64,000 nucleotides of DNA, taken from Winogradskyella vincentii. GTDB lineage: Bacteria; Bacteroidota; Bacteroidia; Flavobacteriales; Flavobacteriaceae. Numbering within the stretch: position 1 is the stretch's first letter; the number at the start of each line of letters is the position of its first letter. The stretch spans positions 62,001 through 126,000 of the forward strand of contig NZ_JAIUJS010000006.1 of assembly GCF_020166345.1 (NCBI RefSeq). Direction: 5' to 3'. Positions 1 through 64,000 of the stretch are shown piece by piece. A model generated the notes under the pieces. The model saw only the letters and a program-made list of their open reading frames with translations, had not been told where the DNA came from and did not search any database. Made by a program: the position numbers and the translations under genes.

Positions 1-925
1 AACCCAAGCTTTTAGTGAAAACGAGAAGTTAGTTTTGGATCAATACACAATGAATGGAGGGAAAAGTCTATGGCTTACCGAATCAGTGGTTATGGACAAA
101 GACAGTTTGTATAACGAAACAAATTCGAGCGTCTCGATATTAAGAGATTTAAATTTAAATGATTTCTTCTTTAAATATGGATTGCGTGTTAACCCTAGTC
201 TTGTTAAAGATTTATTTTCCGCACCGATTATGCTGGCAATTGGCGAAGGTAGTCAAGCGCAACTGCAACCTATACAATGGCAGTATTCACCTTTGGCAGC
301 ATCTAACCCCAACCATCCGATTACAAAAAATCTCAATCTTGTTAAATTTGACTTTGCAAGTCCCATAGATACTTTAAAAAATGGTATTGAAAAATCCATT
401 TTACTAAGAAGTTCACCCAATTCTAAAATTGAAGGTGTTCCTACTGAAATATCATTAGCAGATGTTACCAAAACACCAGATGGAAGTGCATATAACGATG
501 GAAGTCAAAACTTGGCAGTACTGCTAGAAGGTGAGTTTAAATCTGTCTACGATAAGCGCATATTGCCTTTTAAAGTAAGAGATTTTAAAAGCACTGGAAG
601 GCCGTCTAAAATGGTAGTTGTATCAGATGGAGATATTATTAAAAATAAGGTTGTTCGTAATAGACCTCAGGAATTAGGTTTTGACGAAGTAACAGGAAAA
701 GCTTTTGGCAACAAGGAATTCTTATTAAATGTCGTCAATTATCTTTTAGACGATACAGGACTTATAAACATAAGAGCTAAAGAAATAAGTGTTTCATTTT
801 TAGATTCTGAAAGTATTAAAGAAAATAAAGTAAAATGGCAACTCATAAATATCGTATTACCACTAGTTTTACTTGGTGTCTTCGGATTTGCCTACAACTA
901 CTATAGAAGGAAAAAATTCAGCTAG
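1..925 (+). CDS. gldG: GldG, gliding-motility ABC-type membrane protein, C-terminal part
   Basis: The reading frame is open from the left edge (first full codon at 2) to a TAG at 925, so only about 307 C-terminal residues are visible. The start includes the stretch FSENEKLVLDQY followed by MNGGKSLWL, which I recognise from GldG of gliding flavobacteria. In that family GldG acts with GldF and GldA as an ABC-transporter-like complex needed for gliding motility. The last 30 residues form one hydrophobic membrane helix followed by a basic tail (YYRRKK), matching the C-terminal anchor of the family. The N-terminal part and probably gldF lie upstream of the window. The assignment is by family resemblance. 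Confidence 0.85.
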   Translation, partial: TQAFSENEKLVLDQYTMNGGKSLWLTESVVMDKDSLYNETNSSVSILRDLNLNDFFFKYGLRVNPSLVKDLFSAPIMLAIGEGSQAQLQPIQWQYSPLAASNPNHPITKNLNLVKFDFASPIDTLKNGIEKSILLRSSPNSKIEGVPTEISLADVTKTPDGSAYNDGSQNLAVLLEGEFKSVYDKRILPFKVRDFKSTGRPSKMVVVSDGDIIKNKVVRNRPQELGFDEVTGKAFGNKEFLLNVVNYLLDDTGLINIRAKEISVSFLDSESIKENKVKWQLINIVLPLVLLGVFGFAYNYYRRKKFS

Positions 926-967
926 AATTTGTTAATAAGTTTGTTTTATAAAACCCATCTATTAAGA

Positions 968-975
968 TATATTTG
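968..975 (+). promoter_or_regulatory. -7 promoter element for dnaN
   Basis: TATATTTG is a perfect match to the Bacteroidota -7 consensus TAnnTTTG and lies 39 nt before the dnaN ATG. No convincing -33 TTG at the usual spacing was found. Confidence 0.6.
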
Positions 976-1014
976 TAGGACAATTTATTCTAGATATAAA
1001 TCATTTTTACATTC

Positions 1015-2133
1015 ATGAAATTTATAGTTTCAAGTACATATTTACTAAAGCAACTTCAGGTTTTAGGAGGTGTTATAAACAATAGTAATACTTTACCTAT
1101 CCTAGATAACTTTTTGTTCGAATTAAGTCAATCAAAATTGACAATTTCTGCAAGTGATTTAGAGACAACCATGTCTTCTACAATAGATGTAGAAAGTGAT
1201 TCCGAAGGTAGTATTGCCTTACCAGCAAGATTGTTATTAGATACGCTTAAGACATTTCCAGAGCAGCCTCTAACTTTCGTTGTTGAAGATAACAGTACGG
1301 TAGAAATAAGCTCAAACCATGGTAAATATGCATTAGCTTATGCAGATGGTGCTGAGTTTCCAAATGCAGTTACCGTAGAAGATGCAAGTAAAACAACGAT
1401 AATGGGTGACATACTTGCTACTGCAATTAGCAAAACTATTTTTGCAGCTGGTAATGATGACTTAAGACCTGTAATGAGCGGTGTTTTCTTTCAATTCTCT
1501 CAGGATAATTTAACGTTTGTGGCTACTGACGCTCATAAACTAGTTAAATATACTAGAGCTGATGTTAGCGCAACCGAATCTGCAGAGTTTATCATGCCAA
1601 AAAAACCTTTAACGCTTTTAAAAGGAATTTTGGCTGGTAGTGATGACGATGTGTTAGTTGAATACAACGATTCTAATGCTAGGTTTACTTTTGAAAATTC
1701 CGTGTTAATCTGTCGATTAATAGATGGAAAATATCCTAATTACGAAGCTGTAATACCTAAGGAGAATCCTAATAAGTTAGTCATTGACCGTACTCAATTC
1801 TTAAACTCAGTAAGACGAGTTAGTATATTCTCTAATAAAACTACACACCAAATAAGATTAAAAATAGCAGGTGCCGAATTAAACATTTCTGCTGAAGATA
1901 TAGATTACAGCAATAAAGCTGAAGAACGTTTAAGTTGTGATTATCAAGGCGATGATATGCAAATAGGCTTTAACTCTCGTTTCTTAACAGAAATGATAAA
2001 TAACTTAAACTCTGATAACGTGCAGTTAGAAATGAGTTTACCAAACAGAGCAGGTATTCTAACACCAATTGACGGTTTAGATGAGGGAGAGCATTTAACA
2101 ATGCTTGTTATGCCTGTGATGCTCAACAATTAA
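1015..2133 (+). CDS. dnaN: DNA polymerase III subunit beta (sliding clamp)
   Basis: A 372-residue protein, the usual length for the bacterial beta clamp. The start MKFIVSSTYLLKQLQVLGGVI and the body segments FVATDAHKLVKY, GKYPNYEAVIP and the C-terminal LTMLVMPVML are the standard clamp signatures, spread over three repeated clamp domains. The protein forms a dimeric ring that tethers DNA polymerase III to the template. It is read in the same direction as gldG but after an 89-nt gap with its own promoter element, and it is followed by a strong hairpin terminator, so it is probably transcribed alone. In flavobacteria dnaN commonly sits beside gldG, away from dnaA, as here. Confidence 0.97.
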   Translation: MKFIVSSTYLLKQLQVLGGVINNSNTLPILDNFLFELSQSKLTISASDLETTMSSTIDVESDSEGSIALPARLLLDTLKTFPEQPLTFVVEDNSTVEISSNHGKYALAYADGAEFPNAVTVEDASKTTIMGDILATAISKTIFAAGNDDLRPVMSGVFFQFSQDNLTFVATDAHKLVKYTRADVSATESAEFIMPKKPLTLLKGILAGSDDDVLVEYNDSNARFTFENSVLICRLIDGKYPNYEAVIPKENPNKLVIDRTQFLNSVRRVSIFSNKTTHQIRLKIAGAELNISAEDIDYSNKAEERLSCDYQGDDMQIGFNSRFLTEMINNLNSDNVQLEMSLPNRAGILTPIDGLDEGEHLTMLVMPVMLNN

Positions 2134-2193
2134 CCAATTAGTTTTAATTGGTTTGATTATATGTGTTAATTAAACTTGACTTGACTAGTCATA

Positions 2194-2224
2194 AAAAAAG
2201 CTCACTGAAAAGTGAGCTTTTTGT
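2194..2224 (+). terminator. Bidirectional intrinsic terminator between dnaN and the DUF4870 gene
   Basis: The stem AAAAAAGCTCACT / AGTGAGCTTTTT with a GAAA loop has an A-tract on the left and a T-tract on the right, so it can end dnaN transcription on the plus strand and DUF4870 transcription on the minus strand. Confidence 0.85.
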
Positions 2225-2242
2225 TTTCCATTTCTTTAATAA

Positions 2243-2605
2243 CTAACTAACAAAATTAAGAGATAATGGATAGCTAGGTAATTCCCCATTACTAGCTTTA
2301 ATAGCATTTACAATAGGCATCACAAATGCTAAAATTCCTATTAATATTAATAATAATATTCCTAAACCAAATATCAAAATTAAAGGTATACTTAAGATGC
2401 AGTATACGATGATACTTAATTGAAAATTTAAAATGGCTTTGCCATGAGCATCCATACCTTCTACATTATCCTTTTGTGTAGCCCAAAGTATTAGAGGTAC
2501 TATTAAACCTCCAAATCCAGTGATATAAGTCAATAATTGTGCTAAATGCGTAATCATTAACATCTGATTGTCTGTACGTTTAAGTGTGTGATAATTTGAT
2601 TCCAT
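2243..2605 (-). CDS. DUF4870 domain membrane protein
   Basis: A 120-residue protein whose core (MLMITHLAQLLTYITGFGG, PLILW, then KAILNFQLSI and a long hydrophobic pair ending in NAIKASNGE) matches the DUF4870/Tic20-like family of small integral membrane proteins. Three to four membrane segments are visible around residues 17-40, 55-75 and 75-105. I place the start at the ATG at 2605. A longer reading from 2635 would begin at TTG and add ten residues unlike the family. It follows the RND pump operon by about 58 nt on the same strand and may be read from it or alone. The molecular role of the family is unknown. Confidence 0.8.
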   Translation of the reverse strand: MESNYHTLKRTDNQMLMITHLAQLLTYITGFGGLIVPLILWATQKDNVEGMDAHGKAILNFQLSIIVYCILSIPLILIFGLGILLLILIGILAFVMPIVNAIKASNGELPSYPLSLNFVS

Positions 2606-2663
2606 TTCTTGATTGTTTACATTGATATGACGCAAATAATCTAAATATGTTACACTTCAAATA

Positions 2664-2849
2664 TTAATTTTTAACTCCCAATTTTTCTAATATGGTATCC
2701 ATTAAACACCATTTAGTTATGGAAGACTGTAATAAATTAGCACCGACAAAAGCTGTAAACCACAGCCAATTTTGATTTACGTAAATCGCTAACAGTAAAC
2801 TGATTAAAATAAATGTGCCCGCTACCGCTCTAACAATTCTATTTTTCAT
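2664..2849 (-). CDS. DUF2892 (YgaP-like) inner-membrane protein
   Basis: A 61-residue protein with two hydrophobic helices (about residues 8-25 and 28-45). The motif GANLLQSSITKWC is the hallmark of the DUF2892 domain, which in proteins such as YgaP forms the membrane part next to a rhodanese domain. Here the rhodanese is a separate gene 8 kb away (10986-11345) with the same operator. It starts 8 nt after the RND pump gene, so it is the last gene of that operon. The family usually has FTGFCP where this protein has ITKWCL. A link to sulfur transfer or stress handling is inferred from context only. Confidence 0.8.
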   Translation of the reverse strand: MKNRIVRAVAGTFILISLLLAIYVNQNWLWFTAFVGANLLQSSITKWCLMDTILEKLGVKN

Positions 2850-2857
2850 AATGTATT

Positions 2858-5800
2858 TTATTTATAATTCTTTCTTTCAATTAAATAATAAACCAATGGA
2901 ACCACCAATAAGGTCAAGAAGGTTGAAACTATAGTTCCACCCATTAGCGAGATTGCCAAACCTTGGAAAATAGGATCGAATAAAATTACAAAGGCTCCTA
3001 TTACAACCGTTCCAGCAGTTAATAATATTGGTGTAGTTCTTACGGCACCAGCTTCTATAACCGCTTGCTTAAGTGGAATTCCTTCATCTAATCTAAGATT
3101 AACAAAGTCAATCAACAACACGGAATTTCGCACCATAATTCCTGCAAGTGCAATCATACCAATAAATGAGGTTGCCGTAAAAAATGCTCCTAACATCCAA
3201 TGCCCTAAAACTATACCAACTAATGATAATGGTATAGCAACCATCATAACCACAGGCGCCTTGAAGTTTTGGAACCAGCCCACAATAAGTATATAGATAA
3301 TTATGATAACACCTAAGAAGGCAATACCTAAATCTCTAAATACTTCCAATGTAATTTGCCACTCACCATCCCATTTTACTGTATAATCATCTTCAAATTC
3401 TGGCTGTTTTATATAGAGCTCATCCATATTGTAGCCTTTAGGCAAATCTATTCCCTGTAGTTTATCAGACATTCCTAAAATGGCATAAACCGGACTCTCT
3501 AACTCACCAGCCATATCTGCCATGATATAAACTACTCGTTTTTGGTTTTTGCGGTATATGCTCTTTGGTTTGACACCTTCTTCAATAGTAACCAAATCAA
3601 TTATAGGGACTAAATTTCCATGTTTTGATTTTACTTTTATACTTGCAATATCCTGTAATGTTGATTTTTCATTTTCATCTAAAGTCAACACCAATCCTAC
3701 TTGATTAGAGGCGTCCTCATCATACAAATGAGTAATGGCTTTATTAGACAATGCCATATTCATAGTATGTGTAATTTGTTGCGGTGCTACACCGTTTAGC
3801 ATAGCTTTTTCCTTGTTTATTTTAAAATTGAATTCTTTTTGATTGGCCTCTACCATCCAATCAATATCCACGACATCATTAGTTCGCTTTAAAATCTCTT
3901 GAATAGAATCACCAACCCTAATTTGTTCATTATAATCTGGACCATAAACTTCTGCCACAATCGTTGAAAGAACTGGAGGTCCAGGTGGAACTTCTACTAA
4001 TTTAACATTGGCATTATATTTTGATGCTATAGCCTGAATTTCCGGACGTAGTAACTTTACAATATCGTGGCTTTGAGCTGATCTATCGTGCTTATCTGTG
4101 AGATTTACTTGGATATCTGCCATATTACTACCTCCACGTAAATCATAATGGCGTACCAATCCGTTGAATGTAATCGGCGAAGATGTGCCAACATAACTTT
4201 GATAGTTAACAACCTCAGGTCGTGTTGCCAAATATTGCCCAATTTCTTTAGCAACAACAGCAGTACGTTCTAACGTTGTACCCTCAGGCATATCAATTAC
4301 CACCTGAAATTCATTCTTATTATCAAACGGCAACATTTTAACCGCCACAGTCTTTGTAAAAAATAATCCAACTGAACCCAATAATAAGATGAATGTTATA
4401 CCCAAGAAAAGCCAGCGCTTGGTTTTATTCTCAATAAGTGGAGTTTCAAATTTTGAATAAATTTTGAATATAGTTGAATCTGAAATACCTGCAGTTTCAT
4501 CTTCAGAAATTACTTCTACTTTTTTATCCTTTTCCCTTAAGAAAATATAACCCAAATATGGCGTTATAGTTAGCGCGACAAATAATGACAGTAACATCGC
4601 TATAGAAGCTCCTATTGGCATTGGGCTCATGTAAGGCCCCATTAATCCTGAAACAAATGCCATAGGCAATACAGAGGCTATAACTGTAAATGTTGCCAAT
4701 ATGGTTGGATTACCTACCTCATTGATTGCATAAAGAGCTGCTTCTTTAAATGGTAAGCGCTTCATTTTAAAATGCCTATGCATATTTTCTGCAATTATGA
4801 TGGAATCGTCAACAACGATACCTGTAACAAAAACTAATGCAAACAGTGTAATTCGATTTAAAGTATAATCCAATAAATAATAACTCAATAATGTAAGGGC
4901 AAATGTTATTGGCACAGAAAGAAACACCACTAAACCACCACGCCATCCCATAGCCAACATTACAACTATGGTTACTGCGATTATAGCACCTATTAAATGC
5001 AGGAGTAACTCAGACACTTTTTGTGAAGCTGTTTCACCATAGTTTCTTGTAATTTCTATGTGTACATCATCTGGAATTAAATTAGTTCTGAGATAATCAA
5101 CCTTCTCAATAATAATATCAGAAATCTTCATTGCATCAGCACCTTTGCGCTTCGCTACTGAGATGGTTACTGCTGGGTATTCTGATTTGAATTCATGTAT
5201 TTTTTCACTAGCGGAGCCAAATCCTAAACTCACATAATTAACAGGGATTTCTGGACCATCTACAACCTCAGCAATCTGACCTAGATAAATAGGTTGATTT
5301 TGATATACGCCAACTACAAGATTTTCGACATCCTCCTTAGTCTTTAGGAATTCTCCTGTTTTTATTAAAAATTCATTGTCATTTCTATCAAAACTACCAG
5401 AACTCAACTGTTGATTGTTCACTCTTATCATTTCAGCGACGGAAAGGAAGTCTAATTCACTAGAAGCCAATTTATTCTTATCTATCACGACTCTCAGCTC
5501 ACGATTTCTTCCTCCAATTTTATGAGTTATTGCAACATCATTAACTTTTTCGATTTCATCAGTCAATTCTTGTGCAATCTGTTTTAACATATAGTCGTCA
5601 TATTTTTCACTCCATAATGTTAACCCAAGCATCGGAACATCATCAATAGCACGCGTTTTAACCAATGGAAACGTTACGCCTTGTGGCATTTGATCCATAT
5701 GCTTATTAATCTCATTGTAAAGCTTAACAATAGAACGTTCTATATCTTCACCAACATAAAATTGCACGATAACCATACCTTGTTCTTGCATAGAGGTAGA

Positions 5801-6058
5801 ATAGACATACTCTACACCTTTTATATTTGAGAATAGCTTCTCTAGTGGTTTTATAACTCTAGACTCAACTTCCGTCGGACTCGCACCTGGATATCCAACA
5901 AAAATATCCGCCATCGGTACGTCTATCTGAGGTTCTTCTTCCCTTGGAATAAGAAATGAACTATATACACCAATGACCATAAATACAATCATTAAAAGCA
6001 CTGTAAGCTTAGAACTTATAAAGCCTTTGGCAATCTTTCCTGCTAACCCTTCTTTCAT
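2858..6058 (-). CDS. Efflux RND transporter permease subunit (AcrB/CusA superfamily)
   Basis: A 1066-residue inner-membrane pump of the resistance-nodulation-division superfamily, at the expected length. An N-terminal membrane helix (about 12-33) is followed by the porter motif region (GYPGASPTEVE), a six-helix block around 345-545, a second large periplasmic region and a second helix block near the C-terminus. The proton-relay pair Asp417-Asp418 sits in GIVVDDSIII. The DD pair and overall pattern resemble drug-type (HAE) pumps more than metal-type CzcA pumps, but the substrate cannot be read from sequence. It is third in the operon tolC-adaptor-pump-DUF2892, 36 nt after the adaptor, and should form the tripartite efflux complex with those two proteins. 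Confidence 0.93.
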   Translation of the reverse strand: MKEGLAGKIAKGFISSKLTVLLMIVFMVIGVYSSFLIPREEEPQIDVPMADIFVGYPGASPTEVESRVIKPLEKLFSNIKGVEYVYSTSMQEQGMVIVQFYVGEDIERSIVKLYNEINKHMDQMPQGVTFPLVKTRAIDDVPMLGLTLWSEKYDDYMLKQIAQELTDEIEKVNDVAITHKIGGRNRELRVVIDKNKLASSELDFLSVAEMIRVNNQQLSSGSFDRNDNEFLIKTGEFLKTKEDVENLVVGVYQNQPIYLGQIAEVVDGPEIPVNYVSLGFGSASEKIHEFKSEYPAVTISVAKRKGADAMKISDIIIEKVDYLRTNLIPDDVHIEITRNYGETASQKVSELLLHLIGAIIAVTIVVMLAMGWRGGLVVFLSVPITFALTLLSYYLLDYTLNRITLFALVFVTGIVVDDSIIIAENMHRHFKMKRLPFKEAALYAINEVGNPTILATFTVIASVLPMAFVSGLMGPYMSPMPIGASIAMLLSLFVALTITPYLGYIFLREKDKKVEVISEDETAGISDSTIFKIYSKFETPLIENKTKRWLFLGITFILLLGSVGLFFTKTVAVKMLPFDNKNEFQVVIDMPEGTTLERTAVVAKEIGQYLATRPEVVNYQSYVGTSSPITFNGLVRHYDLRGGSNMADIQVNLTDKHDRSAQSHDIVKLLRPEIQAIASKYNANVKLVEVPPGPPVLSTIVAEVYGPDYNEQIRVGDSIQEILKRTNDVVDIDWMVEANQKEFNFKINKEKAMLNGVAPQQITHTMNMALSNKAITHLYDEDASNQVGLVLTLDENEKSTLQDIASIKVKSKHGNLVPIIDLVTIEEGVKPKSIYRKNQKRVVYIMADMAGELESPVYAILGMSDKLQGIDLPKGYNMDELYIKQPEFEDDYTVKWDGEWQITLEVFRDLGIAFLGVIIIIYILIVGWFQNFKAPVVMMVAIPLSLVGIVLGHWMLGAFFTATSFIGMIALAGIMVRNSVLLIDFVNLRLDEGIPLKQAVIEAGAVRTTPILLTAGTVVIGAFVILFDPIFQGLAISLMGGTIVSTFLTLLVVPLVYYLIERKNYK

Positions 6059-6094
6059 TTTCTTAGATTTAATTTAATTGCTTAAAATGGTTCT

Positions 6095-7186
6095 TTAATT
6101 AATAGTTAGTTTGGCTCCATTATATAATTTCTCATCAGAAGACAAGATGTAAGATTCATTTTGAGTCAAGCCAGATAATACTTCCACTTGGTCACCAAAG
6201 GTCTTTCCAAGTCGTAACCAACGTAATACTGCAGTTTGTTGTTGACTTACGGTATAAACACCTGATAGTTGACCGTTGGTTATTATTGCTTCAACGGGAA
6301 TCATTATGGTTTCTCCTATGTTTGAAGAATTAACCTTAGTATCTGGAAATTGAACGGATGCGAACATACCTGAACGTAATTGTTCATTTGATGCATCTAA
6401 TCCAATTTTTATAAGATATTGACCACCAGAATGTGCAGAAGAAGTACTCACTTCAGTTACCGTACCTTCGATAATAGCATCTATTGAAGACACTATAACG
6501 TTAACCTTTTCATCTTTTGAGATATATGAAATTGTAGATTCTGGTACTCGTGCTATGACCTCAAAATTATTTGGTGATTCAATGGCCAATAAAGGCATTC
6601 CAGGATTTGCTAACGCTCCTTCGTCTATAAATTTAGCTGTTAAAACACCATTAAAAGGGGCCTTCACGTTAGTGTAAGCAAATTGTGCATTGATTTCGAT
6701 TTTCATTTGCTGAGCAGACTCCAACCGAGCCTTAGCCATTTGATAGTTTGCAGTTACGTCATCAAGTTCTTTTTGAGATGCACTATTCTGATTAAATAAG
6801 TTTGTATATCTATTAAAGTCTTTTTCTGCAATATTTAACGCAGCTTTTGCTTCAGTAATACCAGCACTTACTTGCGCTCTTTTAGCCTGTAAATCACTAT
6901 TATTGATTACCATAAGCACTTGTCCTTTATTGATTTTATCGCCTACTTTCACGGCTATTCGCTCTACATGGCCCATTATGCGAGTGCTCAGTTGTGCACT
7001 ATTCTCAGCTTCTATAGTACCGCTAACTACTAATGGAGCATTTGTCTTATTTGCTGTAACCGTTGCTACTTTTACCTCAATTTTTTTAGAATTATCCGCA
7101 GATATTTCTTTTTTACTTTCACCACAACTGAACACTCCTAGTATTAAACCAATTGCTAGTAATTTATATATGGATTTTTTCATCAT
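6095..7186 (-). CDS. RND efflux periplasmic adaptor (membrane fusion protein), lipoprotein
   Basis: A 363-residue protein with a lipoprotein signal (LGVFSC, Cys21). A barrel-sandwich (lipoyl-like) half around residues 60-95 (MGHVERIAVKVGDKINKGQVL) is followed by a coiled-coil hairpin (about 95-160, LNIAEKDFNRYTNLFNQNS) and then the second lipoyl half (AFAYTNVKAPFNGVL). A beta-barrel and membrane-proximal domain complete it. This is the HlyD/AcrA-type order. It bridges the inner-membrane pump and the TolC-like channel. There is only 1 nt between it and the tolC-like gene upstream, so the two are co-transcribed. ATG occurs twice at the start; either could be used. Confidence 0.93.
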   Translation of the reverse strand: MMKKSIYKLLAIGLILGVFSCGESKKEISADNSKKIEVKVATVTANKTNAPLVVSGTIEAENSAQLSTRIMGHVERIAVKVGDKINKGQVLMVINNSDLQAKRAQVSAGITEAKAALNIAEKDFNRYTNLFNQNSASQKELDDVTANYQMAKARLESAQQMKIEINAQFAYTNVKAPFNGVLTAKFIDEGALANPGMPLLAIESPNNFEVIARVPESTISYISKDEKVNVIVSSIDAIIEGTVTEVSTSSAHSGGQYLIKIGLDASNEQLRSGMFASVQFPDTKVNSSNIGETIMIPVEAIITNGQLSGVYTVSQQQTAVLRWLRLGKTFGDQVEVLSGLTQNESYILSSDEKLYNGAKLTIN

Positions 7187-7187
7187 T

Positions 7188-8501
7188 TTAATTTGTTGTT
7201 AAAAATTTTAAATATGCTTTGGTGCCATTATATTCATAAATGGTTTGGAAATATTCTAACTGTTTCTGTGCATATTGAGTTTCTGCCATTAACAAATCAG
7301 CTGTTCTTTCCAGTCCTTCCTTAAATCTATTTGTTCTAATTCTCAGTGCCTCTTGGGATTGCTCAACCGCTTGCTGTGACAATTGAACTTTTAGAGATGC
7401 ATCTTCAAGCATTCGCTCAGTTTTGTTCAGCTCTAGTTTACTTTTAGAAACATATTGGTCATACTCCAATTTTGATTTCTCCAATGATGCTTTTGCTTTC
7501 TTTGTTTTACTGAATCGTTTTGTTCCTTGAAGGATATTCCACTTTAATTCTGCACCAAACAAATAACCATCAGCACCAAATTGAAAAAGATTATCATCAT
7601 ATAACTGGTAACTACCAAAAGCATTTAAAGTTGGTAAAAAGGTCATTTTATCTGACTTGTATAATGTCTCCATTGCATTTGTTGCCAGTTGCATGGCCTT
7701 AATGTCAGATCTATTTTCAGAAACTTCGCTTTCTGCATTTAATATTTTATTATCCAATTGCAAACTATCAACAGGTTGAAAAATTACTTCCGACTTATCG
7801 TTCATTAAAAAGGACAAATAATTAGAGGCGTTTTTTACATTACTCTTGGCAGATTGTAACTGATTTTTTATTTCAGTGACCCTTAATTCTACAAGTAATA
7901 CGTCAGATCGTTGTAAATATCCTTGATCAAAACTGTTTTGTGCAAGTTGCAAATTTGATGTAGCCGCAGTTAAGGCTTTTTCCAATACTGTAATGGCTTT
8001 ATATGCTAATTGTAATTGCATATAAGCATTTTCAACCTCATACTTTACAAAATCTCTTATACGCTCTGATTGTAATGCTGTAGCATCCATTTTATACTTG
8101 GCTGCTTTTCGTTGATAAAACCCATCTGCATTAATTAAGGGTTGTTGAAATTCAAAAGCAGTAGCAAAATTTTGTATTTGGCTTGGATCATTAAGCACAT
8201 CAGGATTAAAATCTGCTTGAGCAACAATCTCTTGATTTAGTTTAGATCCAAAAGCCATCAATGGATTCGTAGTTGCTATTGCAGTATGTGAAACTGAAAT
8301 ATTTGGTAAAAAAACAGCATTAGTCTGTTTGTAATCAGCTTTTGCTTCATTGAAGGCCTCAACTGAAATCTTTATTTTATGATTTGCCTCTGAAACTTTA
8401 TTAAATACTTCTGACTTTGAAATTGGTTGTACCTCTTGTGCATAGAGGTTAGTAACTAAACCAATTGCAAAACATGCTATGAGAAATCTATTCTTGTACA
8501 T
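7188..8501 (-). CDS. TolC family outer-membrane efflux channel
   Basis: A 437-residue protein with a signal peptide (about 1-22, ending NLYAQ). Long alternating alpha-helical stretches are rich in Gln, Ala and Asn, in two homologous halves (SAANSNLQLAQNSFDQGYLQRSD-type and EALRIRTNRFKEGLERTADLL-type repeats), as in the outer-membrane factor family. It is the first gene of the pump operon. Its promoter (8520-8527) is preceded by the GTAAC-N4-GTTAC dyad shared with two other transcription units. The product should provide the outer-membrane exit duct for the adaptor and RND pump encoded next. Confidence 0.92.
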   Translation of the reverse strand: MYKNRFLIACFAIGLVTNLYAQEVQPISKSEVFNKVSEANHKIKISVEAFNEAKADYKQTNAVFLPNISVSHTAIATTNPLMAFGSKLNQEIVAQADFNPDVLNDPSQIQNFATAFEFQQPLINADGFYQRKAAKYKMDATALQSERIRDFVKYEVENAYMQLQLAYKAITVLEKALTAATSNLQLAQNSFDQGYLQRSDVLLVELRVTEIKNQLQSAKSNVKNASNYLSFLMNDKSEVIFQPVDSLQLDNKILNAESEVSENRSDIKAMQLATNAMETLYKSDKMTFLPTLNAFGSYQLYDDNLFQFGADGYLFGAELKWNILQGTKRFSKTKKAKASLEKSKLEYDQYVSKSKLELNKTERMLEDASLKVQLSQQAVEQSQEALRIRTNRFKEGLERTADLLMAETQYAQKQLEYFQTIYEYNGTKAYLKFLTTN

Positions 8502-8519
8502 TTAATCTTTTATTTAGAC

Positions 8520-8563
8520 CAAAATTAAGCCCATAGAAGATTATGCTTCGTAACAAAGGTTAC
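8520..8563 (-). promoter_or_regulatory. Promoter and putative CRP/FNR-type operator of the tolC-RND operon
   Basis: On the minus strand a perfect -7 element TAATTTTG lies at 8520-8527, 19 nt before the tolC-like ATG. The dyad GTAAC-N4-GTTAC (spacer AAAG as read on the plus strand) lies at 8550-8563. Its centre (8556.5) is 36.5 bp from the downstream end of the -7 element, about -41 from the likely start, which is where class II activators of the CRP/FNR family bind. The same dyad and distance recur at 9443-9486 and 11364-11407. Confidence 0.7.
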
Positions 8564-8603
8564 CTTCAGCATTTATTATTCCTTAACCATGCGTGTTATG
8601 AAA

Positions 8604-8652
8604 TAAAAAAAGAGCACCTTTAATGGTGCTCTCCTCTAATGGTGCTCTCCTC
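8604..8652 (-). terminator. Terminator of the peroxiredoxin gene with a tandemly duplicated arm
   Basis: Read on the minus strand, the stem GAGCACC / GGTGCTC is followed by a run of about eight T, as in an intrinsic terminator. The 16-bp unit TAATGGTGCTCTCCTC is perfectly duplicated in tandem on the plus strand (8621-8636 and 8637-8652). Two alternative 5' arms can therefore pair with the single 3' arm. Confidence 0.8.
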
Positions 8653-8689
8653 ATAGAAACAAATATTACCCATACCTTTAATTCAAACC

Positions 8690-9415
8690 TTAGGATTCTA
8701 TTATTTCATCTAAGACTTTTTCTTTGTTTAACTTTTTTGTACAGAAAAACCAATCTTTACATTCTAAGTCATCAGTGTTAGTCATACGCTCTTCAGCTAC
8801 ACCACATGAGCCTGCCGGTGAAATAATTACGTCATTACCAGGTTCCCAATCTGCAGGTGTTGCTACATTAAATTTATCTGAAGTTTGCATTGCTATCAAT
8901 GCTCTATATATTTCATCAAAGTTTCTTCCTAAACTAAGCGGATAATAGATAACAGCTCTTACTGTACTTTCTGGATCTATAAAAAAGACTGCCCTTACAG
9001 CTTGTGTTTTGTGCTCGCCAGGTTGAATCATACCATACTTCTTGGCAACATTCATTGTAATATCTTCAATTAAAGGAAATTTTACTTCAATATCCTTCAT
9101 GCCATTAAATTCAATTTTGTCCTTAATTGTTCTTAACCAAGCAATATGACTATATAGTCCATCTACAGAAAGACCTACAAGTTTACAATTAGCCTTAGCA
9201 AATTTTTCTTCTAGGTGGGCAAAGGTCATGAACTCTGATGTACAAACAGGCGTGAAATCCGCAGGATGGCTAAATAAAATCACCCATTTTCCTTTATAAT
9301 CTGATGGGAAATTAATCTCACCTTGTGTTGTAATTGCTTTGAATTCTGGTGCCTTATCACCTATTCTAGGCATTGAAAAACCAATTTCTTTTTGTGAAAT
9401 ATCGCTAGTTTCCAT
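8690..9415 (-). CDS. Peroxiredoxin (AhpC/TSA superfamily, Prx6-like)
   Basis: A 241-residue thiol peroxidase. The active-site motif HPADFTPVCTSE places the peroxidatic cysteine at Cys58 with Thr55 and Pro51. Residues around YSHIAWL and YPLSLGRNFDEI match the Prx6/archaeal-type group, which has a long C-terminal domain. Three more cysteines near the end (Cys204, 219, 225) could act in resolution, as in archaeal relatives. It reduces hydrogen peroxide or organic peroxides, and no secretion signal is seen, so it is cytoplasmic. It has its own promoter with the shared GTAAC-N4-GTTAC operator and its own terminator. Confidence 0.93.
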   Translation of the reverse strand: METSDISQKEIGFSMPRIGDKAPEFKAITTQGEINFPSDYKGKWVILFSHPADFTPVCTSEFMTFAHLEEKFAKANCKLVGLSVDGLYSHIAWLRTIKDKIEFNGMKDIEVKFPLIEDITMNVAKKYGMIQPGEHKTQAVRAVFFIDPESTVRAVIYYPLSLGRNFDEIYRALIAMQTSDKFNVATPADWEPGNDVIISPAGSCGVAEERMTNTDDLECKDWFFCTKKLNKEKVLDEIIES

Positions 9416-9442
9416 ATCGTTATAGTTTTTTAATTAATACGG

Positions 9443-9486
9443 TAAATTTAGTTATCAAATTAACAATACTGTGTAACGTTTGTTAC
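9443..9486 (-). promoter_or_regulatory. Promoter and putative CRP/FNR-type operator of the peroxiredoxin gene
   Basis: The dyad GTAAC-GTTT-GTTAC lies at 9473-9486. A -7-like element TAAATTTA (7 of 8 to TAnnTTTG) is at 9443-9450. The dyad centre (9479.5) is 36.5 bp from the downstream end of the element, identical to the tolC and rhodanese promoters. A second candidate -7 element (TTAATTTG, 9456-9463) is closer to the dyad and does not keep this spacing. Confidence 0.65.
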
Positions 9487-9520
9487 CTCAAATCATTGAA
9501 TTTTGACCCAAAATGAAACA

Positions 9521-9550
9521 AAAAAAGCGCACAAATAATTGTGCGCTTTA
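9521..9550 (-). terminator. Terminator of the 49-residue membrane protein gene
   Basis: AAAAAAGCGCAC and GTGCGCTTT flank an 8-nt loop. On the minus strand the hairpin ends in a T-run. It begins 23 nt after the stop codon of the small gene at 9574-9723, which supports that gene being real and separately transcribed. Confidence 0.8.
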
Positions 9551-9573
9551 AAAAACGATAAATAATTTTTTAA

Positions 9574-9723
9574 TTAGTTGCTATTAGTCTTGTCCTTTCC
9601 TTTTCCACTGGTCATGAAATTAACCAATATACCAATTAAAATAACACAAACTAGACCAAATACCGCTATCATTATAACTCCATTGGTCCAATCATATAGT
9701 AAAGTTGTTAAGGCACTAAACAT
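9574..9723 (-). CDS. Small single-pass membrane protein, 49 residues
   Basis: An ATG at 9723 opens a 49-codon frame ending in TAA at 9574. The product has an N-terminal segment MFSALTTLLYDWTNG, one strongly hydrophobic helix (about residues 16-37) and a short hydrophilic tail GKGKDKTNSN. This inside-positive layout suits a small inner-membrane protein. It is flanked by a -7-like element (TAATTTTA, 9748-9755) and a clear terminator (9521-9550), so it looks like a genuine monocistronic gene. I do not recognise the family. Its position between two units that share an operator, and the weak dyad upstream at the same distance, suggest it belongs to the same response. Confidence 0.72.
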   Translation of the reverse strand: MFSALTTLLYDWTNGVIMIAVFGLVCVILIGILVNFMTSGKGKDKTNSN

Positions 9724-9747
9724 ATATTTCTTTTTTGATTCTTGATG

Positions 9748-9791
9748 TAAAATTAATCGAAGAATTCCTCTATAAATATGATAATTGTCAG
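9748..9791 (-). promoter_or_regulatory. Promoter and degenerate dyad upstream of the small membrane protein
   Basis: TAATTTTA at 9748-9755 matches 7 of 8 positions of TAnnTTTG. A dyad TGAT-AATT-GTCA (9779-9790) is centred at 9784.5, exactly 36.5 bp from the element, as in the three strong sites. It matches GTAAC-N4-GTTAC at only 5 of 10 positions, so binding by the same regulator is uncertain. Confidence 0.4.
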
Positions 9792-9919
9792 TAAATAAAA
9801 AGTAATTTAGATTTAGTAATTGAAGCTATAAAACTCATATGTATATTATAATAGATTGAATTTTATTTGTCAATTTATTACTTCATAAAAAAACAATATC
9901 ATAATTCTTGAAATTGAAT

Positions 9920-10978
9920 TTATAACTTATCCGTAAATTCTATATCCCAAATTCCCCTTACTTGATTAACGTTATAACCAATTGCTTTGTCATTAGGATA
10001 CAAGGTCGCCAATCGGTCTAAAACTCTAGGTTCAATATTTTCAGTTGGTTTTCCGTGACATTGTAGACACATAGAGTTTGTTACAATTGGATAATAAACA
10101 TTAACGCTGCTATTATTTTCTGTGATAATTGGCTGTACTTCAATACCAGCCTTTAAATCATTCTTAAATTTTTCTATATAAGTCAACTCAGTCTTACTGG
10201 CTAAATTTCGAATATTTCTGGGTTTGTCTGATATCCGTTTTATTCGAGCATTATGAACAACGGCCATACTATCAGTTAGTGGAAGGGCCCTCTCATTGCA
10301 AAAATTTAGCGCTTCAAGTGTTCCTTTTTTTTGAATGGTTTTCATAAGGTTTTTGCCCAGAACTGCTTTCGTTGATAATGCATATTTCAATCCTCTTTCA
10401 GAATAAGGTAAATCCTTTATATTTGTTTGGGACTGCTTTTGATGCATTCCTTTTCCCTTACCTTGCCCCATTCCTTTTCCTTTATTCGATCCTTGATGTT
10501 TGCCCATGCCATTTCCTTTACCCGTTCCTTGGTGCTTTCCCTTTTCCTCGTTGAAGTGCTCCTCAAACCATTCAGGTTGTTCAATTTCATGGTCAAACAT
10601 GTAATCAGCTATTTGTTCAATAGTTTCTATGGGAAACGCTTGTTTAGGCATTACTCCAAATCGTCTAACTGCACCTCTCATTTTAGCATCATCTTCATTT
10701 GGGTTATTGATCCAAGCTTTCATATCATTGACAAACTGCTCCTTGGTTGTCTCTTCATTGATATAATGGTTTTTTATAGCGATCATGGGTGGTCCTATTC
10801 TATCATCATGACTTGCCGTAGGACTATGACATACATAACAATTGGTCTCCATAAGTTTTTTACCTGGATGTTTGCTAGCAGTTAATTCTTTATCAAAGGC
10901 AGACAAATCTTTATTCTTAGAATCATTGCAACTCAAGGTAAAAATTAATATCAATCCAATAACAATAAACTGTTTCAT
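9920..10978 (-). CDS. Cytochrome c / DUF3365 (Tll0287-like) haem lipoprotein with Gly-Lys linker
   Basis: A 352-residue exported protein. The signal peptide ends at a lipobox (FTLSC, Cys17). Domain 1 (about 35-135) is a class I cytochrome c with the haem motif CYVCH (47-51) and a likely axial Met110 in GVMPKQ. A low-complexity linker (about 145-185) is made of Gly, Lys, His, Gln and Met. Domain 2 (about 188-350) has a second haem motif CLQCH (304-308) and matches the DUF3365/Tll0287-like family of haem sensors or redox proteins. It follows the rhodanese gene by 7 nt, so the two form an operon. It should be a periplasm-facing or surface lipoprotein carrying two haems; its redox partner is unknown. 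Confidence 0.85.
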   Translation of the reverse strand: MKQFIVIGLILIFTLSCNDSKNKDLSAFDKELTASKHPGKKLMETNCYVCHSPTASHDDRIGPPMIAIKNHYINEETTKEQFVNDMKAWINNPNEDDAKMRGAVRRFGVMPKQAFPIETIEQIADYMFDHEIEQPEWFEEHFNEEKGKHQGTGKGNGMGKHQGSNKGKGMGQGKGKGMHQKQSQTNIKDLPYSERGLKYALSTKAVLGKNLMKTIQKKGTLEALNFCNERALPLTDSMAVVHNARIKRISDKPRNIRNLASKTELTYIEKFKNDLKAGIEVQPIITENNSSVNVYYPIVTNSMCLQCHGKPTENIEPRVLDRLATLYPNDKAIGYNVNQVRGIWDIEFTDKL

Positions 10979-10985
10979 ATTTTAA

Positions 10986-11345
10986 TTATTTATAATTTAG
11001 TATGCCACCCTTTAAATCGTAGATTTCTTTAAAACCCATAGTTTCGAGTTTTTTTGACGCCTCTCCACTACGTACTCCACTTCTACAATATATATAGACA
11101 GGTTCATCTTTATTTAACTTATTGAACTCTATACCAAAGCTGTTAGAATTGAAATCAATATTTCTCGCCCCATTTATGTGACCAGAATTATATTCTTTTG
11201 GGGTTCTAACATCTATAAGCTGTACTTGTTTATTATCTACTTGTTCTTTAAACTCTTTAGGTGTAAGCACTTTAACAGTATCGCTTTGAGAGCCATTACA
11301 GGCAATTAAAGAAGTAATGAATGATAGAATAACTATAATTTTCAT
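10986..11345 (-). CDS. Rhodanese-like lipoprotein (sulfurtransferase)
   Basis: A 119-residue protein with a lipoprotein signal (SLIAC, Cys16) and one rhodanese domain. LIDVRTPKEYNSGHINGA is the first signature and YIYCRSGVRS the active-site loop, with catalytic Cys87. Rhodaneses carry sulfur as a cysteine persulfide; this one would act outside the cytoplasmic membrane. I start at the ATG at 11345. A longer reading from 11429 begins upstream of the inferred transcription start (it spans the operator and -7 element) and would bury the signal peptide. It is first in a two-gene operon with the cytochrome c/DUF3365 gene. Confidence 0.9.
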   Translation of the reverse strand: MKIIVILSFITSLIACNGSQSDTVKVLTPKEFKEQVDNKQVQLIDVRTPKEYNSGHINGARNIDFNSNSFGIEFNKLNKDEPVYIYCRSGVRSGEASKKLETMGFKEIYDLKGGILNYK

Positions 11346-11363
11346 AAATAAAATAATCTTCAT

Positions 11364-11407
11364 TAAAATTAAGGTATTAACCAATAGTGCTAAGTAACGA
11401 ATGTTAC
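11364..11407 (-). promoter_or_regulatory. Promoter and putative CRP/FNR-type operator of the rhodanese-cytochrome operon
   Basis: The dyad GTAAC-GAAT-GTTAC is at 11394-11407 and the -7-like element TAATTTTA (7 of 8) at 11364-11371. The centre-to-element distance is again 36.5 bp. This arrangement also decides the rhodanese start: the ATG at 11363 directly abuts the element, so the ATG at 11345 is preferred. Confidence 0.7.
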
Positions 11408-11495
11408 ACAAAAAGAGAAACGCAATCAAGTCATAGACTTAACTCAAATCTACTTAGTTTATAGGGAATGAAAAATCAAGAAAAGAAGATGTTTT

Positions 11496-12884
11496 TTACT
11501 TCCCAATACAGAAATTGGCGAAGATATTTCCAAGAAGATCATCAGTAGTAATTTCACCAGTTATTTCACCAAAGTGATATAAGGCTTGCCTAATATCTAT
11601 AGCCAGTAAATCACCTGAAAGCCTGGTTTCTAGTCCATGCTTAACTTTTTGAATTTCTTCAAACGCCTTTAATAAAGCATCATAATGACGTGAGTTGGTA
11701 ACTATAGTTTCATCATTTCTAAGGGAACCTGTATTAATTAAATTTAAAAGTGAATTGGTAAGTTGCTCTACACCAAAACCTGTTTTTGCCGATAATAGAA
11801 GGACATCAGCGATAGATTTATTTACTTCAGCCAATTGGATATCATCTAATGTATCTATCTTATTTGCAATAACCAACAATGGTTTTTGAGGATGTTTATT
11901 TCGAATTTTTTCAATTTCTATTCTAACTGATTCTAATTGATCTATATTTTTCTGTGCATCAAACAGATAAATAACAACTTGAGATTGATCAATTTTTTCA
12001 AAAGTCTTCTTTATACCAATACTTTCTACAACATCCTTTGTATCCCTTATACCAGCAGTGTCTATAAATCTAAAACCTATTCCTCCTATTGAAATCTCAT
12101 CTTCAATTGTATCTCGAGTCGTACCTGCTATTTCAGAAACAATGGCTCTGTCTTCATTCAATAGTGCATTTAAGAGTGTAGATTTACCAACATTGGGTTC
12201 TCCAACAATCGCTACCGGAATACCGTTTTTTATAACATTGCCAACAGCAAATGAATCTATCAACCGTTTTAACACAAACGTAATTCGATCTACCAATTCC
12301 TTAAATTGGGTTCTATCTGCAAATTCAACATCTTCTTCTGCAAAATCTAATTCTAATTCAATCAAAGAGGCAAAATTCAATAACTCCTCCCTCAACTTCG
12401 CAATTTCTGAAGAAAACCCACCACGCATTTGTTGAATGGCAATTTTATGAGATGCTTCATTATCACTAGAAATCAAATCTGCCACAGCTTCTGCCTGACT
12501 TAAGTCTAACTTTCCATTTAGAAATGCTCTTAATGTAAATTCTCCTGCAGTGGCCATTCGACAACCATTTCTCAAAAACAACTGTATAATCTCCTGCTGA
12601 ATATATGCTGAACCATGACAAGAAACCTCAACAACATCCTCACCAGTGTAAGAATTGGGGTTTTTAAAAATTGAAATCAGCACTTCATCCAAAGTACGGC
12701 CATCATCTACAATATGACCTAGATGAATAGTATGTGTCTTCTGTTTAGCAAGGGATTTTTTATTTGTAACAGATTTAAAATGTGAATCTACAATAGTAAT
12801 TGCATTGTTACCAGATAATCTAATAACAGCTATTGCACCACTACCCGATGGTGTTGCTAAAGCTACTATTGTATCATTATGCAT
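11496..12884 (-). CDS. mnmE: tRNA modification GTPase MnmE
   Basis: A 462-residue protein at the family length. The N-terminal folate-binding domain starts DTIVALATPSGSGAIAVIRLSG. A helical domain with FTLRAFLNGKLDLSQAEAV follows. The inserted GTPase domain has its P-loop GEPNVGKS at 228-235, switch residues AGTTRDTI, DTAGIR and NKID, and the C-terminus is the conserved CIGK. With MnmG it modifies the wobble uridine of certain tRNAs. The start is set at the ATG at 12884; a TTG at 12893 overlaps a promoter-like element. It is read alone, divergently from the thioredoxin-like gene. Confidence 0.97.
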   Translation of the reverse strand: MHNDTIVALATPSGSGAIAVIRLSGNNAITIVDSHFKSVTNKKSLAKQKTHTIHLGHIVDDGRTLDEVLISIFKNPNSYTGEDVVEVSCHGSAYIQQEIIQLFLRNGCRMATAGEFTLRAFLNGKLDLSQAEAVADLISSDNEASHKIAIQQMRGGFSSEIAKLREELLNFASLIELELDFAEEDVEFADRTQFKELVDRITFVLKRLIDSFAVGNVIKNGIPVAIVGEPNVGKSTLLNALLNEDRAIVSEIAGTTRDTIEDEISIGGIGFRFIDTAGIRDTKDVVESIGIKKTFEKIDQSQVVIYLFDAQKNIDQLESVRIEIEKIRNKHPQKPLLVIANKIDTLDDIQLAEVNKSIADVLLLSAKTGFGVEQLTNSLLNLINTGSLRNDETIVTNSRHYDALLKAFEEIQKVKHGLETRLSGDLLAIDIRQALYHFGEITGEITTDDLLGNIFANFCIGK

Positions 12885-12890
12885 TAGAAA

Positions 12891-12909
12891 CAAATTTATT
12901 GCAAAAGTA
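12891..12909 (-). promoter_or_regulatory. Two overlapping -7 elements for mnmE
   Basis: On the minus strand TACTTTTG (12902-12909) and TAAATTTG (12891-12898) both match TAnnTTTG perfectly. The second ends only 6 nt before the ATG at 12884, so its transcript would be leaderless or nearly so; the first would give a leader of roughly ten nucleotides. Confidence 0.55.
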
Positions 12910-12997
12910 TTGTAAATAAACAGATTCTACCATATCCTATTAGTGTATTTTAAGATTTAATTCACAATCCATATTAATGATTTTTGGTGTTAGTTTT

Positions 12998-13005
12998 TAT
13001 ATTTG
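12998..13005 (+). promoter_or_regulatory. -7 promoter element for the TlpA-like gene
   Basis: TATATTTG is a perfect TAnnTTTG element 55 nt before the ATG at 13061. Confidence 0.55.
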
Positions 13006-13060
13006 CAAGGCTAGTGACACCATATTTATTGGCTAACTCTAGAATATAAAAAGAAAAAAC

Positions 13061-14209
13061 ATGAAAAGAATTCTCATACTAGTTGTACTCCTTATTGCAT
13101 TTACAGGTTGCAAACAAGAAACAAGATCGGATTTTGTAATCAATGGTATTGCAAAAGACGTCTATAACGGCTCTAGAGTCTATTTAAAAGATGTAAGTAA
13201 CCTTGGACGAGAAGTTTACACAGACACGGCAATTGTAATGGATGGAAAATTCACATTAAAAGGTAGTGTAGACGAACCAAAAGTGAGGTTTCTAGAAATT
13301 CAAGGTGTACCTGGAGAATTTCTTTTTATGCTTGAAAACAGCGAAATTGAAATTGAAATTAACAAACAATTAATGCTAGATTCTAAAGCTACAGGATCTA
13401 AAACCCACAACGATCTTGTGGACTATCAAAGTGGTATAAAGGAACTTCAAGAGGAAAATCGAAACATGATTAATGCCTTTATGAAATTCAGAAAGGAACA
13501 AGATACTGCTAGACTAGATTCTATGAAAATACTTTTGGAAGATCATGGCCAACGATTTTTAAAATTTCCAGCGAAGTATGTTAAGGATAATAATGACAGC
13601 TATTTCAGTCTCAATTTAATAGGCCTTGAAGCAAACAAAAAGAAATTTGATGTTGAGGATTTTTTAGATGCTTATGATAATTTAATCCCAAGCTTAAAAG
13701 AAACTCCAATGGGTGTGAAAGTTAAGCGCAAATTGGATAGTATCAACACAGAATACCAAAAGACTGCGCATCTGCAAGTTGGTAAAGTTGCACCTAGTTT
13801 TGAAGCACCAAAACCAGATGGAACTATAGTTTCTTTAGAAGAACTCAAAGGAAAAGTTACCATAATTGATTTTTGGGCAGCTTGGTGTGGGCCTTGCCGA
13901 AAAGAAAATCCTAATGTAGTTAGAATTTATAATGAATATCACGACCAAGGTCTTGAAATTATTGGAGTTTCGCTAGATGGTAATTCTCGTCAGCAGAATC
14001 CTAAGAAAGCATGGTTAGATGCCATAGAAAAAGACAAACTTACATGGACGCAGGTTTCACATCTGAAATATTTTAATGATCCTGTAGCACGTCTATATGA
14101 TATTAATGCTATTCCTGCGACTTATATTTTGGATAAGGACGGTAAAATAGCGGCGAAAAACCTAAGAGGACGCCAGTTAGAAGCTAAAGTTCAAGAATTG
14201 CTTAGGTAA
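13061..14209 (+). CDS. TlpA-like thiol-disulfide oxidoreductase lipoprotein (DUF4369 + thioredoxin fold)
   Basis: A 382-residue lipoprotein (lipobox LIAFTGC, Cys17). Residues about 25-125 (FVINGIAKDVYNGSRVYLKD) match the DUF4369 beta-sandwich that precedes thioredoxin domains in many Bacteroidota proteins. After a helical spacer, residues about 242-382 are an AhpC/TSA-Redoxin thioredoxin fold with the active site WCGPC (Cys276 and Cys279) and the cis-proline region AIPATYIL. The protein should act on disulfides outside the cytoplasmic membrane. It is transcribed alone and faces the rhomboid gene tail to tail. Confidence 0.9.
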   Translation: MKRILILVVLLIAFTGCKQETRSDFVINGIAKDVYNGSRVYLKDVSNLGREVYTDTAIVMDGKFTLKGSVDEPKVRFLEIQGVPGEFLFMLENSEIEIEINKQLMLDSKATGSKTHNDLVDYQSGIKELQEENRNMINAFMKFRKEQDTARLDSMKILLEDHGQRFLKFPAKYVKDNNDSYFSLNLIGLEANKKKFDVEDFLDAYDNLIPSLKETPMGVKVKRKLDSINTEYQKTAHLQVGKVAPSFEAPKPDGTIVSLEELKGKVTIIDFWAAWCGPCRKENPNVVRIYNEYHDQGLEIIGVSLDGNSRQQNPKKAWLDAIEKDKLTWTQVSHLKYFNDPVARLYDINAIPATYILDKDGKIAAKNLRGRQLEAKVQELLR

Positions 14210-14229
14210 TAAGTTTTTACAATTATAAT

Positions 14230-14883
14230 TTATCGGAGTTTACCCGTTTTGTACATTACAAAAAGTATGATAATTGGTATTGCAAGCAGGCCTACGTGAC
14301 CTAAGTCTGTTTTAAACAAACTTGGCATCAATAAAAGTGTTAATGCATAGCCACCAACTGCGCCTCCAAAATGCGCATCATGACCAATGTTACCTACTCT
14401 GTTTTTTATACCATAGATAGAATACAATAAGTAACCAATACCAAATACATAACCAGGAATTGGAATCGGAATAAAGAACATATATAAGCTCATACTTGGC
14501 TCTAATAAAATTGCTGCATATAAAATACCGGTAACTGCTCCACTCGCACCAATAGCACTGTACCAATATTCCTCTTTATGAAAGTATAGAGATAACAAGT
14601 TTCCAAAAACTAAACTTGCCATATAAATAATTATAAAATTGAAATTGCCTAATTGATTTATTACAGTTCCTGCAAAGAAATAAAGAGTTATCATATTCAT
14701 TAATAAATGCGTAGTATCTGCATGTAAAAACCCAGAACTGATCATTCTTATCTGCTCACCTCTTATAATACTACCAACATTGAATTTGTATTTTTCAAAA
14801 AACAAACGATCGTCAAAACCCTTGAAAGACATAATAACGTTGGCTGCGATAATAACAATTGTAACTATTCCTAAATTGTACAT
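14230..14883 (-). CDS. Rhomboid family intramembrane serine protease
   Basis: A 217-residue protein with about six membrane helices. The catalytic serine is in GASGAVTG (Ser114) and the partner histidine in HDAHFGGA (His171); the first-loop signature RMISSGFLHADTTHLLMNM is also present. Rhomboids cleave membrane proteins within or near the lipid bilayer. It is divergent from the acyltransferase gene and shares a symmetric bidirectional promoter with it (14903-14921). The substrate is unknown. Confidence 0.93.
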   Translation of the reverse strand: MYNLGIVTIVIIAANVIMSFKGFDDRLFFEKYKFNVGSIIRGEQIRMISSGFLHADTTHLLMNMITLYFFAGTVINQLGNFNFIIIYMASLVFGNLLSLYFHKEEYWYSAIGASGAVTGILYAAILLEPSMSLYMFFIPIPIPGYVFGIGYLLYSIYGIKNRVGNIGHDAHFGGAVGGYALTLLLMPSLFKTDLGHVGLLAIPIIILFVMYKTGKLR

Positions 14884-14902
14884 AAACTCTAATCTATTAA
14901 GT

Positions 14903-14921
14903 CAAATATAATATATATTTG
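14903..14921. promoter_or_regulatory. Symmetric bidirectional promoter between rhomboid and acyltransferase genes
   Basis: CAAATATA-ATA-TATATTTG is a perfect 8+3+8 palindrome. Read on either strand it offers TATATTTG, a perfect -7 element, pointing at the rhomboid gene on the minus strand (ATG 14883) and at the acyltransferase gene on the plus strand (ATG 14945). Confidence 0.65.
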
Positions 14922-14944
14922 CCCTTTAAAACTAACATCATTTG

Positions 14945-15835
14945 ATGCAACTTATTGCTTACATAATTATTTTTCCAATTCTCTGGTTAGTCTCAATTTT
15001 ACCATTCAGGATCTTGTATGGCTTATCTGATGTCATGCACTTTTTTATGTATAGAATATTTGGGTACCGCAAATCCGTTGTTAAATCAAACTTAAGATTG
15101 GTATTTCCCAATAAGTCTGATAAGGAAATTGCGGTAATCACAAGTAAATTTTACAGCCATCTTTGTGATTTAATTCTTGAAGCTATAAAGTCATTAACAA
15201 TTAAGGAAAGTGAAATAAAAAAACGATTTGTTTATAAAAACATCGAAGAAATAAAAGCACTAGAATCTCAAAACCGTAGTGTTTTATTAATGTGTTCTCA
15301 TTATGCAAATTGGGAATGGTCAGTAGTTATACAATGTCATATAAAGCATAAGGGTTATGCAATTTATAAACGTTTAAGAAATAAACACTTTGACGGTCTA
15401 GTTAAGCGTATGAGAGCTAGATATAATGCCTACCTCATTACTACAAAAGAAACTATATCTACCTTAACTAAACTTAAGGCAAATGGTGAATTATTTGTAG
15501 CAGGATTTGCGGCAGACCAATCTCCAAAATTGAGAAAAACGCATTATTGGAGAGAGTTTATGGGAATTAAGGTTCCTGTAATCACAGGTCCTGAAATGAT
15601 TGCCAAGAAACTGGATGTGCCTGTAATGTTTTTTAGAATAGATAAAGTTAAACGTGGTTATTATGAAGCTACAATTGAGCAGGTAATTATGAACCCAAAG
15701 GATTATGGTGAAAACGAAATCACGGATAAGTACATAGAATATATCGAAAAACAGATTTATGAAAAGCCAGAGTTCTATTTATGGACACATAAACGCTGGA
15801 AATATAGTAATCAAGTCCCTGAAAACTTGAAATAA
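14945..15835 (+). CDS. Lysophospholipid acyltransferase family protein (LpxL/HtrB-like)
   Basis: A 296-residue protein with an N-terminal membrane segment (about 2-22). The acyltransferase motif HX4E appears as His119-Tyr-Ala-Asn-Trp-Glu124 in CSHYANWEW. FAADQSP and PVMFFRI follow at the expected positions for the LpxL/HtrB family. These enzymes add secondary acyl chains to lipid A at the inner membrane. Which acyl chain or acceptor this one uses cannot be told. The start is the ATG at 14945; a TTG directly before it is in frame but less likely. Confidence 0.88.
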   Translation: MQLIAYIIIFPILWLVSILPFRILYGLSDVMHFFMYRIFGYRKSVVKSNLRLVFPNKSDKEIAVITSKFYSHLCDLILEAIKSLTIKESEIKKRFVYKNIEEIKALESQNRSVLLMCSHYANWEWSVVIQCHIKHKGYAIYKRLRNKHFDGLVKRMRARYNAYLITTKETISTLTKLKANGELFVAGFAADQSPKLRKTHYWREFMGIKVPVITGPEMIAKKLDVPVMFFRIDKVKRGYYEATIEQVIMNPKDYGENEITDKYIEYIEKQIYEKPEFYLWTHKRWKYSNQVPENLK

Positions 15836-15841
15836 TCTGGT

Positions 15842-17347
15842 TTACCTCAAATTAAACCAAGAATCTACATCAGAAGAGTTGCAGGGTTCGTTATTTTGAG
15901 ATTTATGTATAAATTCATTATTACAACGTGAGTACTCATAGTCCAAAGCCCATTCTTCATGGTTTTTAGCCATGTCAATAATACTATCACACACATAATT
16001 TATCTCAGCATTAGTTGTTGTAGGATGAATTGACATTCTTATCCATCCAGGTTTACGAACAAGGTCTCCAATAGAAATTTCATCTGTTAATTCTTTAGAA
16101 GTTTGCTGATCTACATGTAATAAAAAATGACCATAAGTACCTGCGCAACTGCAACCACCTCGAGTTTGTATTCCAAACCTATCATTTAGAAGCTTTACTC
16201 CAAGATTATAATGCAAATCGTCAATATAAAATGAAATCACACCTAATCTATCTTTGTGCTGACCTGCGAGGATATTAATATTAGAAATAGGTTCTAATTT
16301 CCTAAAAACAATATCTGTGAGTTCATGCTCCCTTTTAAGCATGTTGTCAACACCCATTTGTTCTTTAAGTTTAACTGAAAGTGCGGTTTTAATCGCTTGT
16401 AAGAAACCTGGAGTACCTCCATCTTCCCTATCTTCTATATCATCAATATACTTATGTTCTCCCCAAGGATTTGTCCAACTTACTGTACCACCACCAGGAC
16501 AATCAGGCACCATGTTTTTATATAGCTTTTTACTAAAAACCAATACACCAGAAGTTCCGGGTCCTCCTAAAAATTTATGAGGAGAAAAGAAAATTGCGTC
16601 TAAATGGGCTCCACTCTCTTTTGGATGCATGTCAATATCCACATATGGTGCAGAACAAGCAAAATCAACAAAACACACACCTCCATGACTATGCATCACC
16701 TTAGCAATATCGTGATATGGTGTTTGAATACCTGTTACATTAGAACCACCAATTACAGAAGCAATTTTTAATGGTCTGTCTTTATATTCTATCAATAATT
16801 TTTCCAAATTCTCAAGGCTGAAAAGTCCATTTTCATCTGGCGGAACAACTTCTACCTTAGCCATAGTTTCTAACCATGAAGTTTGGTTAGAATGGTGTTC
16901 CATATGAGAGATGAATACAACAGGTCTAATTTCATCAGGTATTTCAGTAAATTTTCTAAGATTTTCAGGGACTTTGAGTCCTAATATTCGTTGAAATTTA
17001 TTGACTACACCTGTCATTCCATTACCAGATACTATTAAAACATCATCTTCATTAGCATTAACATGCTCCTTAATAATATGTTTTGCCTTGTGATATGCTT
17101 TGGTCATAGCTGTACCAGAAACAGTGGTCTCTGTATGTGTATTTGCTACAAATGGTCCAAAATCATTGAGTAGTTTCTCTTCAATTGGTCTGTATAACCT
17201 GCCTGAGGCTGTCCAATCCGTATAAATTATTTTTTGTTCACCGTATGGTGATTTAAATGTTTGATTCTGCCCAATTATATGCGCTCTAAACCTATTAAAA
17301 TAAGCTTCTAAATCAGATACTCTATTTGTAACAGTCTCAGAAATCAT
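15842..17347 (-). CDS. Class V aminotransferase-fold PLP enzyme (cysteine-desulfurase-like)
   Basis: A 501-residue PLP-dependent enzyme. The N-terminal IIYTDWTASGRLYRPIE, the phosphate-binding GNGMTGVVNKF and the lysine-bearing SPHKFLGGPGTSG (Lys258 predicted to bind PLP) place it in the class V/cysteine desulfurase fold. A Cys-rich loop RGGCSCAGTYGH (Cys399, Cys401) lies where SufS/IscS enzymes carry their mobile catalytic cysteine. The protein is about 100 residues longer than SufS, with an extra C-terminal segment. It could be a desulfurase, a selenocysteine lyase or another lyase. It faces the acyltransferase gene tail to tail with only 6 nt between stops. Confidence 0.85.
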   Translation of the reverse strand: MISETVTNRVSDLEAYFNRFRAHIIGQNQTFKSPYGEQKIIYTDWTASGRLYRPIEEKLLNDFGPFVANTHTETTVSGTAMTKAYHKAKHIIKEHVNANEDDVLIVSGNGMTGVVNKFQRILGLKVPENLRKFTEIPDEIRPVVFISHMEHHSNQTSWLETMAKVEVVPPDENGLFSLENLEKLLIEYKDRPLKIASVIGGSNVTGIQTPYHDIAKVMHSHGGVCFVDFACSAPYVDIDMHPKESGAHLDAIFFSPHKFLGGPGTSGVLVFSKKLYKNMVPDCPGGGTVSWTNPWGEHKYIDDIEDREDGGTPGFLQAIKTALSVKLKEQMGVDNMLKREHELTDIVFRKLEPISNINILAGQHKDRLGVISFYIDDLHYNLGVKLLNDRFGIQTRGGCSCAGTYGHFLLHVDQQTSKELTDEISIGDLVRKPGWIRMSIHPTTTNAEINYVCDSIIDMAKNHEEWALDYEYSRCNNEFIHKSQNNEPCNSSDVDSWFNLR

Positions 17348-17383
17348 ATATGCAGCAATTCTTTTTATAGATAAACAAAGATA

Positions 17384-18772
17384 CTAAATATTAGCAATGG
17401 CCTTAATCTCAGTAATGAATCTATCTGCTAAGTTATCAGCAGATTCTTGAGTTGGTGCTTCAGTATAAATCCTAATTATAGGCTCAGTATTACTCTTACG
17501 AAGATGTACCCAGCTATCTGCAAAATCAATTTTCACACCGTCAATAGTGGTCAATTTCTCATGATTATAATTAGACTCCATTGTGCTAAGAATGCCATTG
17601 ACATCCAGTTCTGGAGTTAACTGTATTTTCTTTTTGCTCATAAAGTAATTTGGATAAGTAGCTCTTAACTCACTAACCTTCATTTTTTTCTCAGCAAGAA
17701 GACTTAAAAACAAGGCTACACCAACTAATGCATCCCTTCCATAATGCAATTCAGGATAGATTATTCCGCCATTTCCTTCTCCACCAATCACAACATTATT
17801 CTTCTTCATTAATTCAACCACATTTACTTCTCCAACAGCACTTGCCTCGTACATTCCGCCATGTTTTTCAGTAACATCTCTTAATGCTCTTGTTGAGCTC
17901 ATATTACTTACTGTATTTCCAGGGTTTTTACTCAAAACATAGTCCGCACAAGCTACAAGAGTGTATTCTTCACCAAACATTTCTCCTGTTTCATCCATAA
18001 ATGCTAAACGATCAACATCTGGATCAACAACAATTCCAAAATCTGCATGTTCGTTAACGACAGCCTCAGCTAAATCTCCTAAATGTTCCTTTAGAGGTTC
18101 TGGGTTATGAGGAAAATGACCTGTGGGTTCGCAATAAAGTTTAACTGCATGTACACCTAGACGCTCCAATAGTAATGGTATAGCAATCCCTCCTGTGGAA
18201 TTAACACCATCTACTACAACTTTAAAATTGGCATCTTCAATTGCTTTTTTATTAACCAATGGCAAATCTAACACCTCATCTATGTGCAAATCTATATAAG
18301 CTTCATTCTTTGTTATTTTCCCTAAAAAATCAACTTCAGAAAAATTCATACTATCAGACTCTGCTATTTCTAAGATTTTTTGTCCCTCAGCACCATTTAA
18401 AAACTCACCTTTAGCATTCAATAACTTTAGTGCATTCCATTGCTTTGGATTGTGGCTTGCTGTTAATATTATACCACCATCAGCGTGTTCCATAGGTACA
18501 GCCACTTCAACAGTAGGTGTAGTAGACAATCCTAAATCTACAACATGGATTCCCAAACCTACCAGCGTATTCATTACCAAATTCTGAATCATTTCTCCAG
18601 ATATTCTAGCATCTCTTCCTACAACTACTTTGTAATTTTCCTTATTGCGCTGTTGCTTTATCCAAGTACCATATGCAGCTGCAAATTTAACTGCATCTAT
18701 TGGAGTTAAATTATCTTCAACCTTACCACCTATTGTTCCTCTAATCCCAGAAATGGATTTTATTAAAGTCAT
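17384..18772 (-). CDS. glmM: Phosphoglucosamine mutase
   Basis: A 462-residue alpha-D-phosphohexomutase. The phosphoserine loop TASHNP has Ser106, the metal loop is DPDVDRLAF, the sugar-binding loop GEGNGG, and the phosphate-binding RKSNTEPIIRIY is near the C-terminus. It converts glucosamine-6-phosphate to glucosamine-1-phosphate for cell-wall and LPS precursors. The start MTLIKSISGIRGTIGG is typical of the Bacteroidota form, which is annotated as GlmM although phosphomannomutase-type activity is possible. It follows the PLP enzyme's start by 36 nt on the same strand and may be co-transcribed with it. Confidence 0.9.
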   Translation of the reverse strand: MTLIKSISGIRGTIGGKVEDNLTPIDAVKFAAAYGTWIKQQRNKENYKVVVGRDARISGEMIQNLVMNTLVGLGIHVVDLGLSTTPTVEVAVPMEHADGGIILTASHNPKQWNALKLLNAKGEFLNGAEGQKILEIAESDSMNFSEVDFLGKITKNEAYIDLHIDEVLDLPLVNKKAIEDANFKVVVDGVNSTGGIAIPLLLERLGVHAVKLYCEPTGHFPHNPEPLKEHLGDLAEAVVNEHADFGIVVDPDVDRLAFMDETGEMFGEEYTLVACADYVLSKNPGNTVSNMSSTRALRDVTEKHGGMYEASAVGEVNVVELMKKNNVVIGGEGNGGIIYPELHYGRDALVGVALFLSLLAEKKMKVSELRATYPNYFMSKKKIQLTPELDVNGILSTMESNYNHEKLTTIDGVKIDFADSWVHLRKSNTEPIIRIYTEAPTQESADNLADRFITEIKAIANI

Positions 18773-18789
18773 ATAATTTTGATTTTGAG

Positions 18790-18797
18790 CAAATATA
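18790..18797 (-). promoter_or_regulatory. -7 promoter element for glmM
   Basis: TATATTTG on the minus strand is a perfect TAnnTTTG match 17 nt before the glmM ATG. A weaker TGAATTTG on the plus strand (18823-18830) may serve the divergent gene at 18843. Confidence 0.5.
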
Positions 18798-18842
18798 ATA
18801 TCTAATTCCTATTATGTTATTATGAATTTGTAAATTCGGGAA

Positions 18843-19445
18843 ATGAATTTTTTAGCTCATATTTATCTTTCTGGTGACAATGAATTAATAACTATAGGAA
18901 ATTTTGTCGCCGATGGTATTAGAGGAAAAAAATATGAGCAATACCCAGATGAAATCCAAGTTGGTATTTTATTACACAGAGCTATAGACACCTTTACAGA
19001 CGCGCATCCAGTTTTTAGAAGAAGTACCAAGCGGCTTCATAATCCTTATGGCCATTACAGTGGTGTAATTGTAGATATTTTTTATGATCATTTTTTGGCA
19101 AAAAATTGGAGTGTCTATTCTAAGATTCCTTTAGATTCATATGTTAAGAACTTTTACCATAGTCTAGAGCGCCATTTTGAAATTTTACCTCCCAAATTTA
19201 AACACTTAACGCCATTTATGATAGAAGATAACTGGTTACTGAGTTATGCCAAAATTGATGGCATCCAATCGGTATTAAATGGTATGAATAGAAGAACCAA
19301 TGGTCGATCTAAAATGAATTTAGCTACAAAGGAACTCAAATTATTCTATGCTGAATTTGAAAAAGATTTTACTGAGTTTTTTAACGAACTTATCCTTTAT
19401 AACAACCAGAAATTAAAAACATTAACCAAGAAGTTTAATTTATGA
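18843..19445 (+). CDS. ACP phosphodiesterase-like protein (AcpH/DUF479)
   Basis: A 200-residue protein beginning MNFLAHIYLSGDNELITIGNF. It has the conserved GILLHRAIDTFTDAHP and the metal-binding HYSGVIVDIFYDHFLA, the signatures of the AcpH (DUF479) family. Those proteins are described as acyl-carrier-protein phosphodiesterases of the HD-like fold that remove the phosphopantetheine arm. The activity is not certain for Bacteroidota members. It overlaps the start of the gamma-glutamyltransferase gene by 4 nt (ATGA), so translation of the two is coupled. Confidence 0.85.
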   Translation: MNFLAHIYLSGDNELITIGNFVADGIRGKKYEQYPDEIQVGILLHRAIDTFTDAHPVFRRSTKRLHNPYGHYSGVIVDIFYDHFLAKNWSVYSKIPLDSYVKNFYHSLERHFEILPPKFKHLTPFMIEDNWLLSYAKIDGIQSVLNGMNRRTNGRSKMNLATKELKLFYAEFEKDFTEFFNELILYNNQKLKTLTKKFNL

Positions 19446-21148
19446 GAAAATTATTTGGCCTAATAATTATAACTATACTTTGTTTTACAAGCTGCAAAAA
19501 AGAACGCGTTTTAGAAATAAACCAAACTGTTAAGAGAGGTGTAATTTCAGAAAATGCGATGGTTGTAAGTGCTAGACAAGAAGCCTCAAAAATTGGCGCT
19601 GATATTTTAAAAAAAGGTGGCAATGCATTTGATGCCATGATGGCAACAGAATTGGCTTTAGCAGTAACTTATCCGGTTGCCGGGAATATTGGTGGTGGTG
19701 GATTTTTAGTATATCGTTTAGCAGATGGTACAAAAGGTGCATTAGATTACCGAGAAAAAGCACCACTTGCCGCATTTAAAGACATGTACCTTGATGAAGA
19801 CGGTAATGTAGTTAAAGGAAAAAGTACTACAGGAAGCCTTGCAATTGGTGTTCCTGGGACTATTGCCGGTATTTTTAAAGCTCAGGATAAGTTTGGAAAA
19901 TTAGATGTAGAAACTATTATTCAACCAGTTATTGAACTTGCTGAAAATGGGTACATTGTTACCGAAAAACAAGCACGTAGATTTAAGTCAAAGGATAGTA
20001 TTTTTCGGGTTGTTAATGGAAAAGAGATCCTTTATAACAAGAATGTATTAGCTGGTACACGAATTCAAAACCCAGCATTAGCCAATACTCTAAAGCGTAT
20101 AGCCAAAAACGGAAGAAATGAATTTTATTCTGGTGAAACTGCACGTATTCTTGTCGATTTCCTAAAATCAAGAGGTAGTATTATCACATTAGATGATTTA
20201 AATAAGTATGAAAGTAAATGGAGAGACCCAATTACATTTCAGTATGATGATTTAGTAATTACATCCATGTCTCCACCTTCATCGGGCGGAATATGCTTGA
20301 GCCAGATTATGACAATGATAGAACCTTTTGACTTAGCTGATTATGGTCATAACCAACTTAAAACGATTCAAGTTTTAGCTGAGGCAGAAAAGCGTGCTTA
20401 TGCAGATCGAAGTTATTATCTAGGAGATCCTGATTTTGTTCAAATACCAACAGAAACCCTAATGAGCCAAGTTTATCTAGAGCAAAGAATGAAGGACTTT
20501 TCCTTTAAAAAGGCTACACCTGCAGACTCAATCTCTCACGGAACAATTGTTGGTTATGAAAGTGATGAAACTACACACTATTCTATTGTTGATCAATTTG
20601 GAAATGCCATAGCAGTAACTACAACTTTAAACGCAGGTTTTGGGTCTAAGGTTTTTGTTGATGAACTTGGCATTTTTCTTAATAACGAAATGGATGATTT
20701 TAGCAGTAAACCTGGTGTCCCAAATTATTTTGGTCTTATTGGTGCTGAAGCAAATAGTATAGCTGCAGAAAAAAGAATGCTTAGCTCCATGACACCCACA
20801 ATCATTGAGAAAGATGGAGAATTATACATGTCTGTTGGTACTCCTGGTGGATCTACAATAATTACATCAGTATTACAGACCATCTTAAATGTGCACGAAT
20901 TTGGTCTTACCATGCAAGAAGCAGTTGATGCTCCAAGATTTCATAATCAATGGTTGCCAGATGAAATAAGAATGGAACCTAATTCGTTCGATCCTTCCTT
21001 AATAAATCAATTAGAAGCAAAAAGATATTCTATCAACTTAACTCGTTCTCCTGTTATTGGTAAAGTTGATGGTGTTTTGATTCTCGATGACGGAAGATTA
21101 GAAGGAGGTGCAGACAGTCGTGGAGACGATACTGCTGTCGGTTTTTAG
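19442..21148 (+). CDS. ggt: Gamma-glutamyltransferase
   Basis: A 568-residue lipoprotein-type enzyme (lipobox FTSC, Cys18). The N-terminal half contains GGNAFDAMMATELALAVTYP and GNIGGGGF. The autoprocessing site is at DETTHYSIVD, with the likely catalytic Thr377 becoming the N-terminus of the small subunit. SSMTPTI and GTPGGSTIITSV follow. Gamma-glutamyltransferases cleave glutathione and related gamma-glutamyl compounds in the periplasm. It is translationally coupled to the AcpH-like gene upstream; a functional link between them is not obvious. Confidence 0.95.
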   Translation: MRKLFGLIIITILCFTSCKKERVLEINQTVKRGVISENAMVVSARQEASKIGADILKKGGNAFDAMMATELALAVTYPVAGNIGGGGFLVYRLADGTKGALDYREKAPLAAFKDMYLDEDGNVVKGKSTTGSLAIGVPGTIAGIFKAQDKFGKLDVETIIQPVIELAENGYIVTEKQARRFKSKDSIFRVVNGKEILYNKNVLAGTRIQNPALANTLKRIAKNGRNEFYSGETARILVDFLKSRGSIITLDDLNKYESKWRDPITFQYDDLVITSMSPPSSGGICLSQIMTMIEPFDLADYGHNQLKTIQVLAEAEKRAYADRSYYLGDPDFVQIPTETLMSQVYLEQRMKDFSFKKATPADSISHGTIVGYESDETTHYSIVDQFGNAIAVTTTLNAGFGSKVFVDELGIFLNNEMDDFSSKPGVPNYFGLIGAEANSIAAEKRMLSSMTPTIIEKDGELYMSVGTPGGSTIITSVLQTILNVHEFGLTMQEAVDAPRFHNQWLPDEIRMEPNSFDPSLINQLEAKRYSINLTRSPVIGKVDGVLILDDGRLEGGADSRGDDTAVGF

Positions 21149-21241
21149 TTTTAACAACTTTTTAAAATATCCGCCTTTTCTAAGTTGTATCTTTAGGAGC
21201 ACCAATCCGAATTCTTAATCTACACTTTAAACCAACTAAGC

Positions 21242-24200
21242 ATGCGATATTTTATTGGCTTTTTAGCTTTTTTTATTAGTTCAATCAGTTTTTCACAAGG
21301 CACTCAACTTTTAAGACAACCAACTTTACATGGAGATGATGTTGTATTTGTTTATGCAAATGATCTTTGGAAAGCTTCAACACAAGGTGGTACTGCAATT
21401 AGACTTACAAGTGATGAAGGATATGAATCAAGCCCACATTATTCTAATGATGGAAAATTAATTGCTTTTACTGCCCAATATGATGGTAATATAGATGTTT
21501 ATGTAATGCCTGCTGAAGGTGGTGAACCAAAACGATTAACATATCATCCAGGTGGTGATTTTGTTCAAGGATGGACACCTGATGGTAGAGTTTTGTTTAG
21601 ATCTGGTAGAGAAAGTCAACCAACAATGACCAATAAATTCTTTACCGTTTCCACAAATGGTGGGTTACCTGAAGCTTTAGAGATACCAAGAGCAGCTTAT
21701 GGAGAAATGTCGAGAGATGGTAAACACCTAGCATATACTCCCATTACTGGTTGGGATGCTGAATGGAGAAATTATCGCGGTGGACAGGCCATGCCAATTT
21801 GGGTAGTTAACTTGAAAACAAAAGAGTTACTTAGAACAAAGCAACCAACTATGGAACGTCATCTAGATCCTGTTTGGTTAAATGGTATCGTTTATTTTAT
21901 GTCTGAGCGAGATTACACAATGAACATTTGGTCATTTAATCCAAATACCAAGGAAGAAAAACAGATTACTTTCCATAAAAAATTCGACGTAAAAAGTCTT
22001 GATTCCAGTAATGATAAAATTGTGTACGAACAAGGTGGTTATTTACATATTTATGACCCTAGTACCAGCAATAGCAGTCAATTGAATATTGAAGTTAAAG
22101 CCGATTTAAATTTTTACAGATCTAAATGGGATGATGTAAATGGCAGAAACCTATCAAATCCTAATTTATCACCAAAAGGAAAGCGTGCAGTATTTGAATA
22201 TAGAGGAGAAATCTTTACTATACCTAAAGAGAATGGAACTTGGATGAATATCACCAATTCTCCAGGTGTTGCAGATCGAAGTCCTATTTGGTCACCAAAG
22301 GGTGATAAAATTGCATGGTTTTCAGATATGGGTGGTGAATACAGTTTAGTTTTAGCTGACCAAGATGGTCAAAATCCAGTAACCATTACATTGCCAGAAC
22401 CAACCTTCTATTTTCAACCAGATTGGTCTCCAGACGGCAAAAATATTGCTTACACAGATACTCATTATAATATTTGGATTTTAAATCTTGATACCAAAAA
22501 AACAAAGAAAGTTGCAACAGACAGATACGCTCATCCTAACAGAAGTATGAATCCGGTTTGGTCACCTGACAGCAAATGGATTGCGTACGCCAAACAACAA
22601 GAAAGTCACTTTAAATCAATTTTTGCCTACAACGTTGAATCCGGAAAAACTATTCAATTAACAGATCCAATAGCAGATGCCATAACACCTGTTTGGGATG
22701 AATCTGGCAAATACCTGTATACACTTGCCAGTACAAACTATGGCTTATCTTCAGGTTGGTTAGATATGAGTAACTATGACCCAGGTTCTAACTTAACCAG
22801 AAGTTTATATGCAGTTGTTCTCAATTCATCTGACAAAGCGCCGAATCTTCCTAAAAATGATATGGAAGAAATTAAGGCCGAAGACAAATCTGATGATACT
22901 AAAAAGGACAAGAAAGAAGACAAAGATCTTGAAGTTATTATTGATGATAAGAGCATTTTCGATAGAGCTGTTGCATTAAAATTGCCTGCAAGAAATTATG
23001 TAGCCCTGTTAAAAGGACCGAAGCATAAAGTATTTATCGCTGAGGCTATACCAAATGAAAATGGCCTAAAAGTACATTCGTATGATGTGGAAAAAGAAAA
23101 AGCTACAGATTTCACAAAAGGTGTGTCACAAATGGTCGCTTCAGAGGACAGAAAATCTGTTCTTCTAGCTCAAAACGGAAGTTGGATATTGACCAGCTCA
23201 AAAGGTAAACCAAAGCCTGCTGATGACAAATTAAAAACCAACTTGAAAATTAAATTGGATCCTAAAGCTGAGGCACATCAAATTTTTAAGGAAGGTTGGC
23301 GTTACATGCGCGATTTTCTGTATGTAGACAATGTGCACGGTGCACCATGGGATGATGTTTACAAATGGTATTCACCTTGGATTGATCATGTACGTCATAG
23401 AACCGACTTAAATTATGTTGTAGATATTATGAGTGGTGAGGTTGCTGTGGGTCATTCTTATGTTTCTGGTGGTGATTTTCCTGATTTGAATTTTGTACCT
23501 ATTGGATTATTGGGTTGTGACTTCAAAATTAACAATGGTAAATATCAGATTTCAAAAATCTATGATGGCGAACGTTGGAACCCTAACACAAGAGCACCTC
23601 TAGCACAACCAGGAATAAATGTAAATGAAGGAGACTATATTCTTTCTATCAATGGAAAGAAACTATCAAGTAACAACAACATTTATGAATATTTAGAACA
23701 AACATCTGAACGTGAAATTAATATCACAGTAAGTAGTTCTGCAAACGGAAATAATCCTAGAACTGTATTAGTTAAACCTGTTAGGAATGAGCGTAGTTTA
23801 CGCAGTATTGAATGGGTTGAAGAAAATCGCAGAAAAGTAGATGAATTATCTAATGGAAAATTAGCTTATGTTTATGTACCAAATACTGGTGGTGGCGGTT
23901 TTACATCGTTCAATAGATATTATTTTTCTCAACAAGACAAGAAAGGTGCAGTAATTGACGAGCGCAACAATGGTGGTGGCTCTGCTGCGGATTATATGAT
24001 CGACGTAATGGCCCGTGAACTATTTGGCTATTTTAATAGCAAGGCAAATGACAACAGACCTTGGACCACACCAATGGCTGGTATTTGGGGACCAAAAGTT
24101 ATGATTATTAATGAGCGTGCAGGATCTGGTGGTGATTTACTACCATACATGTTCAAAATGAAAGACCTTGGTCCTTTAATAGGTACTAGAACGTGGGGAG

Positions 24201-24493
24201 GATTAGTAGGAACCTGGGATACACCAAGATTTATAGATGGAGGTCGTATGGTAGCTCCTCGTGGCGGATTTTATGATGTTAATGGCAATTGGGCTGTTGA
24301 AGGCGAAGGTGTAGCACCAGACATTGAAGTAATCCAACATCCTAAAGAAACAACTAAAGGTAACGATCCGCAATTAGAACGTGCTGTAGAAGAGGCTTTG
24401 AAATTACTTAGAGGTAATGAATTTGAGCTTAAACCAGAACCTAAAGCTCCTATAAGATGGAAACGCCCTGATGGTTACAAAAATGATAATTAA
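21242..24493 (+). CDS. Tricorn-like S41 family protease
   Basis: A 1083-residue secreted protein (signal peptide about 1-19, ending ISFSQ). The first 540 residues are WD-like beta-propeller repeats (SNDGKLIAFTA, SPKGDKIAWFS, SPDGKNIAYTD). A highly charged Lys/Asp/Glu stretch follows (about 540-565). Next come a core domain, a PDZ-like segment (about 755-830) and the S41 catalytic domain, with nucleophile Ser962 in RAGSGGD. This is the tricorn protease plan, at the expected length. Tricorn-type enzymes degrade peptides; the signal peptide points to a periplasmic or outer-membrane role. It is apparently monocistronic. Confidence 0.9.
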   Translation: MRYFIGFLAFFISSISFSQGTQLLRQPTLHGDDVVFVYANDLWKASTQGGTAIRLTSDEGYESSPHYSNDGKLIAFTAQYDGNIDVYVMPAEGGEPKRLTYHPGGDFVQGWTPDGRVLFRSGRESQPTMTNKFFTVSTNGGLPEALEIPRAAYGEMSRDGKHLAYTPITGWDAEWRNYRGGQAMPIWVVNLKTKELLRTKQPTMERHLDPVWLNGIVYFMSERDYTMNIWSFNPNTKEEKQITFHKKFDVKSLDSSNDKIVYEQGGYLHIYDPSTSNSSQLNIEVKADLNFYRSKWDDVNGRNLSNPNLSPKGKRAVFEYRGEIFTIPKENGTWMNITNSPGVADRSPIWSPKGDKIAWFSDMGGEYSLVLADQDGQNPVTITLPEPTFYFQPDWSPDGKNIAYTDTHYNIWILNLDTKKTKKVATDRYAHPNRSMNPVWSPDSKWIAYAKQQESHFKSIFAYNVESGKTIQLTDPIADAITPVWDESGKYLYTLASTNYGLSSGWLDMSNYDPGSNLTRSLYAVVLNSSDKAPNLPKNDMEEIKAEDKSDDTKKDKKEDKDLEVIIDDKSIFDRAVALKLPARNYVALLKGPKHKVFIAEAIPNENGLKVHSYDVEKEKATDFTKGVSQMVASEDRKSVLLAQNGSWILTSSKGKPKPADDKLKTNLKIKLDPKAEAHQIFKEGWRYMRDFLYVDNVHGAPWDDVYKWYSPWIDHVRHRTDLNYVVDIMSGEVAVGHSYVSGGDFPDLNFVPIGLLGCDFKINNGKYQISKIYDGERWNPNTRAPLAQPGINVNEGDYILSINGKKLSSNNNIYEYLEQTSEREINITVSSSANGNNPRTVLVKPVRNERSLRSIEWVEENRRKVDELSNGKLAYVYVPNTGGGGFTSFNRYYFSQQDKKGAVIDERNNGGGSAADYMIDVMARELFGYFNSKANDNRPWTTPMAGIWGPKVMIINERAGSGGDLLPYMFKMKDLGPLIGTRTWGGLVGTWDTPRFIDGGRMVAPRGGFYDVNGNWAVEGEGVAPDIEVIQHPKETTKGNDPQLERAVEEALKLLRGNEFELKPEPKAPIRWKRPDGYKNDN

Positions 24494-24520
24494 TTCTGAA
24501 AGTAATCTAGTAGGTTAAAT

Positions 24521-25189
24521 ATGTCTTTTGTAAAAGAACTTAGCTCTTCTTTAAAAAGTAATAGAGATGAAGCTAATGCCATACCAATGAAAGCTTACAT
24601 GAAAAACAAGTATGTCTTTTTTGGTATTAAATCTGCTTTGCGAAAGTCTATTTTGAGAGAAATAATAAATGTAAATAAAGTCGAATTAAAGACTGATATT
24701 TCAGAGATCACTCAAACACTTTACAATAAACCAGAACGAGAATTTCATTATTGTACCAAGGATGTCTATTCAAGGTTTAAAAAAAGAAATTACAACAAAA
24801 CTGACATTGGTTTAATAGAATTTTTAATTACTAAAAATTCGCATTGGGATACCGTAGATTTTATCGCAAAACATATACTTGGTCAATTTTTGATTGAAAT
24901 ACCTGAAATGCGAGATAAAACCATTAAGTCGTTTTCAAACAGTGATAATATGTGGTTAAATCGTTCGGCAATTTTGTTTCAATTAGGTTACAGGGAGCAA
25001 ACAGATTTTCATCTACTTTCACAATTATGCATTAAACATAAGTCATCCAACGAATTCTTTATTAAAAAAGCCATAGGCTGGGCTTTAAGGGAATATGCAA
25101 AGTATAACAGTAAGCCCGTTCTTGATTTTGTAAAAAGAACTGATTTAAAACCACTGAGTAAAAGAGAAGCTTTAAAACATTTTATATGA
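24521..25189 (+). CDS. DNA alkylation repair protein (AlkD-like)
   Basis: A 222-residue all-helical protein. The N-terminal NRDEANAIPMKAYMKNKYVFFGIKS region, the central SHWDTVDFIAKHILG and the C-terminal FFIKKAIGWALREYAK are recognisable from the AlkD family of HEAT-repeat DNA glycosylases, which remove alkylated bases. The Trp and Asp of HWDTVD and the Arg of ALREY correspond to the conserved DNA-facing residues of the family. It overlaps the ATP-grasp gene by 4 nt (ATGA), suggesting coupled translation. Confidence 0.88.
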   Translation: MSFVKELSSSLKSNRDEANAIPMKAYMKNKYVFFGIKSALRKSILREIINVNKVELKTDISEITQTLYNKPEREFHYCTKDVYSRFKKRNYNKTDIGLIEFLITKNSHWDTVDFIAKHILGQFLIEIPEMRDKTIKSFSNSDNMWLNRSAILFQLGYREQTDFHLLSQLCIKHKSSNEFFIKKAIGWALREYAKYNSKPVLDFVKRTDLKPLSKREALKHFI

Positions 25190-26085
25190 ATTATGATGTT
25201 GTTGTTTTAACCGATAGTCGCTATTTAAAGGATAGTAAAGACCCATACTACCATAATGTATTTTATGAAGATGCATTGGTATGTGAAGCTTTAAAATCCG
25301 AAGGATTAAAGGTTAACAGAAAAGCTTGGAATGACCCTCAATTTGATTGGTCTAATACCAAAGCCATAATGTTCAGGACAACGTGGGATTATTTTGATGA
25401 TTTCGATAAGTTTTCCAATTGGTTAAATGACGTCTCAAAAGTCACAACACTTATTAATTCAGAAGCTACCATTAGATGGAATATTGACAAGCATTATTTA
25501 AAAGACCTTAAAAACAATGGTGTTCATATTGCTGAAACACTATTTATTGAAAGAGGTACAGATTGTAGGCTAGAAGAACTTCATACAAAAATGAATTGTG
25601 AAACAACCGTTTTAAAACCATGTATTTCTGGTGCTGCAAGACACACTTACAAACTAAATTCTGATAATTTGAACCATTATGAATCTATCTTTCAGGATTT
25701 AATTGCACAAGAGGCGATGATGCTACAGCCATTTCAACATAAAATAGTTACTGAAGGTGAAGTTTCAATGATGGTATTCAATGGAGTATTTACACATGCC
25801 ATACTTAAAAAAGCTAAAGCTGGTGATTTTAGAGTACAAGACGACTTTGGCGGAACCGTTCATAATTACTCACCCTCTGAAGAAGAAATTAAATTTGCTA
25901 TTGAAGCTGTCCATGCTTGTGAAGAAATGCCTTTATATGCCAGAGTAGATATCTTCAATGACAATTCAGGTAAAATTGCTTTAGCGGAATTAGAGTTAAT
26001 TGAGCCAGAACTTTGGTTTAGGAATAATCCAGAAGCAGCTAATGTTTTAGCTAAAGCCACAAAAGAAAAATTATCTTTGTTGTAA
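25186..26085 (+). CDS. ATP-grasp family protein of unknown substrate
   Basis: A 299-residue protein with the glutathione-synthetase/RimK-type ATP-grasp layout. The N-terminal pre-ATP-grasp part (YDVVVLTDSRYL, RTTWDYF) is followed by the ATP-binding part with TVLKPCISGAARHTY, the QPFQHKIVTEGEVSMMVFNG strand pair and the metal-binding end LAELELIEPELWF. ATP-grasp enzymes usually join a carboxylate to an amine through an acyl phosphate. The acceptor here cannot be identified. It is coupled to the alkD-like gene and followed after 12 nt by a membrane-anchored unknown. Confidence 0.82.
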   Translation: MNYDVVVLTDSRYLKDSKDPYYHNVFYEDALVCEALKSEGLKVNRKAWNDPQFDWSNTKAIMFRTTWDYFDDFDKFSNWLNDVSKVTTLINSEATIRWNIDKHYLKDLKNNGVHIAETLFIERGTDCRLEELHTKMNCETTVLKPCISGAARHTYKLNSDNLNHYESIFQDLIAQEAMMLQPFQHKIVTEGEVSMMVFNGVFTHAILKKAKAGDFRVQDDFGGTVHNYSPSEEEIKFAIEAVHACEEMPLYARVDIFNDNSGKIALAELELIEPELWFRNNPEAANVLAKATKEKLSLL

Positions 26086-26097
26086 ATATTATCTGTT

Positions 26098-26835
26098 TTG
26101 GCAAAGTTATCAAGAACTAAACGCATCCTAAAAATTATTGGTGGACTAATTATATTTTTCTCCCTTCCTTCACTCCTCTTTTTTGGTTTTATTTATTTAA
26201 AACATAACGAAGAATTGCCAGTTGGGAAAATTGATAAACAGGCTGATGCATTGGCTACAAGCATGCTAAATGCTTTAGATTTTGAAGCATATAAAAATAC
26301 AGACTATTTAGAATGGACTTTTAAAGGTAGACACTTTTATAAATGGTTTAAGGCTGACAACAGGTGCGAAGTTTATTGGGATGACTTTAAGGTCGAATTA
26401 GATTTAAAAGATCATGATAATTCAAAAGTTTTTGTTGCAGAACAAGAGTATAACGGTATAGAAAAACATGATTATATCCAAAAAGCAGAAGCTTTTTTCA
26501 ACAACGATTCCTTTTGGCTTGTTGCTCCTTATAAGGTATTTGATAATGGTGTAGAGAGACGTATTGTTGAAACCGAAGATGGTGATAAATCACTATTGGT
26601 AACGTATACCAAAGGTGGCACAACGCCAGGTGATAGTTACCTATGGCATTTTGATAAGGATGGCAAACCAAAAAGTTTTCAAATGTGGGTAGATATATTA
26701 CCTATTGGTGGCTTAGAGGCAACTTGGGAAAAATGGATGACAACTGAGAGTGGCGCAAAGCTACCAACATTGCACAAGATTTTATTCTTCGGTTTAGAAA
26801 TTGATGGTTTAAAAGGAACCGTTTTAAAGAACTAA
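26098..26835 (+). CDS. Unknown membrane-anchored protein
   Basis: A 245-residue protein with one N-terminal membrane helix (about 14-33) after a basic start (KLSRTKRILK), then a soluble domain rich in aromatic and charged residues (YLEWTFKGRHFYKWF, YWDDFKVELDLKDH). The topology suggests an outward-facing domain. No ATG exists near the start, so initiation at TTG (26098) is inferred. I do not recognise the family. It lies 12 nt after the ATP-grasp gene and is probably the third gene of that operon. Its 3' end overlaps a small convergent gene by 12 nt. Confidence 0.72.
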   Translation: MAKLSRTKRILKIIGGLIIFFSLPSLLFFGFIYLKHNEELPVGKIDKQADALATSMLNALDFEAYKNTDYLEWTFKGRHFYKWFKADNRCEVYWDDFKVELDLKDHDNSKVFVAEQEYNGIEKHDYIQKAEAFFNNDSFWLVAPYKVFDNGVERRIVETEDGDKSLLVTYTKGGTTPGDSYLWHFDKDGKPKSFQMWVDILPIGGLEATWEKWMTTESGAKLPTLHKILFFGLEIDGLKGTVLKN

Positions 26836-27003
26836 GTCTTCTGCATCAAAGTCTGTATCGGGTGCTTCTTCTTGTTGTTCAATAACTGCTCGTGTATCAT
26901 GTACCATTCTTGTTTCCTCCAGAATGACATTAGAAACACCTAACATCCAAGCAACCATTATCAAATAACAAATACGTTTTACCTTTTTGAAAGCTTCTAC
27001 CAT
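26824..27003 (-). CDS. Small single-pass membrane protein, 59 residues
   Basis: An ATG at 27003 opens a 59-residue frame with a hydrophobic segment (CYLIMVAWMLGVSNVIL, about 11-28) and a very acidic tail (QQEEAPDTDFDAEDLVL). A TTG three codons upstream is less likely as a start. The composition looks protein-like, but no relative is recognised and it overlaps the end of the convergent gene by 12 nt, so a non-coding frame is possible. Confidence 0.5.
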   Translation of the reverse strand: MVEAFKKVKRICYLIMVAWMLGVSNVILEETRMVHDTRAVIEQQEEAPDTDFDAEDLVL

Positions 27004-27061
27004 ACCGAGCAAAGAACAATTCTTGCTCCAAAGCTGTACTTACTGACAGATTATCAGGTGA

Positions 27062-27586
27062 TTATTTACTCCTTTGACCAACAAATTGCTGGCTTTTAAG
27101 CTTAAAAAGAACATTAAAACTGGTTAAACTCCCATAACTTCTAGTGATATATTGTTGCAAGTCTATTTTTTCTTGCTCATCTAGATTGCTAGAATTTATC
27201 TTCTGCTCCATGACTCTTAACCTATCCCTAACCATTGTGATTTTGTGAAAAAACGTATCAATTGGTAATTCTTTTCCTTGCAAATTAGTATCACCTGGTT
27301 CTAATATGAGCTTACCTCCTTTCCATTTGTCTGCTATTGTTACAATTTCAGAAACATCAGACCATTTCTTCAATATACTTCTTAAGCTTTTCTCTATCTC
27401 GTAGAAACTTACAGTATCTACATCATCTTCAGTAGCTTCAATCACTTCAAATTCATCATCAATTTCTAGAGTCTCTAACCCACTTTCAATAAATGTTACC
27501 CAATAGTGCTTTGAAGTTACATTTGTAACTACACCTTTTCCATAAGTCGAATGATTAATACGTGAACCAATACCTAATAATTTCAT
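27062..27586 (-). CDS. Unknown protein with N-terminal UvrD-tail-like (Tudor-like) module
   Basis: A 174-residue cytoplasmic protein. Residues about 4-50 (GSRINHSTYGKGVVTNV, then WVTFIESGLETLEI) resemble the small C-terminal module of UvrD/PcrA helicases, whose version in this window reads NVVNHQRFGRGEVMKIEG. The rest is helical and charged, without a recognised domain. In helicases that module is thought to contact RNA polymerase or other partners. A similar role here is inference. It has a perfect -7 element TACTTTTG at 27612-27619 on the minus strand. Confidence 0.75.
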   Translation of the reverse strand: MKLLGIGSRINHSTYGKGVVTNVTSKHYWVTFIESGLETLEIDDEFEVIEATEDDVDTVSFYEIEKSLRSILKKWSDVSEIVTIADKWKGGKLILEPGDTNLQGKELPIDTFFHKITMVRDRLRVMEQKINSSNLDEQEKIDLQQYITRSYGSLTSFNVLFKLKSQQFVGQRSK

Positions 27587-27701
27587 ACAAATATTTATAA
27601 TTGTTTTATTCCAAAAGTATGAATTTAAATTCCATTTTGAACCTCAATTGAGACTAAGTTAAATATCCTCATAAAAACTTGAAAAATTCTCTAAAACTTT
27701 A

Positions 27702-27709
27702 TAAATTTG
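27702..27709 (+). promoter_or_regulatory. -7 promoter element for the small secreted protein gene
   Basis: TAAATTTG is a perfect TAnnTTTG element 29 nt before the ATG at 27739. Confidence 0.5.
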
Positions 27710-27738
27710 TATTATTCTCAATTTAAACCTATTTAATT

Positions 27739-28089
27739 ATGAAAAACGTAATATTAACTCTATTTTTTTTAGGATTTTGTTTTTTTGCTTCTGCTCAGTC
27801 CCAACCGAATGTTGGCGATGAATTAGTTATAAATGAGCCTACTGCAGTTAATTACAAATATGTAAAATTTCCTAAGCTAAATATTCTTGCCAAAAGAGGT
27901 AAAGTAGCTAACTACAAGAGCGTATATGGAGATACTGTCATAGTAAAAGAAGTAATAGCCAATGATGATGGTACTACACATGTGGTTTTAGAACGAAAAG
28001 ACGGCACTAAATTTTTTGGATATTTAAAGAGCGTCAAAGCCAATTACAATAAATCTATTGAAGCTGGTGAAATAGCGCCAACAACTTAA
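27739..28089 (+). CDS. Small secreted protein of unknown function
   Basis: A 116-residue protein with a clear signal peptide (about 1-19, FFASAQ). The mature part is basic and beta-strand-like (YKYVKFPKLNILAKRG, TTHVVLERKDGTKFFGYL). I know similar hypothetical proteins in flavobacteria but no function. It has its own -7 element and a strong terminator, so it is an isolated transcription unit between convergent and co-oriented neighbours. Confidence 0.75.
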   Translation: MKNVILTLFFLGFCFFASAQSQPNVGDELVINEPTAVNYKYVKFPKLNILAKRGKVANYKSVYGDTVIVKEVIANDDGTTHVVLERKDGTKFFGYLKSVKANYNKSIEAGEIAPTT

Positions 28090-28112
28090 ATAAAAATTGC
28101 TATAATTTATAA

Positions 28113-28140
28113 GGTGCATTGTTAACAATGCACTTTTTTT
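28113..28140 (+). terminator. Intrinsic terminator after the small secreted protein gene
   Basis: Perfect stem GTGCATTG / CAATGCAC with a TTAA loop, followed by seven T. Confidence 0.9.
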
Positions 28141-28199
28141 ATGCCTCAATTCTAATAATTAACAATAAACCTTCACATTAAATTAACAACTAAAAATTG

Positions 28200-28207
28200 T
28201 ACCTTTG
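28200..28207 (+). promoter_or_regulatory. -7 promoter element for uvrA
   Basis: TACCTTTG is a perfect TAnnTTTG match 37 nt before the ATG at 28245. It overlaps the TTG at 28197 that would open a longer frame, so the ATG is preferred as the uvrA start. Confidence 0.6.
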
Positions 28208-28244
28208 CGACTTTGCCAAAACATTCAATTCTGCTATTGCTTAT

Positions 28245-31073
28245 ATGACAACATTTGATGATTCTATTGAAGTTAAGGGTGCTCGCGTACACAATCTGAA
28301 AAACATTGATGTGACCATTCCAAGAGAAAAGCTTGTGGTCATCACAGGATTATCAGGGAGTGGCAAATCTTCATTAGCATTTGATACTATTTATGCCGAA
28401 GGTCAACGCAGATATATTGAAACTTTTTCGGCATATGCACGTCAGTTTTTAGGAAGTCTTGAACGTCCTGATGTAGATAAAATTGATGGTCTTTCACCTG
28501 TAATCGCAATTGAACAAAAAACCACTAGTAAATCACCACGTTCAACAGTAGGTACGATTACTGAAATTTATGATTTTTTAAGGCTTTTATATGCTAGGGC
28601 GGCAGATGCCTTTAGCTATGAGACTGGTGAAAAAATGGTTAGCTACAGTGATGAGCAAATCAAGGACCTAATTCTTGAGGCCTATTGTGGCAAGCGTATA
28701 AATATTCTTTCTCCAGTAATTCGATCGCGCAAAGGCCACTACAGAGAACTTTTTGAGCAAATTGCAAAACAAGGCTTCGTAAAAGTGCGTACCGATGGTG
28801 AAATTGTGGACCTCGAAAAAGGAATGAAGTTAGATCGATATGTTACGCACGACATTGAAATAGTAATTGATCGTTTAAAAATTGATGATTCTCAAGACAA
28901 TGAAAAGCGTCTAATGGAATCTATTAATACTGCCATGTATCATGGTGATGATGTATTGATGGTTATTGACCAAGACACTAATGAACCTCGATACTTCAGC
29001 CGAAATTTAATGTGCCCTTCATCAGGTATTTCATATCCAAACCCTGAACCAAATAACTTTTCTTTCAATTCGCCAAAAGGTGCTTGTCCTAATTGTAATG
29101 GTATAGGAGAGAAATATGTAGTTAACGAAAACAAATTGGTGCCAGATGAGTCTCTTTCAATTAAAAATGGAGCATTAGCACCTCATGGACCTCAGAAAAA
29201 AAGTTGGATTTTCAAACAGTTTGATACCATTGCACAACGATTTGATTTTTCCCTCAATGACCCTTGGAAAGATATTCCCTATGAGGCAAAACAAATGATC
29301 CTATATGGTGGTAAGGATAAATTTACTGTAGAAAGTAAATTACTTGGTGTCTCAAGGGATTATAATATAGATTTTGAAGGTGTAGCCAATTTTATTGAGA
29401 GCCAACATAAGTCAAATTCTACCTCATTAGTGCGTTGGGCCAAGGAATACATGGATAAAATCGAATGTCCAGTATGCGAAGGTTCTCGTTTAAGAAAAGA
29501 ATCCCTTAATTTCAAAGTTGACGGCAAAAGCATTGCCGACTTGGTCAAAATGGATGTGATTGAGCTAGGTGAATGGTTAGAGGGCCTATCGGATAGACTC
29601 TCAGACAAGCAATTAAAAATCTCCACTGAAATTTTAAAGGAAATAAAAAACAGAGTTCAATTTTTGTTAGATGTTGGGCTTACTTATTTGTCATTAAATA
29701 GAAGTTCTAAATCATTATCTGGTGGTGAGGCGCAACGTATAAGACTTGCTACGCAGATTGGATCTCAACTAGTTGGTGTACTTTATATTTTAGACGAACC
29801 TAGTATTGGTCTACATCAACGAGATAATGAAAAATTAATCAATTCTCTTGCTTCACTGCGAGATGTGGGCAATTCTGTAATTGTTGTAGAACATGACAAG
29901 GACATGATTGAACGTGCCGATCATGTCATAGATATTGGTCCATTTGCAGGAAAACATGGTGGTGAAATTATTAGCGAGGGCACACCAAAAGAGCTATTGG
30001 AACATCATACATTGACGGCATCATATCTTAATGGTGAAAAAGAAATTGAAGTACCAAAAAAACGCAGAAAAGGAAATGGAAAAAAGATAAGTCTTAAAGG
30101 CTGTACTGGCAATAATCTTAAAGATGTTAGTGTAGAATTTCCATTAGGAAAAATGATTGGTGTAACAGGTGTTTCTGGAAGTGGAAAGTCTACATTAATA
30201 AATGAAACCCTCTACCCTATTTTAAATGCACATTTTTTCAATGCTGTAAAAAAGCCTATGCCATATAAATCAATCAAAGGCTTAGAGCATATTGATAAAG
30301 TTATTGATATTAACCAATCACCAATTGGTCGTACACCGCGCAGTAATCCTGCAACATACACTAAAACATTCGATGAAATCAGAAAGCTTTTTGCTCAAAT
30401 TCCAGAAGCTATGATTCGTGGTTACAAAGCGGGTAGGTTTAGTTTTAATGTGGCAGGTGGAAGATGCGAAACTTGTCAAGGTGGAGGATTGAGAGTGATA
30501 GAGATGAATTTTTTACCTGATGTTTATGTAGAATGTGAAACATGCCAAGGTAAAAGATTTAACAGGGAAACATTAGAAATAAGATACAAAGGTAAATCTA
30601 TTAGTGATGTTTTAAATATGACAATTGAAGAAGCTGTTATTTTCTTTGAGCATATACCTAAAATCTACAGAAAACTTAAAACTATTGAGGATGTTGGTCT
30701 TGGTTACATAACGTTAGGCCAACAAAGCACAACCCTTTCAGGTGGCGAGGCGCAACGAATTAAACTTGCGACAGAACTAAGCAAAAGAGATACAGGGAAT
30801 ACATTTTATATATTAGATGAACCCACAACTGGGCTTCATTTTGAAGATATTAGAGTATTAATGAAAGTACTCAACAAACTTGTAGACAAAGGAAATACCG
30901 TTTTAATTATTGAACACAATTTAGATGTGATCAAAACGGTAGATTATATTATTGATATTGGGTACGAAGGCGGTAAAGGCGGTGGACAAATTGTTGCAAA
31001 AGGCACACCGGAACAACTTATTAAAGATAAAAACAGCTACACAGCGAAATTCTTAATGAAAGAGCTGTCTTAA
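28245..31073 (+). CDS. uvrA: Excinuclease ABC subunit A
   Basis: A 942-residue protein at the UvrA family length. There are two ABC ATPase modules: the first Walker A is GLSGSGKSSLAF and the second GVSGSGKSTLIN, with signature motifs LSGGEAQRIRLA and LSGGEAQRIKLA. Zinc-finger cysteines are seen as CPNCNGIG and CETCQGGG ... CETCQGKRF. UvrA recognises bulky DNA lesions with UvrB to start nucleotide excision repair. The start is the ATG at 28245 (MTTFDDSIEVKGARVHN); 16 upstream in-frame codons from a TTG fall in the promoter. Confidence 0.97.
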   Translation: MTTFDDSIEVKGARVHNLKNIDVTIPREKLVVITGLSGSGKSSLAFDTIYAEGQRRYIETFSAYARQFLGSLERPDVDKIDGLSPVIAIEQKTTSKSPRSTVGTITEIYDFLRLLYARAADAFSYETGEKMVSYSDEQIKDLILEAYCGKRINILSPVIRSRKGHYRELFEQIAKQGFVKVRTDGEIVDLEKGMKLDRYVTHDIEIVIDRLKIDDSQDNEKRLMESINTAMYHGDDVLMVIDQDTNEPRYFSRNLMCPSSGISYPNPEPNNFSFNSPKGACPNCNGIGEKYVVNENKLVPDESLSIKNGALAPHGPQKKSWIFKQFDTIAQRFDFSLNDPWKDIPYEAKQMILYGGKDKFTVESKLLGVSRDYNIDFEGVANFIESQHKSNSTSLVRWAKEYMDKIECPVCEGSRLRKESLNFKVDGKSIADLVKMDVIELGEWLEGLSDRLSDKQLKISTEILKEIKNRVQFLLDVGLTYLSLNRSSKSLSGGEAQRIRLATQIGSQLVGVLYILDEPSIGLHQRDNEKLINSLASLRDVGNSVIVVEHDKDMIERADHVIDIGPFAGKHGGEIISEGTPKELLEHHTLTASYLNGEKEIEVPKKRRKGNGKKISLKGCTGNNLKDVSVEFPLGKMIGVTGVSGSGKSTLINETLYPILNAHFFNAVKKPMPYKSIKGLEHIDKVIDINQSPIGRTPRSNPATYTKTFDEIRKLFAQIPEAMIRGYKAGRFSFNVAGGRCETCQGGGLRVIEMNFLPDVYVECETCQGKRFNRETLEIRYKGKSISDVLNMTIEEAVIFFEHIPKIYRKLKTIEDVGLGYITLGQQSTTLSGGEAQRIKLATELSKRDTGNTFYILDEPTTGLHFEDIRVLMKVLNKLVDKGNTVLIIEHNLDVIKTVDYIIDIGYEGGKGGGQIVAKGTPEQLIKDKNSYTAKFLMKELS

Positions 31074-31164
31074 TATTAAGTTTATTTTACAATTGATCCT
31101 GTATTGATAACCATAATAAAAAACTATATTAGTAAGTTTTCAAAAAGGAAATAAGAATTATTAT

Positions 31165-31851
31165 ATGAGAAAAGAGCATAAGCACAAAAGCTGGAATGAA
31201 ATAAAAACCAATGATTCATGGGCCATATTTAAAATTATGGGTGAGTTCGTTGGTGGATATGAGAAACTAAGTAAAATAGGTCCTTGTATTTCTATTTTTG
31301 GTTCAGCTAGAACAAAACCAGACCACAAATACTATCAATTAGCAGTAGATGTTGCTAGTAAAATAGTTGAGCATGGTTATGGTGTTATCACAGGTGGTGG
31401 TCCAGGAATTATGGAGGCAGGTAATAAAGGTGCATATATAGCTGGTGGTACATCAGTAGGATTAAATATTGAGTTGCCTTTTGAACAACACGACAATCCC
31501 TACATTGATAATGATAAAAGTCTAGACTTTGATTACTTCTTTGTTCGTAAGGTAATGTTTGTAAAATATTCTCAAGGATTTGTTGTAATGCCTGGTGGAT
31601 TTGGAACTTTAGATGAACTCTTTGAAGCTATGACATTGATACAAACCTTAAAAATTGAGACTTTCCCTATTATTTTGGTTGGAACAGAATTTTGGGGTGG
31701 ACTGGTTGATTGGATAAAAAGCACATTGATAGAAGCCGGAAATATTAGCCCAGAGGATTTAGATCTTTTCCACGTGGTTGATAGTGCTGATGATGTCATT
31801 GATATATTAAACGATTTTTACAAAGAATTTAGACTTAGCCCAAATTTCTAA
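31165..31851 (+). CDS. LOG family protein (TIGR00730 Rossmann fold)
   Basis: A 228-residue protein with the two LOG motifs, GGGPGIMEAGNKGA (from 77) and PGGFGTLDE (143-151). The family includes nucleoside 5'-monophosphate phosphoribohydrolases and lysine-decarboxylase-like annotations; in bacteria the usual activity is cleavage of a base from a nucleotide. It lies 91 nt after uvrA without a terminator between, so read-through is possible. The next gene follows after 25 nt. Confidence 0.9.
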   Translation: MRKEHKHKSWNEIKTNDSWAIFKIMGEFVGGYEKLSKIGPCISIFGSARTKPDHKYYQLAVDVASKIVEHGYGVITGGGPGIMEAGNKGAYIAGGTSVGLNIELPFEQHDNPYIDNDKSLDFDYFFVRKVMFVKYSQGFVVMPGGFGTLDELFEAMTLIQTLKIETFPIILVGTEFWGGLVDWIKSTLIEAGNISPEDLDLFHVVDSADDVIDILNDFYKEFRLSPNF

Positions 31852-31876
31852 AATTGTCCTTTTTAATTTCACCGCT

Positions 31877-33151
31877 ATGAAAAAGAAAATAATTGGATGC
31901 TTTTTGCTCTCCTGCATGTTTTGTATAGATGTTTCTGGTCAAGAAACATTTAAGGTGATGTTTTATAATCTTCTAAACTATCCTTTAGAGGATGCTGTGC
32001 CTAACAGAGAAGATGATTTAGAGTTTATACTTTCTGATTACCAACCCGATTTATTTTTGGTTTGCGAATTAAACAATAGTACTGGTGCAAATAATGTACT
32101 TAATATTACTAGATCTTCAATTTCTACAAACTATGAAATGGCAAGCTATGTTTCTAATACATCAGATGATACCACAGGTGATCAAAATGATTTACAAAAT
32201 CTATTGTATTATGATAGTACTAAATTCATGTTAGAGGACGAGATCATTGTACCAACGGATTTAAGAGATTTTAATGTGTATAAATTAAAAGTAAACACTG
32301 TTGATCAAGCCACTAATCCAATAGAATTTTATGTTATCGTTTGTCATTTAAAGGCATCAAGTGGTACTCAAAATCAATTGAGACGATTTAATATGGTCGT
32401 TGAGTTAGATAATTATCTAAGTACTTTGCCTTCAGACTCAAATATTTTATTAGGAGGAGATTTAAATATATATACAGGGTCAGAACCTGCCTTTCAATTG
32501 TTGCTTCAAGACACTAATAATATAACCTTAGCCGATCCTGCAGATAGAGTTGGCAGTTGGAGTAACAATCCTAATTTTGTGGACGTTTTTACACAATCTA
32601 CAAGAACTCAAACGGGTTTAGGTGGCACAACAGGAGGTTTTGATGATAGGTTTGATTTTATTTTAACCTCAGAGAATATGTTGACAAATGCCACAATTAC
32701 CTACGAACCTAACTCCTATCAAGTTTATGGTAATAACGGGTTATCAGCTTGTTATAATAGTGCCATAAATTCTACCGCATGTGCAATTCCTGGTTCTGAA
32801 TTTTCTTTTGAAGTTAGAGATGCCTTGCATAATTTCAGTGATCATTTACCAGTAACTTTGAACCTAGAAATAGATGAAAATTTGCTGAGCATTGATGATA
32901 ATGTTGCAGAAGCAAAATTAAAACTAGAAAAAAACATTGTAGATTCGGAGATTCACATCATTAATATACCAACTAAACTTTTTACCGAAGAAGTAGTCAT
33001 TTATAATAGTTATGGTAAAATGATAAAAAAGATACAATTAGGATTAAATTCAAATTTAAAAATCAATAGTTCAGATTTGGTAAATGGTATGTACTTTTTA
33101 ACTGTCCCAAATTATAGTGTCAAACCGATTAAAATTATTGTTTCTCATTGA
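31877..33151 (+). CDS. Secreted endonuclease/exonuclease/phosphatase-family protein with T9SS sorting tail
   Basis: A 424-residue protein with a signal peptide (about 1-21, ending DVSGQ). Residues about 25-325 carry the EEP fold: VMFYNLLNYP, LLGGDLNIYTG (metal and catalytic Asp-Leu-Asn) and NFSDHLPVTLNL with the catalytic histidine. The final 75 residues (about 350-424), including YNSYGKMIKK and LVNGMYFLTV, form a type A C-terminal sorting domain for the type IX secretion system. The product should therefore be secreted or attached at the cell surface. It overlaps the next gene by 4 nt, suggesting a coupled pair. The substrate (nucleic acid, phospholipid or phosphate ester) is unknown. Confidence 0.88.
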   Translation: MKKKIIGCFLLSCMFCIDVSGQETFKVMFYNLLNYPLEDAVPNREDDLEFILSDYQPDLFLVCELNNSTGANNVLNITRSSISTNYEMASYVSNTSDDTTGDQNDLQNLLYYDSTKFMLEDEIIVPTDLRDFNVYKLKVNTVDQATNPIEFYVIVCHLKASSGTQNQLRRFNMVVELDNYLSTLPSDSNILLGGDLNIYTGSEPAFQLLLQDTNNITLADPADRVGSWSNNPNFVDVFTQSTRTQTGLGGTTGGFDDRFDFILTSENMLTNATITYEPNSYQVYGNNGLSACYNSAINSTACAIPGSEFSFEVRDALHNFSDHLPVTLNLEIDENLLSIDDNVAEAKLKLEKNIVDSEIHIINIPTKLFTEEVVIYNSYGKMIKKIQLGLNSNLKINSSDLVNGMYFLTVPNYSVKPIKIIVSH

Positions 33152-35988
33152 TAGGTAAATCTCACATAGCATTTTTATTATTTTGTTTTGGGTCAATATT
33201 ATTTGCCCAGAACAAAATTACAGTTGATGCTGTAGTTGATGTAGACACTAAATCTATTTCTATTTCGCAAACAATAATTTATAAAAATGAATCAGACGAT
33301 GCCTTAAAAGAAATTTACCTAAATGATTGGAACAATAGTTACTCAACAAAAACTACGCCGCTTGCAAAACGGTTTGAGGAAGAATTTAGCACCAAATTTC
33401 ACTTAGCCAAAAGTGAACAAAGAGGATTTACCACAATTACTTCGCTAAAGGATATCTCTAATAATGAATTGGAGTTTACCAATTTAATAAATCATCCTGA
33501 TGTTATTAAGGTGACATTAAATTCAGAATTAAATCCAGGTGATTCCTTTCATTTAATACTGAATTACAACCTTGTATTACCAGATGCAACCTTTACAGAT
33601 TACGGCTTTACTAAAAACAAGAATTTTGATCTTAAATACTGGTACTTAACGCCTACTGTATATGATGGTAAATGGAATTATTATAGTAACAAGGACTTAA
33701 ATGATTTATTTCTTCCAAAAGCAGATTTAGAACTAAAAATCACACACCCATTAAATTACAAGGTAACCTCAGAGTTAGATTTGATGCGCCTAGATTTAAC
33801 CGAAGACAAAAAATCGCAGATAACCTTTCTTAGTGGTAAGGATAGGGTTGATACATATTTGTCAATAAACCGGTTTCCGAGATTTAGCTTTGTGCAGACA
33901 GATGATTTTATAGTACTTTCTAATATCAATGAAAAAGGACTTGCTCCAACGGACAAAGCTGTCTTAACTGATAAAATTACACGGTTTTTAACCAAAAACT
34001 TGGGAGAATACCCACATAACCAACTTTTAGTTACTGAAATTGATTACAACCAGAATCCGTTATATGGTCTTAACCAGTTACCAGACTTCCTAAGACCATT
34101 TCCAAAAGAATTTCAATACGAATTGAAATTGCTTAAAACGGCTTTAAAAAAGTATCTAGATAATATTCTGCTTATAAATCCACGTAAGGAATATTGGCTT
34201 AGTGATGGATTACAAATATATTTTCTAATTAAATATGTTGAAGAGCATTACCCTGATATGAAATTAATTGGTACACTTGCCAATATCTGGGGAATTAGAG
34301 CTTTCCATGCTGCTGATCTAGACTTTAATTTTCAGTACTTTCTGTATTCAATGGAAATTGCTAGAAAAAACCGTGATCAACCATTAGCAACTTCAAAAGA
34401 TTCACTTATAAAGTTTAATGCCAATATTGCTAATAAATACAAAGCTGGTGTTGGTTTTAATTATCTAGATGAATTTGCTAACGATATTGTTTTAAGGGAG
34501 AGTATTACTAAGTTCCTTAAAGCAAACAGAACACAAAATGTCTCAGTAAATGACTTTGAATCATTTATAAAAAATGAAACAACTAAGGATATCGATTGGT
34601 TTTTTAAAGATTATGTTGGTACAAGAAAAAAAATAGATTTTAAAATAAAGGATGTAGAAACCACAGAAGACTCCATCAAGGTAACTATAAAGAATAAAAG
34701 AGAAAACACTATGCCCATCTCTCTTTTTAAACTCAAAAATGATTCCGTAATTGGCCAAACATGGGTTGAAAATATTGTTGGCACAAAGACCATTTCTATT
34801 CCAAAAGACGATACGGAAAAGTTTGTACTCGATTATGACAATGTAGTCCCTGAATTTAATCAAAGAGATAATTATAAAGCGGTAAATGGATCTTTCTTAA
34901 ATAATAAGCCATTTCAGTTTAGGTTATTTAAGGATATTGAGGATCCAGACTATAATCAAATATTTTTCATGCCTTTGGTTGAGTTTAATAATATCTATGA
35001 TGGTTTAACCCTAGGTACAAAAATTTATAACAAAACAATTTTAAGGAAACGACTAAACTATAGATTCTCGCCACAGTATGCATTAAGGTCTAAGTCATTA
35101 ACAGGTTCAGCCTCGGTGTTTTACAGTCATAATTTAGAAAATCAAAATCTATTTGATATATCATATGGCATATCAGCTGGTTATCAATCTTTTGCTCAAG
35201 ATGCATTTTTTACAAGGATTAGACCCTCTATCTCGTTCTCGTTTAGAGACGACAGTGATTTTAGAGCAGATAGAAGGGACGTAATTACAGCTAGATATGT
35301 AAGTATTACAAGAGATATTGGCGAAGATGCTACTGTAACAGTCGACGAGCCTGATTATGGTGTTTTTAATTTACGTTACACACATTCTAATCCGGGAATT
35401 ATTAATTTTTCAAGATTTAATGCAGATTTTCAACTTGCAGATCAGTTCAGCAAACTTTCTGTAAACTATGAATTTAGGCGTCTCACAAGGAGTAATAGAA
35501 ATATAAATTTTAGATTCTTTGCTGGTATTTTCTTAAACAATGACAGTGATCCAAATTCTGATTATTTCAGTTTTGCACTAGACAGACCAACGGATTATCT
35601 ATTTGATTTAAACTATCTTGGAAGATCCGAAGATGCAGGATTATTTAGCCAACAAATTATAATCGCAGAAGGAGGGTTTAAGTCCATGTTAGATACACCC
35701 TTTGCCAATCAATGGATTACTACTGCCAATTTCAGCACATCAATCTGGCGCTATATACAAGCCTATGGTGACATTGGTTTGGTAAAAAACAAATTTGAAA
35801 AAACGAAATTCGTATATGATTCTGGTATTAGGCTAAATCTAGTTGAAGATTACTTTGAATTATACTTTCCCCTTTATTCAAACTTGGGCTGGGAGATTGC
35901 CCAACCAAATTATGGAGAAAGAATCCGCTTCATTATAACCGTAGACCCACAAGTACTTTTAGGGCTGTTTAGACGAAAATGGTATTAA
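33148..35988 (+). CDS. M1-peptidase-like periplasmic domain fused to an outer-membrane barrel; zinc site missing
   Basis: A 946-residue exported protein. A TTG at 33148 overlaps the previous stop codon (TTGA) and opens directly into a signal peptide (IGKSHIAFLLFCFGSILFAQ); no ATG is available nearby, so TTG initiation is inferred. Residues about 22-490 resemble the N-terminal and catalytic domains of M1 aminopeptidases (IYLNDWNNSY, WLSDGLQIYFLIKY), but I find no HExxH zinc motif. Residues about 590-946 are alternating aromatic beta-strands ending in a terminal aromatic (RRKWY), as in outer-membrane barrels. It may be a pseudoenzyme or receptor at the outer membrane acting with the secreted EEP protein upstream. 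Confidence 0.75.
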   Translation: MIGKSHIAFLLFCFGSILFAQNKITVDAVVDVDTKSISISQTIIYKNESDDALKEIYLNDWNNSYSTKTTPLAKRFEEEFSTKFHLAKSEQRGFTTITSLKDISNNELEFTNLINHPDVIKVTLNSELNPGDSFHLILNYNLVLPDATFTDYGFTKNKNFDLKYWYLTPTVYDGKWNYYSNKDLNDLFLPKADLELKITHPLNYKVTSELDLMRLDLTEDKKSQITFLSGKDRVDTYLSINRFPRFSFVQTDDFIVLSNINEKGLAPTDKAVLTDKITRFLTKNLGEYPHNQLLVTEIDYNQNPLYGLNQLPDFLRPFPKEFQYELKLLKTALKKYLDNILLINPRKEYWLSDGLQIYFLIKYVEEHYPDMKLIGTLANIWGIRAFHAADLDFNFQYFLYSMEIARKNRDQPLATSKDSLIKFNANIANKYKAGVGFNYLDEFANDIVLRESITKFLKANRTQNVSVNDFESFIKNETTKDIDWFFKDYVGTRKKIDFKIKDVETTEDSIKVTIKNKRENTMPISLFKLKNDSVIGQTWVENIVGTKTISIPKDDTEKFVLDYDNVVPEFNQRDNYKAVNGSFLNNKPFQFRLFKDIEDPDYNQIFFMPLVEFNNIYDGLTLGTKIYNKTILRKRLNYRFSPQYALRSKSLTGSASVFYSHNLENQNLFDISYGISAGYQSFAQDAFFTRIRPSISFSFRDDSDFRADRRDVITARYVSITRDIGEDATVTVDEPDYGVFNLRYTHSNPGIINFSRFNADFQLADQFSKLSVNYEFRRLTRSNRNINFRFFAGIFLNNDSDPNSDYFSFALDRPTDYLFDLNYLGRSEDAGLFSQQIIIAEGGFKSMLDTPFANQWITTANFSTSIWRYIQAYGDIGLVKNKFEKTKFVYDSGIRLNLVEDYFELYFPLYSNLGWEIAQPNYGERIRFIITVDPQVLLGLFRRKWY

Positions 35989-36112
35989 CATATTCTTAGA
36001 GTAATGTTAATTTTTTACATTTTTTTAATAATTACATAATTAAAATGCTTATTTAATAAGAATATTTCAATTTTATAACAGTGTATTATATTGCATAAAA
36101 TTTTATTTTACG

Positions 36113-36120
36113 TACCTTTG
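36113..36120 (+). promoter_or_regulatory. -7 promoter element for the 2-oxoacid dehydrogenase gene
   Basis: TACCTTTG is a perfect TAnnTTTG element 21 nt before the ATG at 36142, with the same sequence (TACCTTTGCG) as the uvrA promoter. Confidence 0.6.
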
Positions 36121-36141
36121 CGTATTCTAATTTAGACCTTA

Positions 36142-38553
36142 ATGAAGACCAACCCAGATATTAAAACAGAGATTACATTTGAAGATTTTAAGGCAGAAGT
36201 CTTAAATGATTACAAGCTTGCTGTTACAAGTAGAGAATGTAGTTTACTAGGTCGTCGAGAGGTTTTAACAGGAAAGGCAAAATTTGGAATTTTTGGCGGA
36301 GGAAAGGAAATTCCTCAAATCGCTTGGGCAAAAGCATTCGCTAACGGCGACTTTAGGTCAGGGTATTATAGAGACCAAACCTTTATGATGGCGATTGGAG
36401 AATTATCAATAGAACAGTTTTTTGCCGGACTATATGCCAACACAGATCTGAAGCAAGAACCTATGTCTGCTGGACGTCAAATGGGTGGTCATTTTACAAC
36501 GCACAGTTTAGATGAAAACGGGAATTGGAAAGATTTAACCAAGCAGAAGAATTCTAGTGCCGATATTTCACCAACTGCTGGTCAGATGCCAAGACTATTA
36601 GGATTGGCTCAAGCATCTAAAATATACAGAAACGTAAAAGGAATTGACACTACTAATTTTTCTAATGAAGGAAACGAAGTTGCTTGGGGAACTATTGGTA
36701 ATGCAAGTACTAGCGAGGGTCTGTTCTTCGAAACTGTAAATGCAGCAGGTGTTTTGCAAGTACCTATGGTAATAAGTGTTTGGGATGACGAATATGGAAT
36801 TTCAGTACACGCTAAACACCAAACCACTAAGGAAAATATATCAGAAATCCTTAAAGGGTTTCAACGTACCGATAATGAAAACGGTTATGAGATTTTCCGT
36901 GTAAAAGGATGGAATTATCCAGAACTTATTGATGTTTATCAAAGAGCAGGACAAATAGCACGTAATGAGCATGTTCCTGTTTTAATACATGTACAAGAGT
37001 TAACTCAACCTCAAGGGCATTCAACTTCAGGATCGCATGAGCGTTATAAAGATAACGAAAGACTAACATGGGAAGTTGAGCACGATTGTAATACTCAGAT
37101 GCGTAAATGGATGATTAACAATAATATTGCTACGGACGATGAATTGTTAACTCTAGAGCGTGAAATAAAAAAGGCTGTAAGAGATGGCAAAAAGGCAGCT
37201 TGGTCTGCATTTCTGAAGCCAATTCTCCAGGAGAAAAATGAAGTGTTGGGTTTATTGAAACAGCTTGCCTCTTCTAGTCCAAATGGTGTATTTATCAACA
37301 AATTAATTGGTGAATTAGAATCGGTTATTGAGCCATTAAGACGAGATGTTTTATCAATAGCCAGAAAGGCCCTCAGATATGTATTGTCTGAAAATACAAA
37401 TGAAAAAACTACCCTTCAAAATTGGATCAACACGTATATAGATGATGTACAACCAAAATACAGCTCGCACCTTTACAGCGAGTCTGATAAAAATGTTTTA
37501 AATCAAGCAGCTGTAGAACCAATTTATGGTAAAGATTCTAAAGTTGTTGATGGGCGTATCGTCTTACGAGAAAATTTTGATGCCATTTTTAATAAATATC
37601 CTGAAGCATTAATTTTTGGAGAAGATTCCGGATACATTGGTGACGTAAATCAAGGTTTAGAGGGATTACAAGAAAAACATGGTGAACTAAGAATATCAGA
37701 TACTGGAATTAGAGAAGCAACAATTGTGGGTCAAGGTATCGGAATGGCAATGCGTGGATTAAGACCTATAGCAGAAATTCAGTATTTGGATTATCTCATG
37801 TACGCTCTTCAAATTATGAGTGATGATTTGGCTACAGTTCAATACCGCACTAAAGGAAGGCAAAAAGCTCCACTGATAGTTAGAACTCGAGGTCATAGAT
37901 TAGAAGGTATATGGCACTCTGGATCGCAATTAGGTGGCATACTAAATCTAATTAGAGGTATCCATGTGTTAGTTCCAAGAAATATGACTAAGGCAGCAGG
38001 GTTTTATAATACCTTACTACAATGTGATGAACCAGCACTTGTTGTTGAATGCCTTAATGGTTATAGATTAAAAGAAAAATTACCTAGTAACATTGGTGAA
38101 TTTAAAACACCAATTGGCGTTGTAGAAACTTTAAAAGAAGGTGAAGATATTACCTTAGTATCATATGGTTCTACATTGCGATTAGTTATGGAAGCCTCTA
38201 GAGAATTACTAGAAGTAGGTATAGATGCAGAAGTCATAGATGTTCAGTCATTACTTCCATTAGATATTAATCACGACATTGTAAAAAGTATAGCTAAAAC
38301 TAATCGTGTTTTAATTATAGATGAGGATGTTGAAGGTGGTGCATCTGCTTATATATTAAATGAGATTTTAAATAAACAAAATGCCTTTGAGCATTTAGAC
38401 AGCCAGCCAAAAACATTGGCTTCAAAACCTCATAGACCAGCATATGGAACCGATGGTGATTATTTCTCAAAACCATCAACTGAAGATATTTTTGAAACTG
38501 TTTATTCGATAATGCACGAATTAAATCCAACCAATTATCCTGCATTACGATAA
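36142..38553 (+). CDS. 2-oxoacid dehydrogenase E1 component, fused alpha and beta subunits
   Basis: An 803-residue protein that joins the two E1 subunits in one chain. The alpha-like half (about 1-400) has YYRDQTFMMAIG, HFTTHSLDENG and the TPP-binding region GTIGNASTSEGLFFETVN. The beta-like half (about 460-800) has FGEDSGYIGDVNQGLEGL, GIGMAMRGLRPIAEIQYLDY and VLIIDEDVEGGASAYI. E1 decarboxylates a 2-oxoacid with thiamine diphosphate and passes the acyl group to lipoyl-E2. Branched-chain 2-oxoacids are the likely substrate, from the resemblance to Bacteroidota fused Bkd E1 proteins. E2 and E3 genes are not in the window. The canonical GDG of the TPP motif reads GTIGNAS here. Confidence 0.88.
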   Translation: MKTNPDIKTEITFEDFKAEVLNDYKLAVTSRECSLLGRREVLTGKAKFGIFGGGKEIPQIAWAKAFANGDFRSGYYRDQTFMMAIGELSIEQFFAGLYANTDLKQEPMSAGRQMGGHFTTHSLDENGNWKDLTKQKNSSADISPTAGQMPRLLGLAQASKIYRNVKGIDTTNFSNEGNEVAWGTIGNASTSEGLFFETVNAAGVLQVPMVISVWDDEYGISVHAKHQTTKENISEILKGFQRTDNENGYEIFRVKGWNYPELIDVYQRAGQIARNEHVPVLIHVQELTQPQGHSTSGSHERYKDNERLTWEVEHDCNTQMRKWMINNNIATDDELLTLEREIKKAVRDGKKAAWSAFLKPILQEKNEVLGLLKQLASSSPNGVFINKLIGELESVIEPLRRDVLSIARKALRYVLSENTNEKTTLQNWINTYIDDVQPKYSSHLYSESDKNVLNQAAVEPIYGKDSKVVDGRIVLRENFDAIFNKYPEALIFGEDSGYIGDVNQGLEGLQEKHGELRISDTGIREATIVGQGIGMAMRGLRPIAEIQYLDYLMYALQIMSDDLATVQYRTKGRQKAPLIVRTRGHRLEGIWHSGSQLGGILNLIRGIHVLVPRNMTKAAGFYNTLLQCDEPALVVECLNGYRLKEKLPSNIGEFKTPIGVVETLKEGEDITLVSYGSTLRLVMEASRELLEVGIDAEVIDVQSLLPLDINHDIVKSIAKTNRVLIIDEDVEGGASAYILNEILNKQNAFEHLDSQPKTLASKPHRPAYGTDGDYFSKPSTEDIFETVYSIMHELNPTNYPALR

Positions 38554-38578
38554 ATAAGTCTTGATTATAGCAATTGTT

Positions 38579-38612
38579 AAATAAAGCTCTCAAAAAATGA
38601 GGGCTTTATTTT
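38579..38612 (+). terminator. Intrinsic terminator after the E1 gene
   Basis: Stem AAATAAAGCTCTCA / TGAGGGCTTTATTT with an A-rich loop and a T-run on the right. Confidence 0.85.
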
Positions 38613-38689
38613 TTCATATGACATAAATCATAATATATTTAAAGTGTATTAAATAGATTTGATACAACTATCATAAACAATACTATTCT

Positions 38690-39544
38690 ATGCTGACTAG
38701 AGAACTTATAAATTCCTTTAAAACAAAATCCGACCTTACTGATTATTTAGAAGCCAATAGAGCTTCAAATTTAATTTTTGACAAAGCGCTTGAAAAATAT
38801 GCCTATGAACAAGAGTTATTGCCATTACAGGCTGAGTTAGTACAATTTCAGAGATGGGTACAGAAAGAAAATAAAAAGATAGCTATAATTTTTGAAGGTC
38901 GGGATGCCTCAGGTAAAGGGGGTACTATAAAACGATTTAAGGAGCATCTTAATCCCAGAGCCATGCGAGTTGTTGCATTGAATAAACCAACTGAGGTTGA
39001 AAGGAATCAGTGGTATTTTAATCGCTATATAAAAGAATTGCCAAATGCCGGAGAAATTGTATTCTTTGACAGAAGTTGGTACAACAGAGCAGTTGTAGAA
39101 CCTGTAATGGGATTTTGTGATAAAACACAATACGACCGTTTTATGATCCAAGTACCAGAATTTGAACACATGTTATTTGAATCTGGCACTCACATCATTA
39201 AATTTTGGTTTTCCGTTTCTAAAGATGAACAGCAACGTCGGTTTGAAAAACGCCTAAATAATCCACTTAAAAAATGGAAATTTAGCCCAGTTGATGAAAA
39301 GGGCCAAGAGCTTTGGGACGAATTCACTACCTATAAAAACCAAATGTTTAGTAGGACCCATAACCACTTTAGCCCATGGGTAGTAATAAAATCTAACGAC
39401 AAAAAGCAAGCTCGTTTAGAAAGTATAAAGTACGTACTTAGTTTGTTTGATTACGAAAACAAAGGTGAGATTTGTAAAAACCTACTGCCAGACCCTAACA
39501 TTGTACAACGTTATTTTAGAAACACCATTCAACTAGACCAATAA
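38690..39544 (+). CDS. Polyphosphate kinase 2 family protein, first copy
   Basis: A 284-residue PPK2 kinase. The Walker A loop GRDASGKGG is at 70-78, the Walker B/lid motif FFDRSWYNRAVVEPV around 125-139 (DRSWYNR 127-133) and the lid arginines in QQRRFEKR. PPK2 enzymes move phosphate between polyphosphate and nucleotides. The single kinase domain and length fit the one-domain classes (I or III); the class, and so the preference for GDP/ADP or AMP, is not settled by sequence reading. It overlaps the second PPK2 gene by 1 nt (TAATG). Confidence 0.93.
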   Translation: MLTRELINSFKTKSDLTDYLEANRASNLIFDKALEKYAYEQELLPLQAELVQFQRWVQKENKKIAIIFEGRDASGKGGTIKRFKEHLNPRAMRVVALNKPTEVERNQWYFNRYIKELPNAGEIVFFDRSWYNRAVVEPVMGFCDKTQYDRFMIQVPEFEHMLFESGTHIIKFWFSVSKDEQQRRFEKRLNNPLKKWKFSPVDEKGQELWDEFTTYKNQMFSRTHNHFSPWVVIKSNDKKQARLESIKYVLSLFDYENKGEICKNLLPDPNIVQRYFRNTIQLDQ

Positions 39545-40371
39545 TGAACAATTTATATAATTTAACTGATAAGGACCTTAATATTCTTAATTCCAAGAAA
39601 GGATTAGAAGCGCTTTTAAGACAAAACAAATTCGATCTACAAAAGTCGCTAAGAAATGTAAAGTACGAGAAGCGTCTTGAAAAACTTCAAGAAGAAATGC
39701 TTATTCTACAACAATGGGTTGCTAGAAATAATAAAAAAGTAATCATCCTTTTTGAAGGACGCGATGCAGCCGGTAAAGGTGGTGCCATCAGACGTATTAT
39801 TCAACATTTGCCACCACGTGCTATTAGAGTTGTTGCATTACCAAAACCAAATCAAACCGAAATGGGTCAATGGTATTTTCAGCGTTACATCAATAGGTTG
39901 CCTAATAATGGAGAGATCGTATTCTTTGATAGAAGCTGGTATAACAGGGCTGTAGTTGAACCTGTAAATGGATTCTGCTCCAAAAAAGAATATGACATAT
40001 TTATGGGCCAGGTAAATGAATTTGAAAAGATGATTCAGGATTCTGGAATTATATTGTTGAAACTTTATTTTTCAATAACCAAGAATGAACAAGCAAGGCG
40101 TTTTAATGATATCATCTCCTCCCCTCACAAAAAATGGAAATATAGTGAGGTGGATAAACAAGCGATCACACTTTGGGATGAATACACAAAGTATAAGGAA
40201 ACAATGTTTTTAAATACCCAGAAAGCTGCACCTTGGAAAATCATTAAGGCGAATAGAAAAACAAATGCTAGGATTAGAGCATTTGAGTACATACTACATA
40301 AAATACCTTATGAAGTTAAAGATTTAGAAACTATAAAACCTAAATCCATCCGCACATTATTAGAAGGGTAA
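39544..40371 (+). CDS. Polyphosphate kinase 2 family protein, second copy
   Basis: A 275-residue PPK2 kinase, clearly paralogous to the one before it (shared WYF-RYI--LPN-GEIVFFDRSWYNRAVVEPV pattern) but well diverged. Walker A GRDAAGKGG is at 72-80 and DRSWYNR at 129-135. Its N-terminal helical region (QKSLRNVKYEKRLEKLQEEML) matches the ADP-directed class more closely to my eye. Starting at the ATG inside TAATG, it is translationally coupled to the first copy, which suggests a joint or hetero-oligomeric role in polyphosphate-driven nucleotide phosphorylation. Confidence 0.93.
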   Translation: MNNLYNLTDKDLNILNSKKGLEALLRQNKFDLQKSLRNVKYEKRLEKLQEEMLILQQWVARNNKKVIILFEGRDAAGKGGAIRRIIQHLPPRAIRVVALPKPNQTEMGQWYFQRYINRLPNNGEIVFFDRSWYNRAVVEPVNGFCSKKEYDIFMGQVNEFEKMIQDSGIILLKLYFSITKNEQARRFNDIISSPHKKWKYSEVDKQAITLWDEYTKYKETMFLNTQKAAPWKIIKANRKTNARIRAFEYILHKIPYEVKDLETIKPKSIRTLLEG

Positions 40372-40408
40372 TCTTACTTTTTATATAATTGTATTTTATT
40401 AAAATTAC

Positions 40409-40679
40409 ATGAAATACAAGCTCTATTTTGTTCTAACTGTACTGTTTATTCCTATTTCGGTCTATGCTCAAATTTCTATAACAACCAGAGGTCTCAAAAA
40501 GGAACAACCAAGTACAGCATTTCACCCTCTTAAATTCAAATAAACGCTCGGTTAAAAAAGGTTTTAAGAAATGTCCAAAGCTTATCGAAAATGCTGAAAA
40601 AGGCAAATATTACCCAGATTCAAAAGCAATAATTCGCGAATTTGCAGAAGACTATAAAAATCTTTGTAGCGATAAATAA
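40409..40679 (+). pseudogene. Small secreted protein gene interrupted by a frameshift
   Basis: An ATG at 40409 opens a signal peptide (MKYKLYFVLTVLFIPISVYA) but the frame stops at 40543 after 44 codons. A protein-like continuation (KKGFKKCPKLIENA, then YYPDSKAIIREFAEDYKN) runs in the +1 frame to a TAA at 40679. Removing one A from the A5 run at 40496-40500 joins both parts into a single 89-residue secreted protein with two cysteines. Either this is a recent pseudogene, or the base is a sequencing error, or the run is a phase-variable or slippery site. Family not recognised. It lies 37 nt after the PPK2 pair. Confidence 0.6.
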
Positions 40680-40707
40680 ATGCTGCATCTAAAACCATTT
40701 AATTTAT

Positions 40708-40730
40708 CTCAAATTACAATTTGAGACCTT
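40708..40730 (+). promoter_or_regulatory. Inverted repeat upstream of the AraC-type regulator gene
   Basis: CTCAAATT-AC-AATTTGAG (40708-40725) is a perfect dyad followed by ACCT. The pattern TCTCAAAT...ATTT-AGACCT recurs upstream of doxX (41965-41986). It lies about 50 nt before a -7-like TAACTTTA (40760-40767) for the regulator gene, so autoregulation is likely. A weak terminator for the PPK2 unit is an alternative reading because T-residues follow. Confidence 0.5.
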
Positions 40731-40787
40731 TTTAAGGCCTTAGCATTTAATAAAAATTCTAACTTTAGGGAATAAAATATATCATTT

Positions 40788-41960
40788 ATGTTTCCAGATT
40801 TTAACCGTTGGAGCCTACCTCTTTTAATACTCGTACTTCAAGGTTTAATATTCGTAGTACTATTATTATCACGTTACTACAGAAAAAGAAACATATCTGA
40901 TTTGTTTTTAGGACTCATACTCTTACTCACTTGCTATAGCCAAATTTGTTACACCGTTGGTTTCATGGGATGGTATAACGAATTTAGGACAACCAAAATC
41001 AATTATTTCCTAATTAATATTGGAATCGGTTTAGCTCCACTTATTTTCTTGTATGTAAAATCCATAACCACATCGAATTTCAAGTTTAAGAAATCATATT
41101 GGTGGCATTTTGCATTAGCATTTGCTGTTATTATATATCGCTTTGCTATTTATACTTATGATGCCTTTCAACCAGGTTTTGACGACACACAAAATGGAAT
41201 ATTAAAAATTGAATTAGACGAGACTTACGTTCAGTCTATAATGAGTTATATCGAAGCTCCTTTTATACTCGTTTATTTGGCATTTACCTTTCAACTGTTT
41301 TACAATTATAGAAAGAAGATCATCCAATATTTTTCTAACACTTATAAACTAGAGCTTAATTGGATACTCAGCTTTTTAATACTATTCAGTCTTTCATTCT
41401 TATATGGTGTTATACAAGATATAATAGGTGCTCGCTTTATTGACTTAGGATATCAACAAAGATGGTGGCTTAATCTCTTTGTGGCGCTAGTAACATTGTA
41501 TGTTGGTATTAAAGGCTATTTCACTGACACTACTAAACTAAATAAGTTAGACTTTACTTTCACTCCTAAAACCATAGGTATACCAGAGGCCAATACCGAT
41601 ATTGAAGTAAAGTCTATTTCTAATGAGGATATTGATACAGTAAAGACTTTAATGGAGAATGAAAAAGCTTATTTAAATTCTGACCTCAATCTATCAGATT
41701 TAGCCAAAATGGCTAAAATGAGTAGAGCACAACTATCAGAAACCATAAATTCTGGTTTCAATAAAAACTTCAATGATTTTGTAAACGAATATAGGGTCAA
41801 TGCCTTCAAAAAAATGCTTAGTGAAGAGAAGCATAAACAACTATCATTGCTTGGTATTGCTGAGGAATGTGGTTTTAATAGTAAAGCGACATTTAACAGG
41901 GTATTTAAAAAAATAACTAACTCCTCTCCTACCGAATATTTAAAATCACAGAGCACATGA
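40788..41960 (+). CDS. AraC-family transcription regulator with membrane sensor domain
   Basis: A 390-residue protein. The N-terminal 235 residues form about seven membrane helices, including LPLLILVLQGLIFVVLLL and YWWHFALAFAVIIYRFAIY. After a cytoplasmic linker, residues about 285-388 hold the AraC DNA-binding domain: a first helix-turn-helix (LNLSDLAKMAKMSRAQLSE) and a second (LGIAEECGFNSKATFNRVF) with the terminal SSPTEYLK. Such membrane-bound AraC regulators are common in Bacteroidota and sense an unknown signal in or near the membrane. Matching dyads before this gene and before doxX suggest it controls both. Confidence 0.9.
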   Translation: MFPDFNRWSLPLLILVLQGLIFVVLLLSRYYRKRNISDLFLGLILLLTCYSQICYTVGFMGWYNEFRTTKINYFLINIGIGLAPLIFLYVKSITTSNFKFKKSYWWHFALAFAVIIYRFAIYTYDAFQPGFDDTQNGILKIELDETYVQSIMSYIEAPFILVYLAFTFQLFYNYRKKIIQYFSNTYKLELNWILSFLILFSLSFLYGVIQDIIGARFIDLGYQQRWWLNLFVALVTLYVGIKGYFTDTTKLNKLDFTFTPKTIGIPEANTDIEVKSISNEDIDTVKTLMENEKAYLNSDLNLSDLAKMAKMSRAQLSETINSGFNKNFNDFVNEYRVNAFKKMLSEEKHKQLSLLGIAEECGFNSKATFNRVFKKITNSSPTEYLKSQST

Positions 41961-42007
41961 GACGTCTCAAATCGTATTTAAGACCTCTCATTACGATATA
42001 AGTCTCC
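41958..42007 (+). promoter_or_regulatory. Operator-like repeats upstream of the doxX operon
   Basis: A perfect 12-bp palindrome TGAGACGTCTCA (41958-41969) overlaps the stop codon of the AraC gene. From 41965 two units beginning TCTCA and sharing a central CG repeat at exactly 21 bp (41965 and 41986), two helical turns as expected for an AraC-type dimer. The first unit, TCTCAAAT-CGT-ATTTAAGACC, matches the dyad before the AraC gene. A -7-like CAAATTTG follows at 42026-42033. Confidence 0.55.
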
Positions 42008-42059
42008 AACCCGGTTTTATCATTGCAAATTTGTACCAACAAACAAAAACAGATTTGCA

Positions 42060-42554
42060 ATGAAACGCTTAAAAAAACTTTTAAAACAATTAATTGAACC
42101 TGTAACTCAAAAACATTGGTCATCAGATTTAATTCTCGCCATACCACGCATTTTATGTGGCCTTTGGTTAACAGCTATGTTTGGTGCTGATAAATTTGGA
42201 ATGCCATGGACTGCAGACAGTCAAAATTTAAACTTATTCGAAGTATCTGCCTGGTTCCCAGAAGACGTAGCGACTTATGGTGGCATATTTGCTATAGCAC
42301 CAATATTCTTTGCTTGGATGGGTGCATTTAGTGAAGCCGTTGGAGGATTATTTTTAATGCTAGGTCTTAAAACAAGGATAGCTTCATTTCTTATTATGTG
42401 CACCATGTTGGTCGCCATATTTATGCAAAAATGGAATCAAGGCCTTTGGGGAATGTTACCTGCTATAGGATTTCTATGGGTTTCTATCTACAATCTTATT
42501 CTCGGGTCTGGACGATTTGGTTTAGACTATTTAATCAGTAAAAAACTTAAATAA
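42060..42554 (+). CDS. DoxX family membrane protein
   Basis: A 164-residue protein with about four membrane helices. IPRILCGLWLTAMFGADKFGMP and AFSEAVGGLFLMLGLKTRIAS are typical of the DoxX family, whose members are quinone-linked or oxidative-stress membrane proteins of mostly unclear function. It is the first of four closely spaced plus-strand genes (gaps 1-4 nt) behind operator-like repeats, so it heads an operon controlled by the AraC-type regulator upstream. Confidence 0.88.
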   Translation: MKRLKKLLKQLIEPVTQKHWSSDLILAIPRILCGLWLTAMFGADKFGMPWTADSQNLNLFEVSAWFPEDVATYGGIFAIAPIFFAWMGAFSEAVGGLFLMLGLKTRIASFLIMCTMLVAIFMQKWNQGLWGMLPAIGFLWVSIYNLILGSGRFGLDYLISKKLK

Positions 42555-42555
42555 A

Positions 42556-43044
42556 ATGAAAAATATACTACTATACTTAAGCATATTTGGATGCGCAGTG
42601 ATCTTAAATGCACAAGAACCCTTAAAAATTTCAGATTTCGAAATTCTTAATAATACCAGTTGGGAAGGTCAATTGACATATAAAGACTACCAATCCGGAA
42701 AACTAAGCACAATTGACGCTACCATGCAGATGAAGATTAAAAATGATCGAATTATTACAAATATTCAATATACCTATGAGCCAAATAAAAACAATTCATC
42801 TTCTGTAAAGCTAAAAAAAGATGGTGCTTATTACGGTAATGAAAAGGTTATTAGTAACTCTAAAATAGACGATGAACGAATTTTTGTCACATACTATGAA
42901 GGTAAAGATAATGGTAGAAAGGCCGACATCTTTATAACACACAAATTTGATGATGATAACTTAAAAATTGTTAAAGAGGTTCAATACAAGAATGATGAAA
43001 ATCGATTTGTAAGAAATACATATCAATTCACTAAAAAACAATAA
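42556..43044 (+). CDS. Secreted protein of unknown function (doxX operon)
   Basis: A 162-residue protein with a signal peptide (about 1-19, ILNAQ). The mature part (NNTSWEGQLTYKDYQSGK, then MQMKIKNDRIITNIQY) looks like a small lipocalin-like beta-barrel, with alternating strands and an early Trp-Glu-Gly. No family is recognised with confidence. One nucleotide separates it from doxX, so it belongs to the same transcript. Confidence 0.75.
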   Translation: MKNILLYLSIFGCAVILNAQEPLKISDFEILNNTSWEGQLTYKDYQSGKLSTIDATMQMKIKNDRIITNIQYTYEPNKNNSSSVKLKKDGAYYGNEKVISNSKIDDERIFVTYYEGKDNGRKADIFITHKFDDDNLKIVKEVQYKNDENRFVRNTYQFTKKQ

Positions 43045-43048
43045 AACC

Positions 43049-43435
43049 ATGAAAAATATTAAACCAATTATAATTATTGCATTTGGATTAATTCTCACAA
43101 GTTGTGTGCAAGAGGTTCATTTAAAAACAATAACATTTAAGGTAGATATGTCATCTATTGAAGCACCTGAATATGTTGGGGTTAGAGGTAATTTCACAGA
43201 TAATTCGTGGAACGAAACTATTCTATTAAAGGATCAAAATAATGATGGTATATATGAAGGTACACTTTCTAAAGAAACTGCAGTAAATCAAATACAATTC
43301 AAATTTGTAAACAACAATGACGAATATGAATTGAAGGATTCAAACAATAGAAAAATTAGTTTTGAATACAAGCCAGAAACTATTTTATACCAAGCAGTTT
43401 TTAATGATCCTAAAGAAAAAATTACTAAAAACTAA
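43049..43435 (+). CDS. Lipoprotein with carbohydrate-binding-like (CBM20/48-type) domain
   Basis: A 128-residue lipoprotein (LILTSC, Cys19). The mature part (TFKVDMSSIEAPEYVGVRG, then ILLKDQNNDGIYEGTL and QFKFVNNNDEYEL) follows the strand order of starch-binding-type beta-sandwich modules (CBM20/CBM48/E-set). These bind glucans in known families, but some members are pure scaffolds. It is the third gene of the doxX operon. No amylase or sus genes are nearby, so carbohydrate binding is inference. Confidence 0.72.
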   Translation: MKNIKPIIIIAFGLILTSCVQEVHLKTITFKVDMSSIEAPEYVGVRGNFTDNSWNETILLKDQNNDGIYEGTLSKETAVNQIQFKFVNNNDEYELKDSNNRKISFEYKPETILYQAVFNDPKEKITKN

Positions 43436-43438
43436 ACC

Positions 43439-43789
43439 ATGGAAAAGACAATTCTATTATTGTTCTTTATAGGTCTTACAGGTATTTCTCATAACAAGGA
43501 AATTAATAGGGAGGTATTTAATTCTTTGACAATCGTTAAAAACCAAAATCCCAAGTTCATAAAATTCAGGATAAAGAATAATTCAAATAACAGAAACCAC
43601 TTTTATGTGGTTGGTCCAAAACCTGACGGATCAAAATTTAGTTACGGCTTTCCAATGATGCCTTATTCTAAAAGAAAAGAAAACTGGTCTATAGGTACAA
43701 AGGTTTATAAAGTCAATGGATTAGGATTTAAAAAATTACTGATTAAAATTAAAAAAGAAGATGAAGGCAAGACCATTGATTTATTCTAG
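43439..43789 (+). CDS. Small exported protein of unknown function (doxX operon)
   Basis: A 116-residue protein with a short N-terminal hydrophobic segment (about 4-15), then a basic, Asn- and Lys-rich body with YVVGPKPDGSKFSYGFPMMP. The signal peptide is weak but plausible. Family not recognised. It is the last gene of the doxX operon, three nucleotides after the lipoprotein gene and 18 nt before a strong terminator. Confidence 0.68.
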   Translation: MEKTILLLFFIGLTGISHNKEINREVFNSLTIVKNQNPKFIKFRIKNNSNNRNHFYVVGPKPDGSKFSYGFPMMPYSKRKENWSIGTKVYKVNGLGFKKLLIKIKKEDEGKTIDLF

Positions 43790-43807
43790 TCATTAATTAT
43801 AGTTTAA

Positions 43808-43837
43808 AAAGCACTTAAAAGTAATAAGTGCTTTTTT
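43808..43837 (+). terminator. Terminator of the doxX operon
   Basis: Stem AAAGCACTTA / TAAGTGCTTT with a 7-nt loop and a T-run. Confidence 0.88.
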
Positions 43838-43862
43838 TATATCTTTAAATCAAACAACTTCA

Positions 43863-45473
43863 ATGCTTACAAAAACAGACAAGTCAAAACTTAGAAGCAC
43901 CATTTTCAGACACTTAGACGGTATTGCCACATCAACATCGGCTTATACATTACATAAACATAAAGTTTTAGACCATATTCTAAAGTTTGAAACTATTGAT
44001 TTACATGACTTAACTAAAGAATTTAAAGCCAATGAAGGTTATCTTAATGTAGCATTAAGGGTATTATGTTCACAAGGATGGCTAATTCAAGAAATAAATA
44101 ATGAAACCAACCATGTAACCTATAAAACTAACCATAATAGTAAAAAAGCATTTGAGCTTGCATTATTATATGAAGATGTCGTTAATCTATTAAAATATTC
44201 AGACAGGTTTGCTCAAGAAAAAATGATAAGTGTTGATGCATTTATTACTTTGGAACGAATCTTTAAAAAATTTGAAAGTAAATATGGCTTAGTTGATGAG
44301 GATGAATCATCAATAGAATTTCAAGTTTTAAAACATATTGAGGGTGTTATTGTAGGTCCTATTATAGTTTTACTTGGTGTCAATGGTCTTTTTCATAAAT
44401 ACTTTATGGAGGCCTCATTTACAGCTGAAGAATACCATAGAGATCCTGAGAGCTTTAGGAAGATTCTTGACTTCTTTTCACATTTAGGATGGTTTAACAA
44501 GAAAAAGAATACTTATCAATTTACCGATAAAGGTCTGTTTTTTGCTAAACGCGCAAGTGCTTACGGTGTAACGGTATCCTATATTCCAACCTTTTTAAAA
44601 CTTGATGAACTCATCTTTGGAAACCCAAAAATATTAAAGACTACATCACCTAGCGAAACCGAAAAACATGTTCATAGAGAGATGAATGTTTGGGGAAGTG
44701 GTGGTGCACACGCCACTTATTTTAAAGTAATTGACAAGGTGATTATTGACTTGTTTAACAGGCCAATTGATGAACAACCTAAAGGCATTTTAGACATGGG
44801 TTGTGGCAATGGTGCATTTATAGAGCACATTTTTAATGTAATTGATCAACAAACTCTCAGAGGAACGATGTTAGATGAATACCCTCTCCTATTAGTCGGA
44901 GCAGATTTTAATAAGGCTGCTCTCAAGGTAACGCGAGCAAATCTGATTAAGGCAGATATCTGGGCTAAGATAATTTGGGGTGATATAGGAAGACCAGACC
45001 TTTTAGCTTCGGATTTAAAGGAAGATTACAACATTGAGCTTAAAGATTTGCTGAATGTAAGGACATTTTTAGATCACAATAGAATCTGGAATGCACCAAA
45101 TAATCAACACAATATTATAAGCAATTCCTCAGGAGCTTTTGCAACTAATGGCATAAGGTTGTCAAATAACAACGTTGAAGCCTCTCTTTTTGAACACCTC
45201 AACAAATGGAAACCTTATGTTGAGAAATTTGGATTATTAATTATCGAATTACATACAATAAATCCAGAATTAACAGCTAAAAATATTGGCAAGACACCAG
45301 CTACAGCATACGATGCTACTCATGGATTCAGTGACCAGTATATTTTAGAAGTAGATGTATTTAGAGCTATGGCTCAGAAAGCAGGACTAAGGCCAGATGA
45401 CAATCATTTTGCTAGGTTTCCTGATAGCGATTTAGCCACAGTTAGTATAAACCTTTTAAAGGGAGAAATTTAA
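43863..45473 (+). CDS. SAM-dependent methyltransferase, AprA-like, with duplicated winged-helix regions
   Basis: A 536-residue protein. Two winged-helix-like segments precede the catalytic domain, around 20-100 (VLDHILKFETIDLHDLTKE) and 170-240 (LLGVNGLFHKYFMEASFTAEEY). The Rossmann methyltransferase domain begins at GILDMGCGNGAF (Asp311 in motif I), followed by VGADFNKAALKVTRANL. The domain order resembles the AprA-type methyltransferase of polyketide loading modules, here as a free-standing protein. No polyketide or peptide synthase genes are in the window. The stop overlaps the DUF202 gene by 1 nt (TAATG). Confidence 0.75.
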   Translation: MLTKTDKSKLRSTIFRHLDGIATSTSAYTLHKHKVLDHILKFETIDLHDLTKEFKANEGYLNVALRVLCSQGWLIQEINNETNHVTYKTNHNSKKAFELALLYEDVVNLLKYSDRFAQEKMISVDAFITLERIFKKFESKYGLVDEDESSIEFQVLKHIEGVIVGPIIVLLGVNGLFHKYFMEASFTAEEYHRDPESFRKILDFFSHLGWFNKKKNTYQFTDKGLFFAKRASAYGVTVSYIPTFLKLDELIFGNPKILKTTSPSETEKHVHREMNVWGSGGAHATYFKVIDKVIIDLFNRPIDEQPKGILDMGCGNGAFIEHIFNVIDQQTLRGTMLDEYPLLLVGADFNKAALKVTRANLIKADIWAKIIWGDIGRPDLLASDLKEDYNIELKDLLNVRTFLDHNRIWNAPNNQHNIISNSSGAFATNGIRLSNNNVEASLFEHLNKWKPYVEKFGLLIIELHTINPELTAKNIGKTPATAYDATHGFSDQYILEVDVFRAMAQKAGLRPDDNHFARFPDSDLATVSINLLKGEI

Positions 45474-45742
45474 TGTCAAATAAAGAAGAAAATCAATTAA
45501 TTACTAGGGATTGGCTTGCCATAGAACGCACTAAACTTGCCAACGAACGCACCTTTCTAGCTTACTTTAGGACCTTTTTAGTATTACTTGGGACAGGAGT
45601 AACAATAATAAAACTGGAAATGTTTTCGGATATAGAATCCTTTGGAATAATATTAGTTAACGTATCTGTAATTATTCTTGCGATTGGTATCTTTCGCCTT
45701 ATACGTGTTAAACGTAAAATACGTAAACACTATAAGGTATAA
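45473..45742 (+). CDS. DUF202 domain membrane protein
   Basis: An 89-residue protein. The motif ERTKLANERTFLAYFRT directly before the first membrane helix is the DUF202 signature, and two further hydrophobic helices follow (about 55-80), with a basic C-terminus. DUF202 proteins include YidH-type proteins and the membrane part of the eukaryotic polyphosphate-synthesising VTC complex. It is translationally coupled to the AprA-like methyltransferase. Confidence 0.85.
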   Translation: MSNKEENQLITRDWLAIERTKLANERTFLAYFRTFLVLLGTGVTIIKLEMFSDIESFGIILVNVSVIILAIGIFRLIRVKRKIRKHYKV

Positions 45743-45867
45743 TTTTAAAATCATTAATAAAATAGCATCTCTATATTGTTTGGCATGAGCAGATCCTTGT
45801 TTGTCGAAATTTGTTGTTTATAATATAAAACACCCTGAAATTTGTATAAACTTTAAATCCATTCGAC

Positions 45868-46530
45868 ATGAAAAAATTAAAGCTCATATTATTATTTACA
45901 CTAATTTTTCTTCTTAATTCATGCATCGTAAAATCGTTACGTCCCTTCTACTTAAGTGAGCATATAAAATTTAATGATGATTTAATCGGAAATTGGACAT
46001 CCGGAAAAAGTAGTACATGGGAAATTTTGTCCTTTAAAGAATCTTGGGAAAAGAACAATGAAGGCAATACAGAGCTAATGAAGGAAGACGAAGTAGCATA
46101 TAAACTCTACAAGGAGTCATATATTATAAATTATACGAGTTCGGAAAAAGAAGCTTTATTCCTAGCAATGCCGTTTATGGTAGGTAAACATTTATTTTTG
46201 GATTTCACACCTTTTGACTTTGAAGACAGTGGTTTAAATGGGCTTGCCGCACAACATTTACTCAAAACACATTCGGTAACCTTTGTTGATTTTCAAGAAA
46301 ATGGTTCAATAAAACTAAAGTGGCTTGATGAGTCTGTAGTAAAAAAATTAATTAAGGAAAAAAAGTTGAGGATTAAACACGAAAAAACAGGAATAGACGA
46401 AGACTTTATTCTAACGGCAAGTAGCGAAGAACTCTATAGATTCCTCAAAAAGTTTATGGAGTCAGATCTAGAAGATAAATGGGATAAAGATGTAATAAAA
46501 ACTTTAACACCAGCCAATGTCAAGCCTTAA
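45868..46530 (+). CDS. Lipoprotein of unknown function next to a LytS/LytTR pair
   Basis: A 220-residue lipoprotein (FLLNSC, Cys19). The mature part begins KSLRPFYLSEHIKFNDDLIGNW and includes VTFVDFQENGSIKLKWLD; it resembles a lipocalin-like or calycin beta-domain with a conserved Gly-Asn-Trp. The function is unknown. Its 3' end overlaps the sensor kinase gene by 14 nt, so it is expressed with the two-component pair and may be its signal input. Confidence 0.75.
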   Translation: MKKLKLILLFTLIFLLNSCIVKSLRPFYLSEHIKFNDDLIGNWTSGKSSTWEILSFKESWEKNNEGNTELMKEDEVAYKLYKESYIINYTSSEKEALFLAMPFMVGKHLFLDFTPFDFEDSGLNGLAAQHLLKTHSVTFVDFQENGSIKLKWLDESVVKKLIKEKKLRIKHEKTGIDEDFILTASSEELYRFLKKFMESDLEDKWDKDVIKTLTPANVKP

Positions 46531-47581
46531 TATCCATCAACTCATAAAACCAAAAAATATCCACAGACCATTGCTGTTTCATAGTGTTCTGTGGATATTG
46601 GCTTTTCTAATTTTAATATTTGTATTTACAAAAGGCAAGCAACCGGTAACAATAGATTTTATTTACACCATTGGATTTCTGCTTCTTATAGCTATTCCTG
46701 TTTGCATTAATTTCTATGGGCTCATTCCAAAGTTTCTCAAAAGAGAGAAATATATCTCATATTTATTAGGATTTGCCTTATCTGGCCTAGTATTTGGCTA
46801 TATTATTTATAATTTTTTTCAACCATTTTTAGATACTCTTTTTCCATCTTATTTTTTCATTTCATATCTCACAAACAACAATTTAATTATAGTAATTGCT
46901 ATATTTCTTGTAAGCACTACATTGCTGAAACTAGGAGAGGATTGGTTCTATTTTAATAGCAGTCAGAATAAAGCACTCAAACAGAAAAGTCTTCAGTTTG
47001 AAACCCAATTATCAGCTTTAAGGTCTCAAATTAACCCTCATTTTTTATTTAATTCTCTTAATGTAATTTATGCGCTGGCTTTAGAAAAAAAAGAAGACAT
47101 ATCTAAAGCTATTGTTCAACTTTCAGATATTTTAAGATATGTTATTTATGATTCTGATACTGAAAGGGTAAGTCTTAAAGATGAAGTTAATTTATTGAAG
47201 AATTATATAGCTTTTCAAAATTATCGCATAAACACAACAAATGCCGTAGATTTTACTTTAGATATAGAAGATTACGACTTTAAGATTTATCCAATGCTTT
47301 TATTACCATTGCTGGAGAACAGTTATAAACATGGGGATATCCATGGTCAAGATCATTTACCTATCAAGGCAAGTATTTCACAAAAAGGAAATACATTTTG
47401 CTTTGAAATTTCAAACGCAAATCTTCAAATAAAAAATGCAATTAATGAAAAACACTCAGGTGTTGGTTTAAGTAACCTCAAGAATAATTTAAATTTGGTA
47501 TATCCTGATAAACACCAACTAACTATAAGTGAAAATGAAGATATTTTTAGAGTTATCTTAAATTTAACCGATGAAGCATAA
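46517..47581 (+). CDS. LytS-type sensor histidine kinase
   Basis: A 354-residue protein with four or so membrane helices in residues 20-140, then a cytoplasmic His-kinase domain. The phosphoacceptor His175 is in INPHFLFNSLN, and the ATP-binding motifs are LLPLLENSYKHG (N box) and HSGVGLSNLKNNL (G box). It pairs with the LytTR response regulator, whose gene overlaps by 11 nt. The extracytoplasmic part is small, so the signal is probably sensed within the membrane or through the lipoprotein encoded just upstream. Confidence 0.93.
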   Translation: MSSLNIHQLIKPKNIHRPLLFHSVLWILAFLILIFVFTKGKQPVTIDFIYTIGFLLLIAIPVCINFYGLIPKFLKREKYISYLLGFALSGLVFGYIIYNFFQPFLDTLFPSYFFISYLTNNNLIIVIAIFLVSTTLLKLGEDWFYFNSSQNKALKQKSLQFETQLSALRSQINPHFLFNSLNVIYALALEKKEDISKAIVQLSDILRYVIYDSDTERVSLKDEVNLLKNYIAFQNYRINTTNAVDFTLDIEDYDFKIYPMLLLPLLENSYKHGDIHGQDHLPIKASISQKGNTFCFEISNANLQIKNAINEKHSGVGLSNLKNNLNLVYPDKHQLTISENEDIFRVILNLTDEA

Positions 47582-48263
47582 AACTAAAATATCATGCTTG
47601 ATTATTGATGACGAAATTTCGTCACAAAAGGTGTTGCAACATTTTGTTGCTGAGGTAACTGTTTTAGACCTAAAAATAACTTGCAATAATGCTTCTGAAG
47701 CATTTAAATACCTGCAATTAAATGAAAATGTAGATCTGTTGTTTTTAGATATTAATATGCCTAATCAAACAGGATTAGATTTTTACAAAACCCTTAAAAA
47801 TCCGCCAAAGGTTATTTTCACTACAGCTTATCCTCAATATGCTGTTGAAGGGTTTGAAGTAAATGCAGTTGATTACCTATTAAAACCTATTTCGTTTGAA
47901 CGCTTTCTTACAGCAATTAACAAGACCATAAGCCTATTAAACATTGAAAGCGATGCTCAAGATTTTATAATTTTAAAAGAGAACAAATCGCTTCATAAAA
48001 TTAATTTTGATGATATTCTTTACCTCGAAGCTTTTGGCGACTATGTAAAGGTGCATGCAGAAAACAAAACTATTGTAACACATAGTACATTTTCTAGTTT
48101 AATTGAAAATTTTCCAGATTATTTTCTTAGAGTACACAAATCGTTTAGTGTAAATCTTAATAAAATGACACAAGTTTCAGGTAATCAAATTTCAGTTGAT
48201 AATTACACAATACCAATTGGCCAAACCTATAAGCAATCCGTTTTAAATGCTTTAAATTTGTAG
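47571..48263 (+). CDS. LytTR-family response regulator
   Basis: A 230-residue protein. The receiver domain (about 5-120) has acidic residues IIDDE at 11-15, phosphoacceptor Asp60 in FLDINMP, and the FTTAYPQYAVEGFEVNAVDYLLKP end. The LytTR DNA-binding domain (about 135-228) has HKINFDDILYLEAFGDYVKVH and FLRVHKSFSVNL. It should bind direct-repeat sites upstream of target genes in response to the kinase encoded before it. Confidence 0.94.
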   Translation: MKHKTKISCLIIDDEISSQKVLQHFVAEVTVLDLKITCNNASEAFKYLQLNENVDLLFLDINMPNQTGLDFYKTLKNPPKVIFTTAYPQYAVEGFEVNAVDYLLKPISFERFLTAINKTISLLNIESDAQDFIILKENKSLHKINFDDILYLEAFGDYVKVHAENKTIVTHSTFSSLIENFPDYFLRVHKSFSVNLNKMTQVSGNQISVDNYTIPIGQTYKQSVLNALNL

Positions 48264-48264
48264 A

Positions 48265-48747
48265 ATGAAGATTGAATCTATTGTTACAATTAAAAAAGAA
48301 TTAAAACACCTTCCAAAAGAGGATTTACTAGCTCTGTGTTTACGATTAGGTAGATTTAAAAAAGAAAATAAAGCACTACTCACCTATCTACTTTTTGAAT
48401 CCCATGATGAAGATGGTTATGTGGCTAGTGTAAAAAATACCTTAGACGAACTATTTGAAACTATGAATACGGATAGTTATTTCTATATGAAAAAAACGAT
48501 TCGTAAAATATTAAGGCAAATAAGAACCTACAACAGGTATTCTAACAAAAAATCAACCGAAGTAGAACTCCTTCTTTATTTCTGTGAACGGTTAAATTCA
48601 CTTACACCTTCGATTCACAGAAACAGAACTTTGAGCAATCTCTACCATAGACAAGTGGTTTCTATTCAGAAGAAAATCACTGCACTTCATGAAGATCTTC
48701 AATATGACTATACGATTCAACTAGAGGAGATAGAAAACCATAAATAA
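48265..48747 (+). CDS. Unknown helical protein
   Basis: A 160-residue, all-alpha, basic, cytoplasmic protein (ELKHLPKEDLLALCLRLGRF, then YFYMKKTIRKILRQIRTYNRY). No domain is recognised, but similar short hypothetical proteins with the LPKEDLL start occur in flavobacteria. It begins 1 nt after the response regulator's stop codon, so it is the fourth gene of that operon. Confidence 0.75.
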   Translation: MKIESIVTIKKELKHLPKEDLLALCLRLGRFKKENKALLTYLLFESHDEDGYVASVKNTLDELFETMNTDSYFYMKKTIRKILRQIRTYNRYSNKKSTEVELLLYFCERLNSLTPSIHRNRTLSNLYHRQVVSIQKKITALHEDLQYDYTIQLEEIENHK

Positions 48748-48830
48748 ACTTATTATTTTAAACTTGACATTTGTCATAGTTATTCTACTTCAATATTTAG
48801 ACCTTTAGTAAAATTCTAAACTCTGGAGTC

Positions 48831-49409
48831 ATGAAAACTGTTAATAAACTTTTGTTATTATTATTCGCAATTATTTTGGGCTGTGCTTCTACCAGTGAAG
48901 TTGTATATGATTATAACCTAGAAGTAGACTTTAACCAATACGATACTTACGTATTATGTATGGATGATTTTTTTGTAGAACATACTAATCATCCCGATTT
49001 AGACAATGAAGAAGTAAGAAGAATTATTGGTGATGCGGTTGCCTTAGAAATTGAAAATAAAGGACACCGAACCAATGTATTAAAACCACAATTGCAAGCC
49101 GGATTTAGATTACTAATTAGTGAAGAGACTGCAGAATTTACGGATTGTGAACATTCAGAAGAATTAGAATATTGGGAGAGCTGTACAATTCACACTGAAA
49201 CTTATGAAGAAGAGACATTAGTTGTCTATGTTGCAGATTTTGAAACCAAAAAAGTAATTTGGCATGCTTCTATAGTTTGTGATCTTCAACAATCAGAGAA
49301 AAAATTGAAACCATACATATACGACCTAGTATCAGATCTGTACGATACTTATCCTAAAACGTTAGTGGCAAAGAATCCAGATGAAAAAAAGGAATTCGAG
49401 ACATTTTAA
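48831..49409 (+). CDS. DUF4136-like lipoprotein
   Basis: A 192-residue lipoprotein (ILGCAS, Cys18). The mature start VVYDYNLEVDFNQYDTYVL, then EVRRIIGDAVALEIENKGH and the late VVYVADFETKKVIWHAS, fit the DUF4136 family of envelope lipoproteins of unknown function. A palindrome TGACATTTGTCA lies upstream at 48765-48776. It faces the RNA methyltransferase gene tail to tail with no gap. Confidence 0.8.
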   Translation: MKTVNKLLLLLFAIILGCASTSEVVYDYNLEVDFNQYDTYVLCMDDFFVEHTNHPDLDNEEVRRIIGDAVALEIENKGHRTNVLKPQLQAGFRLLISEETAEFTDCEHSEELEYWESCTIHTETYEEETLVVYVADFETKKVIWHASIVCDLQQSEKKLKPYIYDLVSDLYDTYPKTLVAKNPDEKKEFETF

Positions 49410-50573
49410 TTATTGAACTTGCTTCTTTGCCTTTCGGCTACCTTCGTACATTTCGTATTTAACCAATCTCGACTCCAGTTTTGCGTTAAATACTTTAATT
49501 TTTCGTGAAGGTCTCAGACCAACATACTTAAGTGCCTCTAAATTTGAAGTTATCAACCAAGCATTTGTATTTGGATAACCATGTTTTAGTGTAGTTCCAA
49601 TATTACCATAGAATTCTTCAACATTAAGATTTTCTAGTCGTTCACCATACGGTGGATTAAAAACCATATGCAATTTTTCAGAACCTGCTTTTTGAGTTTT
49701 AAAGAAATCTTCGTGCTTTATTGAAATAAACTCATCTAAATGGGCATTCTTTATATTCTCTTTTGCCTTTTTTACAGCAGATGGTGATTTATCATACCCA
49801 AAAATTTTATGGTGGAAATCTCTTGTTTTCTTCAGTAACGATTCTTCAATTTTTTCAAATAAATCAACATCCCAATCTTGCCAACGCTCAAAAGCAAATT
49901 CTTTACGCATTAAATTGGGTGGAATATTACAGGCAATCATTGCGGCTTCTGCCAAAATAGTTCCACTACCGCACATTGGGTCCATAAAATCAGTTTGACC
50001 ATCCCAACCGCTCATAATTATTAATCCTGCTGCCAATACTTCATTTATTGGCGCAATATTAGTTGCTGTTTTATATCCTCTTCTGTGCAAGGATTCACCA
50101 GACGTATCGAGTGATATTGTACAACGCTGCCTATCGATATGAACATTTATTTTTAGATCAGGGAAGCGAAGATCTACATTAGGCCTTGTACCAGTTGTTT
50201 CTCTAAATCGATCTACAATAGCATCTTTTGTTTTAAGTGCAGTATATTTAGAATGGGTAAAAATACTATGATGAACCGTTGCATCTACTGCCAGTGAACC
50301 ATCCGTCTTAAGGAAATTTTCCCATTTAAATTTTTTAACGTTATTATATAAATCTTGCTCACGTGCTACTCTAAAAGAATGAATTGGTTTTAAAATCTTT
50401 ATTGCTGTCCTAAGTCCAAGATTAGCCTTGTACATAAAACCCTTATCACCAACAAAACTGACATTTCGGACACCTTTTTCCACATGCATAGCACCCAATT
50501 GAGTCAATTCATTAGCCAGAATATCCTCAAAGCCAAATAAAGTTTTAGCAACCATTTTGAAATTATTGTCCAT
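49410..50573 (-). CDS. THUMP-domain class I rRNA methyltransferase (RlmL/YpsC-like)
   Basis: A 387-residue enzyme. The N-terminal ferredoxin-like and THUMP domain (about 1-150) is followed by the FLDTSGESLHRRGYK-type linker (here SLDTSGESLHRRGY). The methyltransferase domain has DPMCGSGTILAEAAM and the catalytic NPPYGERL. It would methylate guanosine in 23S rRNA by analogy with RlmL/RlmK. The start is the ATG at 50573; a TTG two codons upstream is unlikely. It shares a symmetric divergent promoter with the gene at 50629. Confidence 0.92.
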   Translation of the reverse strand: MDNNFKMVAKTLFGFEDILANELTQLGAMHVEKGVRNVSFVGDKGFMYKANLGLRTAIKILKPIHSFRVAREQDLYNNVKKFKWENFLKTDGSLAVDATVHHSIFTHSKYTALKTKDAIVDRFRETTGTRPNVDLRFPDLKINVHIDRQRCTISLDTSGESLHRRGYKTATNIAPINEVLAAGLIIMSGWDGQTDFMDPMCGSGTILAEAAMIACNIPPNLMRKEFAFERWQDWDVDLFEKIEESLLKKTRDFHHKIFGYDKSPSAVKKAKENIKNAHLDEFISIKHEDFFKTQKAGSEKLHMVFNPPYGERLENLNVEEFYGNIGTTLKHGYPNTNAWLITSNLEALKYVGLRPSRKIKVFNAKLESRLVKYEMYEGSRKAKKQVQ

Positions 50574-50593
50574 AAGCAACGTCTAATAGATTG

Positions 50594-50612
50594 CAAAAAT
50601 ACAGTATTTTTG
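50594..50612. promoter_or_regulatory. Symmetric bidirectional promoter between the two methyltransferase genes
   Basis: CAAAAATA-CAG-TATTTTTG (8+3+8) reads TATTTTTG, a perfect -7 element, on each strand. It points at the RNA methyltransferase (minus, ATG 50573) and at the small methyltransferase (plus, ATG 50629). The geometry is identical to 14903-14921. Confidence 0.65.
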
Positions 50613-50628
50613 TGCGACATTTATTGAT

Positions 50629-51360
50629 ATGAATAAATCCACTAAACATTGGTATGCATCGTGGTTTGACACGCCTTATTATCATATTTTATATAAAGAT
50701 AGAGATTACTCTGAAGCTCAGGGTTTCATGGATAATCTTACCAATTATTTAAATCTGCCAGATAACGGAAAAATTTTGGATTTGGCATGTGGTAAAGGAA
50801 GGCATTCCGTTTATCTAAATAAATTAGGCTATGATGTTACAGGTGTAGATTTATCAGAACAGAGTATTAACTACGCTAAGCAATATGAAAATGATACCTT
50901 AAAGTTTGAGGTACATGATATGAGTAAACCTTTTAATGATAAGTTTGACGCCGTTTTTAATCTCTTTACAAGTTTTGGCTATTTTGATGACGAAAGCTGT
51001 AATCTTAACACGATTAAGGCAATAAAATCAGAGCTTAATGAATTTGGTTTTGGAGTTATTGATTTTATGAATACCAATTATGTTACATCCAATTTAGTAG
51101 CTCAAGATGTTAAATCGGTTGATGGGATTGATTTTTATCAAAAAAGAAGGGCTGAAAATGGTTACATTATTAAAGATATAAGTTTTGAAATTGATAGTGA
51201 GCAATTCAACTTTCAGGAGCGTGTGAGAGCTTTTACACTAGAAGATTTTAAAAATTTATTTGAAAAAGCAGGTGTTCACTTGCTTGATGTGTTTGGTGAT
51301 TATAATCTTAGTAAATACCAATCAAACACGTCAGAACGTCTCATTATGATTTTTAAGTAA
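50629..51360 (+). CDS. Class I SAM-dependent methyltransferase
   Basis: A 243-residue protein with motif I LDLACGKGRHSVYL (around 56-68), the acidic residue of motif II in VTGVDLSEQSI, and the VFNLFTSFGYFDD segment typical of small-molecule methyltransferases. The N-terminal HWYASWFDTPYYHILYKDRDY is conserved in a Bacteroidota group of unknown substrate. It leads a plus-strand run with the ZIP transporter (9-nt gap) and the DUF4268 gene. Confidence 0.88.
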   Translation: MNKSTKHWYASWFDTPYYHILYKDRDYSEAQGFMDNLTNYLNLPDNGKILDLACGKGRHSVYLNKLGYDVTGVDLSEQSINYAKQYENDTLKFEVHDMSKPFNDKFDAVFNLFTSFGYFDDESCNLNTIKAIKSELNEFGFGVIDFMNTNYVTSNLVAQDVKSVDGIDFYQKRRAENGYIIKDISFEIDSEQFNFQERVRAFTLEDFKNLFEKAGVHLLDVFGDYNLSKYQSNTSERLIMIFK

Positions 51361-51369
51361 ATTGCAGAT

Positions 51370-52044
51370 ATGAATAAGTATCTATTTCCTGTTTATGCAA
51401 TAATTATAGGTGTTGTAATCGCCATTCTAACAAAAAAGCAAAAATCCATAGGCACTAAGCTTTTATTGTCCTTTAGTGGTGCATTTTTATTAGCATTAAC
51501 CTTATTTGATCTATTGCCAGAAGTATATGAGCATTTAGATGCCAAACGCACCGGGCTTTTTATAATGTGCGGTATTTTACTTCAAGTCATATTAGAGTTT
51601 TTCTCAAAGGGTGCGGAGCATGGACATATACATATTCATAAAGAAGAAAATCGGTTTCCTTGGCTCCTATTTTTAAGTTTATGTATTCATAGCTTAATCG
51701 AAGGATTCCCAATTCACCAACATAATGACATGGTTTATGGAGTATTTATCCATAAAATTCCTATAGCAGCTCTTATCACTGCGTTTTTATTACAATCAAA
51801 CTATACTAAGATTCAAATTGTTGGATTTTTGCTAGTTTTTGGTGTAATGACACCACTAGGTACAATTATTTCTAATAATACTTCAATAGCACCAGAATAT
51901 GAAGATATTGTTAGTGCAGTTGCTATTGGTATCTTTTTACATATCTCTACAACTATTTTATTTGAAACTGGCGAAGGGCATAAGTTTAATTTATCAAAGC
52001 TTCTCGCTATTGTATTAGGTGTGTTAATTGCTTATTTTATTTAA
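51370..52044 (+). CDS. ZIP family metal transporter
   Basis: A 224-residue membrane protein with about seven or eight helices. A His-rich loop (EHGHIHIHKEE) lies between helices 3 and 4, and the metal-site helices carry HSLIEGFP and HKIPIAAL. These are ZIP-family features; members import zinc, iron or manganese into the cytoplasm. The ATG is 9 nt after the methyltransferase stop, and the gene overlaps the DUF4268 gene by 1 nt. Confidence 0.88.
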   Translation: MNKYLFPVYAIIIGVVIAILTKKQKSIGTKLLLSFSGAFLLALTLFDLLPEVYEHLDAKRTGLFIMCGILLQVILEFFSKGAEHGHIHIHKEENRFPWLLFLSLCIHSLIEGFPIHQHNDMVYGVFIHKIPIAALITAFLLQSNYTKIQIVGFLLVFGVMTPLGTIISNNTSIAPEYEDIVSAVAIGIFLHISTTILFETGEGHKFNLSKLLAIVLGVLIAYFI

Positions 52045-52472
52045 TGTTCTCGAAAGAAGATAGTCGCTTGTTACGTCAAGAATTTTGGACGAGTTTCGGA
52101 AAATCCTTTCCAAGAAAATGGCTTTTATACAATACAAAAATCAAAGGTCTTTCCTTCAAGTTTTATTTTGACACAAAAAAGGCATTCATTACTCTAGATC
52201 TAGAAGATGATTTAGAAAATCGCATTAATTGTTGGGAAAAACTAATTGCACTAAAAAACATTCTGCACAGCGACTATCTGCCCGATGCTATTTACGAAGA
52301 AGAATTCTATTTAGACAATGGAAAAGAAATATCTCGAATCTATTTACCACTAGAACAAAAAGTATCTATTCATAACAAAAACTCATGGAGAGCTGTTATG
52401 GAATTCTTTAATACCAACATGATTTTGTTTGAAACATTCTTTGAAGAATATAGAGATATTATCAAAGGATAA
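52044..52472 (+). CDS. DUF4268 domain protein
   Basis: A 142-residue cytoplasmic protein (RQEFWTSFGKSFPRKWLLY, later YLPLEQKVSIHNKNSW and FFNTNMILFETFFEEY) matching DUF4268, a domain often found at the end of restriction-like or nuclease-like proteins. Here it stands alone. It is translationally coupled (TAATG) to the ZIP transporter. The role is unknown. Confidence 0.8.
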   Translation: MFSKEDSRLLRQEFWTSFGKSFPRKWLLYNTKIKGLSFKFYFDTKKAFITLDLEDDLENRINCWEKLIALKNILHSDYLPDAIYEEEFYLDNGKEISRIYLPLEQKVSIHNKNSWRAVMEFFNTNMILFETFFEEYRDIIKG

Positions 52473-52577
52473 GTCTTCGCTAATTGTTTTCATCACACAA
52501 AATTGCCAGTAAAATTGTGTATTTTTATAAGATACAGGTATTCAATATTTCATAATTAACCAATAAATTCTTTACTC

Positions 52578-53261
52578 ATGAGAAATCTATGGTCAGCTTT
52601 ATTCATAATCGTCGTTATTACATCATGTAATACAAATGAAAAAACCAAAACAGAATCTGAATCAAAAATCACAGAAGTTACAAACGATACGGTAACTGAT
52701 ACAACTAAAAAGAACTATGTTTCGATTGACAATGACGAGGCATTGGTAGCTACAGCCTTAATGGCAGCTCCAAAATCAAGTAGAGCAAATTGCAAAGTTA
52801 TAGGCTATAATATGGCTGGAGAATTTGTAACGTTTAGAGAAGGTACCAATGAGTTCATTGTTTTAACTGACAATCCAAAAAAGTCAGGATTTAATGCTGC
52901 CTGTTATCATAAAAGCCTAGAACCTTTTATGGCAAGAGGTCGAGAATTAAAAGCTGAGGGTAAAACAGGAGTAGAAATATTTGATATCAGAGAAGAGGAA
53001 GTTAAATCTGGTAAGCTTAGTATGGGAGAACCTGGTGCTACACTTCATATTTACTACGGCACTAGCAATAGATACGATCCTGAAACCTCATTAGTTGAAG
53101 ATGCAATATACCGTTATGTTGTATATCTACCATTTGCAACTTCAGAAACGACAGGACTTCCTGAAGCACCAGTAGCTTCTAATCATCCTTGGATTATGAA
53201 CCCAGGAACACATAGGGCGCATATTATGATTTCTCCTGTAAACAACTTAGACAAAAAATAG
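52578..53261 (+). CDS. Lipoprotein of unknown function
   Basis: A 227-residue lipoprotein (VITSC, Cys17) with a Thr/Glu/Lys-rich linker (about 20-45), then a compact domain with ANCKVIGYNMAGEFVTFREG, ACYHKSLEPFMARGRELKAEG, and near the end PWIMNPGTHRAHIMISP. Two mature cysteines (CKV and ACY) could pair. I do not recognise the family. It is monocistronic and faces the hemolysin III gene. Confidence 0.75.
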   Translation: MRNLWSALFIIVVITSCNTNEKTKTESESKITEVTNDTVTDTTKKNYVSIDNDEALVATALMAAPKSSRANCKVIGYNMAGEFVTFREGTNEFIVLTDNPKKSGFNAACYHKSLEPFMARGRELKAEGKTGVEIFDIREEEVKSGKLSMGEPGATLHIYYGTSNRYDPETSLVEDAIYRYVVYLPFATSETTGLPEAPVASNHPWIMNPGTHRAHIMISPVNNLDKK

Positions 53262-53283
53262 CTCTTTATAAAAAGAAACGCTT

Positions 53284-53910
53284 TTAAATAACATGGAAAT
53301 AAATCATAAAAAAATGGCTTATAGCACCTCCTAGCACAAAAAAGTGCCATATCACATGGTTGTATGGTAAGCGTTGTACGGCATAAAAAACTATACCTAC
53401 TGTATAGAATAAACCACCTGCGAATAACCAAAGTAAACCATTAGGTCCAAGAGCATCTGATAAATTACTAAAATCAAATACTATTAGCCAGCCCATAATA
53501 AGATATAAGGATGTTGAAAACACTTCAAACTTACCAGTAAAGAAAAGCTTAAGAATTATCCCAAACAAGGCAATTCCCCAGACAGTCCAAAATAAAGGCC
53601 AACCAAGGCTTTGAGTCAACTGTATAAGTAAGACAGGTGTATAAGTACCAGCAATAAGCAAATAAATACTTATATGATCTACGATTCTAAAATAATGTTT
53701 GCGTTTTTGACCTCTTACGGCATGATAAAGTGTTGATGCTAAAAAAAGAATGATAATGGAAATACCATATACAATAACGCTGAATAAATGAAACGGTTTT
53801 TCCTTATCAACAAATAAAATTAACAATATCAGGCCAACAATACCCAGTGCTGCACCAATACCATGAGACCAAGAATTAAGCTGTTCCTCTAGCTTTGTTT
53901 GTGCGCTCAT
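53284..53910 (-). CDS. Hemolysin III / PAQR family membrane protein
   Basis: A 208-residue protein with seven membrane helices. SHGIGAALGIVG, SSTLYHAVRGQKRKHYFRIVDH-type (histidine in helix 2 and the IVDH motif) and WHFFVLGGAISHFF match the hemolysin III/YqfA/PAQR family, which has a conserved zinc-binding Ser-His-Asp-His set. Bacterial members are linked to membrane lipid homeostasis. It overlaps the stop of the DUF4294 gene by 1 nt, so the two are an operon. Confidence 0.9.
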   Translation of the reverse strand: MSAQTKLEEQLNSWSHGIGAALGIVGLILLILFVDKEKPFHLFSVIVYGISIIILFLASTLYHAVRGQKRKHYFRIVDHISIYLLIAGTYTPVLLIQLTQSLGWPLFWTVWGIALFGIILKLFFTGKFEVFSTSLYLIMGWLIVFDFSNLSDALGPNGLLWLFAGGLFYTVGIVFYAVQRLPYNHVIWHFFVLGGAISHFFMIYFHVI

Positions 53911-54587
53911 TATTTTTTGGTTTTAGGTTTGCCCCATTTATTTACACATGCATAAAAATCGATTTCAAAAGCAGGCCTTTGCCGCTCTAACTGTTCATTC
54001 TGAAATGCACGTTGCAATATATCTTCGATTAAATAGTCTTCCTTCTCATCAATAGGGCTAAACTCTTTTTTTAAAGAAATATCAAAAACCTTCGCTGTAT
54101 TATTAAACCAAAAAGCTCGCCATCCACTTCGCAATTCTTTTATTAAATCAAAAGTTGTGGTACCTGTTTGCCTATGTATAAGTTTTACTAAAATTTGACC
54201 TTCTGTTTTAGTAAGCTTCTTCAACTCAGCAGAAAACTCATCCTCTATATATTTTTGTATCACCTTTGCGTAGCGCTTTCTCTGGCCTTTACGCTTTAGT
54301 TTTGAGAGTCGTTCTTTTAAAGATTCTAATCGTTCTGCTGCCAACTTTGCATATGGATAGACTTTTAATGTTTTACGACGTAAAACTATATATCTAATTC
54401 TTTCATCCCTGTTCTTAAAATTCAATTCTGGTAATACTAAAACCTCATCTAAATCTATAGCAGTTCTTGGAATAGAATCACCTTCAATTATAATATATTC
54501 TACTACTGTTGAATCTTGTTTTACAGGATCAATCTGTGCAGTGACAAGGAGGTTAAAAAACAAAAAAATGTAGACTAAATATTTCAT
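53910..54587 (-). CDS. DUF4294 domain secreted protein
   Basis: A 225-residue protein with a signal peptide (about 1-17, LLVTAQ). Its EGDSIPRTAIDLDEVLVLP and YIVLRRKTLKVYPYAKLAAERL segments, with the strongly basic KLKRKGQRKRYAK, match DUF4294, a Bacteroidota family of unknown function. It is the first gene of a two-gene unit with the hemolysin III homologue and is divergent from the M42 peptidase gene. Confidence 0.85.
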   Translation of the reverse strand: MKYLVYIFLFFNLLVTAQIDPVKQDSTVVEYIIIEGDSIPRTAIDLDEVLVLPELNFKNRDERIRYIVLRRKTLKVYPYAKLAAERLESLKERLSKLKRKGQRKRYAKVIQKYIEDEFSAELKKLTKTEGQILVKLIHRQTGTTTFDLIKELRSGWRAFWFNNTAKVFDISLKKEFSPIDEKEDYLIEDILQRAFQNEQLERQRPAFEIDFYACVNKWGKPKTKK

Positions 54588-54712
54588 AAATAAACTCTAG
54601 CTAAAACCATTCCAAAAAACCTATTTAGAGTAGCATCAAAATTAAGAATTAATACTACCATTAACCTTAATTTCGTATTAATATTATTATTTTTAAACAA
54701 AAATTTTTACAC

Positions 54713-55801
54713 ATGGCAAAAAAGCAATTATTGACAAAAAAGTCAATGGACTTTTTAGAGAAATATCTAAATAATGCATCACCAACTGGTTATGAATGGG
54801 ATGGGCAAAAACTCTGGATGGATTACTTAAAACCTTATGTTGATGAGTTTATTACAGACACCTATGGTTCTGCTGTAGCTGTAATTAATCCAAAAGCAAA
54901 ATACAAAGTAGTTATTGAAGGACATGCCGATGAAATTTCATGGTATGTCAATTATATTTCAGATAAAGGGCTTTTATATGTGATAAGAAATGGTGGAAGT
55001 GATCATCAAATTGCACCTAGTAAAATAGTAAATATCCATACTAAAAAAGGCATTGTAAAGGGTGTATTTGGCTGGCCAGCAATTCATACTAGAAGTAGAG
55101 CTAAAGAAGAACCACCAAAACCAGATAATATTTGTATTGATATAGGTGCCAAGGATAAAGCTGAAGTTGAAAAAATGGGTGTCCATGTAGGCTGTGTAAT
55201 AACCTATCCGGACGAGTTTCATATTTTAAATGGAGATAAATTTGTTTGTCGTGCTTTAGATAATAGAATGGGCGGATTTATGATTGCTGAAGTTGCTCGT
55301 TTACTGCACCTTAATAAAAAGAAATTACCATTTGGCCTATATGTAACTAATTCTGTACAAGAGGAAATCGGCCTACGAGGTGCAGAAATGATAACACAAA
55401 CCATCAAACCAAATGTTGCCATAGTAACAGATGTTACTCACGATACAACGACTCCAATGATTGATCAGAAGAAACAAGGATATGCAGAAATTGGTAAAGG
55501 TCCAGTCGTGGCGTATGCACCAGCGGTTCAACAAAAACTAAGAGATTTAATAACAGATACTGCAGAAGAAAAGAAAATACCTTTCCAACGTGCCGCTTTA
55601 TCTAGAGCAACAGGAACAGATACAGATGCTTTTGCCTATAGCAATGGTGGTGTGGCTTCTGCCCTAATATCATTACCACTAAGATATATGCATACAACTG
55701 TAGAGATGGTGCATAAAGAAGATGTAGAAAATGTTATTAGGTTGATTTATGAAACGCTTCTAAAAATAGAAGATGGAGAAACCTTTAGTTATTTTAAATA
55801 A
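54713..55801 (+). CDS. M42 family metallopeptidase (glutamyl aminopeptidase/endoglucanase-like)
   Basis: A 362-residue enzyme. VIEGHADEISWYV carries the first metal ligands, RALDNRMGGF the bridging Asp, and NSVQEEIGLRGAEM the catalytic Glu pair. GTDTDAF and the late YMHTTVEMVHKEDVENV are also conserved in M42. The enzymes are cytoplasmic, cobalt- or zinc-dependent aminopeptidases that often form dodecamers. The gene is followed directly by a strong terminator. Confidence 0.95.
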   Translation: MAKKQLLTKKSMDFLEKYLNNASPTGYEWDGQKLWMDYLKPYVDEFITDTYGSAVAVINPKAKYKVVIEGHADEISWYVNYISDKGLLYVIRNGGSDHQIAPSKIVNIHTKKGIVKGVFGWPAIHTRSRAKEEPPKPDNICIDIGAKDKAEVEKMGVHVGCVITYPDEFHILNGDKFVCRALDNRMGGFMIAEVARLLHLNKKKLPFGLYVTNSVQEEIGLRGAEMITQTIKPNVAIVTDVTHDTTTPMIDQKKQGYAEIGKGPVVAYAPAVQQKLRDLITDTAEEKKIPFQRAALSRATGTDTDAFAYSNGGVASALISLPLRYMHTTVEMVHKEDVENVIRLIYETLLKIEDGETFSYFK

Positions 55802-55805
55802 AATT

Positions 55806-55834
55806 ATAGCCTCATTTGTTTGAGGCTATTTTTT
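55806..55834 (+). terminator. Terminator abutting the NUDIX start codon
   Basis: Stem ATAGCCTCA / TGAGGCTAT with a TTTGTT loop and a T-run ending at 55834. The next base begins the ATG of the NUDIX gene (55835). Confidence 0.85.
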
Positions 55835-56389
55835 ATGGATGAATTTATAGACATAGTAACAAAAGACGGAGAACCAACAGGTAAGGTGGCTCTAAAATCT
55901 GATGCCCATAAAAATGGTTGGTATCATAACACTATTCATCTTTGGTTATATACAAATGATGGTGAAATTTTATTACAACAACGGTCTCATAAAAAATTGA
56001 TTTTCCCACTACTTTGGGATGTCTCGGTAGCCGGACATATTGATGCTGGTGAATCGTTTATAGAAGCTGCACTACGTGAAACAAAAGAGGAAATTGGTTT
56101 AGATTTAAACCCTAGTGACCTTAAAAAAATAGGTGTTAAACTCCATGAATCATCATATGACAATGGTAACGTTCTTGATTATGAGTTTCATCAAGTTTAT
56201 ATTGCTCAGCTTAACGAAAAGATTGACAAATTAGAGCCTCAAGAAGATGAAGTTGAAGCACTAAAACTAGTTACTCACAGTCAATTTGAAGAGTTACTTG
56301 AAATGAGTGAGGTTAACAGCCATTTTGTCCCAACCAATAAACCCTATTACCAATTTGTGCTTAACGCAATTAAATCATTAGGCGTATGA
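55835..56389 (+). CDS. NUDIX hydrolase (isopentenyl-diphosphate-isomerase-like subgroup)
   Basis: A 184-residue protein. The Nudix box GHIDAGESFIEAALRETKEEIG is intact (GX5EX7REUXEEXGU). The N-terminal NTIHLWLYTNDGEILLQQRS is typical of the YfcD/IPP-isomerase-like group. Nudix enzymes hydrolyse nucleoside or isoprenoid diphosphates; the substrate is not clear. The ATG at 55835 directly follows the T-run of the upstream terminator; a TTG at 55820 inside the hairpin is a less likely start. It overlaps the PrsW gene by 4 nt. Confidence 0.88.
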   Translation: MDEFIDIVTKDGEPTGKVALKSDAHKNGWYHNTIHLWLYTNDGEILLQQRSHKKLIFPLLWDVSVAGHIDAGESFIEAALRETKEEIGLDLNPSDLKKIGVKLHESSYDNGNVLDYEFHQVYIAQLNEKIDKLEPQEDEVEALKLVTHSQFEELLEMSEVNSHFVPTNKPYYQFVLNAIKSLGV

Positions 56390-57060
56390 ATTTAGTGTTA
56401 TTAGCCGTTGCACCAGTTTTGGTTATTCTAATATATATTTATATTCAGGATAAGTATGAAAAAGAACCTCCATGCCTGTTAATACTTAACTTTATACTTG
56501 GTGCTGTAGTAAGTATTATTATAGTTACAATCATTTATCTTTTCACAGGTCATTTTATACCTGTAACTGATAAGTATAGCATTTGGCAACAATTTGTACA
56601 GGCCTTTTTTGTGGTTGCGCTTTCTGAAGAATTTAGTAAATATGTCATTGTTAAGTATTTTGCACAACCACGTAAAGCTTTCAACGAACCTTATGACGGA
56701 ATTATTTATGCTGTTATGGTCTCAATGGGTTTCGCATGCACAGAAAATGTCCTATATGTTTTAGAAGGTGGTTATCAAACAGCAATATTAAGAGCATTTA
56801 CAGCTGTACCAGCACATGCCTCGTTTGGTATTTTGATGGGTTATTATATTGGAAAAGCAAAATTTTCAGAACACCGATTATGGTATAATATTACCGGATT
56901 ATTATTGGCAGTAGTATTTCATGGTTCCTATGATTTTTTCCTATTTATTAATTTTATTCCCGGTATATCAATTGGCGCGTTTATATCCTTGATTATAGGC
57001 ATAATACTATCAAAAAAGGCTATAAAAATTCATCAAAATAATTCGAATTTTAAAACTTAA
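56386..57060 (+). CDS. PrsW family intramembrane metalloprotease
   Basis: A 224-residue, eight-helix membrane protein. The family motifs are present: EEFSKY (Glu-Glu), FACTENVLYV (Glu-Asn), AHASFG and HGSYDF (histidines). PrsW cleaves anti-sigma factors in Bacillus; the Bacteroidota target is unknown. Its ATG overlaps the NUDIX stop (ATGA), so translation is coupled. Confidence 0.9.
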   Translation: MNLVLLAVAPVLVILIYIYIQDKYEKEPPCLLILNFILGAVVSIIIVTIIYLFTGHFIPVTDKYSIWQQFVQAFFVVALSEEFSKYVIVKYFAQPRKAFNEPYDGIIYAVMVSMGFACTENVLYVLEGGYQTAILRAFTAVPAHASFGILMGYYIGKAKFSEHRLWYNITGLLLAVVFHGSYDFFLFINFIPGISIGAFISLIIGIILSKKAIKIHQNNSNFKT

Positions 57061-57074
57061 AATAAGTGCTATAT

Positions 57075-57098
57075 AAAACATGATTTATTTCATGTTTT
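57075..57098 (+). terminator. Probable terminator after PrsW
   Basis: Inverted repeat AAAACATGA / TCATGTTTT with a 6-nt loop; the following T-run is only four bases, so termination may be weak. Confidence 0.5.
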
Positions 57099-57142
57099 GA
57101 CATTTGTTTAATGTATAATTTAGCACTCCTAAAAACGCAATT

Positions 57143-57619
57143 ATGTATAAAATCAAAGTGAATACGTCCTACGAGTTTGATGTAAACAAAGAGGCAGTAG
57201 ATCAACTTGATGCTGTTGAAACTTCAACCAATCAGTATCACATTCTTCACAATAATGCTTCGATTAAAGCAAAAATTTTAGATACCAATATCGATAAAAA
57301 ACAATATCGTATTAAGGTTAACAATAATACGTATGAGGTTGCAATAAGTGACACCTTAGATCAACAAATCACTGAAATGGGATTTGCAATTGGTGCATCT
57401 AAAAAGGTCAATAATATTAAAGCCCCTATGCCTGGTTTAATCTTAGAGATTAGCGTATCAGAAGGTAAGGAAGTTAAAGAAGATGATCCTTTGCTAATCT
57501 TAGAAGCCATGAAAATGGAAAATGTAATCAATTCACCACGTGATGGAATTATCAAATCCATTGAAGTTAAACAAGGTGACACTGTTGAAAAAGATTCACT
57601 ATTAATTGAATTCGAATAA
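57143..57619 (+). CDS. Biotin carboxyl carrier subunit of acyl-CoA carboxylase
   Basis: A 158-residue protein. The C-terminal biotinyl domain (about 85-158) has the lysine-bearing motif LEAMKMEN. The N-terminal part is the small beta-rich region typical of Bacteroidota propionyl/acyl-CoA carboxylase carriers. It passes carboxyl-biotin between the two catalytic subunits encoded next. It is first in the carrier-AccC-carboxyltransferase operon. Confidence 0.93.
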   Translation: MYKIKVNTSYEFDVNKEAVDQLDAVETSTNQYHILHNNASIKAKILDTNIDKKQYRIKVNNNTYEVAISDTLDQQITEMGFAIGASKKVNNIKAPMPGLILEISVSEGKEVKEDDPLLILEAMKMENVINSPRDGIIKSIEVKQGDTVEKDSLLIEFE

Positions 57620-57620
57620 C

Positions 57621-59060
57621 ATGAAAAAAATTCTAGTAGCCAATCGTGGTGAAATCGCCATTAGAGTGATGCGCACTGCCAAACAAATGGGTATAAAAAC
57701 TGTTGCTGTTTATTCTGAAGTAGATAGACATGCACCACATGTAAAATATGCTGGTGAAGCCGTATGCATTGGCCCTGCTCCATCAAGCGAGTCGTATCTA
57801 CGAGGCGATAAAATTATAGAAATAGCAAAATCATTAAATGTTGACGGTATTCATCCTGGATATGGCTTTTTAAGTGAAAATGCAGAGTTTGCAGAGTTAT
57901 GTGAAGCCAACGGAATCACCTTTATTGGCCCTCGATCTAAGGCCATAAAAATGATGGGTGATAAATTAGCGGCAAAAGAGGCGGTCAAAGACTACAATAT
58001 ACCAATGGTTCCTGGTGTTGATCATGCAATTACAGATCCTAAAGAAGCTGTTGAAATTGCAAAAAGTATTGGTTTCCCTATTCTTATTAAAGCTGCTGCT
58101 GGTGGAGGTGGAAAAGGTATGCGAATCGTTGAAAAAGAGAAAGATGTTGAGAGTCAAATGAAACGAGCCATTAGTGAGGCAACTTCTGCTTTTGGAGATG
58201 GTTCTGTATTTGTTGAGAAATATGTGACATCACCTAGACATATCGAAATACAAATTATGGCAGATATGCACGGTAATTACCTGCATTTCTTTGAGCGCGA
58301 ATGTTCTATTCAAAGACGTCACCAAAAAGTTGTAGAAGAAGCACCTTCAGCTATTTTAACACCACAGTTAAGAGATAAAATGGGTCAAGCTGCAATTAAT
58401 GTAGCGAGGTCTTGTGATTATATTGGTGCTGGTACTGTAGAATTCTTAATGGATGCAGACCACAACTTCTATTTCCTTGAAATGAATACACGTCTGCAGG
58501 TAGAACATCCTGTAACTGAATGGATTTCTGGAGTAGATTTGGTAGAACTTCAAATAAAGGTTGCTCGAGGTGAAGAATTAAACATTAAACAAAAAGATCT
58601 TAAAATAAATGGTCATGCTGTTGAACTTCGTGTTTATGCAGAAGACCCAATGAACGATTTTTTACCAAGCGTTGGTAACTTAGAAGAATATAAACTACCT
58701 AAGGGTGAACATGTTCGTGTTGATAATGGTTTTGAAGAAGGTATGGATATTCCTATTTATTATGACCCTATGTTATCTAAACTTATTACTTATGGTAAAA
58801 CCAGAAGTGAGGCCATTGAATGGATGATTTATGCTATAGATAATTACAAGGTAAAAGGTGTACGGACTACCCTACCTTTTGGAAGATTTGTTTGTAAACA
58901 TGAAGCCTTCAGAAGCGGAAATTTTGACACACATTTCGTGAAGAATTATTTCTCTCCTAGTATAGTAGAAGAAGCAAGTAGAACTGAAGCAGAATTAGCA
59001 GCGAAACTTGCGCTCAAACAGTATTTGGAGGATCAAAAACTATTAAGACTACCTAACTAA
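57621..59060 (+). CDS. accC: Biotin carboxylase subunit
   Basis: A 479-residue enzyme. [20 protein letters not shown] opens the domain, the ATP-grasp glycine loop is [12 protein letters not shown], and the catalytic site is [14 protein letters not shown]. It carboxylates biotin on the carrier protein using ATP and bicarbonate. The start is the ATG at 57621, one base after the carrier's stop; a longer frame from a TTG at 57606 would overlap that gene. It is the second gene of the operon. Confidence 0.96.
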
Positions 59061-59067
59061 TAACATT

Positions 59068-60609
59068 ATGAGTTCAAAAATAAAAACACTAAACGAAAAA
59101 CTCGCCTTAGCTAAATTAGGTGGCGGTCAAGCACGTATTGATAAGCAGCATCAAAAAAAGAAGTTAACGGCAAGAGAGCGGATTCTATATTTATTAGATG
59201 AAGGATCTTTTGAAGAGATTGGTGCGCTGGTTACTCACAGAACCAAAGACTTTGGTATGGAAAATCAAAAGTTTTATGGAGATGGTGTTGTTACAGGCTA
59301 CGGTACAGTTGATGGAAGATTAATTTATGTTTTCGCTCAAGATTTTACTGTATTTGGAGGATCGTTATCAGAAACTCATGCAGAGAAAATATGTAAAATA
59401 ATGGATATGGCTGTTAATGTGGGTGCTCCTATTATTGGTTTAAATGATTCAGGTGGTGCCCGTATTCAAGAAGGTGTACGCTCATTAGGTGGTTATGCTG
59501 ATATTTTTTATAGAAATGTACAAGCGTCTGGAGTTATTCCACAGATATCAGCTATAATGGGACCTTGTGCAGGTGGTGCCGTTTATTCGCCTGCCATGAC
59601 AGACTTCACTATTATGGTTCAAGACACGAGTTATATGTTCGTAACTGGGCCAAACGTTGTAAAAACAGTAACCAATGAAGAAGTGACTAGTGAAGAATTG
59701 GGTGGTGCAAGTGTGCATTCTACCAAATCAGGTGTAGCACACAAAACCTCAGCTAATGATGTAGAGTGCCTAGAAGATGTAAAAAAATTATTGAGCTATT
59801 TACCTCAGAGTAATCGTGAAAAACCTGAAGCTATAGAATTTCAGATTAAGGATGAAGTAAGAGAAAGTTTGTCGGAAATCGTTCCAGACAACCCGAACAA
59901 GCCTTATGATATGCATCAGGTTATTGAAGGCATTATAGATAAAGACTCTTTCTATGAAATCCATAAAGACTATGCGGAAAATATTATAGTTGGTTTTGCA
60001 AGATTGGGCGGAAAATCGGTTGGTATTGTAGCAAACCAACCCATGTTTTTAGCTGGAGTATTAGGAGTTGATAGTTCTAAGAAAGGGGCAAGATTTGTGC
60101 GTTTCTGTGATTGTTTTAATATTCCATTGCTTGTATTAGAGGATGTACCTGGTTTCTTACCTGGAACCGACCAAGAATGGAATGGTATAATTGTGAATGG
60201 GGCAAAATTGTTATATGCTTTTAGTGAAGCTACAGTGCCAAGGGTTACAGTAATTACAAGAAAAGCATATGGTGGAGCTTATGACGTAATGAATTCTAAA
60301 CATATTGGTGCAGACATGAATTTTGCATGGCCAAATGCTGAAATTGCCGTAATGGGTGCAAAAGGTGCCGCTGAAATTATTTTTAAACGTGAAATCACTA
60401 GCGCAGAGGATCCAGAGGCAAAGTGGAAGGAAAAAGAAGCTGAATACGCAGAACTCTTTGCAAATCCATACAGTGCAGCAGAACGTGGTTACATTGACGA
60501 AGTTATTTTACCAAAAAATACAAGGCGTAAGCTTATTAAAGCTTTTAGTATGCTTGAAAATAAAGAAGTAAATAAACCAAAACGTAAACACGGAAATATT
60601 CCTTTATAA
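59068..60609 (+). CDS. Acyl-CoA carboxylase beta subunit (propionyl/methylmalonyl type)
   Basis: A 513-residue carboxyltransferase. [30 protein letters not shown] and, in the second half, [14 protein letters not shown] with [11 protein letters not shown] are the carboxyltransferase N and C signatures. The length and order match propionyl-CoA carboxylase beta chains rather than AccA/AccD pairs. With the two upstream proteins it should carboxylate propionyl-CoA or another short acyl-CoA. It begins 7 nt after accC. Confidence 0.93.
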
Positions 60610-60628
60610 CTAATTAATGATTTGTGAT

Positions 60629-60668
60629 AAAAGGCCTTTTAGACTTTATAGTTTAAGAGGTCTTTTTT
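60629..60668 (+). terminator. Terminator of the acyl-CoA carboxylase operon
   Basis: Long stem AAAAGGCCTTTTA / TTTAAGAGGTCTTTT with G-T pairs, a 10-nt loop and a following T-run. Confidence 0.75.
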
Positions 60669-60714
60669 TGTTATGAATATTATAAAGTCTGCTACATAGA
60701 CTTTTTAATTAGTT

Positions 60715-60722
60715 TACTTTTG
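60715..60722 (+). promoter_or_regulatory. -7 promoter element for the MFS transporter gene
   Basis: TACTTTTG is a perfect TAnnTTTG match that ends only 4 nt before the ATG at 60727, so the transcript would be nearly leaderless. Confidence 0.55.
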
Positions 60723-60726
60723 CACA

Positions 60727-61938
60727 ATGCAAAACCAACAGCGTTCTCAATTTGAATTTGTCGTCTTAATGGCTGCACTGATGTCAATCGTTGCATTGTC
60801 AATTGATGCTGTACTTCCTGCATTGCCCCAAATCGGAGAGTTTTTAAATGTGTCTAGTCCCTTAGAAAATCCTAAACTGATAACTTCTATATTTCTGGGA
60901 CTTGGTATCGGACAACTCGTGTTTGGACCATTATCCGATAGTTTTGGCAGAAAACCAATTGTATACGCAGGCTTTATTCTATTTGTTATAGCGTCTATTA
61001 TTTGTGTAACGACGAAGAATTTTGAAATGATGCTTTTTGGTCGTGTATTACAAGGTATAGGATTAGCTTCACCAAGAACTATGTGTATCGCGATGGTAAG
61101 AGACTCTTATGAAGGCGATTATATGGCCAAAATACTGTCCATAGTAGTTATGGTATTTATTCTTGTTCCTGTTGTGGCTCCTACTATAGGACAATATTTA
61201 ATGAATAATTATAGTTGGCAATTTATTTTCACATTTACACTAATATTTGGGGTAATTGTAATACTGTGGTTTTGGTTAAGACAACCTGAAACTCTTAAAG
61301 ACAAATACCGAATTCCTTACAGGTTGACAATCTTCACCACAGGAACTATACAATTCTTTAGAATAAAATCTGCAGTAATTTATACACTTCTATCTGGTTT
61401 TATAACAGGTTCCTTTATGGTTTACCTAAGCACTTCACAACAGATTTTTGAAAATCAATATAATTTAGCCGAAGAATTCCCATTAATCTTTGCAAGCTTA
61501 GCTATTTCAGTAGGTTTAGCCACTTTTATGAACAGTCAATTGGTTGTAAAATATGGCATGAAGACCATTGTTCATATTGCAATGATTAGCTTCATTTTAA
61601 CTTCGCTTATTTTTTTATTAATGTTCTCGGGAGGAAACAATCCGAGTATTGAAGTATTAATAGGTTTCTTTGCTGTGCAGTTTTTTACCATAGGATTTTT
61701 ATTTGGGAATCTAAGGGCTTTGGCTATGGAACCTATGGGACATATAGCAGGAATTGGCTCTGCATTAAATGGCTTTATTTCAACTGTGATGGCAGTACCA
61801 ATTGCAGATTACATTGGGAGTTATATTGAAGATTCTGTACAACCCTTGTTTATTGGGTTTTTGGTATGTGGTTTAATCTCACTATTACTTTTTTACGGCA
61901 ACAGTAATTGGGTATCCAAACTTTTGAAAACAGTTTAA
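60727..61938 (+). CDS. MFS multidrug transporter (Bcr/CflA type)
   Basis: A 403-residue protein with twelve membrane helices. The loop 2-3 motif A reads FGPLSDSFGRKPIV, and the start region VVLMAALMSIVALSIDAVLPALPQIG is typical of the Bcr/CflA drug-proton antiporters. It should export drugs or small molecules. It is monocistronic, and its stop overlaps the convergent threonylcarbamoyl-AMP synthase gene by 4 nt. Confidence 0.9.
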   Translation: MQNQQRSQFEFVVLMAALMSIVALSIDAVLPALPQIGEFLNVSSPLENPKLITSIFLGLGIGQLVFGPLSDSFGRKPIVYAGFILFVIASIICVTTKNFEMMLFGRVLQGIGLASPRTMCIAMVRDSYEGDYMAKILSIVVMVFILVPVVAPTIGQYLMNNYSWQFIFTFTLIFGVIVILWFWLRQPETLKDKYRIPYRLTIFTTGTIQFFRIKSAVIYTLLSGFITGSFMVYLSTSQQIFENQYNLAEEFPLIFASLAISVGLATFMNSQLVVKYGMKTIVHIAMISFILTSLIFLLMFSGGNNPSIEVLIGFFAVQFFTIGFLFGNLRALAMEPMGHIAGIGSALNGFISTVMAVPIADYIGSYIEDSVQPLFIGFLVCGLISLLLFYGNSNWVSKLLKTV

Positions 61939-62555
61939 AAAATTTCTAAACTTCCTTTTCCTTCCCTTAATATTACTGGAGGTTTTTCTGATAGATCAAT
62001 AATTGTTGATGCCTCATTTCCACCGTAACCACCATCAATAACAATATCAACTAAATTATCCCATTTTTCATAAATTAATTCGGGATCTGTAGTATATTCA
62101 ATAATATCATCTTCATCTCTGATTGAAGTAGATACAATTGGGTTGCCTAAAGCAGAAACAAGTGCCAACGCAATAGAATTATCTGGCACTCTAATACCAA
62201 CAGTCTTACGTTTTTTAAATGGATTGGGTAAATTTTTGGAACCAGGCAAAATAAACGTATATGCTCCGGGTAATGCTCGTTTTAAAATTTTGAAGGTCGT
62301 GGTATCTATTTGCTTTACATAATCACTAAGATTACTTAAATCTTCACAAACAAACGAAAAGTTAGATTTCTCTAACTTAACGCCTTTAATTTGAGCAATG
62401 CGTTCTAAAGCTTTAATATTTGTAATATCACAGCCCAAACCATAAACCGTATCAGTTGGATATATTACCAACCCACCTTTTTGAAGCACCTCAACAACTT
62501 TCTGAACCGCTTTTTGGTTAGGGTTTTCTGGATATATTTTAATGTATTCTGCCAT
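61935..62555 (-). CDS. L-threonylcarbamoyladenylate synthase (Sua5/YciO/YrdC family)
   Basis: A 206-residue protein. GGLVIYPTDTVYGLGCD, the lysine-rich loop, and PGAYTFILPG followed by TVGIRVPD are the YrdC-fold signatures. The family makes threonylcarbamoyl-AMP for the tRNA t6A modification. The length is intermediate between TsaC and YciO, so an RNA-binding YciO-like role cannot be excluded. It starts 11 nt after the stop of the gene at 62567. Confidence 0.88.
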   Translation of the reverse strand: MAEYIKIYPENPNQKAVQKVVEVLQKGGLVIYPTDTVYGLGCDITNIKALERIAQIKGVKLEKSNFSFVCEDLSNLSDYVKQIDTTTFKILKRALPGAYTFILPGSKNLPNPFKKRKTVGIRVPDNSIALALVSALGNPIVSTSIRDEDDIIEYTTDPELIYEKWDNLVDIVIDGGYGGNEASTIIDLSEKPPVILREGKGSLEIF

Positions 62556-62566
62556 TGTTTATTAAT

Positions 62567-63160
62567 CTAGCCTCTTCGCCTTCTGGATTGATTATTATAA
62601 TTATCAGGTCTGTTCCTTGCATCATCTCCTCTTCTTCTTGGCATTATCTTTTCTTTTTCTGCTTTTTGAAACTTTAACCACTTTTCGTTTTGATCTTCAT
62701 TCAACAATGCTTTTAACTGATTGTTTAATTCTTCTTCATCACTTCTTATCTGTTCTTGTATTGGTTGTAGTTTTTCTCTAACCATTGTCATGGTTTCTCG
62801 CATTAACTCTCTGTTCTGGGTCGACCTAGCTATTTCCATGTTTTGGTTTACTACAATATCCAACCCTTCAAATAAATCCTTGTTTTCAGTATTGATTTTA
62901 TTCATTTGAAGATTATGGTTCTCAATTTTAGCAACAACAATTGAAGCTACGGAATCAGATTTTTTAAGCTTTAACTTCTTTATGGTTTTCTTAGAATCAT
63001 ACTCAATTATACCAGACATTTTTTGAGATTCAAATTTTTGAACTTCCCTAGCTCCAGAATTTTGAGATTGATTGGAATTGCCACGTCTTCCGCCACCAGG
63101 TGGCTGTGCATATACATATGCAGATTGAAAAAATACAAGTAAAAAAATTAATGCTCTCAT
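62567..63160 (-). CDS. Secreted CpxP/Spy-like helical protein with Arg/Gly-rich ends
   Basis: A 197-residue protein with a signal peptide (about 1-18, AYVYAQ). A Gly/Arg/Asn/Ser-rich stretch (PPGGGRRGNSNQSQNSG) comes first, then a long helical core (about 35-165, ELMRETMTMVREKLQPIQEQI) and a basic Arg-rich tail (QSRRRRG). The layout resembles periplasmic Spy/CpxP-like proteins, but no LTxxQ motif is clear. It is probably co-transcribed with the synthase gene after it. Confidence 0.75.
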   Translation of the reverse strand: MRALIFLLVFFQSAYVYAQPPGGGRRGNSNQSQNSGAREVQKFESQKMSGIIEYDSKKTIKKLKLKKSDSVASIVVAKIENHNLQMNKINTENKDLFEGLDIVVNQNMEIARSTQNRELMRETMTMVREKLQPIQEQIRSDEEELNNQLKALLNEDQNEKWLKFQKAEKEKIMPRRRGDDARNRPDNYNNQSRRRRG

Positions 63161-63191
63161 ATCAGTTTATAATAGTTAACAGAAATTAGAA

Positions 63192-64000
63192 TTATCCTAA
63201 TACTTCAAGTTTAGCAAAACGCAACAGCAATTTTTTAGTGTCACCATTTTCAAATTTTATTTCAGCTTTTAAATCACCACCTGTACCTTCTATTTTCATT
63301 ACTTCACCCCTACCAAATCGCTGATGATTTACAACATTCCCAACAACTAAATTCGTATCAAACAAATTAGTAGAACCACTAGTCTTACTCACGGGTTTTA
63401 ACTTCTTAGGCGTACTAATTTTAAAGCTCTCAGGTTTTTTCTTTTGTTCCTTCTTTTGAAATTTTGGTGATTTAGGTTTAGCAAATCGTACTTTATTGGG
63501 TTCTATATCACCAAAAATTGAAGCGTCCAACATTGGGTTAAATCGTTGTTCTTTTAAAGGCGTTGTTATGTTTACAAACTTATCATCAATCTCTTCAATA
63601 AAACGACTAGGTTCTGCATCAATCAATTTTCCCCAACGGTAACGCGAAAGGGTGTATGTTAAGTAAGCTTGTTTTTCTGCTCGCGTCAATGCTACATAGA
63701 ATAATCGTCTTTCTTCCTCAAGTTCACTCCGTGTATTCATACTCATTGCACTTGGAAATAAATCTTCTTCCATTCCGACAATAAACACATGCGGAAACTC
63801 TAGACCCTTCGCCAAGTGAATTGTCATTAATGCCACGTGGTTTGGATCTCCTTTATCGCCATCGAGATCCGTGGCTAAAGCTACATCTTCTAAAAATTCC
63901 GCCAAGGAGTCGCCTGCATCTGCCAACTCAATTTGCCCTTCTACAAAATCCTTTATACCGTTCAATAATTCTTGTACATTTTCCATTCTGGTAACACCTT
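63192..64000 (-). CDS. UvrD/PcrA-type DNA helicase, C-terminal part
   Basis: The frame is open to the right edge, so only about 268 C-terminal residues are visible. MTIHLAKGLEFPHVFIVGMEE and RRLFYVALTRA are helicase motifs V and VI of superfamily 1. The end carries the small module NVVNHQRFGRGEV that closes UvrD/PcrA proteins, preceded by a Lys/Ser-rich linker. The enzyme unwinds DNA in repair. An ATG at 63986 is internal; GVTR precedes it in frame. Confidence 0.9.
   Translation of the reverse strand, partial: GVTRMENVQELLNGIKDFVEGQIELADAGDSLAEFLEDVALATDLDGDKGDPNHVALMTIHLAKGLEFPHVFIVGMEEDLFPSAMSMNTRSELEEERRLFYVALTRAEKQAYLTYTLSRYRWGKLIDAEPSRFIEEIDDKFVNITTPLKEQRFNPMLDASIFGDIEPNKVRFAKPKSPKFQKKEQKKKPESFKISTPKKLKPVSKTSGSTNLFDTNLVVGNVVNHQRFGRGEVMKIEGTGGDLKAEIKFENGDTKKLLLRFAKLEVLG

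Follow-up and report, generated by a model that had tools for sequence, protein, structure and literature searches.

The DNA analysed here, referred to as the window, is a stretch of 64,000 nucleotides from Winogradskyella vincentii. It contains three gene units with similarly built upstream regions, namely an RND efflux operon, a peroxiredoxin (Prx) gene and an operon coding for a rhodanese and a DUF3365 protein. Genes and promoter elements are collected in Table 1.

Table 1. Genes and promoter elements of the three units in the window.
Feature	Position	Strand	Basis
Efflux-operon operator GTAACCTTTGTTAC	8550..8563	-	exact GTAAC-N4-GTTAC dyad
Efflux-operon -7 element TAATTTTG, 22 nt past operator	8520..8527	-	sequence
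TolC-like outer-membrane efflux protein, 437 aa, first gene of the operon	7188..8501	-	ORF; named by eye and from adaptor/permease neighbours
RND periplasmic adaptor, 363 aa	6095..7186	-	TIGR01730 above cut-off
RND permease, 1066 aa	2858..6058	-	RND permease models match, none above NCBIfam cut-off
YgaP-like transmembrane protein, 61 aa (DUF2892 in the initial annotation)	2664..2849	-	PF11127 above cut-off
Peroxiredoxin-gene operator GTAACAAACGTTAC	9473..9486	-	exact GTAAC-N4-GTTAC dyad
Peroxiredoxin -7 element TAAATTTA, 22 nt past operator	9443..9450	-	sequence
Peroxiredoxin (Prx), 241 aa	8690..9415	-	NF009668 above cut-off
Rhodanese-DUF3365 operon operator GTAACATTCGTTAC	11394..11407	-	exact GTAAC-N4-GTTAC dyad
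Rhodanese-DUF3365 -7 element TAATTTTA, 22 nt past operator	11364..11371	-	sequence
Rhodanese-domain protein, 119 aa from ATG	10986..11345	-	PF00581
Cytochrome c and Tll0287-like (DUF3365) protein, 352 aa	9920..10978	-	PF00034, PF11845 above cut-off

The initial annotation had placed a GTAAC-N4-GTTAC dyad at each of the three promoters, at one fixed distance from a TAnnTTT(G/A) box, and had judged such identical geometry unlikely to arise by chance. All three points were borne out, as the dyads are exact at all three positions and the gap to the box on the minus strand is exactly 22 nt in each case. When the window was simulated 400 times with a first-order Markov model, exact dyads averaged 0.035 per run versus 4 observed, and a dyad with a box at gap 22 occurred in none of the simulated windows versus 3 observed. 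The dyad/box arrangement is real and lies far above chance. The fourth exact dyad of the window (55424-55437) falls within an ORF of 362 aa and lacks a box.

The search was extended to the whole genome, where 13 exact dyads were found, with 8 matches to a reverse-read control pattern. ORF maps assigned 7 of these dyads to intergenic and 6 to intragenic positions. On the question raised by the initial annotation, whether the dyad is equally common inside genes, the result is therefore not clean, and it is the dyad together with a box at gap 22 that discriminates. A perfect TAnnTTT was present at gap 22 in four of the seven intergenic dyads, the three of the window and L023, while L015 carries CATATTTG at this distance and L016, the sulfide:quinone reductase promoter, has a different layout. 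No box was found at gap 22 of L017, between two genes assigned by eye to rpoD and rpe, and this site was rejected as an operator unit. L015 was also rejected as a site for its TetR-like side (gap 19, TAATTTTC), as were three genomic GTRAC-N4-GTYAC sites (L287-L289) with no box at gap 22. Further sites near sulfur genes, which the initial annotation had proposed to look for, precede sulfite dehydrogenase, a rhodanese and sulfide:quinone reductase. The operators and the gene content support a putative regulon centred on sulfur (sulfite dehydrogenase, sulfide:quinone reductase, rhodaneses, MBL-rhodanese, peroxiredoxin and efflux), with the sulfur-oxidation and persulfide genes expected for a reactive-sulfur regulator.

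The recurrence of the unit was evaluated in related genomes, using for each gene the best 30 loci (TolC of 52 genomes, DUF3365 of 51, sulfite dehydrogenase of 31, regulator of 115) and counting the window's own genome once in each set. The efflux promoter showed dyad and box in all 30 first-gene loci, own included, with an exact dyad in 28. Among the DUF3365 homologs, 26/30 loci had an exact dyad and 18/30 a dyad with gap-22 box within 1.3 kb upstream. The corresponding figures for sulfite dehydrogenase were 16/30 for the exact dyad and 9/30 for the unit with a strict box, and 14/30 Prx homolog promoters contained dyad (up to 2 mismatches) and box, no site being present in seven close Prx relatives (L231-L236, L255). 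Counted by strand over the fetched loci, 104 of 313 exact dyads have a box at gap 22, the runner-up gap reaching 6. Sites with one mismatch also showed small additional peaks at gaps 16 and 18, which the 22-nt geometry does not account for. The switch thus recurs in many relatives within Flavobacteriaceae. The proposal of a shared operator at the class II distance was confirmed, and the conservation put forward as a check is complete at the efflux promoter and uneven at Prx and sulfite dehydrogenase.

A chance or low-complexity artefact, which the intragenic dyads might suggest, would also agree with the dyad counts, in most genomes not above the reverse-read control (mean 6.8 versus 10.2 in 106 genomes with a match to the candidate regulator described below). 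However, the raw count alone is uninformative, and the 59 other permutations of the arm average less than 0.2 per set, versus 14-37 for GTAAC in five target sets. Together with the empty simulations and the invariant efflux promoters, this makes an artefact extremely improbable, and it is refuted by the recurrence of the unit in relatives.

The initial annotation had found no regulator gene in the window; a candidate is indeed located on a different contig of the same genome (L026:2548-3183), next to YeeE/YedE, TauE and MBL-rhodanese genes. It encodes a 211-aa Crp/Fnr protein with PF00027, PF13545 and PF00325 above cut-off (cNMP-binding fold and Crp-type HTH), whose predicted structural model gave full-length matches to Crp/Fnr folds. 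A two-fold symmetric operator with class II spacing, as expected for this family, is seen at the sequence level. The unit (up to 2 mismatches, gap 21 or 22) occurs at the regulator cluster in 64 of 80 loci (best 80 of 162), versus 0/80 for one permuted control, the remaining 16 having no site in either promoter examined. In W. vincentii itself the cluster has degenerate sites only, GTAACATTTATAAC followed at gap 22 by TATTTTAG, and GTGATAAAAATCAC followed at gap 21 by TAACTTTG. Exact dyads were present in 6/30 of the best family regulator loci and in 11/80 named loci, in which GTAAC was counted 14 times versus 10 for the most frequent of the other permutations; immediately before the regulator gene itself a site was found in 1/30 loci. 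In four of five relatives inspected, one stretch of DNA holds the regulator together with the efflux and DUF3365 genes and those for Prx or MBL-rhodanese. A phylum-wide search (138/392 genomes matching at 1e-30) added 28 loci, 25 of them from the same family; 18 contained an exact dyad within the 3.6-kb locus, and two of the three from other families had an exact dyad with a box at gap 22.

Dyad density was 1.92 per Mb where the regulator was matched (<1e-40; 106 genomes) versus 0.72 where it was not (Mann-Whitney p 7.6e-7), the latter group comprising only 13 genomes, five of them below 2.7 Mb; the density of the control pattern gave p 0.13. A TolC-type gene was present in 51/106 regulator genomes versus 0/13 of the others, or 1/13 if a 29%-identity match in G027 is included. 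In the only genome that has sulfite dehydrogenase and no regulator match (<1e-40), G041, this promoter is devoid of the dyad (L157); this single case fits regulator dependence, but several regulator-bearing genomes also have no dyad at sulfite dehydrogenase.

In Crp/Fnr-type proteins, residues of the recognition helix contact the DNA. The helix of the candidate, SRVV, was invariant in 111 aligned regulator rows (100 distinct, 11 duplicates) and occurred in 27 of the 28 further loci, the exception being REAV, at a locus with no exact dyad. Conserved cysteines, a feature of reactive-sulfur regulators, were also detected in the alignment: C78 and C84 in 111/111 rows and C85 in 110, with all three in 26/28 further regulators (L311 and L312 miss one or two). 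They align with the GELGLFEEGQERSA stretch of CRP, the phosphate-binding cassette of the cAMP site, and the stretch itself is not conserved in the regulator. The only cysteine before C78, C25, is not conserved. The operator might instead belong to another Crp/Fnr paralog, the sulfur-cluster protein being a bystander, since the genome has five other Crp/Fnr-type genes (PF00027). However, none of these has the SRVV helix or the cysteines, an ATGAY-type dyad lies at gap 22 near two of them (L024, L025), and the unit stands beside the L026-type regulator in most loci; we therefore consider a paralog quite improbable.

On this evidence we consider it quite probable that the L026 Crp/Fnr protein binds the three dyads, which would then be the class II operators of a sulfur-stress regulon. 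A regulator dimer would sit on GTAAC-N4-GTTAC, centred at about -41, in the place of the -33 box, and would recruit RNA polymerase to the TAnnTTTG -7 element, both promoter elements being placed as in the Bacteroidetes consensus. Members of the regulon would be the genes clustered with the regulator (YeeE/YedE, TauE, MBL-rhodanese) as well as those for sulfite dehydrogenase, sulfide:quinone reductase, several rhodaneses, peroxiredoxin and RND efflux. Operator, geometry, recurrence, regulon content, linkage to the regulator, cysteines and helix are all read in the sequence, whereas binding, activation rather than repression and the signal are what we infer. A repressor covering the promoter would suit a dyad at -41 that overlaps the -33 region, and CstR and SqrR/BigR are described as repressors (PMC8148161). 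Yet in the 104 gap-22 promoters TTG occurs at background (0-3/104 at each offset from 14 to 22 after the dyad start), an absence of the -33 box that is partly forced because this region overlaps the dyad, and the spacing is fixed to one nucleotide, as in class II activators. Activation is favoured on both grounds, and repression appears unlikely.

The initial annotation had suggested a redox, reactive-sulfur or nitric-oxide response, and reactive sulfur fits best. The regulator probably responds to a reactive sulfur species (persulfide or polysulfide), which C78, C84 and C85 may sense. With the same operator and regulator, the signal could also be nitric oxide, an oxidant or sulfite, or a metal or an iron-sulfur cluster could be bound by the cysteines. 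Genes for peroxiredoxin, cytochrome c and efflux have no specific tie to sulfur, sulfite dehydrogenase and TauE are compatible with sulfite, and three clustered cysteines could bind metal. Conversely, rhodanese, sulfide-oxidation and MBL-rhodanese genes predominate, and none of the genes beside the six likely target sites was recognised as a classical nitric-oxide gene. We regard these other signals as possible, nitric oxide included, and less probable than reactive sulfur.

Among known systems, the operator fits the canonical NtcA site, GTAN8TAC at about -41.5 (PMC3898017). NtcA is also among the nearest solved relatives of the regulator by sequence and shares with it the helix pattern R-V-x-V/I-x-R; however, the regulator scores 52.9 bits on the NtcA equivalog (cut-off 244.95), has the cysteine triad and would govern sulfur rather than nitrogen genes. 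Its best PDB sequence match, the Crp/Fnr protein 3dv8, has cysteines aligned with C78 and C84, but isoleucine at the C85 position and HREV in place of SRVV. E. coli CRP and FNR share their domain plan and class II logic with the candidate, whereas the score on the cAMP-dependent CRP equivalog is 57.1 bits against 266. The FNR half-site TTGAT is unlike the GTAAC arms, and the N-terminal cysteine cluster that marks FNR is absent from the regulator. No Fnr model was among its 6 NCBIfam matches, and the paralog L025 matches one below cut-off. The arms of the dyad are nearer to the NtcA type (GTA-N8-TAC) than to that of E. coli FNR, with which the initial annotation had compared them. HcpR, a Porphyromonas Crp/Fnr regulator, is 15% identical to the candidate, and its TTGTGA-type operator is unlike the GTAAC dyad. 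Sulfur-oxidation genes are controlled, in several cases through cysteines, by CstR, SqrR/BigR, FisR, OxyR, CsoR and MarR-type sensors (PMC8148161, PMC9774590, PMC11211675), all from protein families other than Crp/Fnr. Passages on bacterial sulfur sensors in these three papers name no Crp/Fnr member, and searches of open-access literature by title and abstract opening yielded none in Bacteroidota.

Flavobacteria commonly degrade sulfated algal matter. The candidate is probably an unstudied Crp/Fnr-type protein behind a shared on-switch of sulfur-detoxification genes and, if this is true, flavobacteria gain a defined sulfur regulon, for which the exact operator, a candidate sensor and about 100 aligned promoters are available. 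A broader proposal, which we hold to be evenly balanced, is that in a Crp/Fnr family of several Bacteroidota families the cyclic-nucleotide cassette would have become a three-cysteine persulfide sensor with an NtcA-like operator; at sulfide:quinone reductase it would act from an upstream site, jointly with an FNR-like regulator in class II position, coupling sulfide oxidation to sulfur stress and oxygen. A second, FNR-like dyad lies at gap 22 in the sulfide:quinone reductase promoters, and the fixed 22-nt gap can therefore serve as a yardstick for other Crp/Fnr regulons in flavobacteria.

The three GTAAC-N4-GTTAC dyads and their TAnnTTT(G/A) boxes, putative -7 elements, were confirmed at the positions reported in the initial annotation, all on the minus strand and with one common gap of 22 nt between dyad and box. 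The window holds four exact dyads, three of them with the box at this gap; 400 first-order simulations of the window returned a mean of 0.035 exact dyads and no dyad with a box at gap 22. The three-dyad finding is real. A DUF4870 gene directly 3' of the YgaP-like gene is a possible member of the efflux operon.

Dyads, candidate regulator and associated features in the W. vincentii genome
Feature	Location	Strand	Box	Gap (nt)	Gene context
Dyad	8550-8563 (box 8527-8520)	minus	TAATTTTG	22	efflux operon (TolC, adaptor, RND, YgaP-like)
Dyad	9473-9486 (box 9450-9443)	minus	TAAATTTA	22	peroxiredoxin (Prx)
Dyad	11394-11407 (box 11371-11364)	minus	TAATTTTA	22	rhodanese, cytochrome c/DUF3365
Dyad, L023	C62:125959		TAACTTTT	22	upstream of sulfite dehydrogenase gene group
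Dyad, L015	C1:33591		CATATTTG	22	upstream of small rhodanese
Dyad, L016	C3:20877				upstream of sulfide:quinone reductase, DsrC-like, DsrE-like genes
ATGAY-N4-RTCAT	L016:3878-3960		TAnnTTT	22	sulfide:quinone reductase promoter, GTAAC dyad upstream
Sulfide:quinone reductase	L016:3995-5239
Candidate regulator	L026:2548-3183				211-aa Crp/Fnr protein
DUF4870 gene	window 2243-2635				3' of YgaP-like gene

Across the 3.29-Mb genome the exact dyad occurs 13 times and the reverse-read control pattern 8 times, so the dyad count alone says little. ORF maps place 6 of the 13 within ORFs. The informative dyads are the intergenic ones, namely the three of the window and those of L023, L015 and L016. Further sulfur genes, to which the initial annotation had directed attention, carry dyads in their promoters: sulfite dehydrogenase, rhodanese and sulfide:quinone reductase. 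The L023 dyad is followed by genes for a SorA-like sulfite dehydrogenase (score below the equivalog cut-off), a small CXXCH-motif protein and a rhodanese-domain protein.

Promoters were then scored at the best loci of each gene in 119 family genomes; the dyad (at most two mismatches) and its box had to lie no more than 350 bp from the gene start. All 30 efflux TolC promoters carried the pair, every one at gap 22, as did 14 of 30 for Prx, 9 of 30 for sulfite dehydrogenase, 7 of 30 for DUF3365 and 3 of 21 for sulfide:quinone reductase. For DUF3365, a gap-22 unit lay up to 1.3 kb upstream in 18 of 30 loci, mostly before earlier genes of the run. Exact dyads were present in 28/30 TolC, 26/30 DUF3365, 16/30 sulfite dehydrogenase, 15/21 sulfide:quinone reductase and 11/30 Prx loci. 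Over all the relatives' loci analysed, the box stands at gap 22 for 104 of 313 strand-wise dyads, and no other gap exceeds 6. The arms are high in information by construction, being selected, and the 22-nt spacer holds almost none, which argues that recent descent alone does not explain the constant gap. In the five relatives whose neighbourhoods were analysed, stretches of 17-19.5 kb join the efflux and DUF3365 genes to Prx, rhodanese or MBL-rhodanese genes, with 2 to 6 exact dyads; four of these stretches also contain the regulator described below, which in G049 lies outside.

Matches to the cNMP-binding domain were found at six places in the genome, and the CRP/FNR-family gene that the initial annotation had placed outside the window has a candidate among them (L026). 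Downstream of it come a pair of YeeE/YedE-type genes for sulfur transport, then TauE and MBL-rhodanese genes. Relatives were found at 162 loci of named genomes, and the best 80 of these, at 59-84% identity, were analysed; Winogradskyella ranked first, ahead of other Flavobacteriaceae. Among these 80, YeeE follows the regulator in 78 and the MBL-rhodanese gene does so in 79. Sites with at most two mismatches and TAnnTTT at gap 21 or 22 occurred 3' of the regulator gene in 55/80, 5' of the MBL-rhodanese gene in 43/80 and in at least one place in 64/80; one permuted-arm control gave 0/80 at both. The gap histogram peaked at 22, then 21. One-mismatch sites in L036-L115 show small extra box peaks at gaps 16 and 18. 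Exact dyads are scarce in the 80 loci (14 in 11 loci, where the most frequent alternative arm permutation reaches 10), and the W. vincentii cluster has degenerate versions at both places. One of 30 family loci had a site immediately 5' of the regulator gene.

With regulator presence defined as a match below 1e-40, dyad density was 1.92 per Mb in the 106 genomes with the regulator versus 0.72 in the 13 without (p 7.6e-7), while the control pattern showed no difference between these sets (p 0.13). The TolC-type gene occurred in 51/106 versus 0/13, one distant match being left out. An exact dyad was found in only 6 of the 30 best family regulator loci. A phylum-wide search added 28 regulator loci of 3.6 kb; 18 of them contain an exact dyad, a density of about 188 per Mb, and the average for other arm permutations is 0.08 per set. 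Three of the 28 belong to other families of the class, and in two of these (L315, L320) the dyad is accompanied by the box at gap 22. The recognition helix SRVV is kept in 27 of the 28. The L314 relative (G153) has REAV and no exact GTAAC dyad in its locus, and perhaps reads another operator. The five other Crp/Fnr proteins of W. vincentii have other helices and lack the cysteine triad (C78, C84, C85). We propose, on sequence grounds, that the L026 protein regulates the dyad promoters; the shared operator and probable regulon put forward in the initial annotation are upheld.

Among proteins of solved structure, NtcA ranks with the regulator's nearest relatives and has the same R-V-x-V/I-x-R helix pattern. 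The dyad fits the canonical NtcA site, GTAN8TAC at about -41.5 (PMC3898017). In the spacer of the 104 gap-22 promoters TTG stayed at background (0-3 of 104 per offset, offsets 14-22), so these promoters show no -33 box next to the operator. From this arrangement we infer a probable class II activation layout.

The alignment of 111 rows (100 distinct) has C78 and C84 in every row and C85 in 110. The predicted structure places the triad at the start of and inside a helix (residues 79-87), with a mean pLDDT of 83 but only 66 for block 71-80 and 59 for block 81-90. This stretch aligns with GELGLFEEGQERSA of CRP, where cAMP is held. Two of the 28 phylum-wide members (L311, L312) miss one or two cysteines, and neither locus has an exact dyad. 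With a regulon that covers the oxidation of sulfide and sulfite and the transfer of persulfide, the most economical reading is a putative thiol sensor of reactive sulfur.

A second dyad, ATGAY-N4-RTCAT, was found in the sulfide:quinone reductase loci; 18 of its 37 strand-wise occurrences are followed by the box at gap 22, with at most one at any other gap. The unit occurs in 12 of 21 loci, and eight of the 12 also have a GTAAC dyad whose centre lies another 22 to 38 bp upstream, so the gene seems to be under the control of two Crp/Fnr proteins. In the W. vincentii promoter and in L206-L221 the ATGAY dyad stands exactly 22 nt before TAnnTTT, with the GTAAC dyad on its upstream side. For the NCBIfam model 'type III, selenoprotein subtype' the W. 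vincentii enzyme exceeds the cut-off, and its ORF has no in-frame stop. Gap-22 dyads of the ATGAY/TTGAC type also lie beside the receiver-Crp and FNR-like genes of this genome (L024:4285, L024:4690, L025:6774); the adjoining genes resemble, by eye, UspA and a heavy-metal ATPase, and these sites are perhaps an oxygen regulon.
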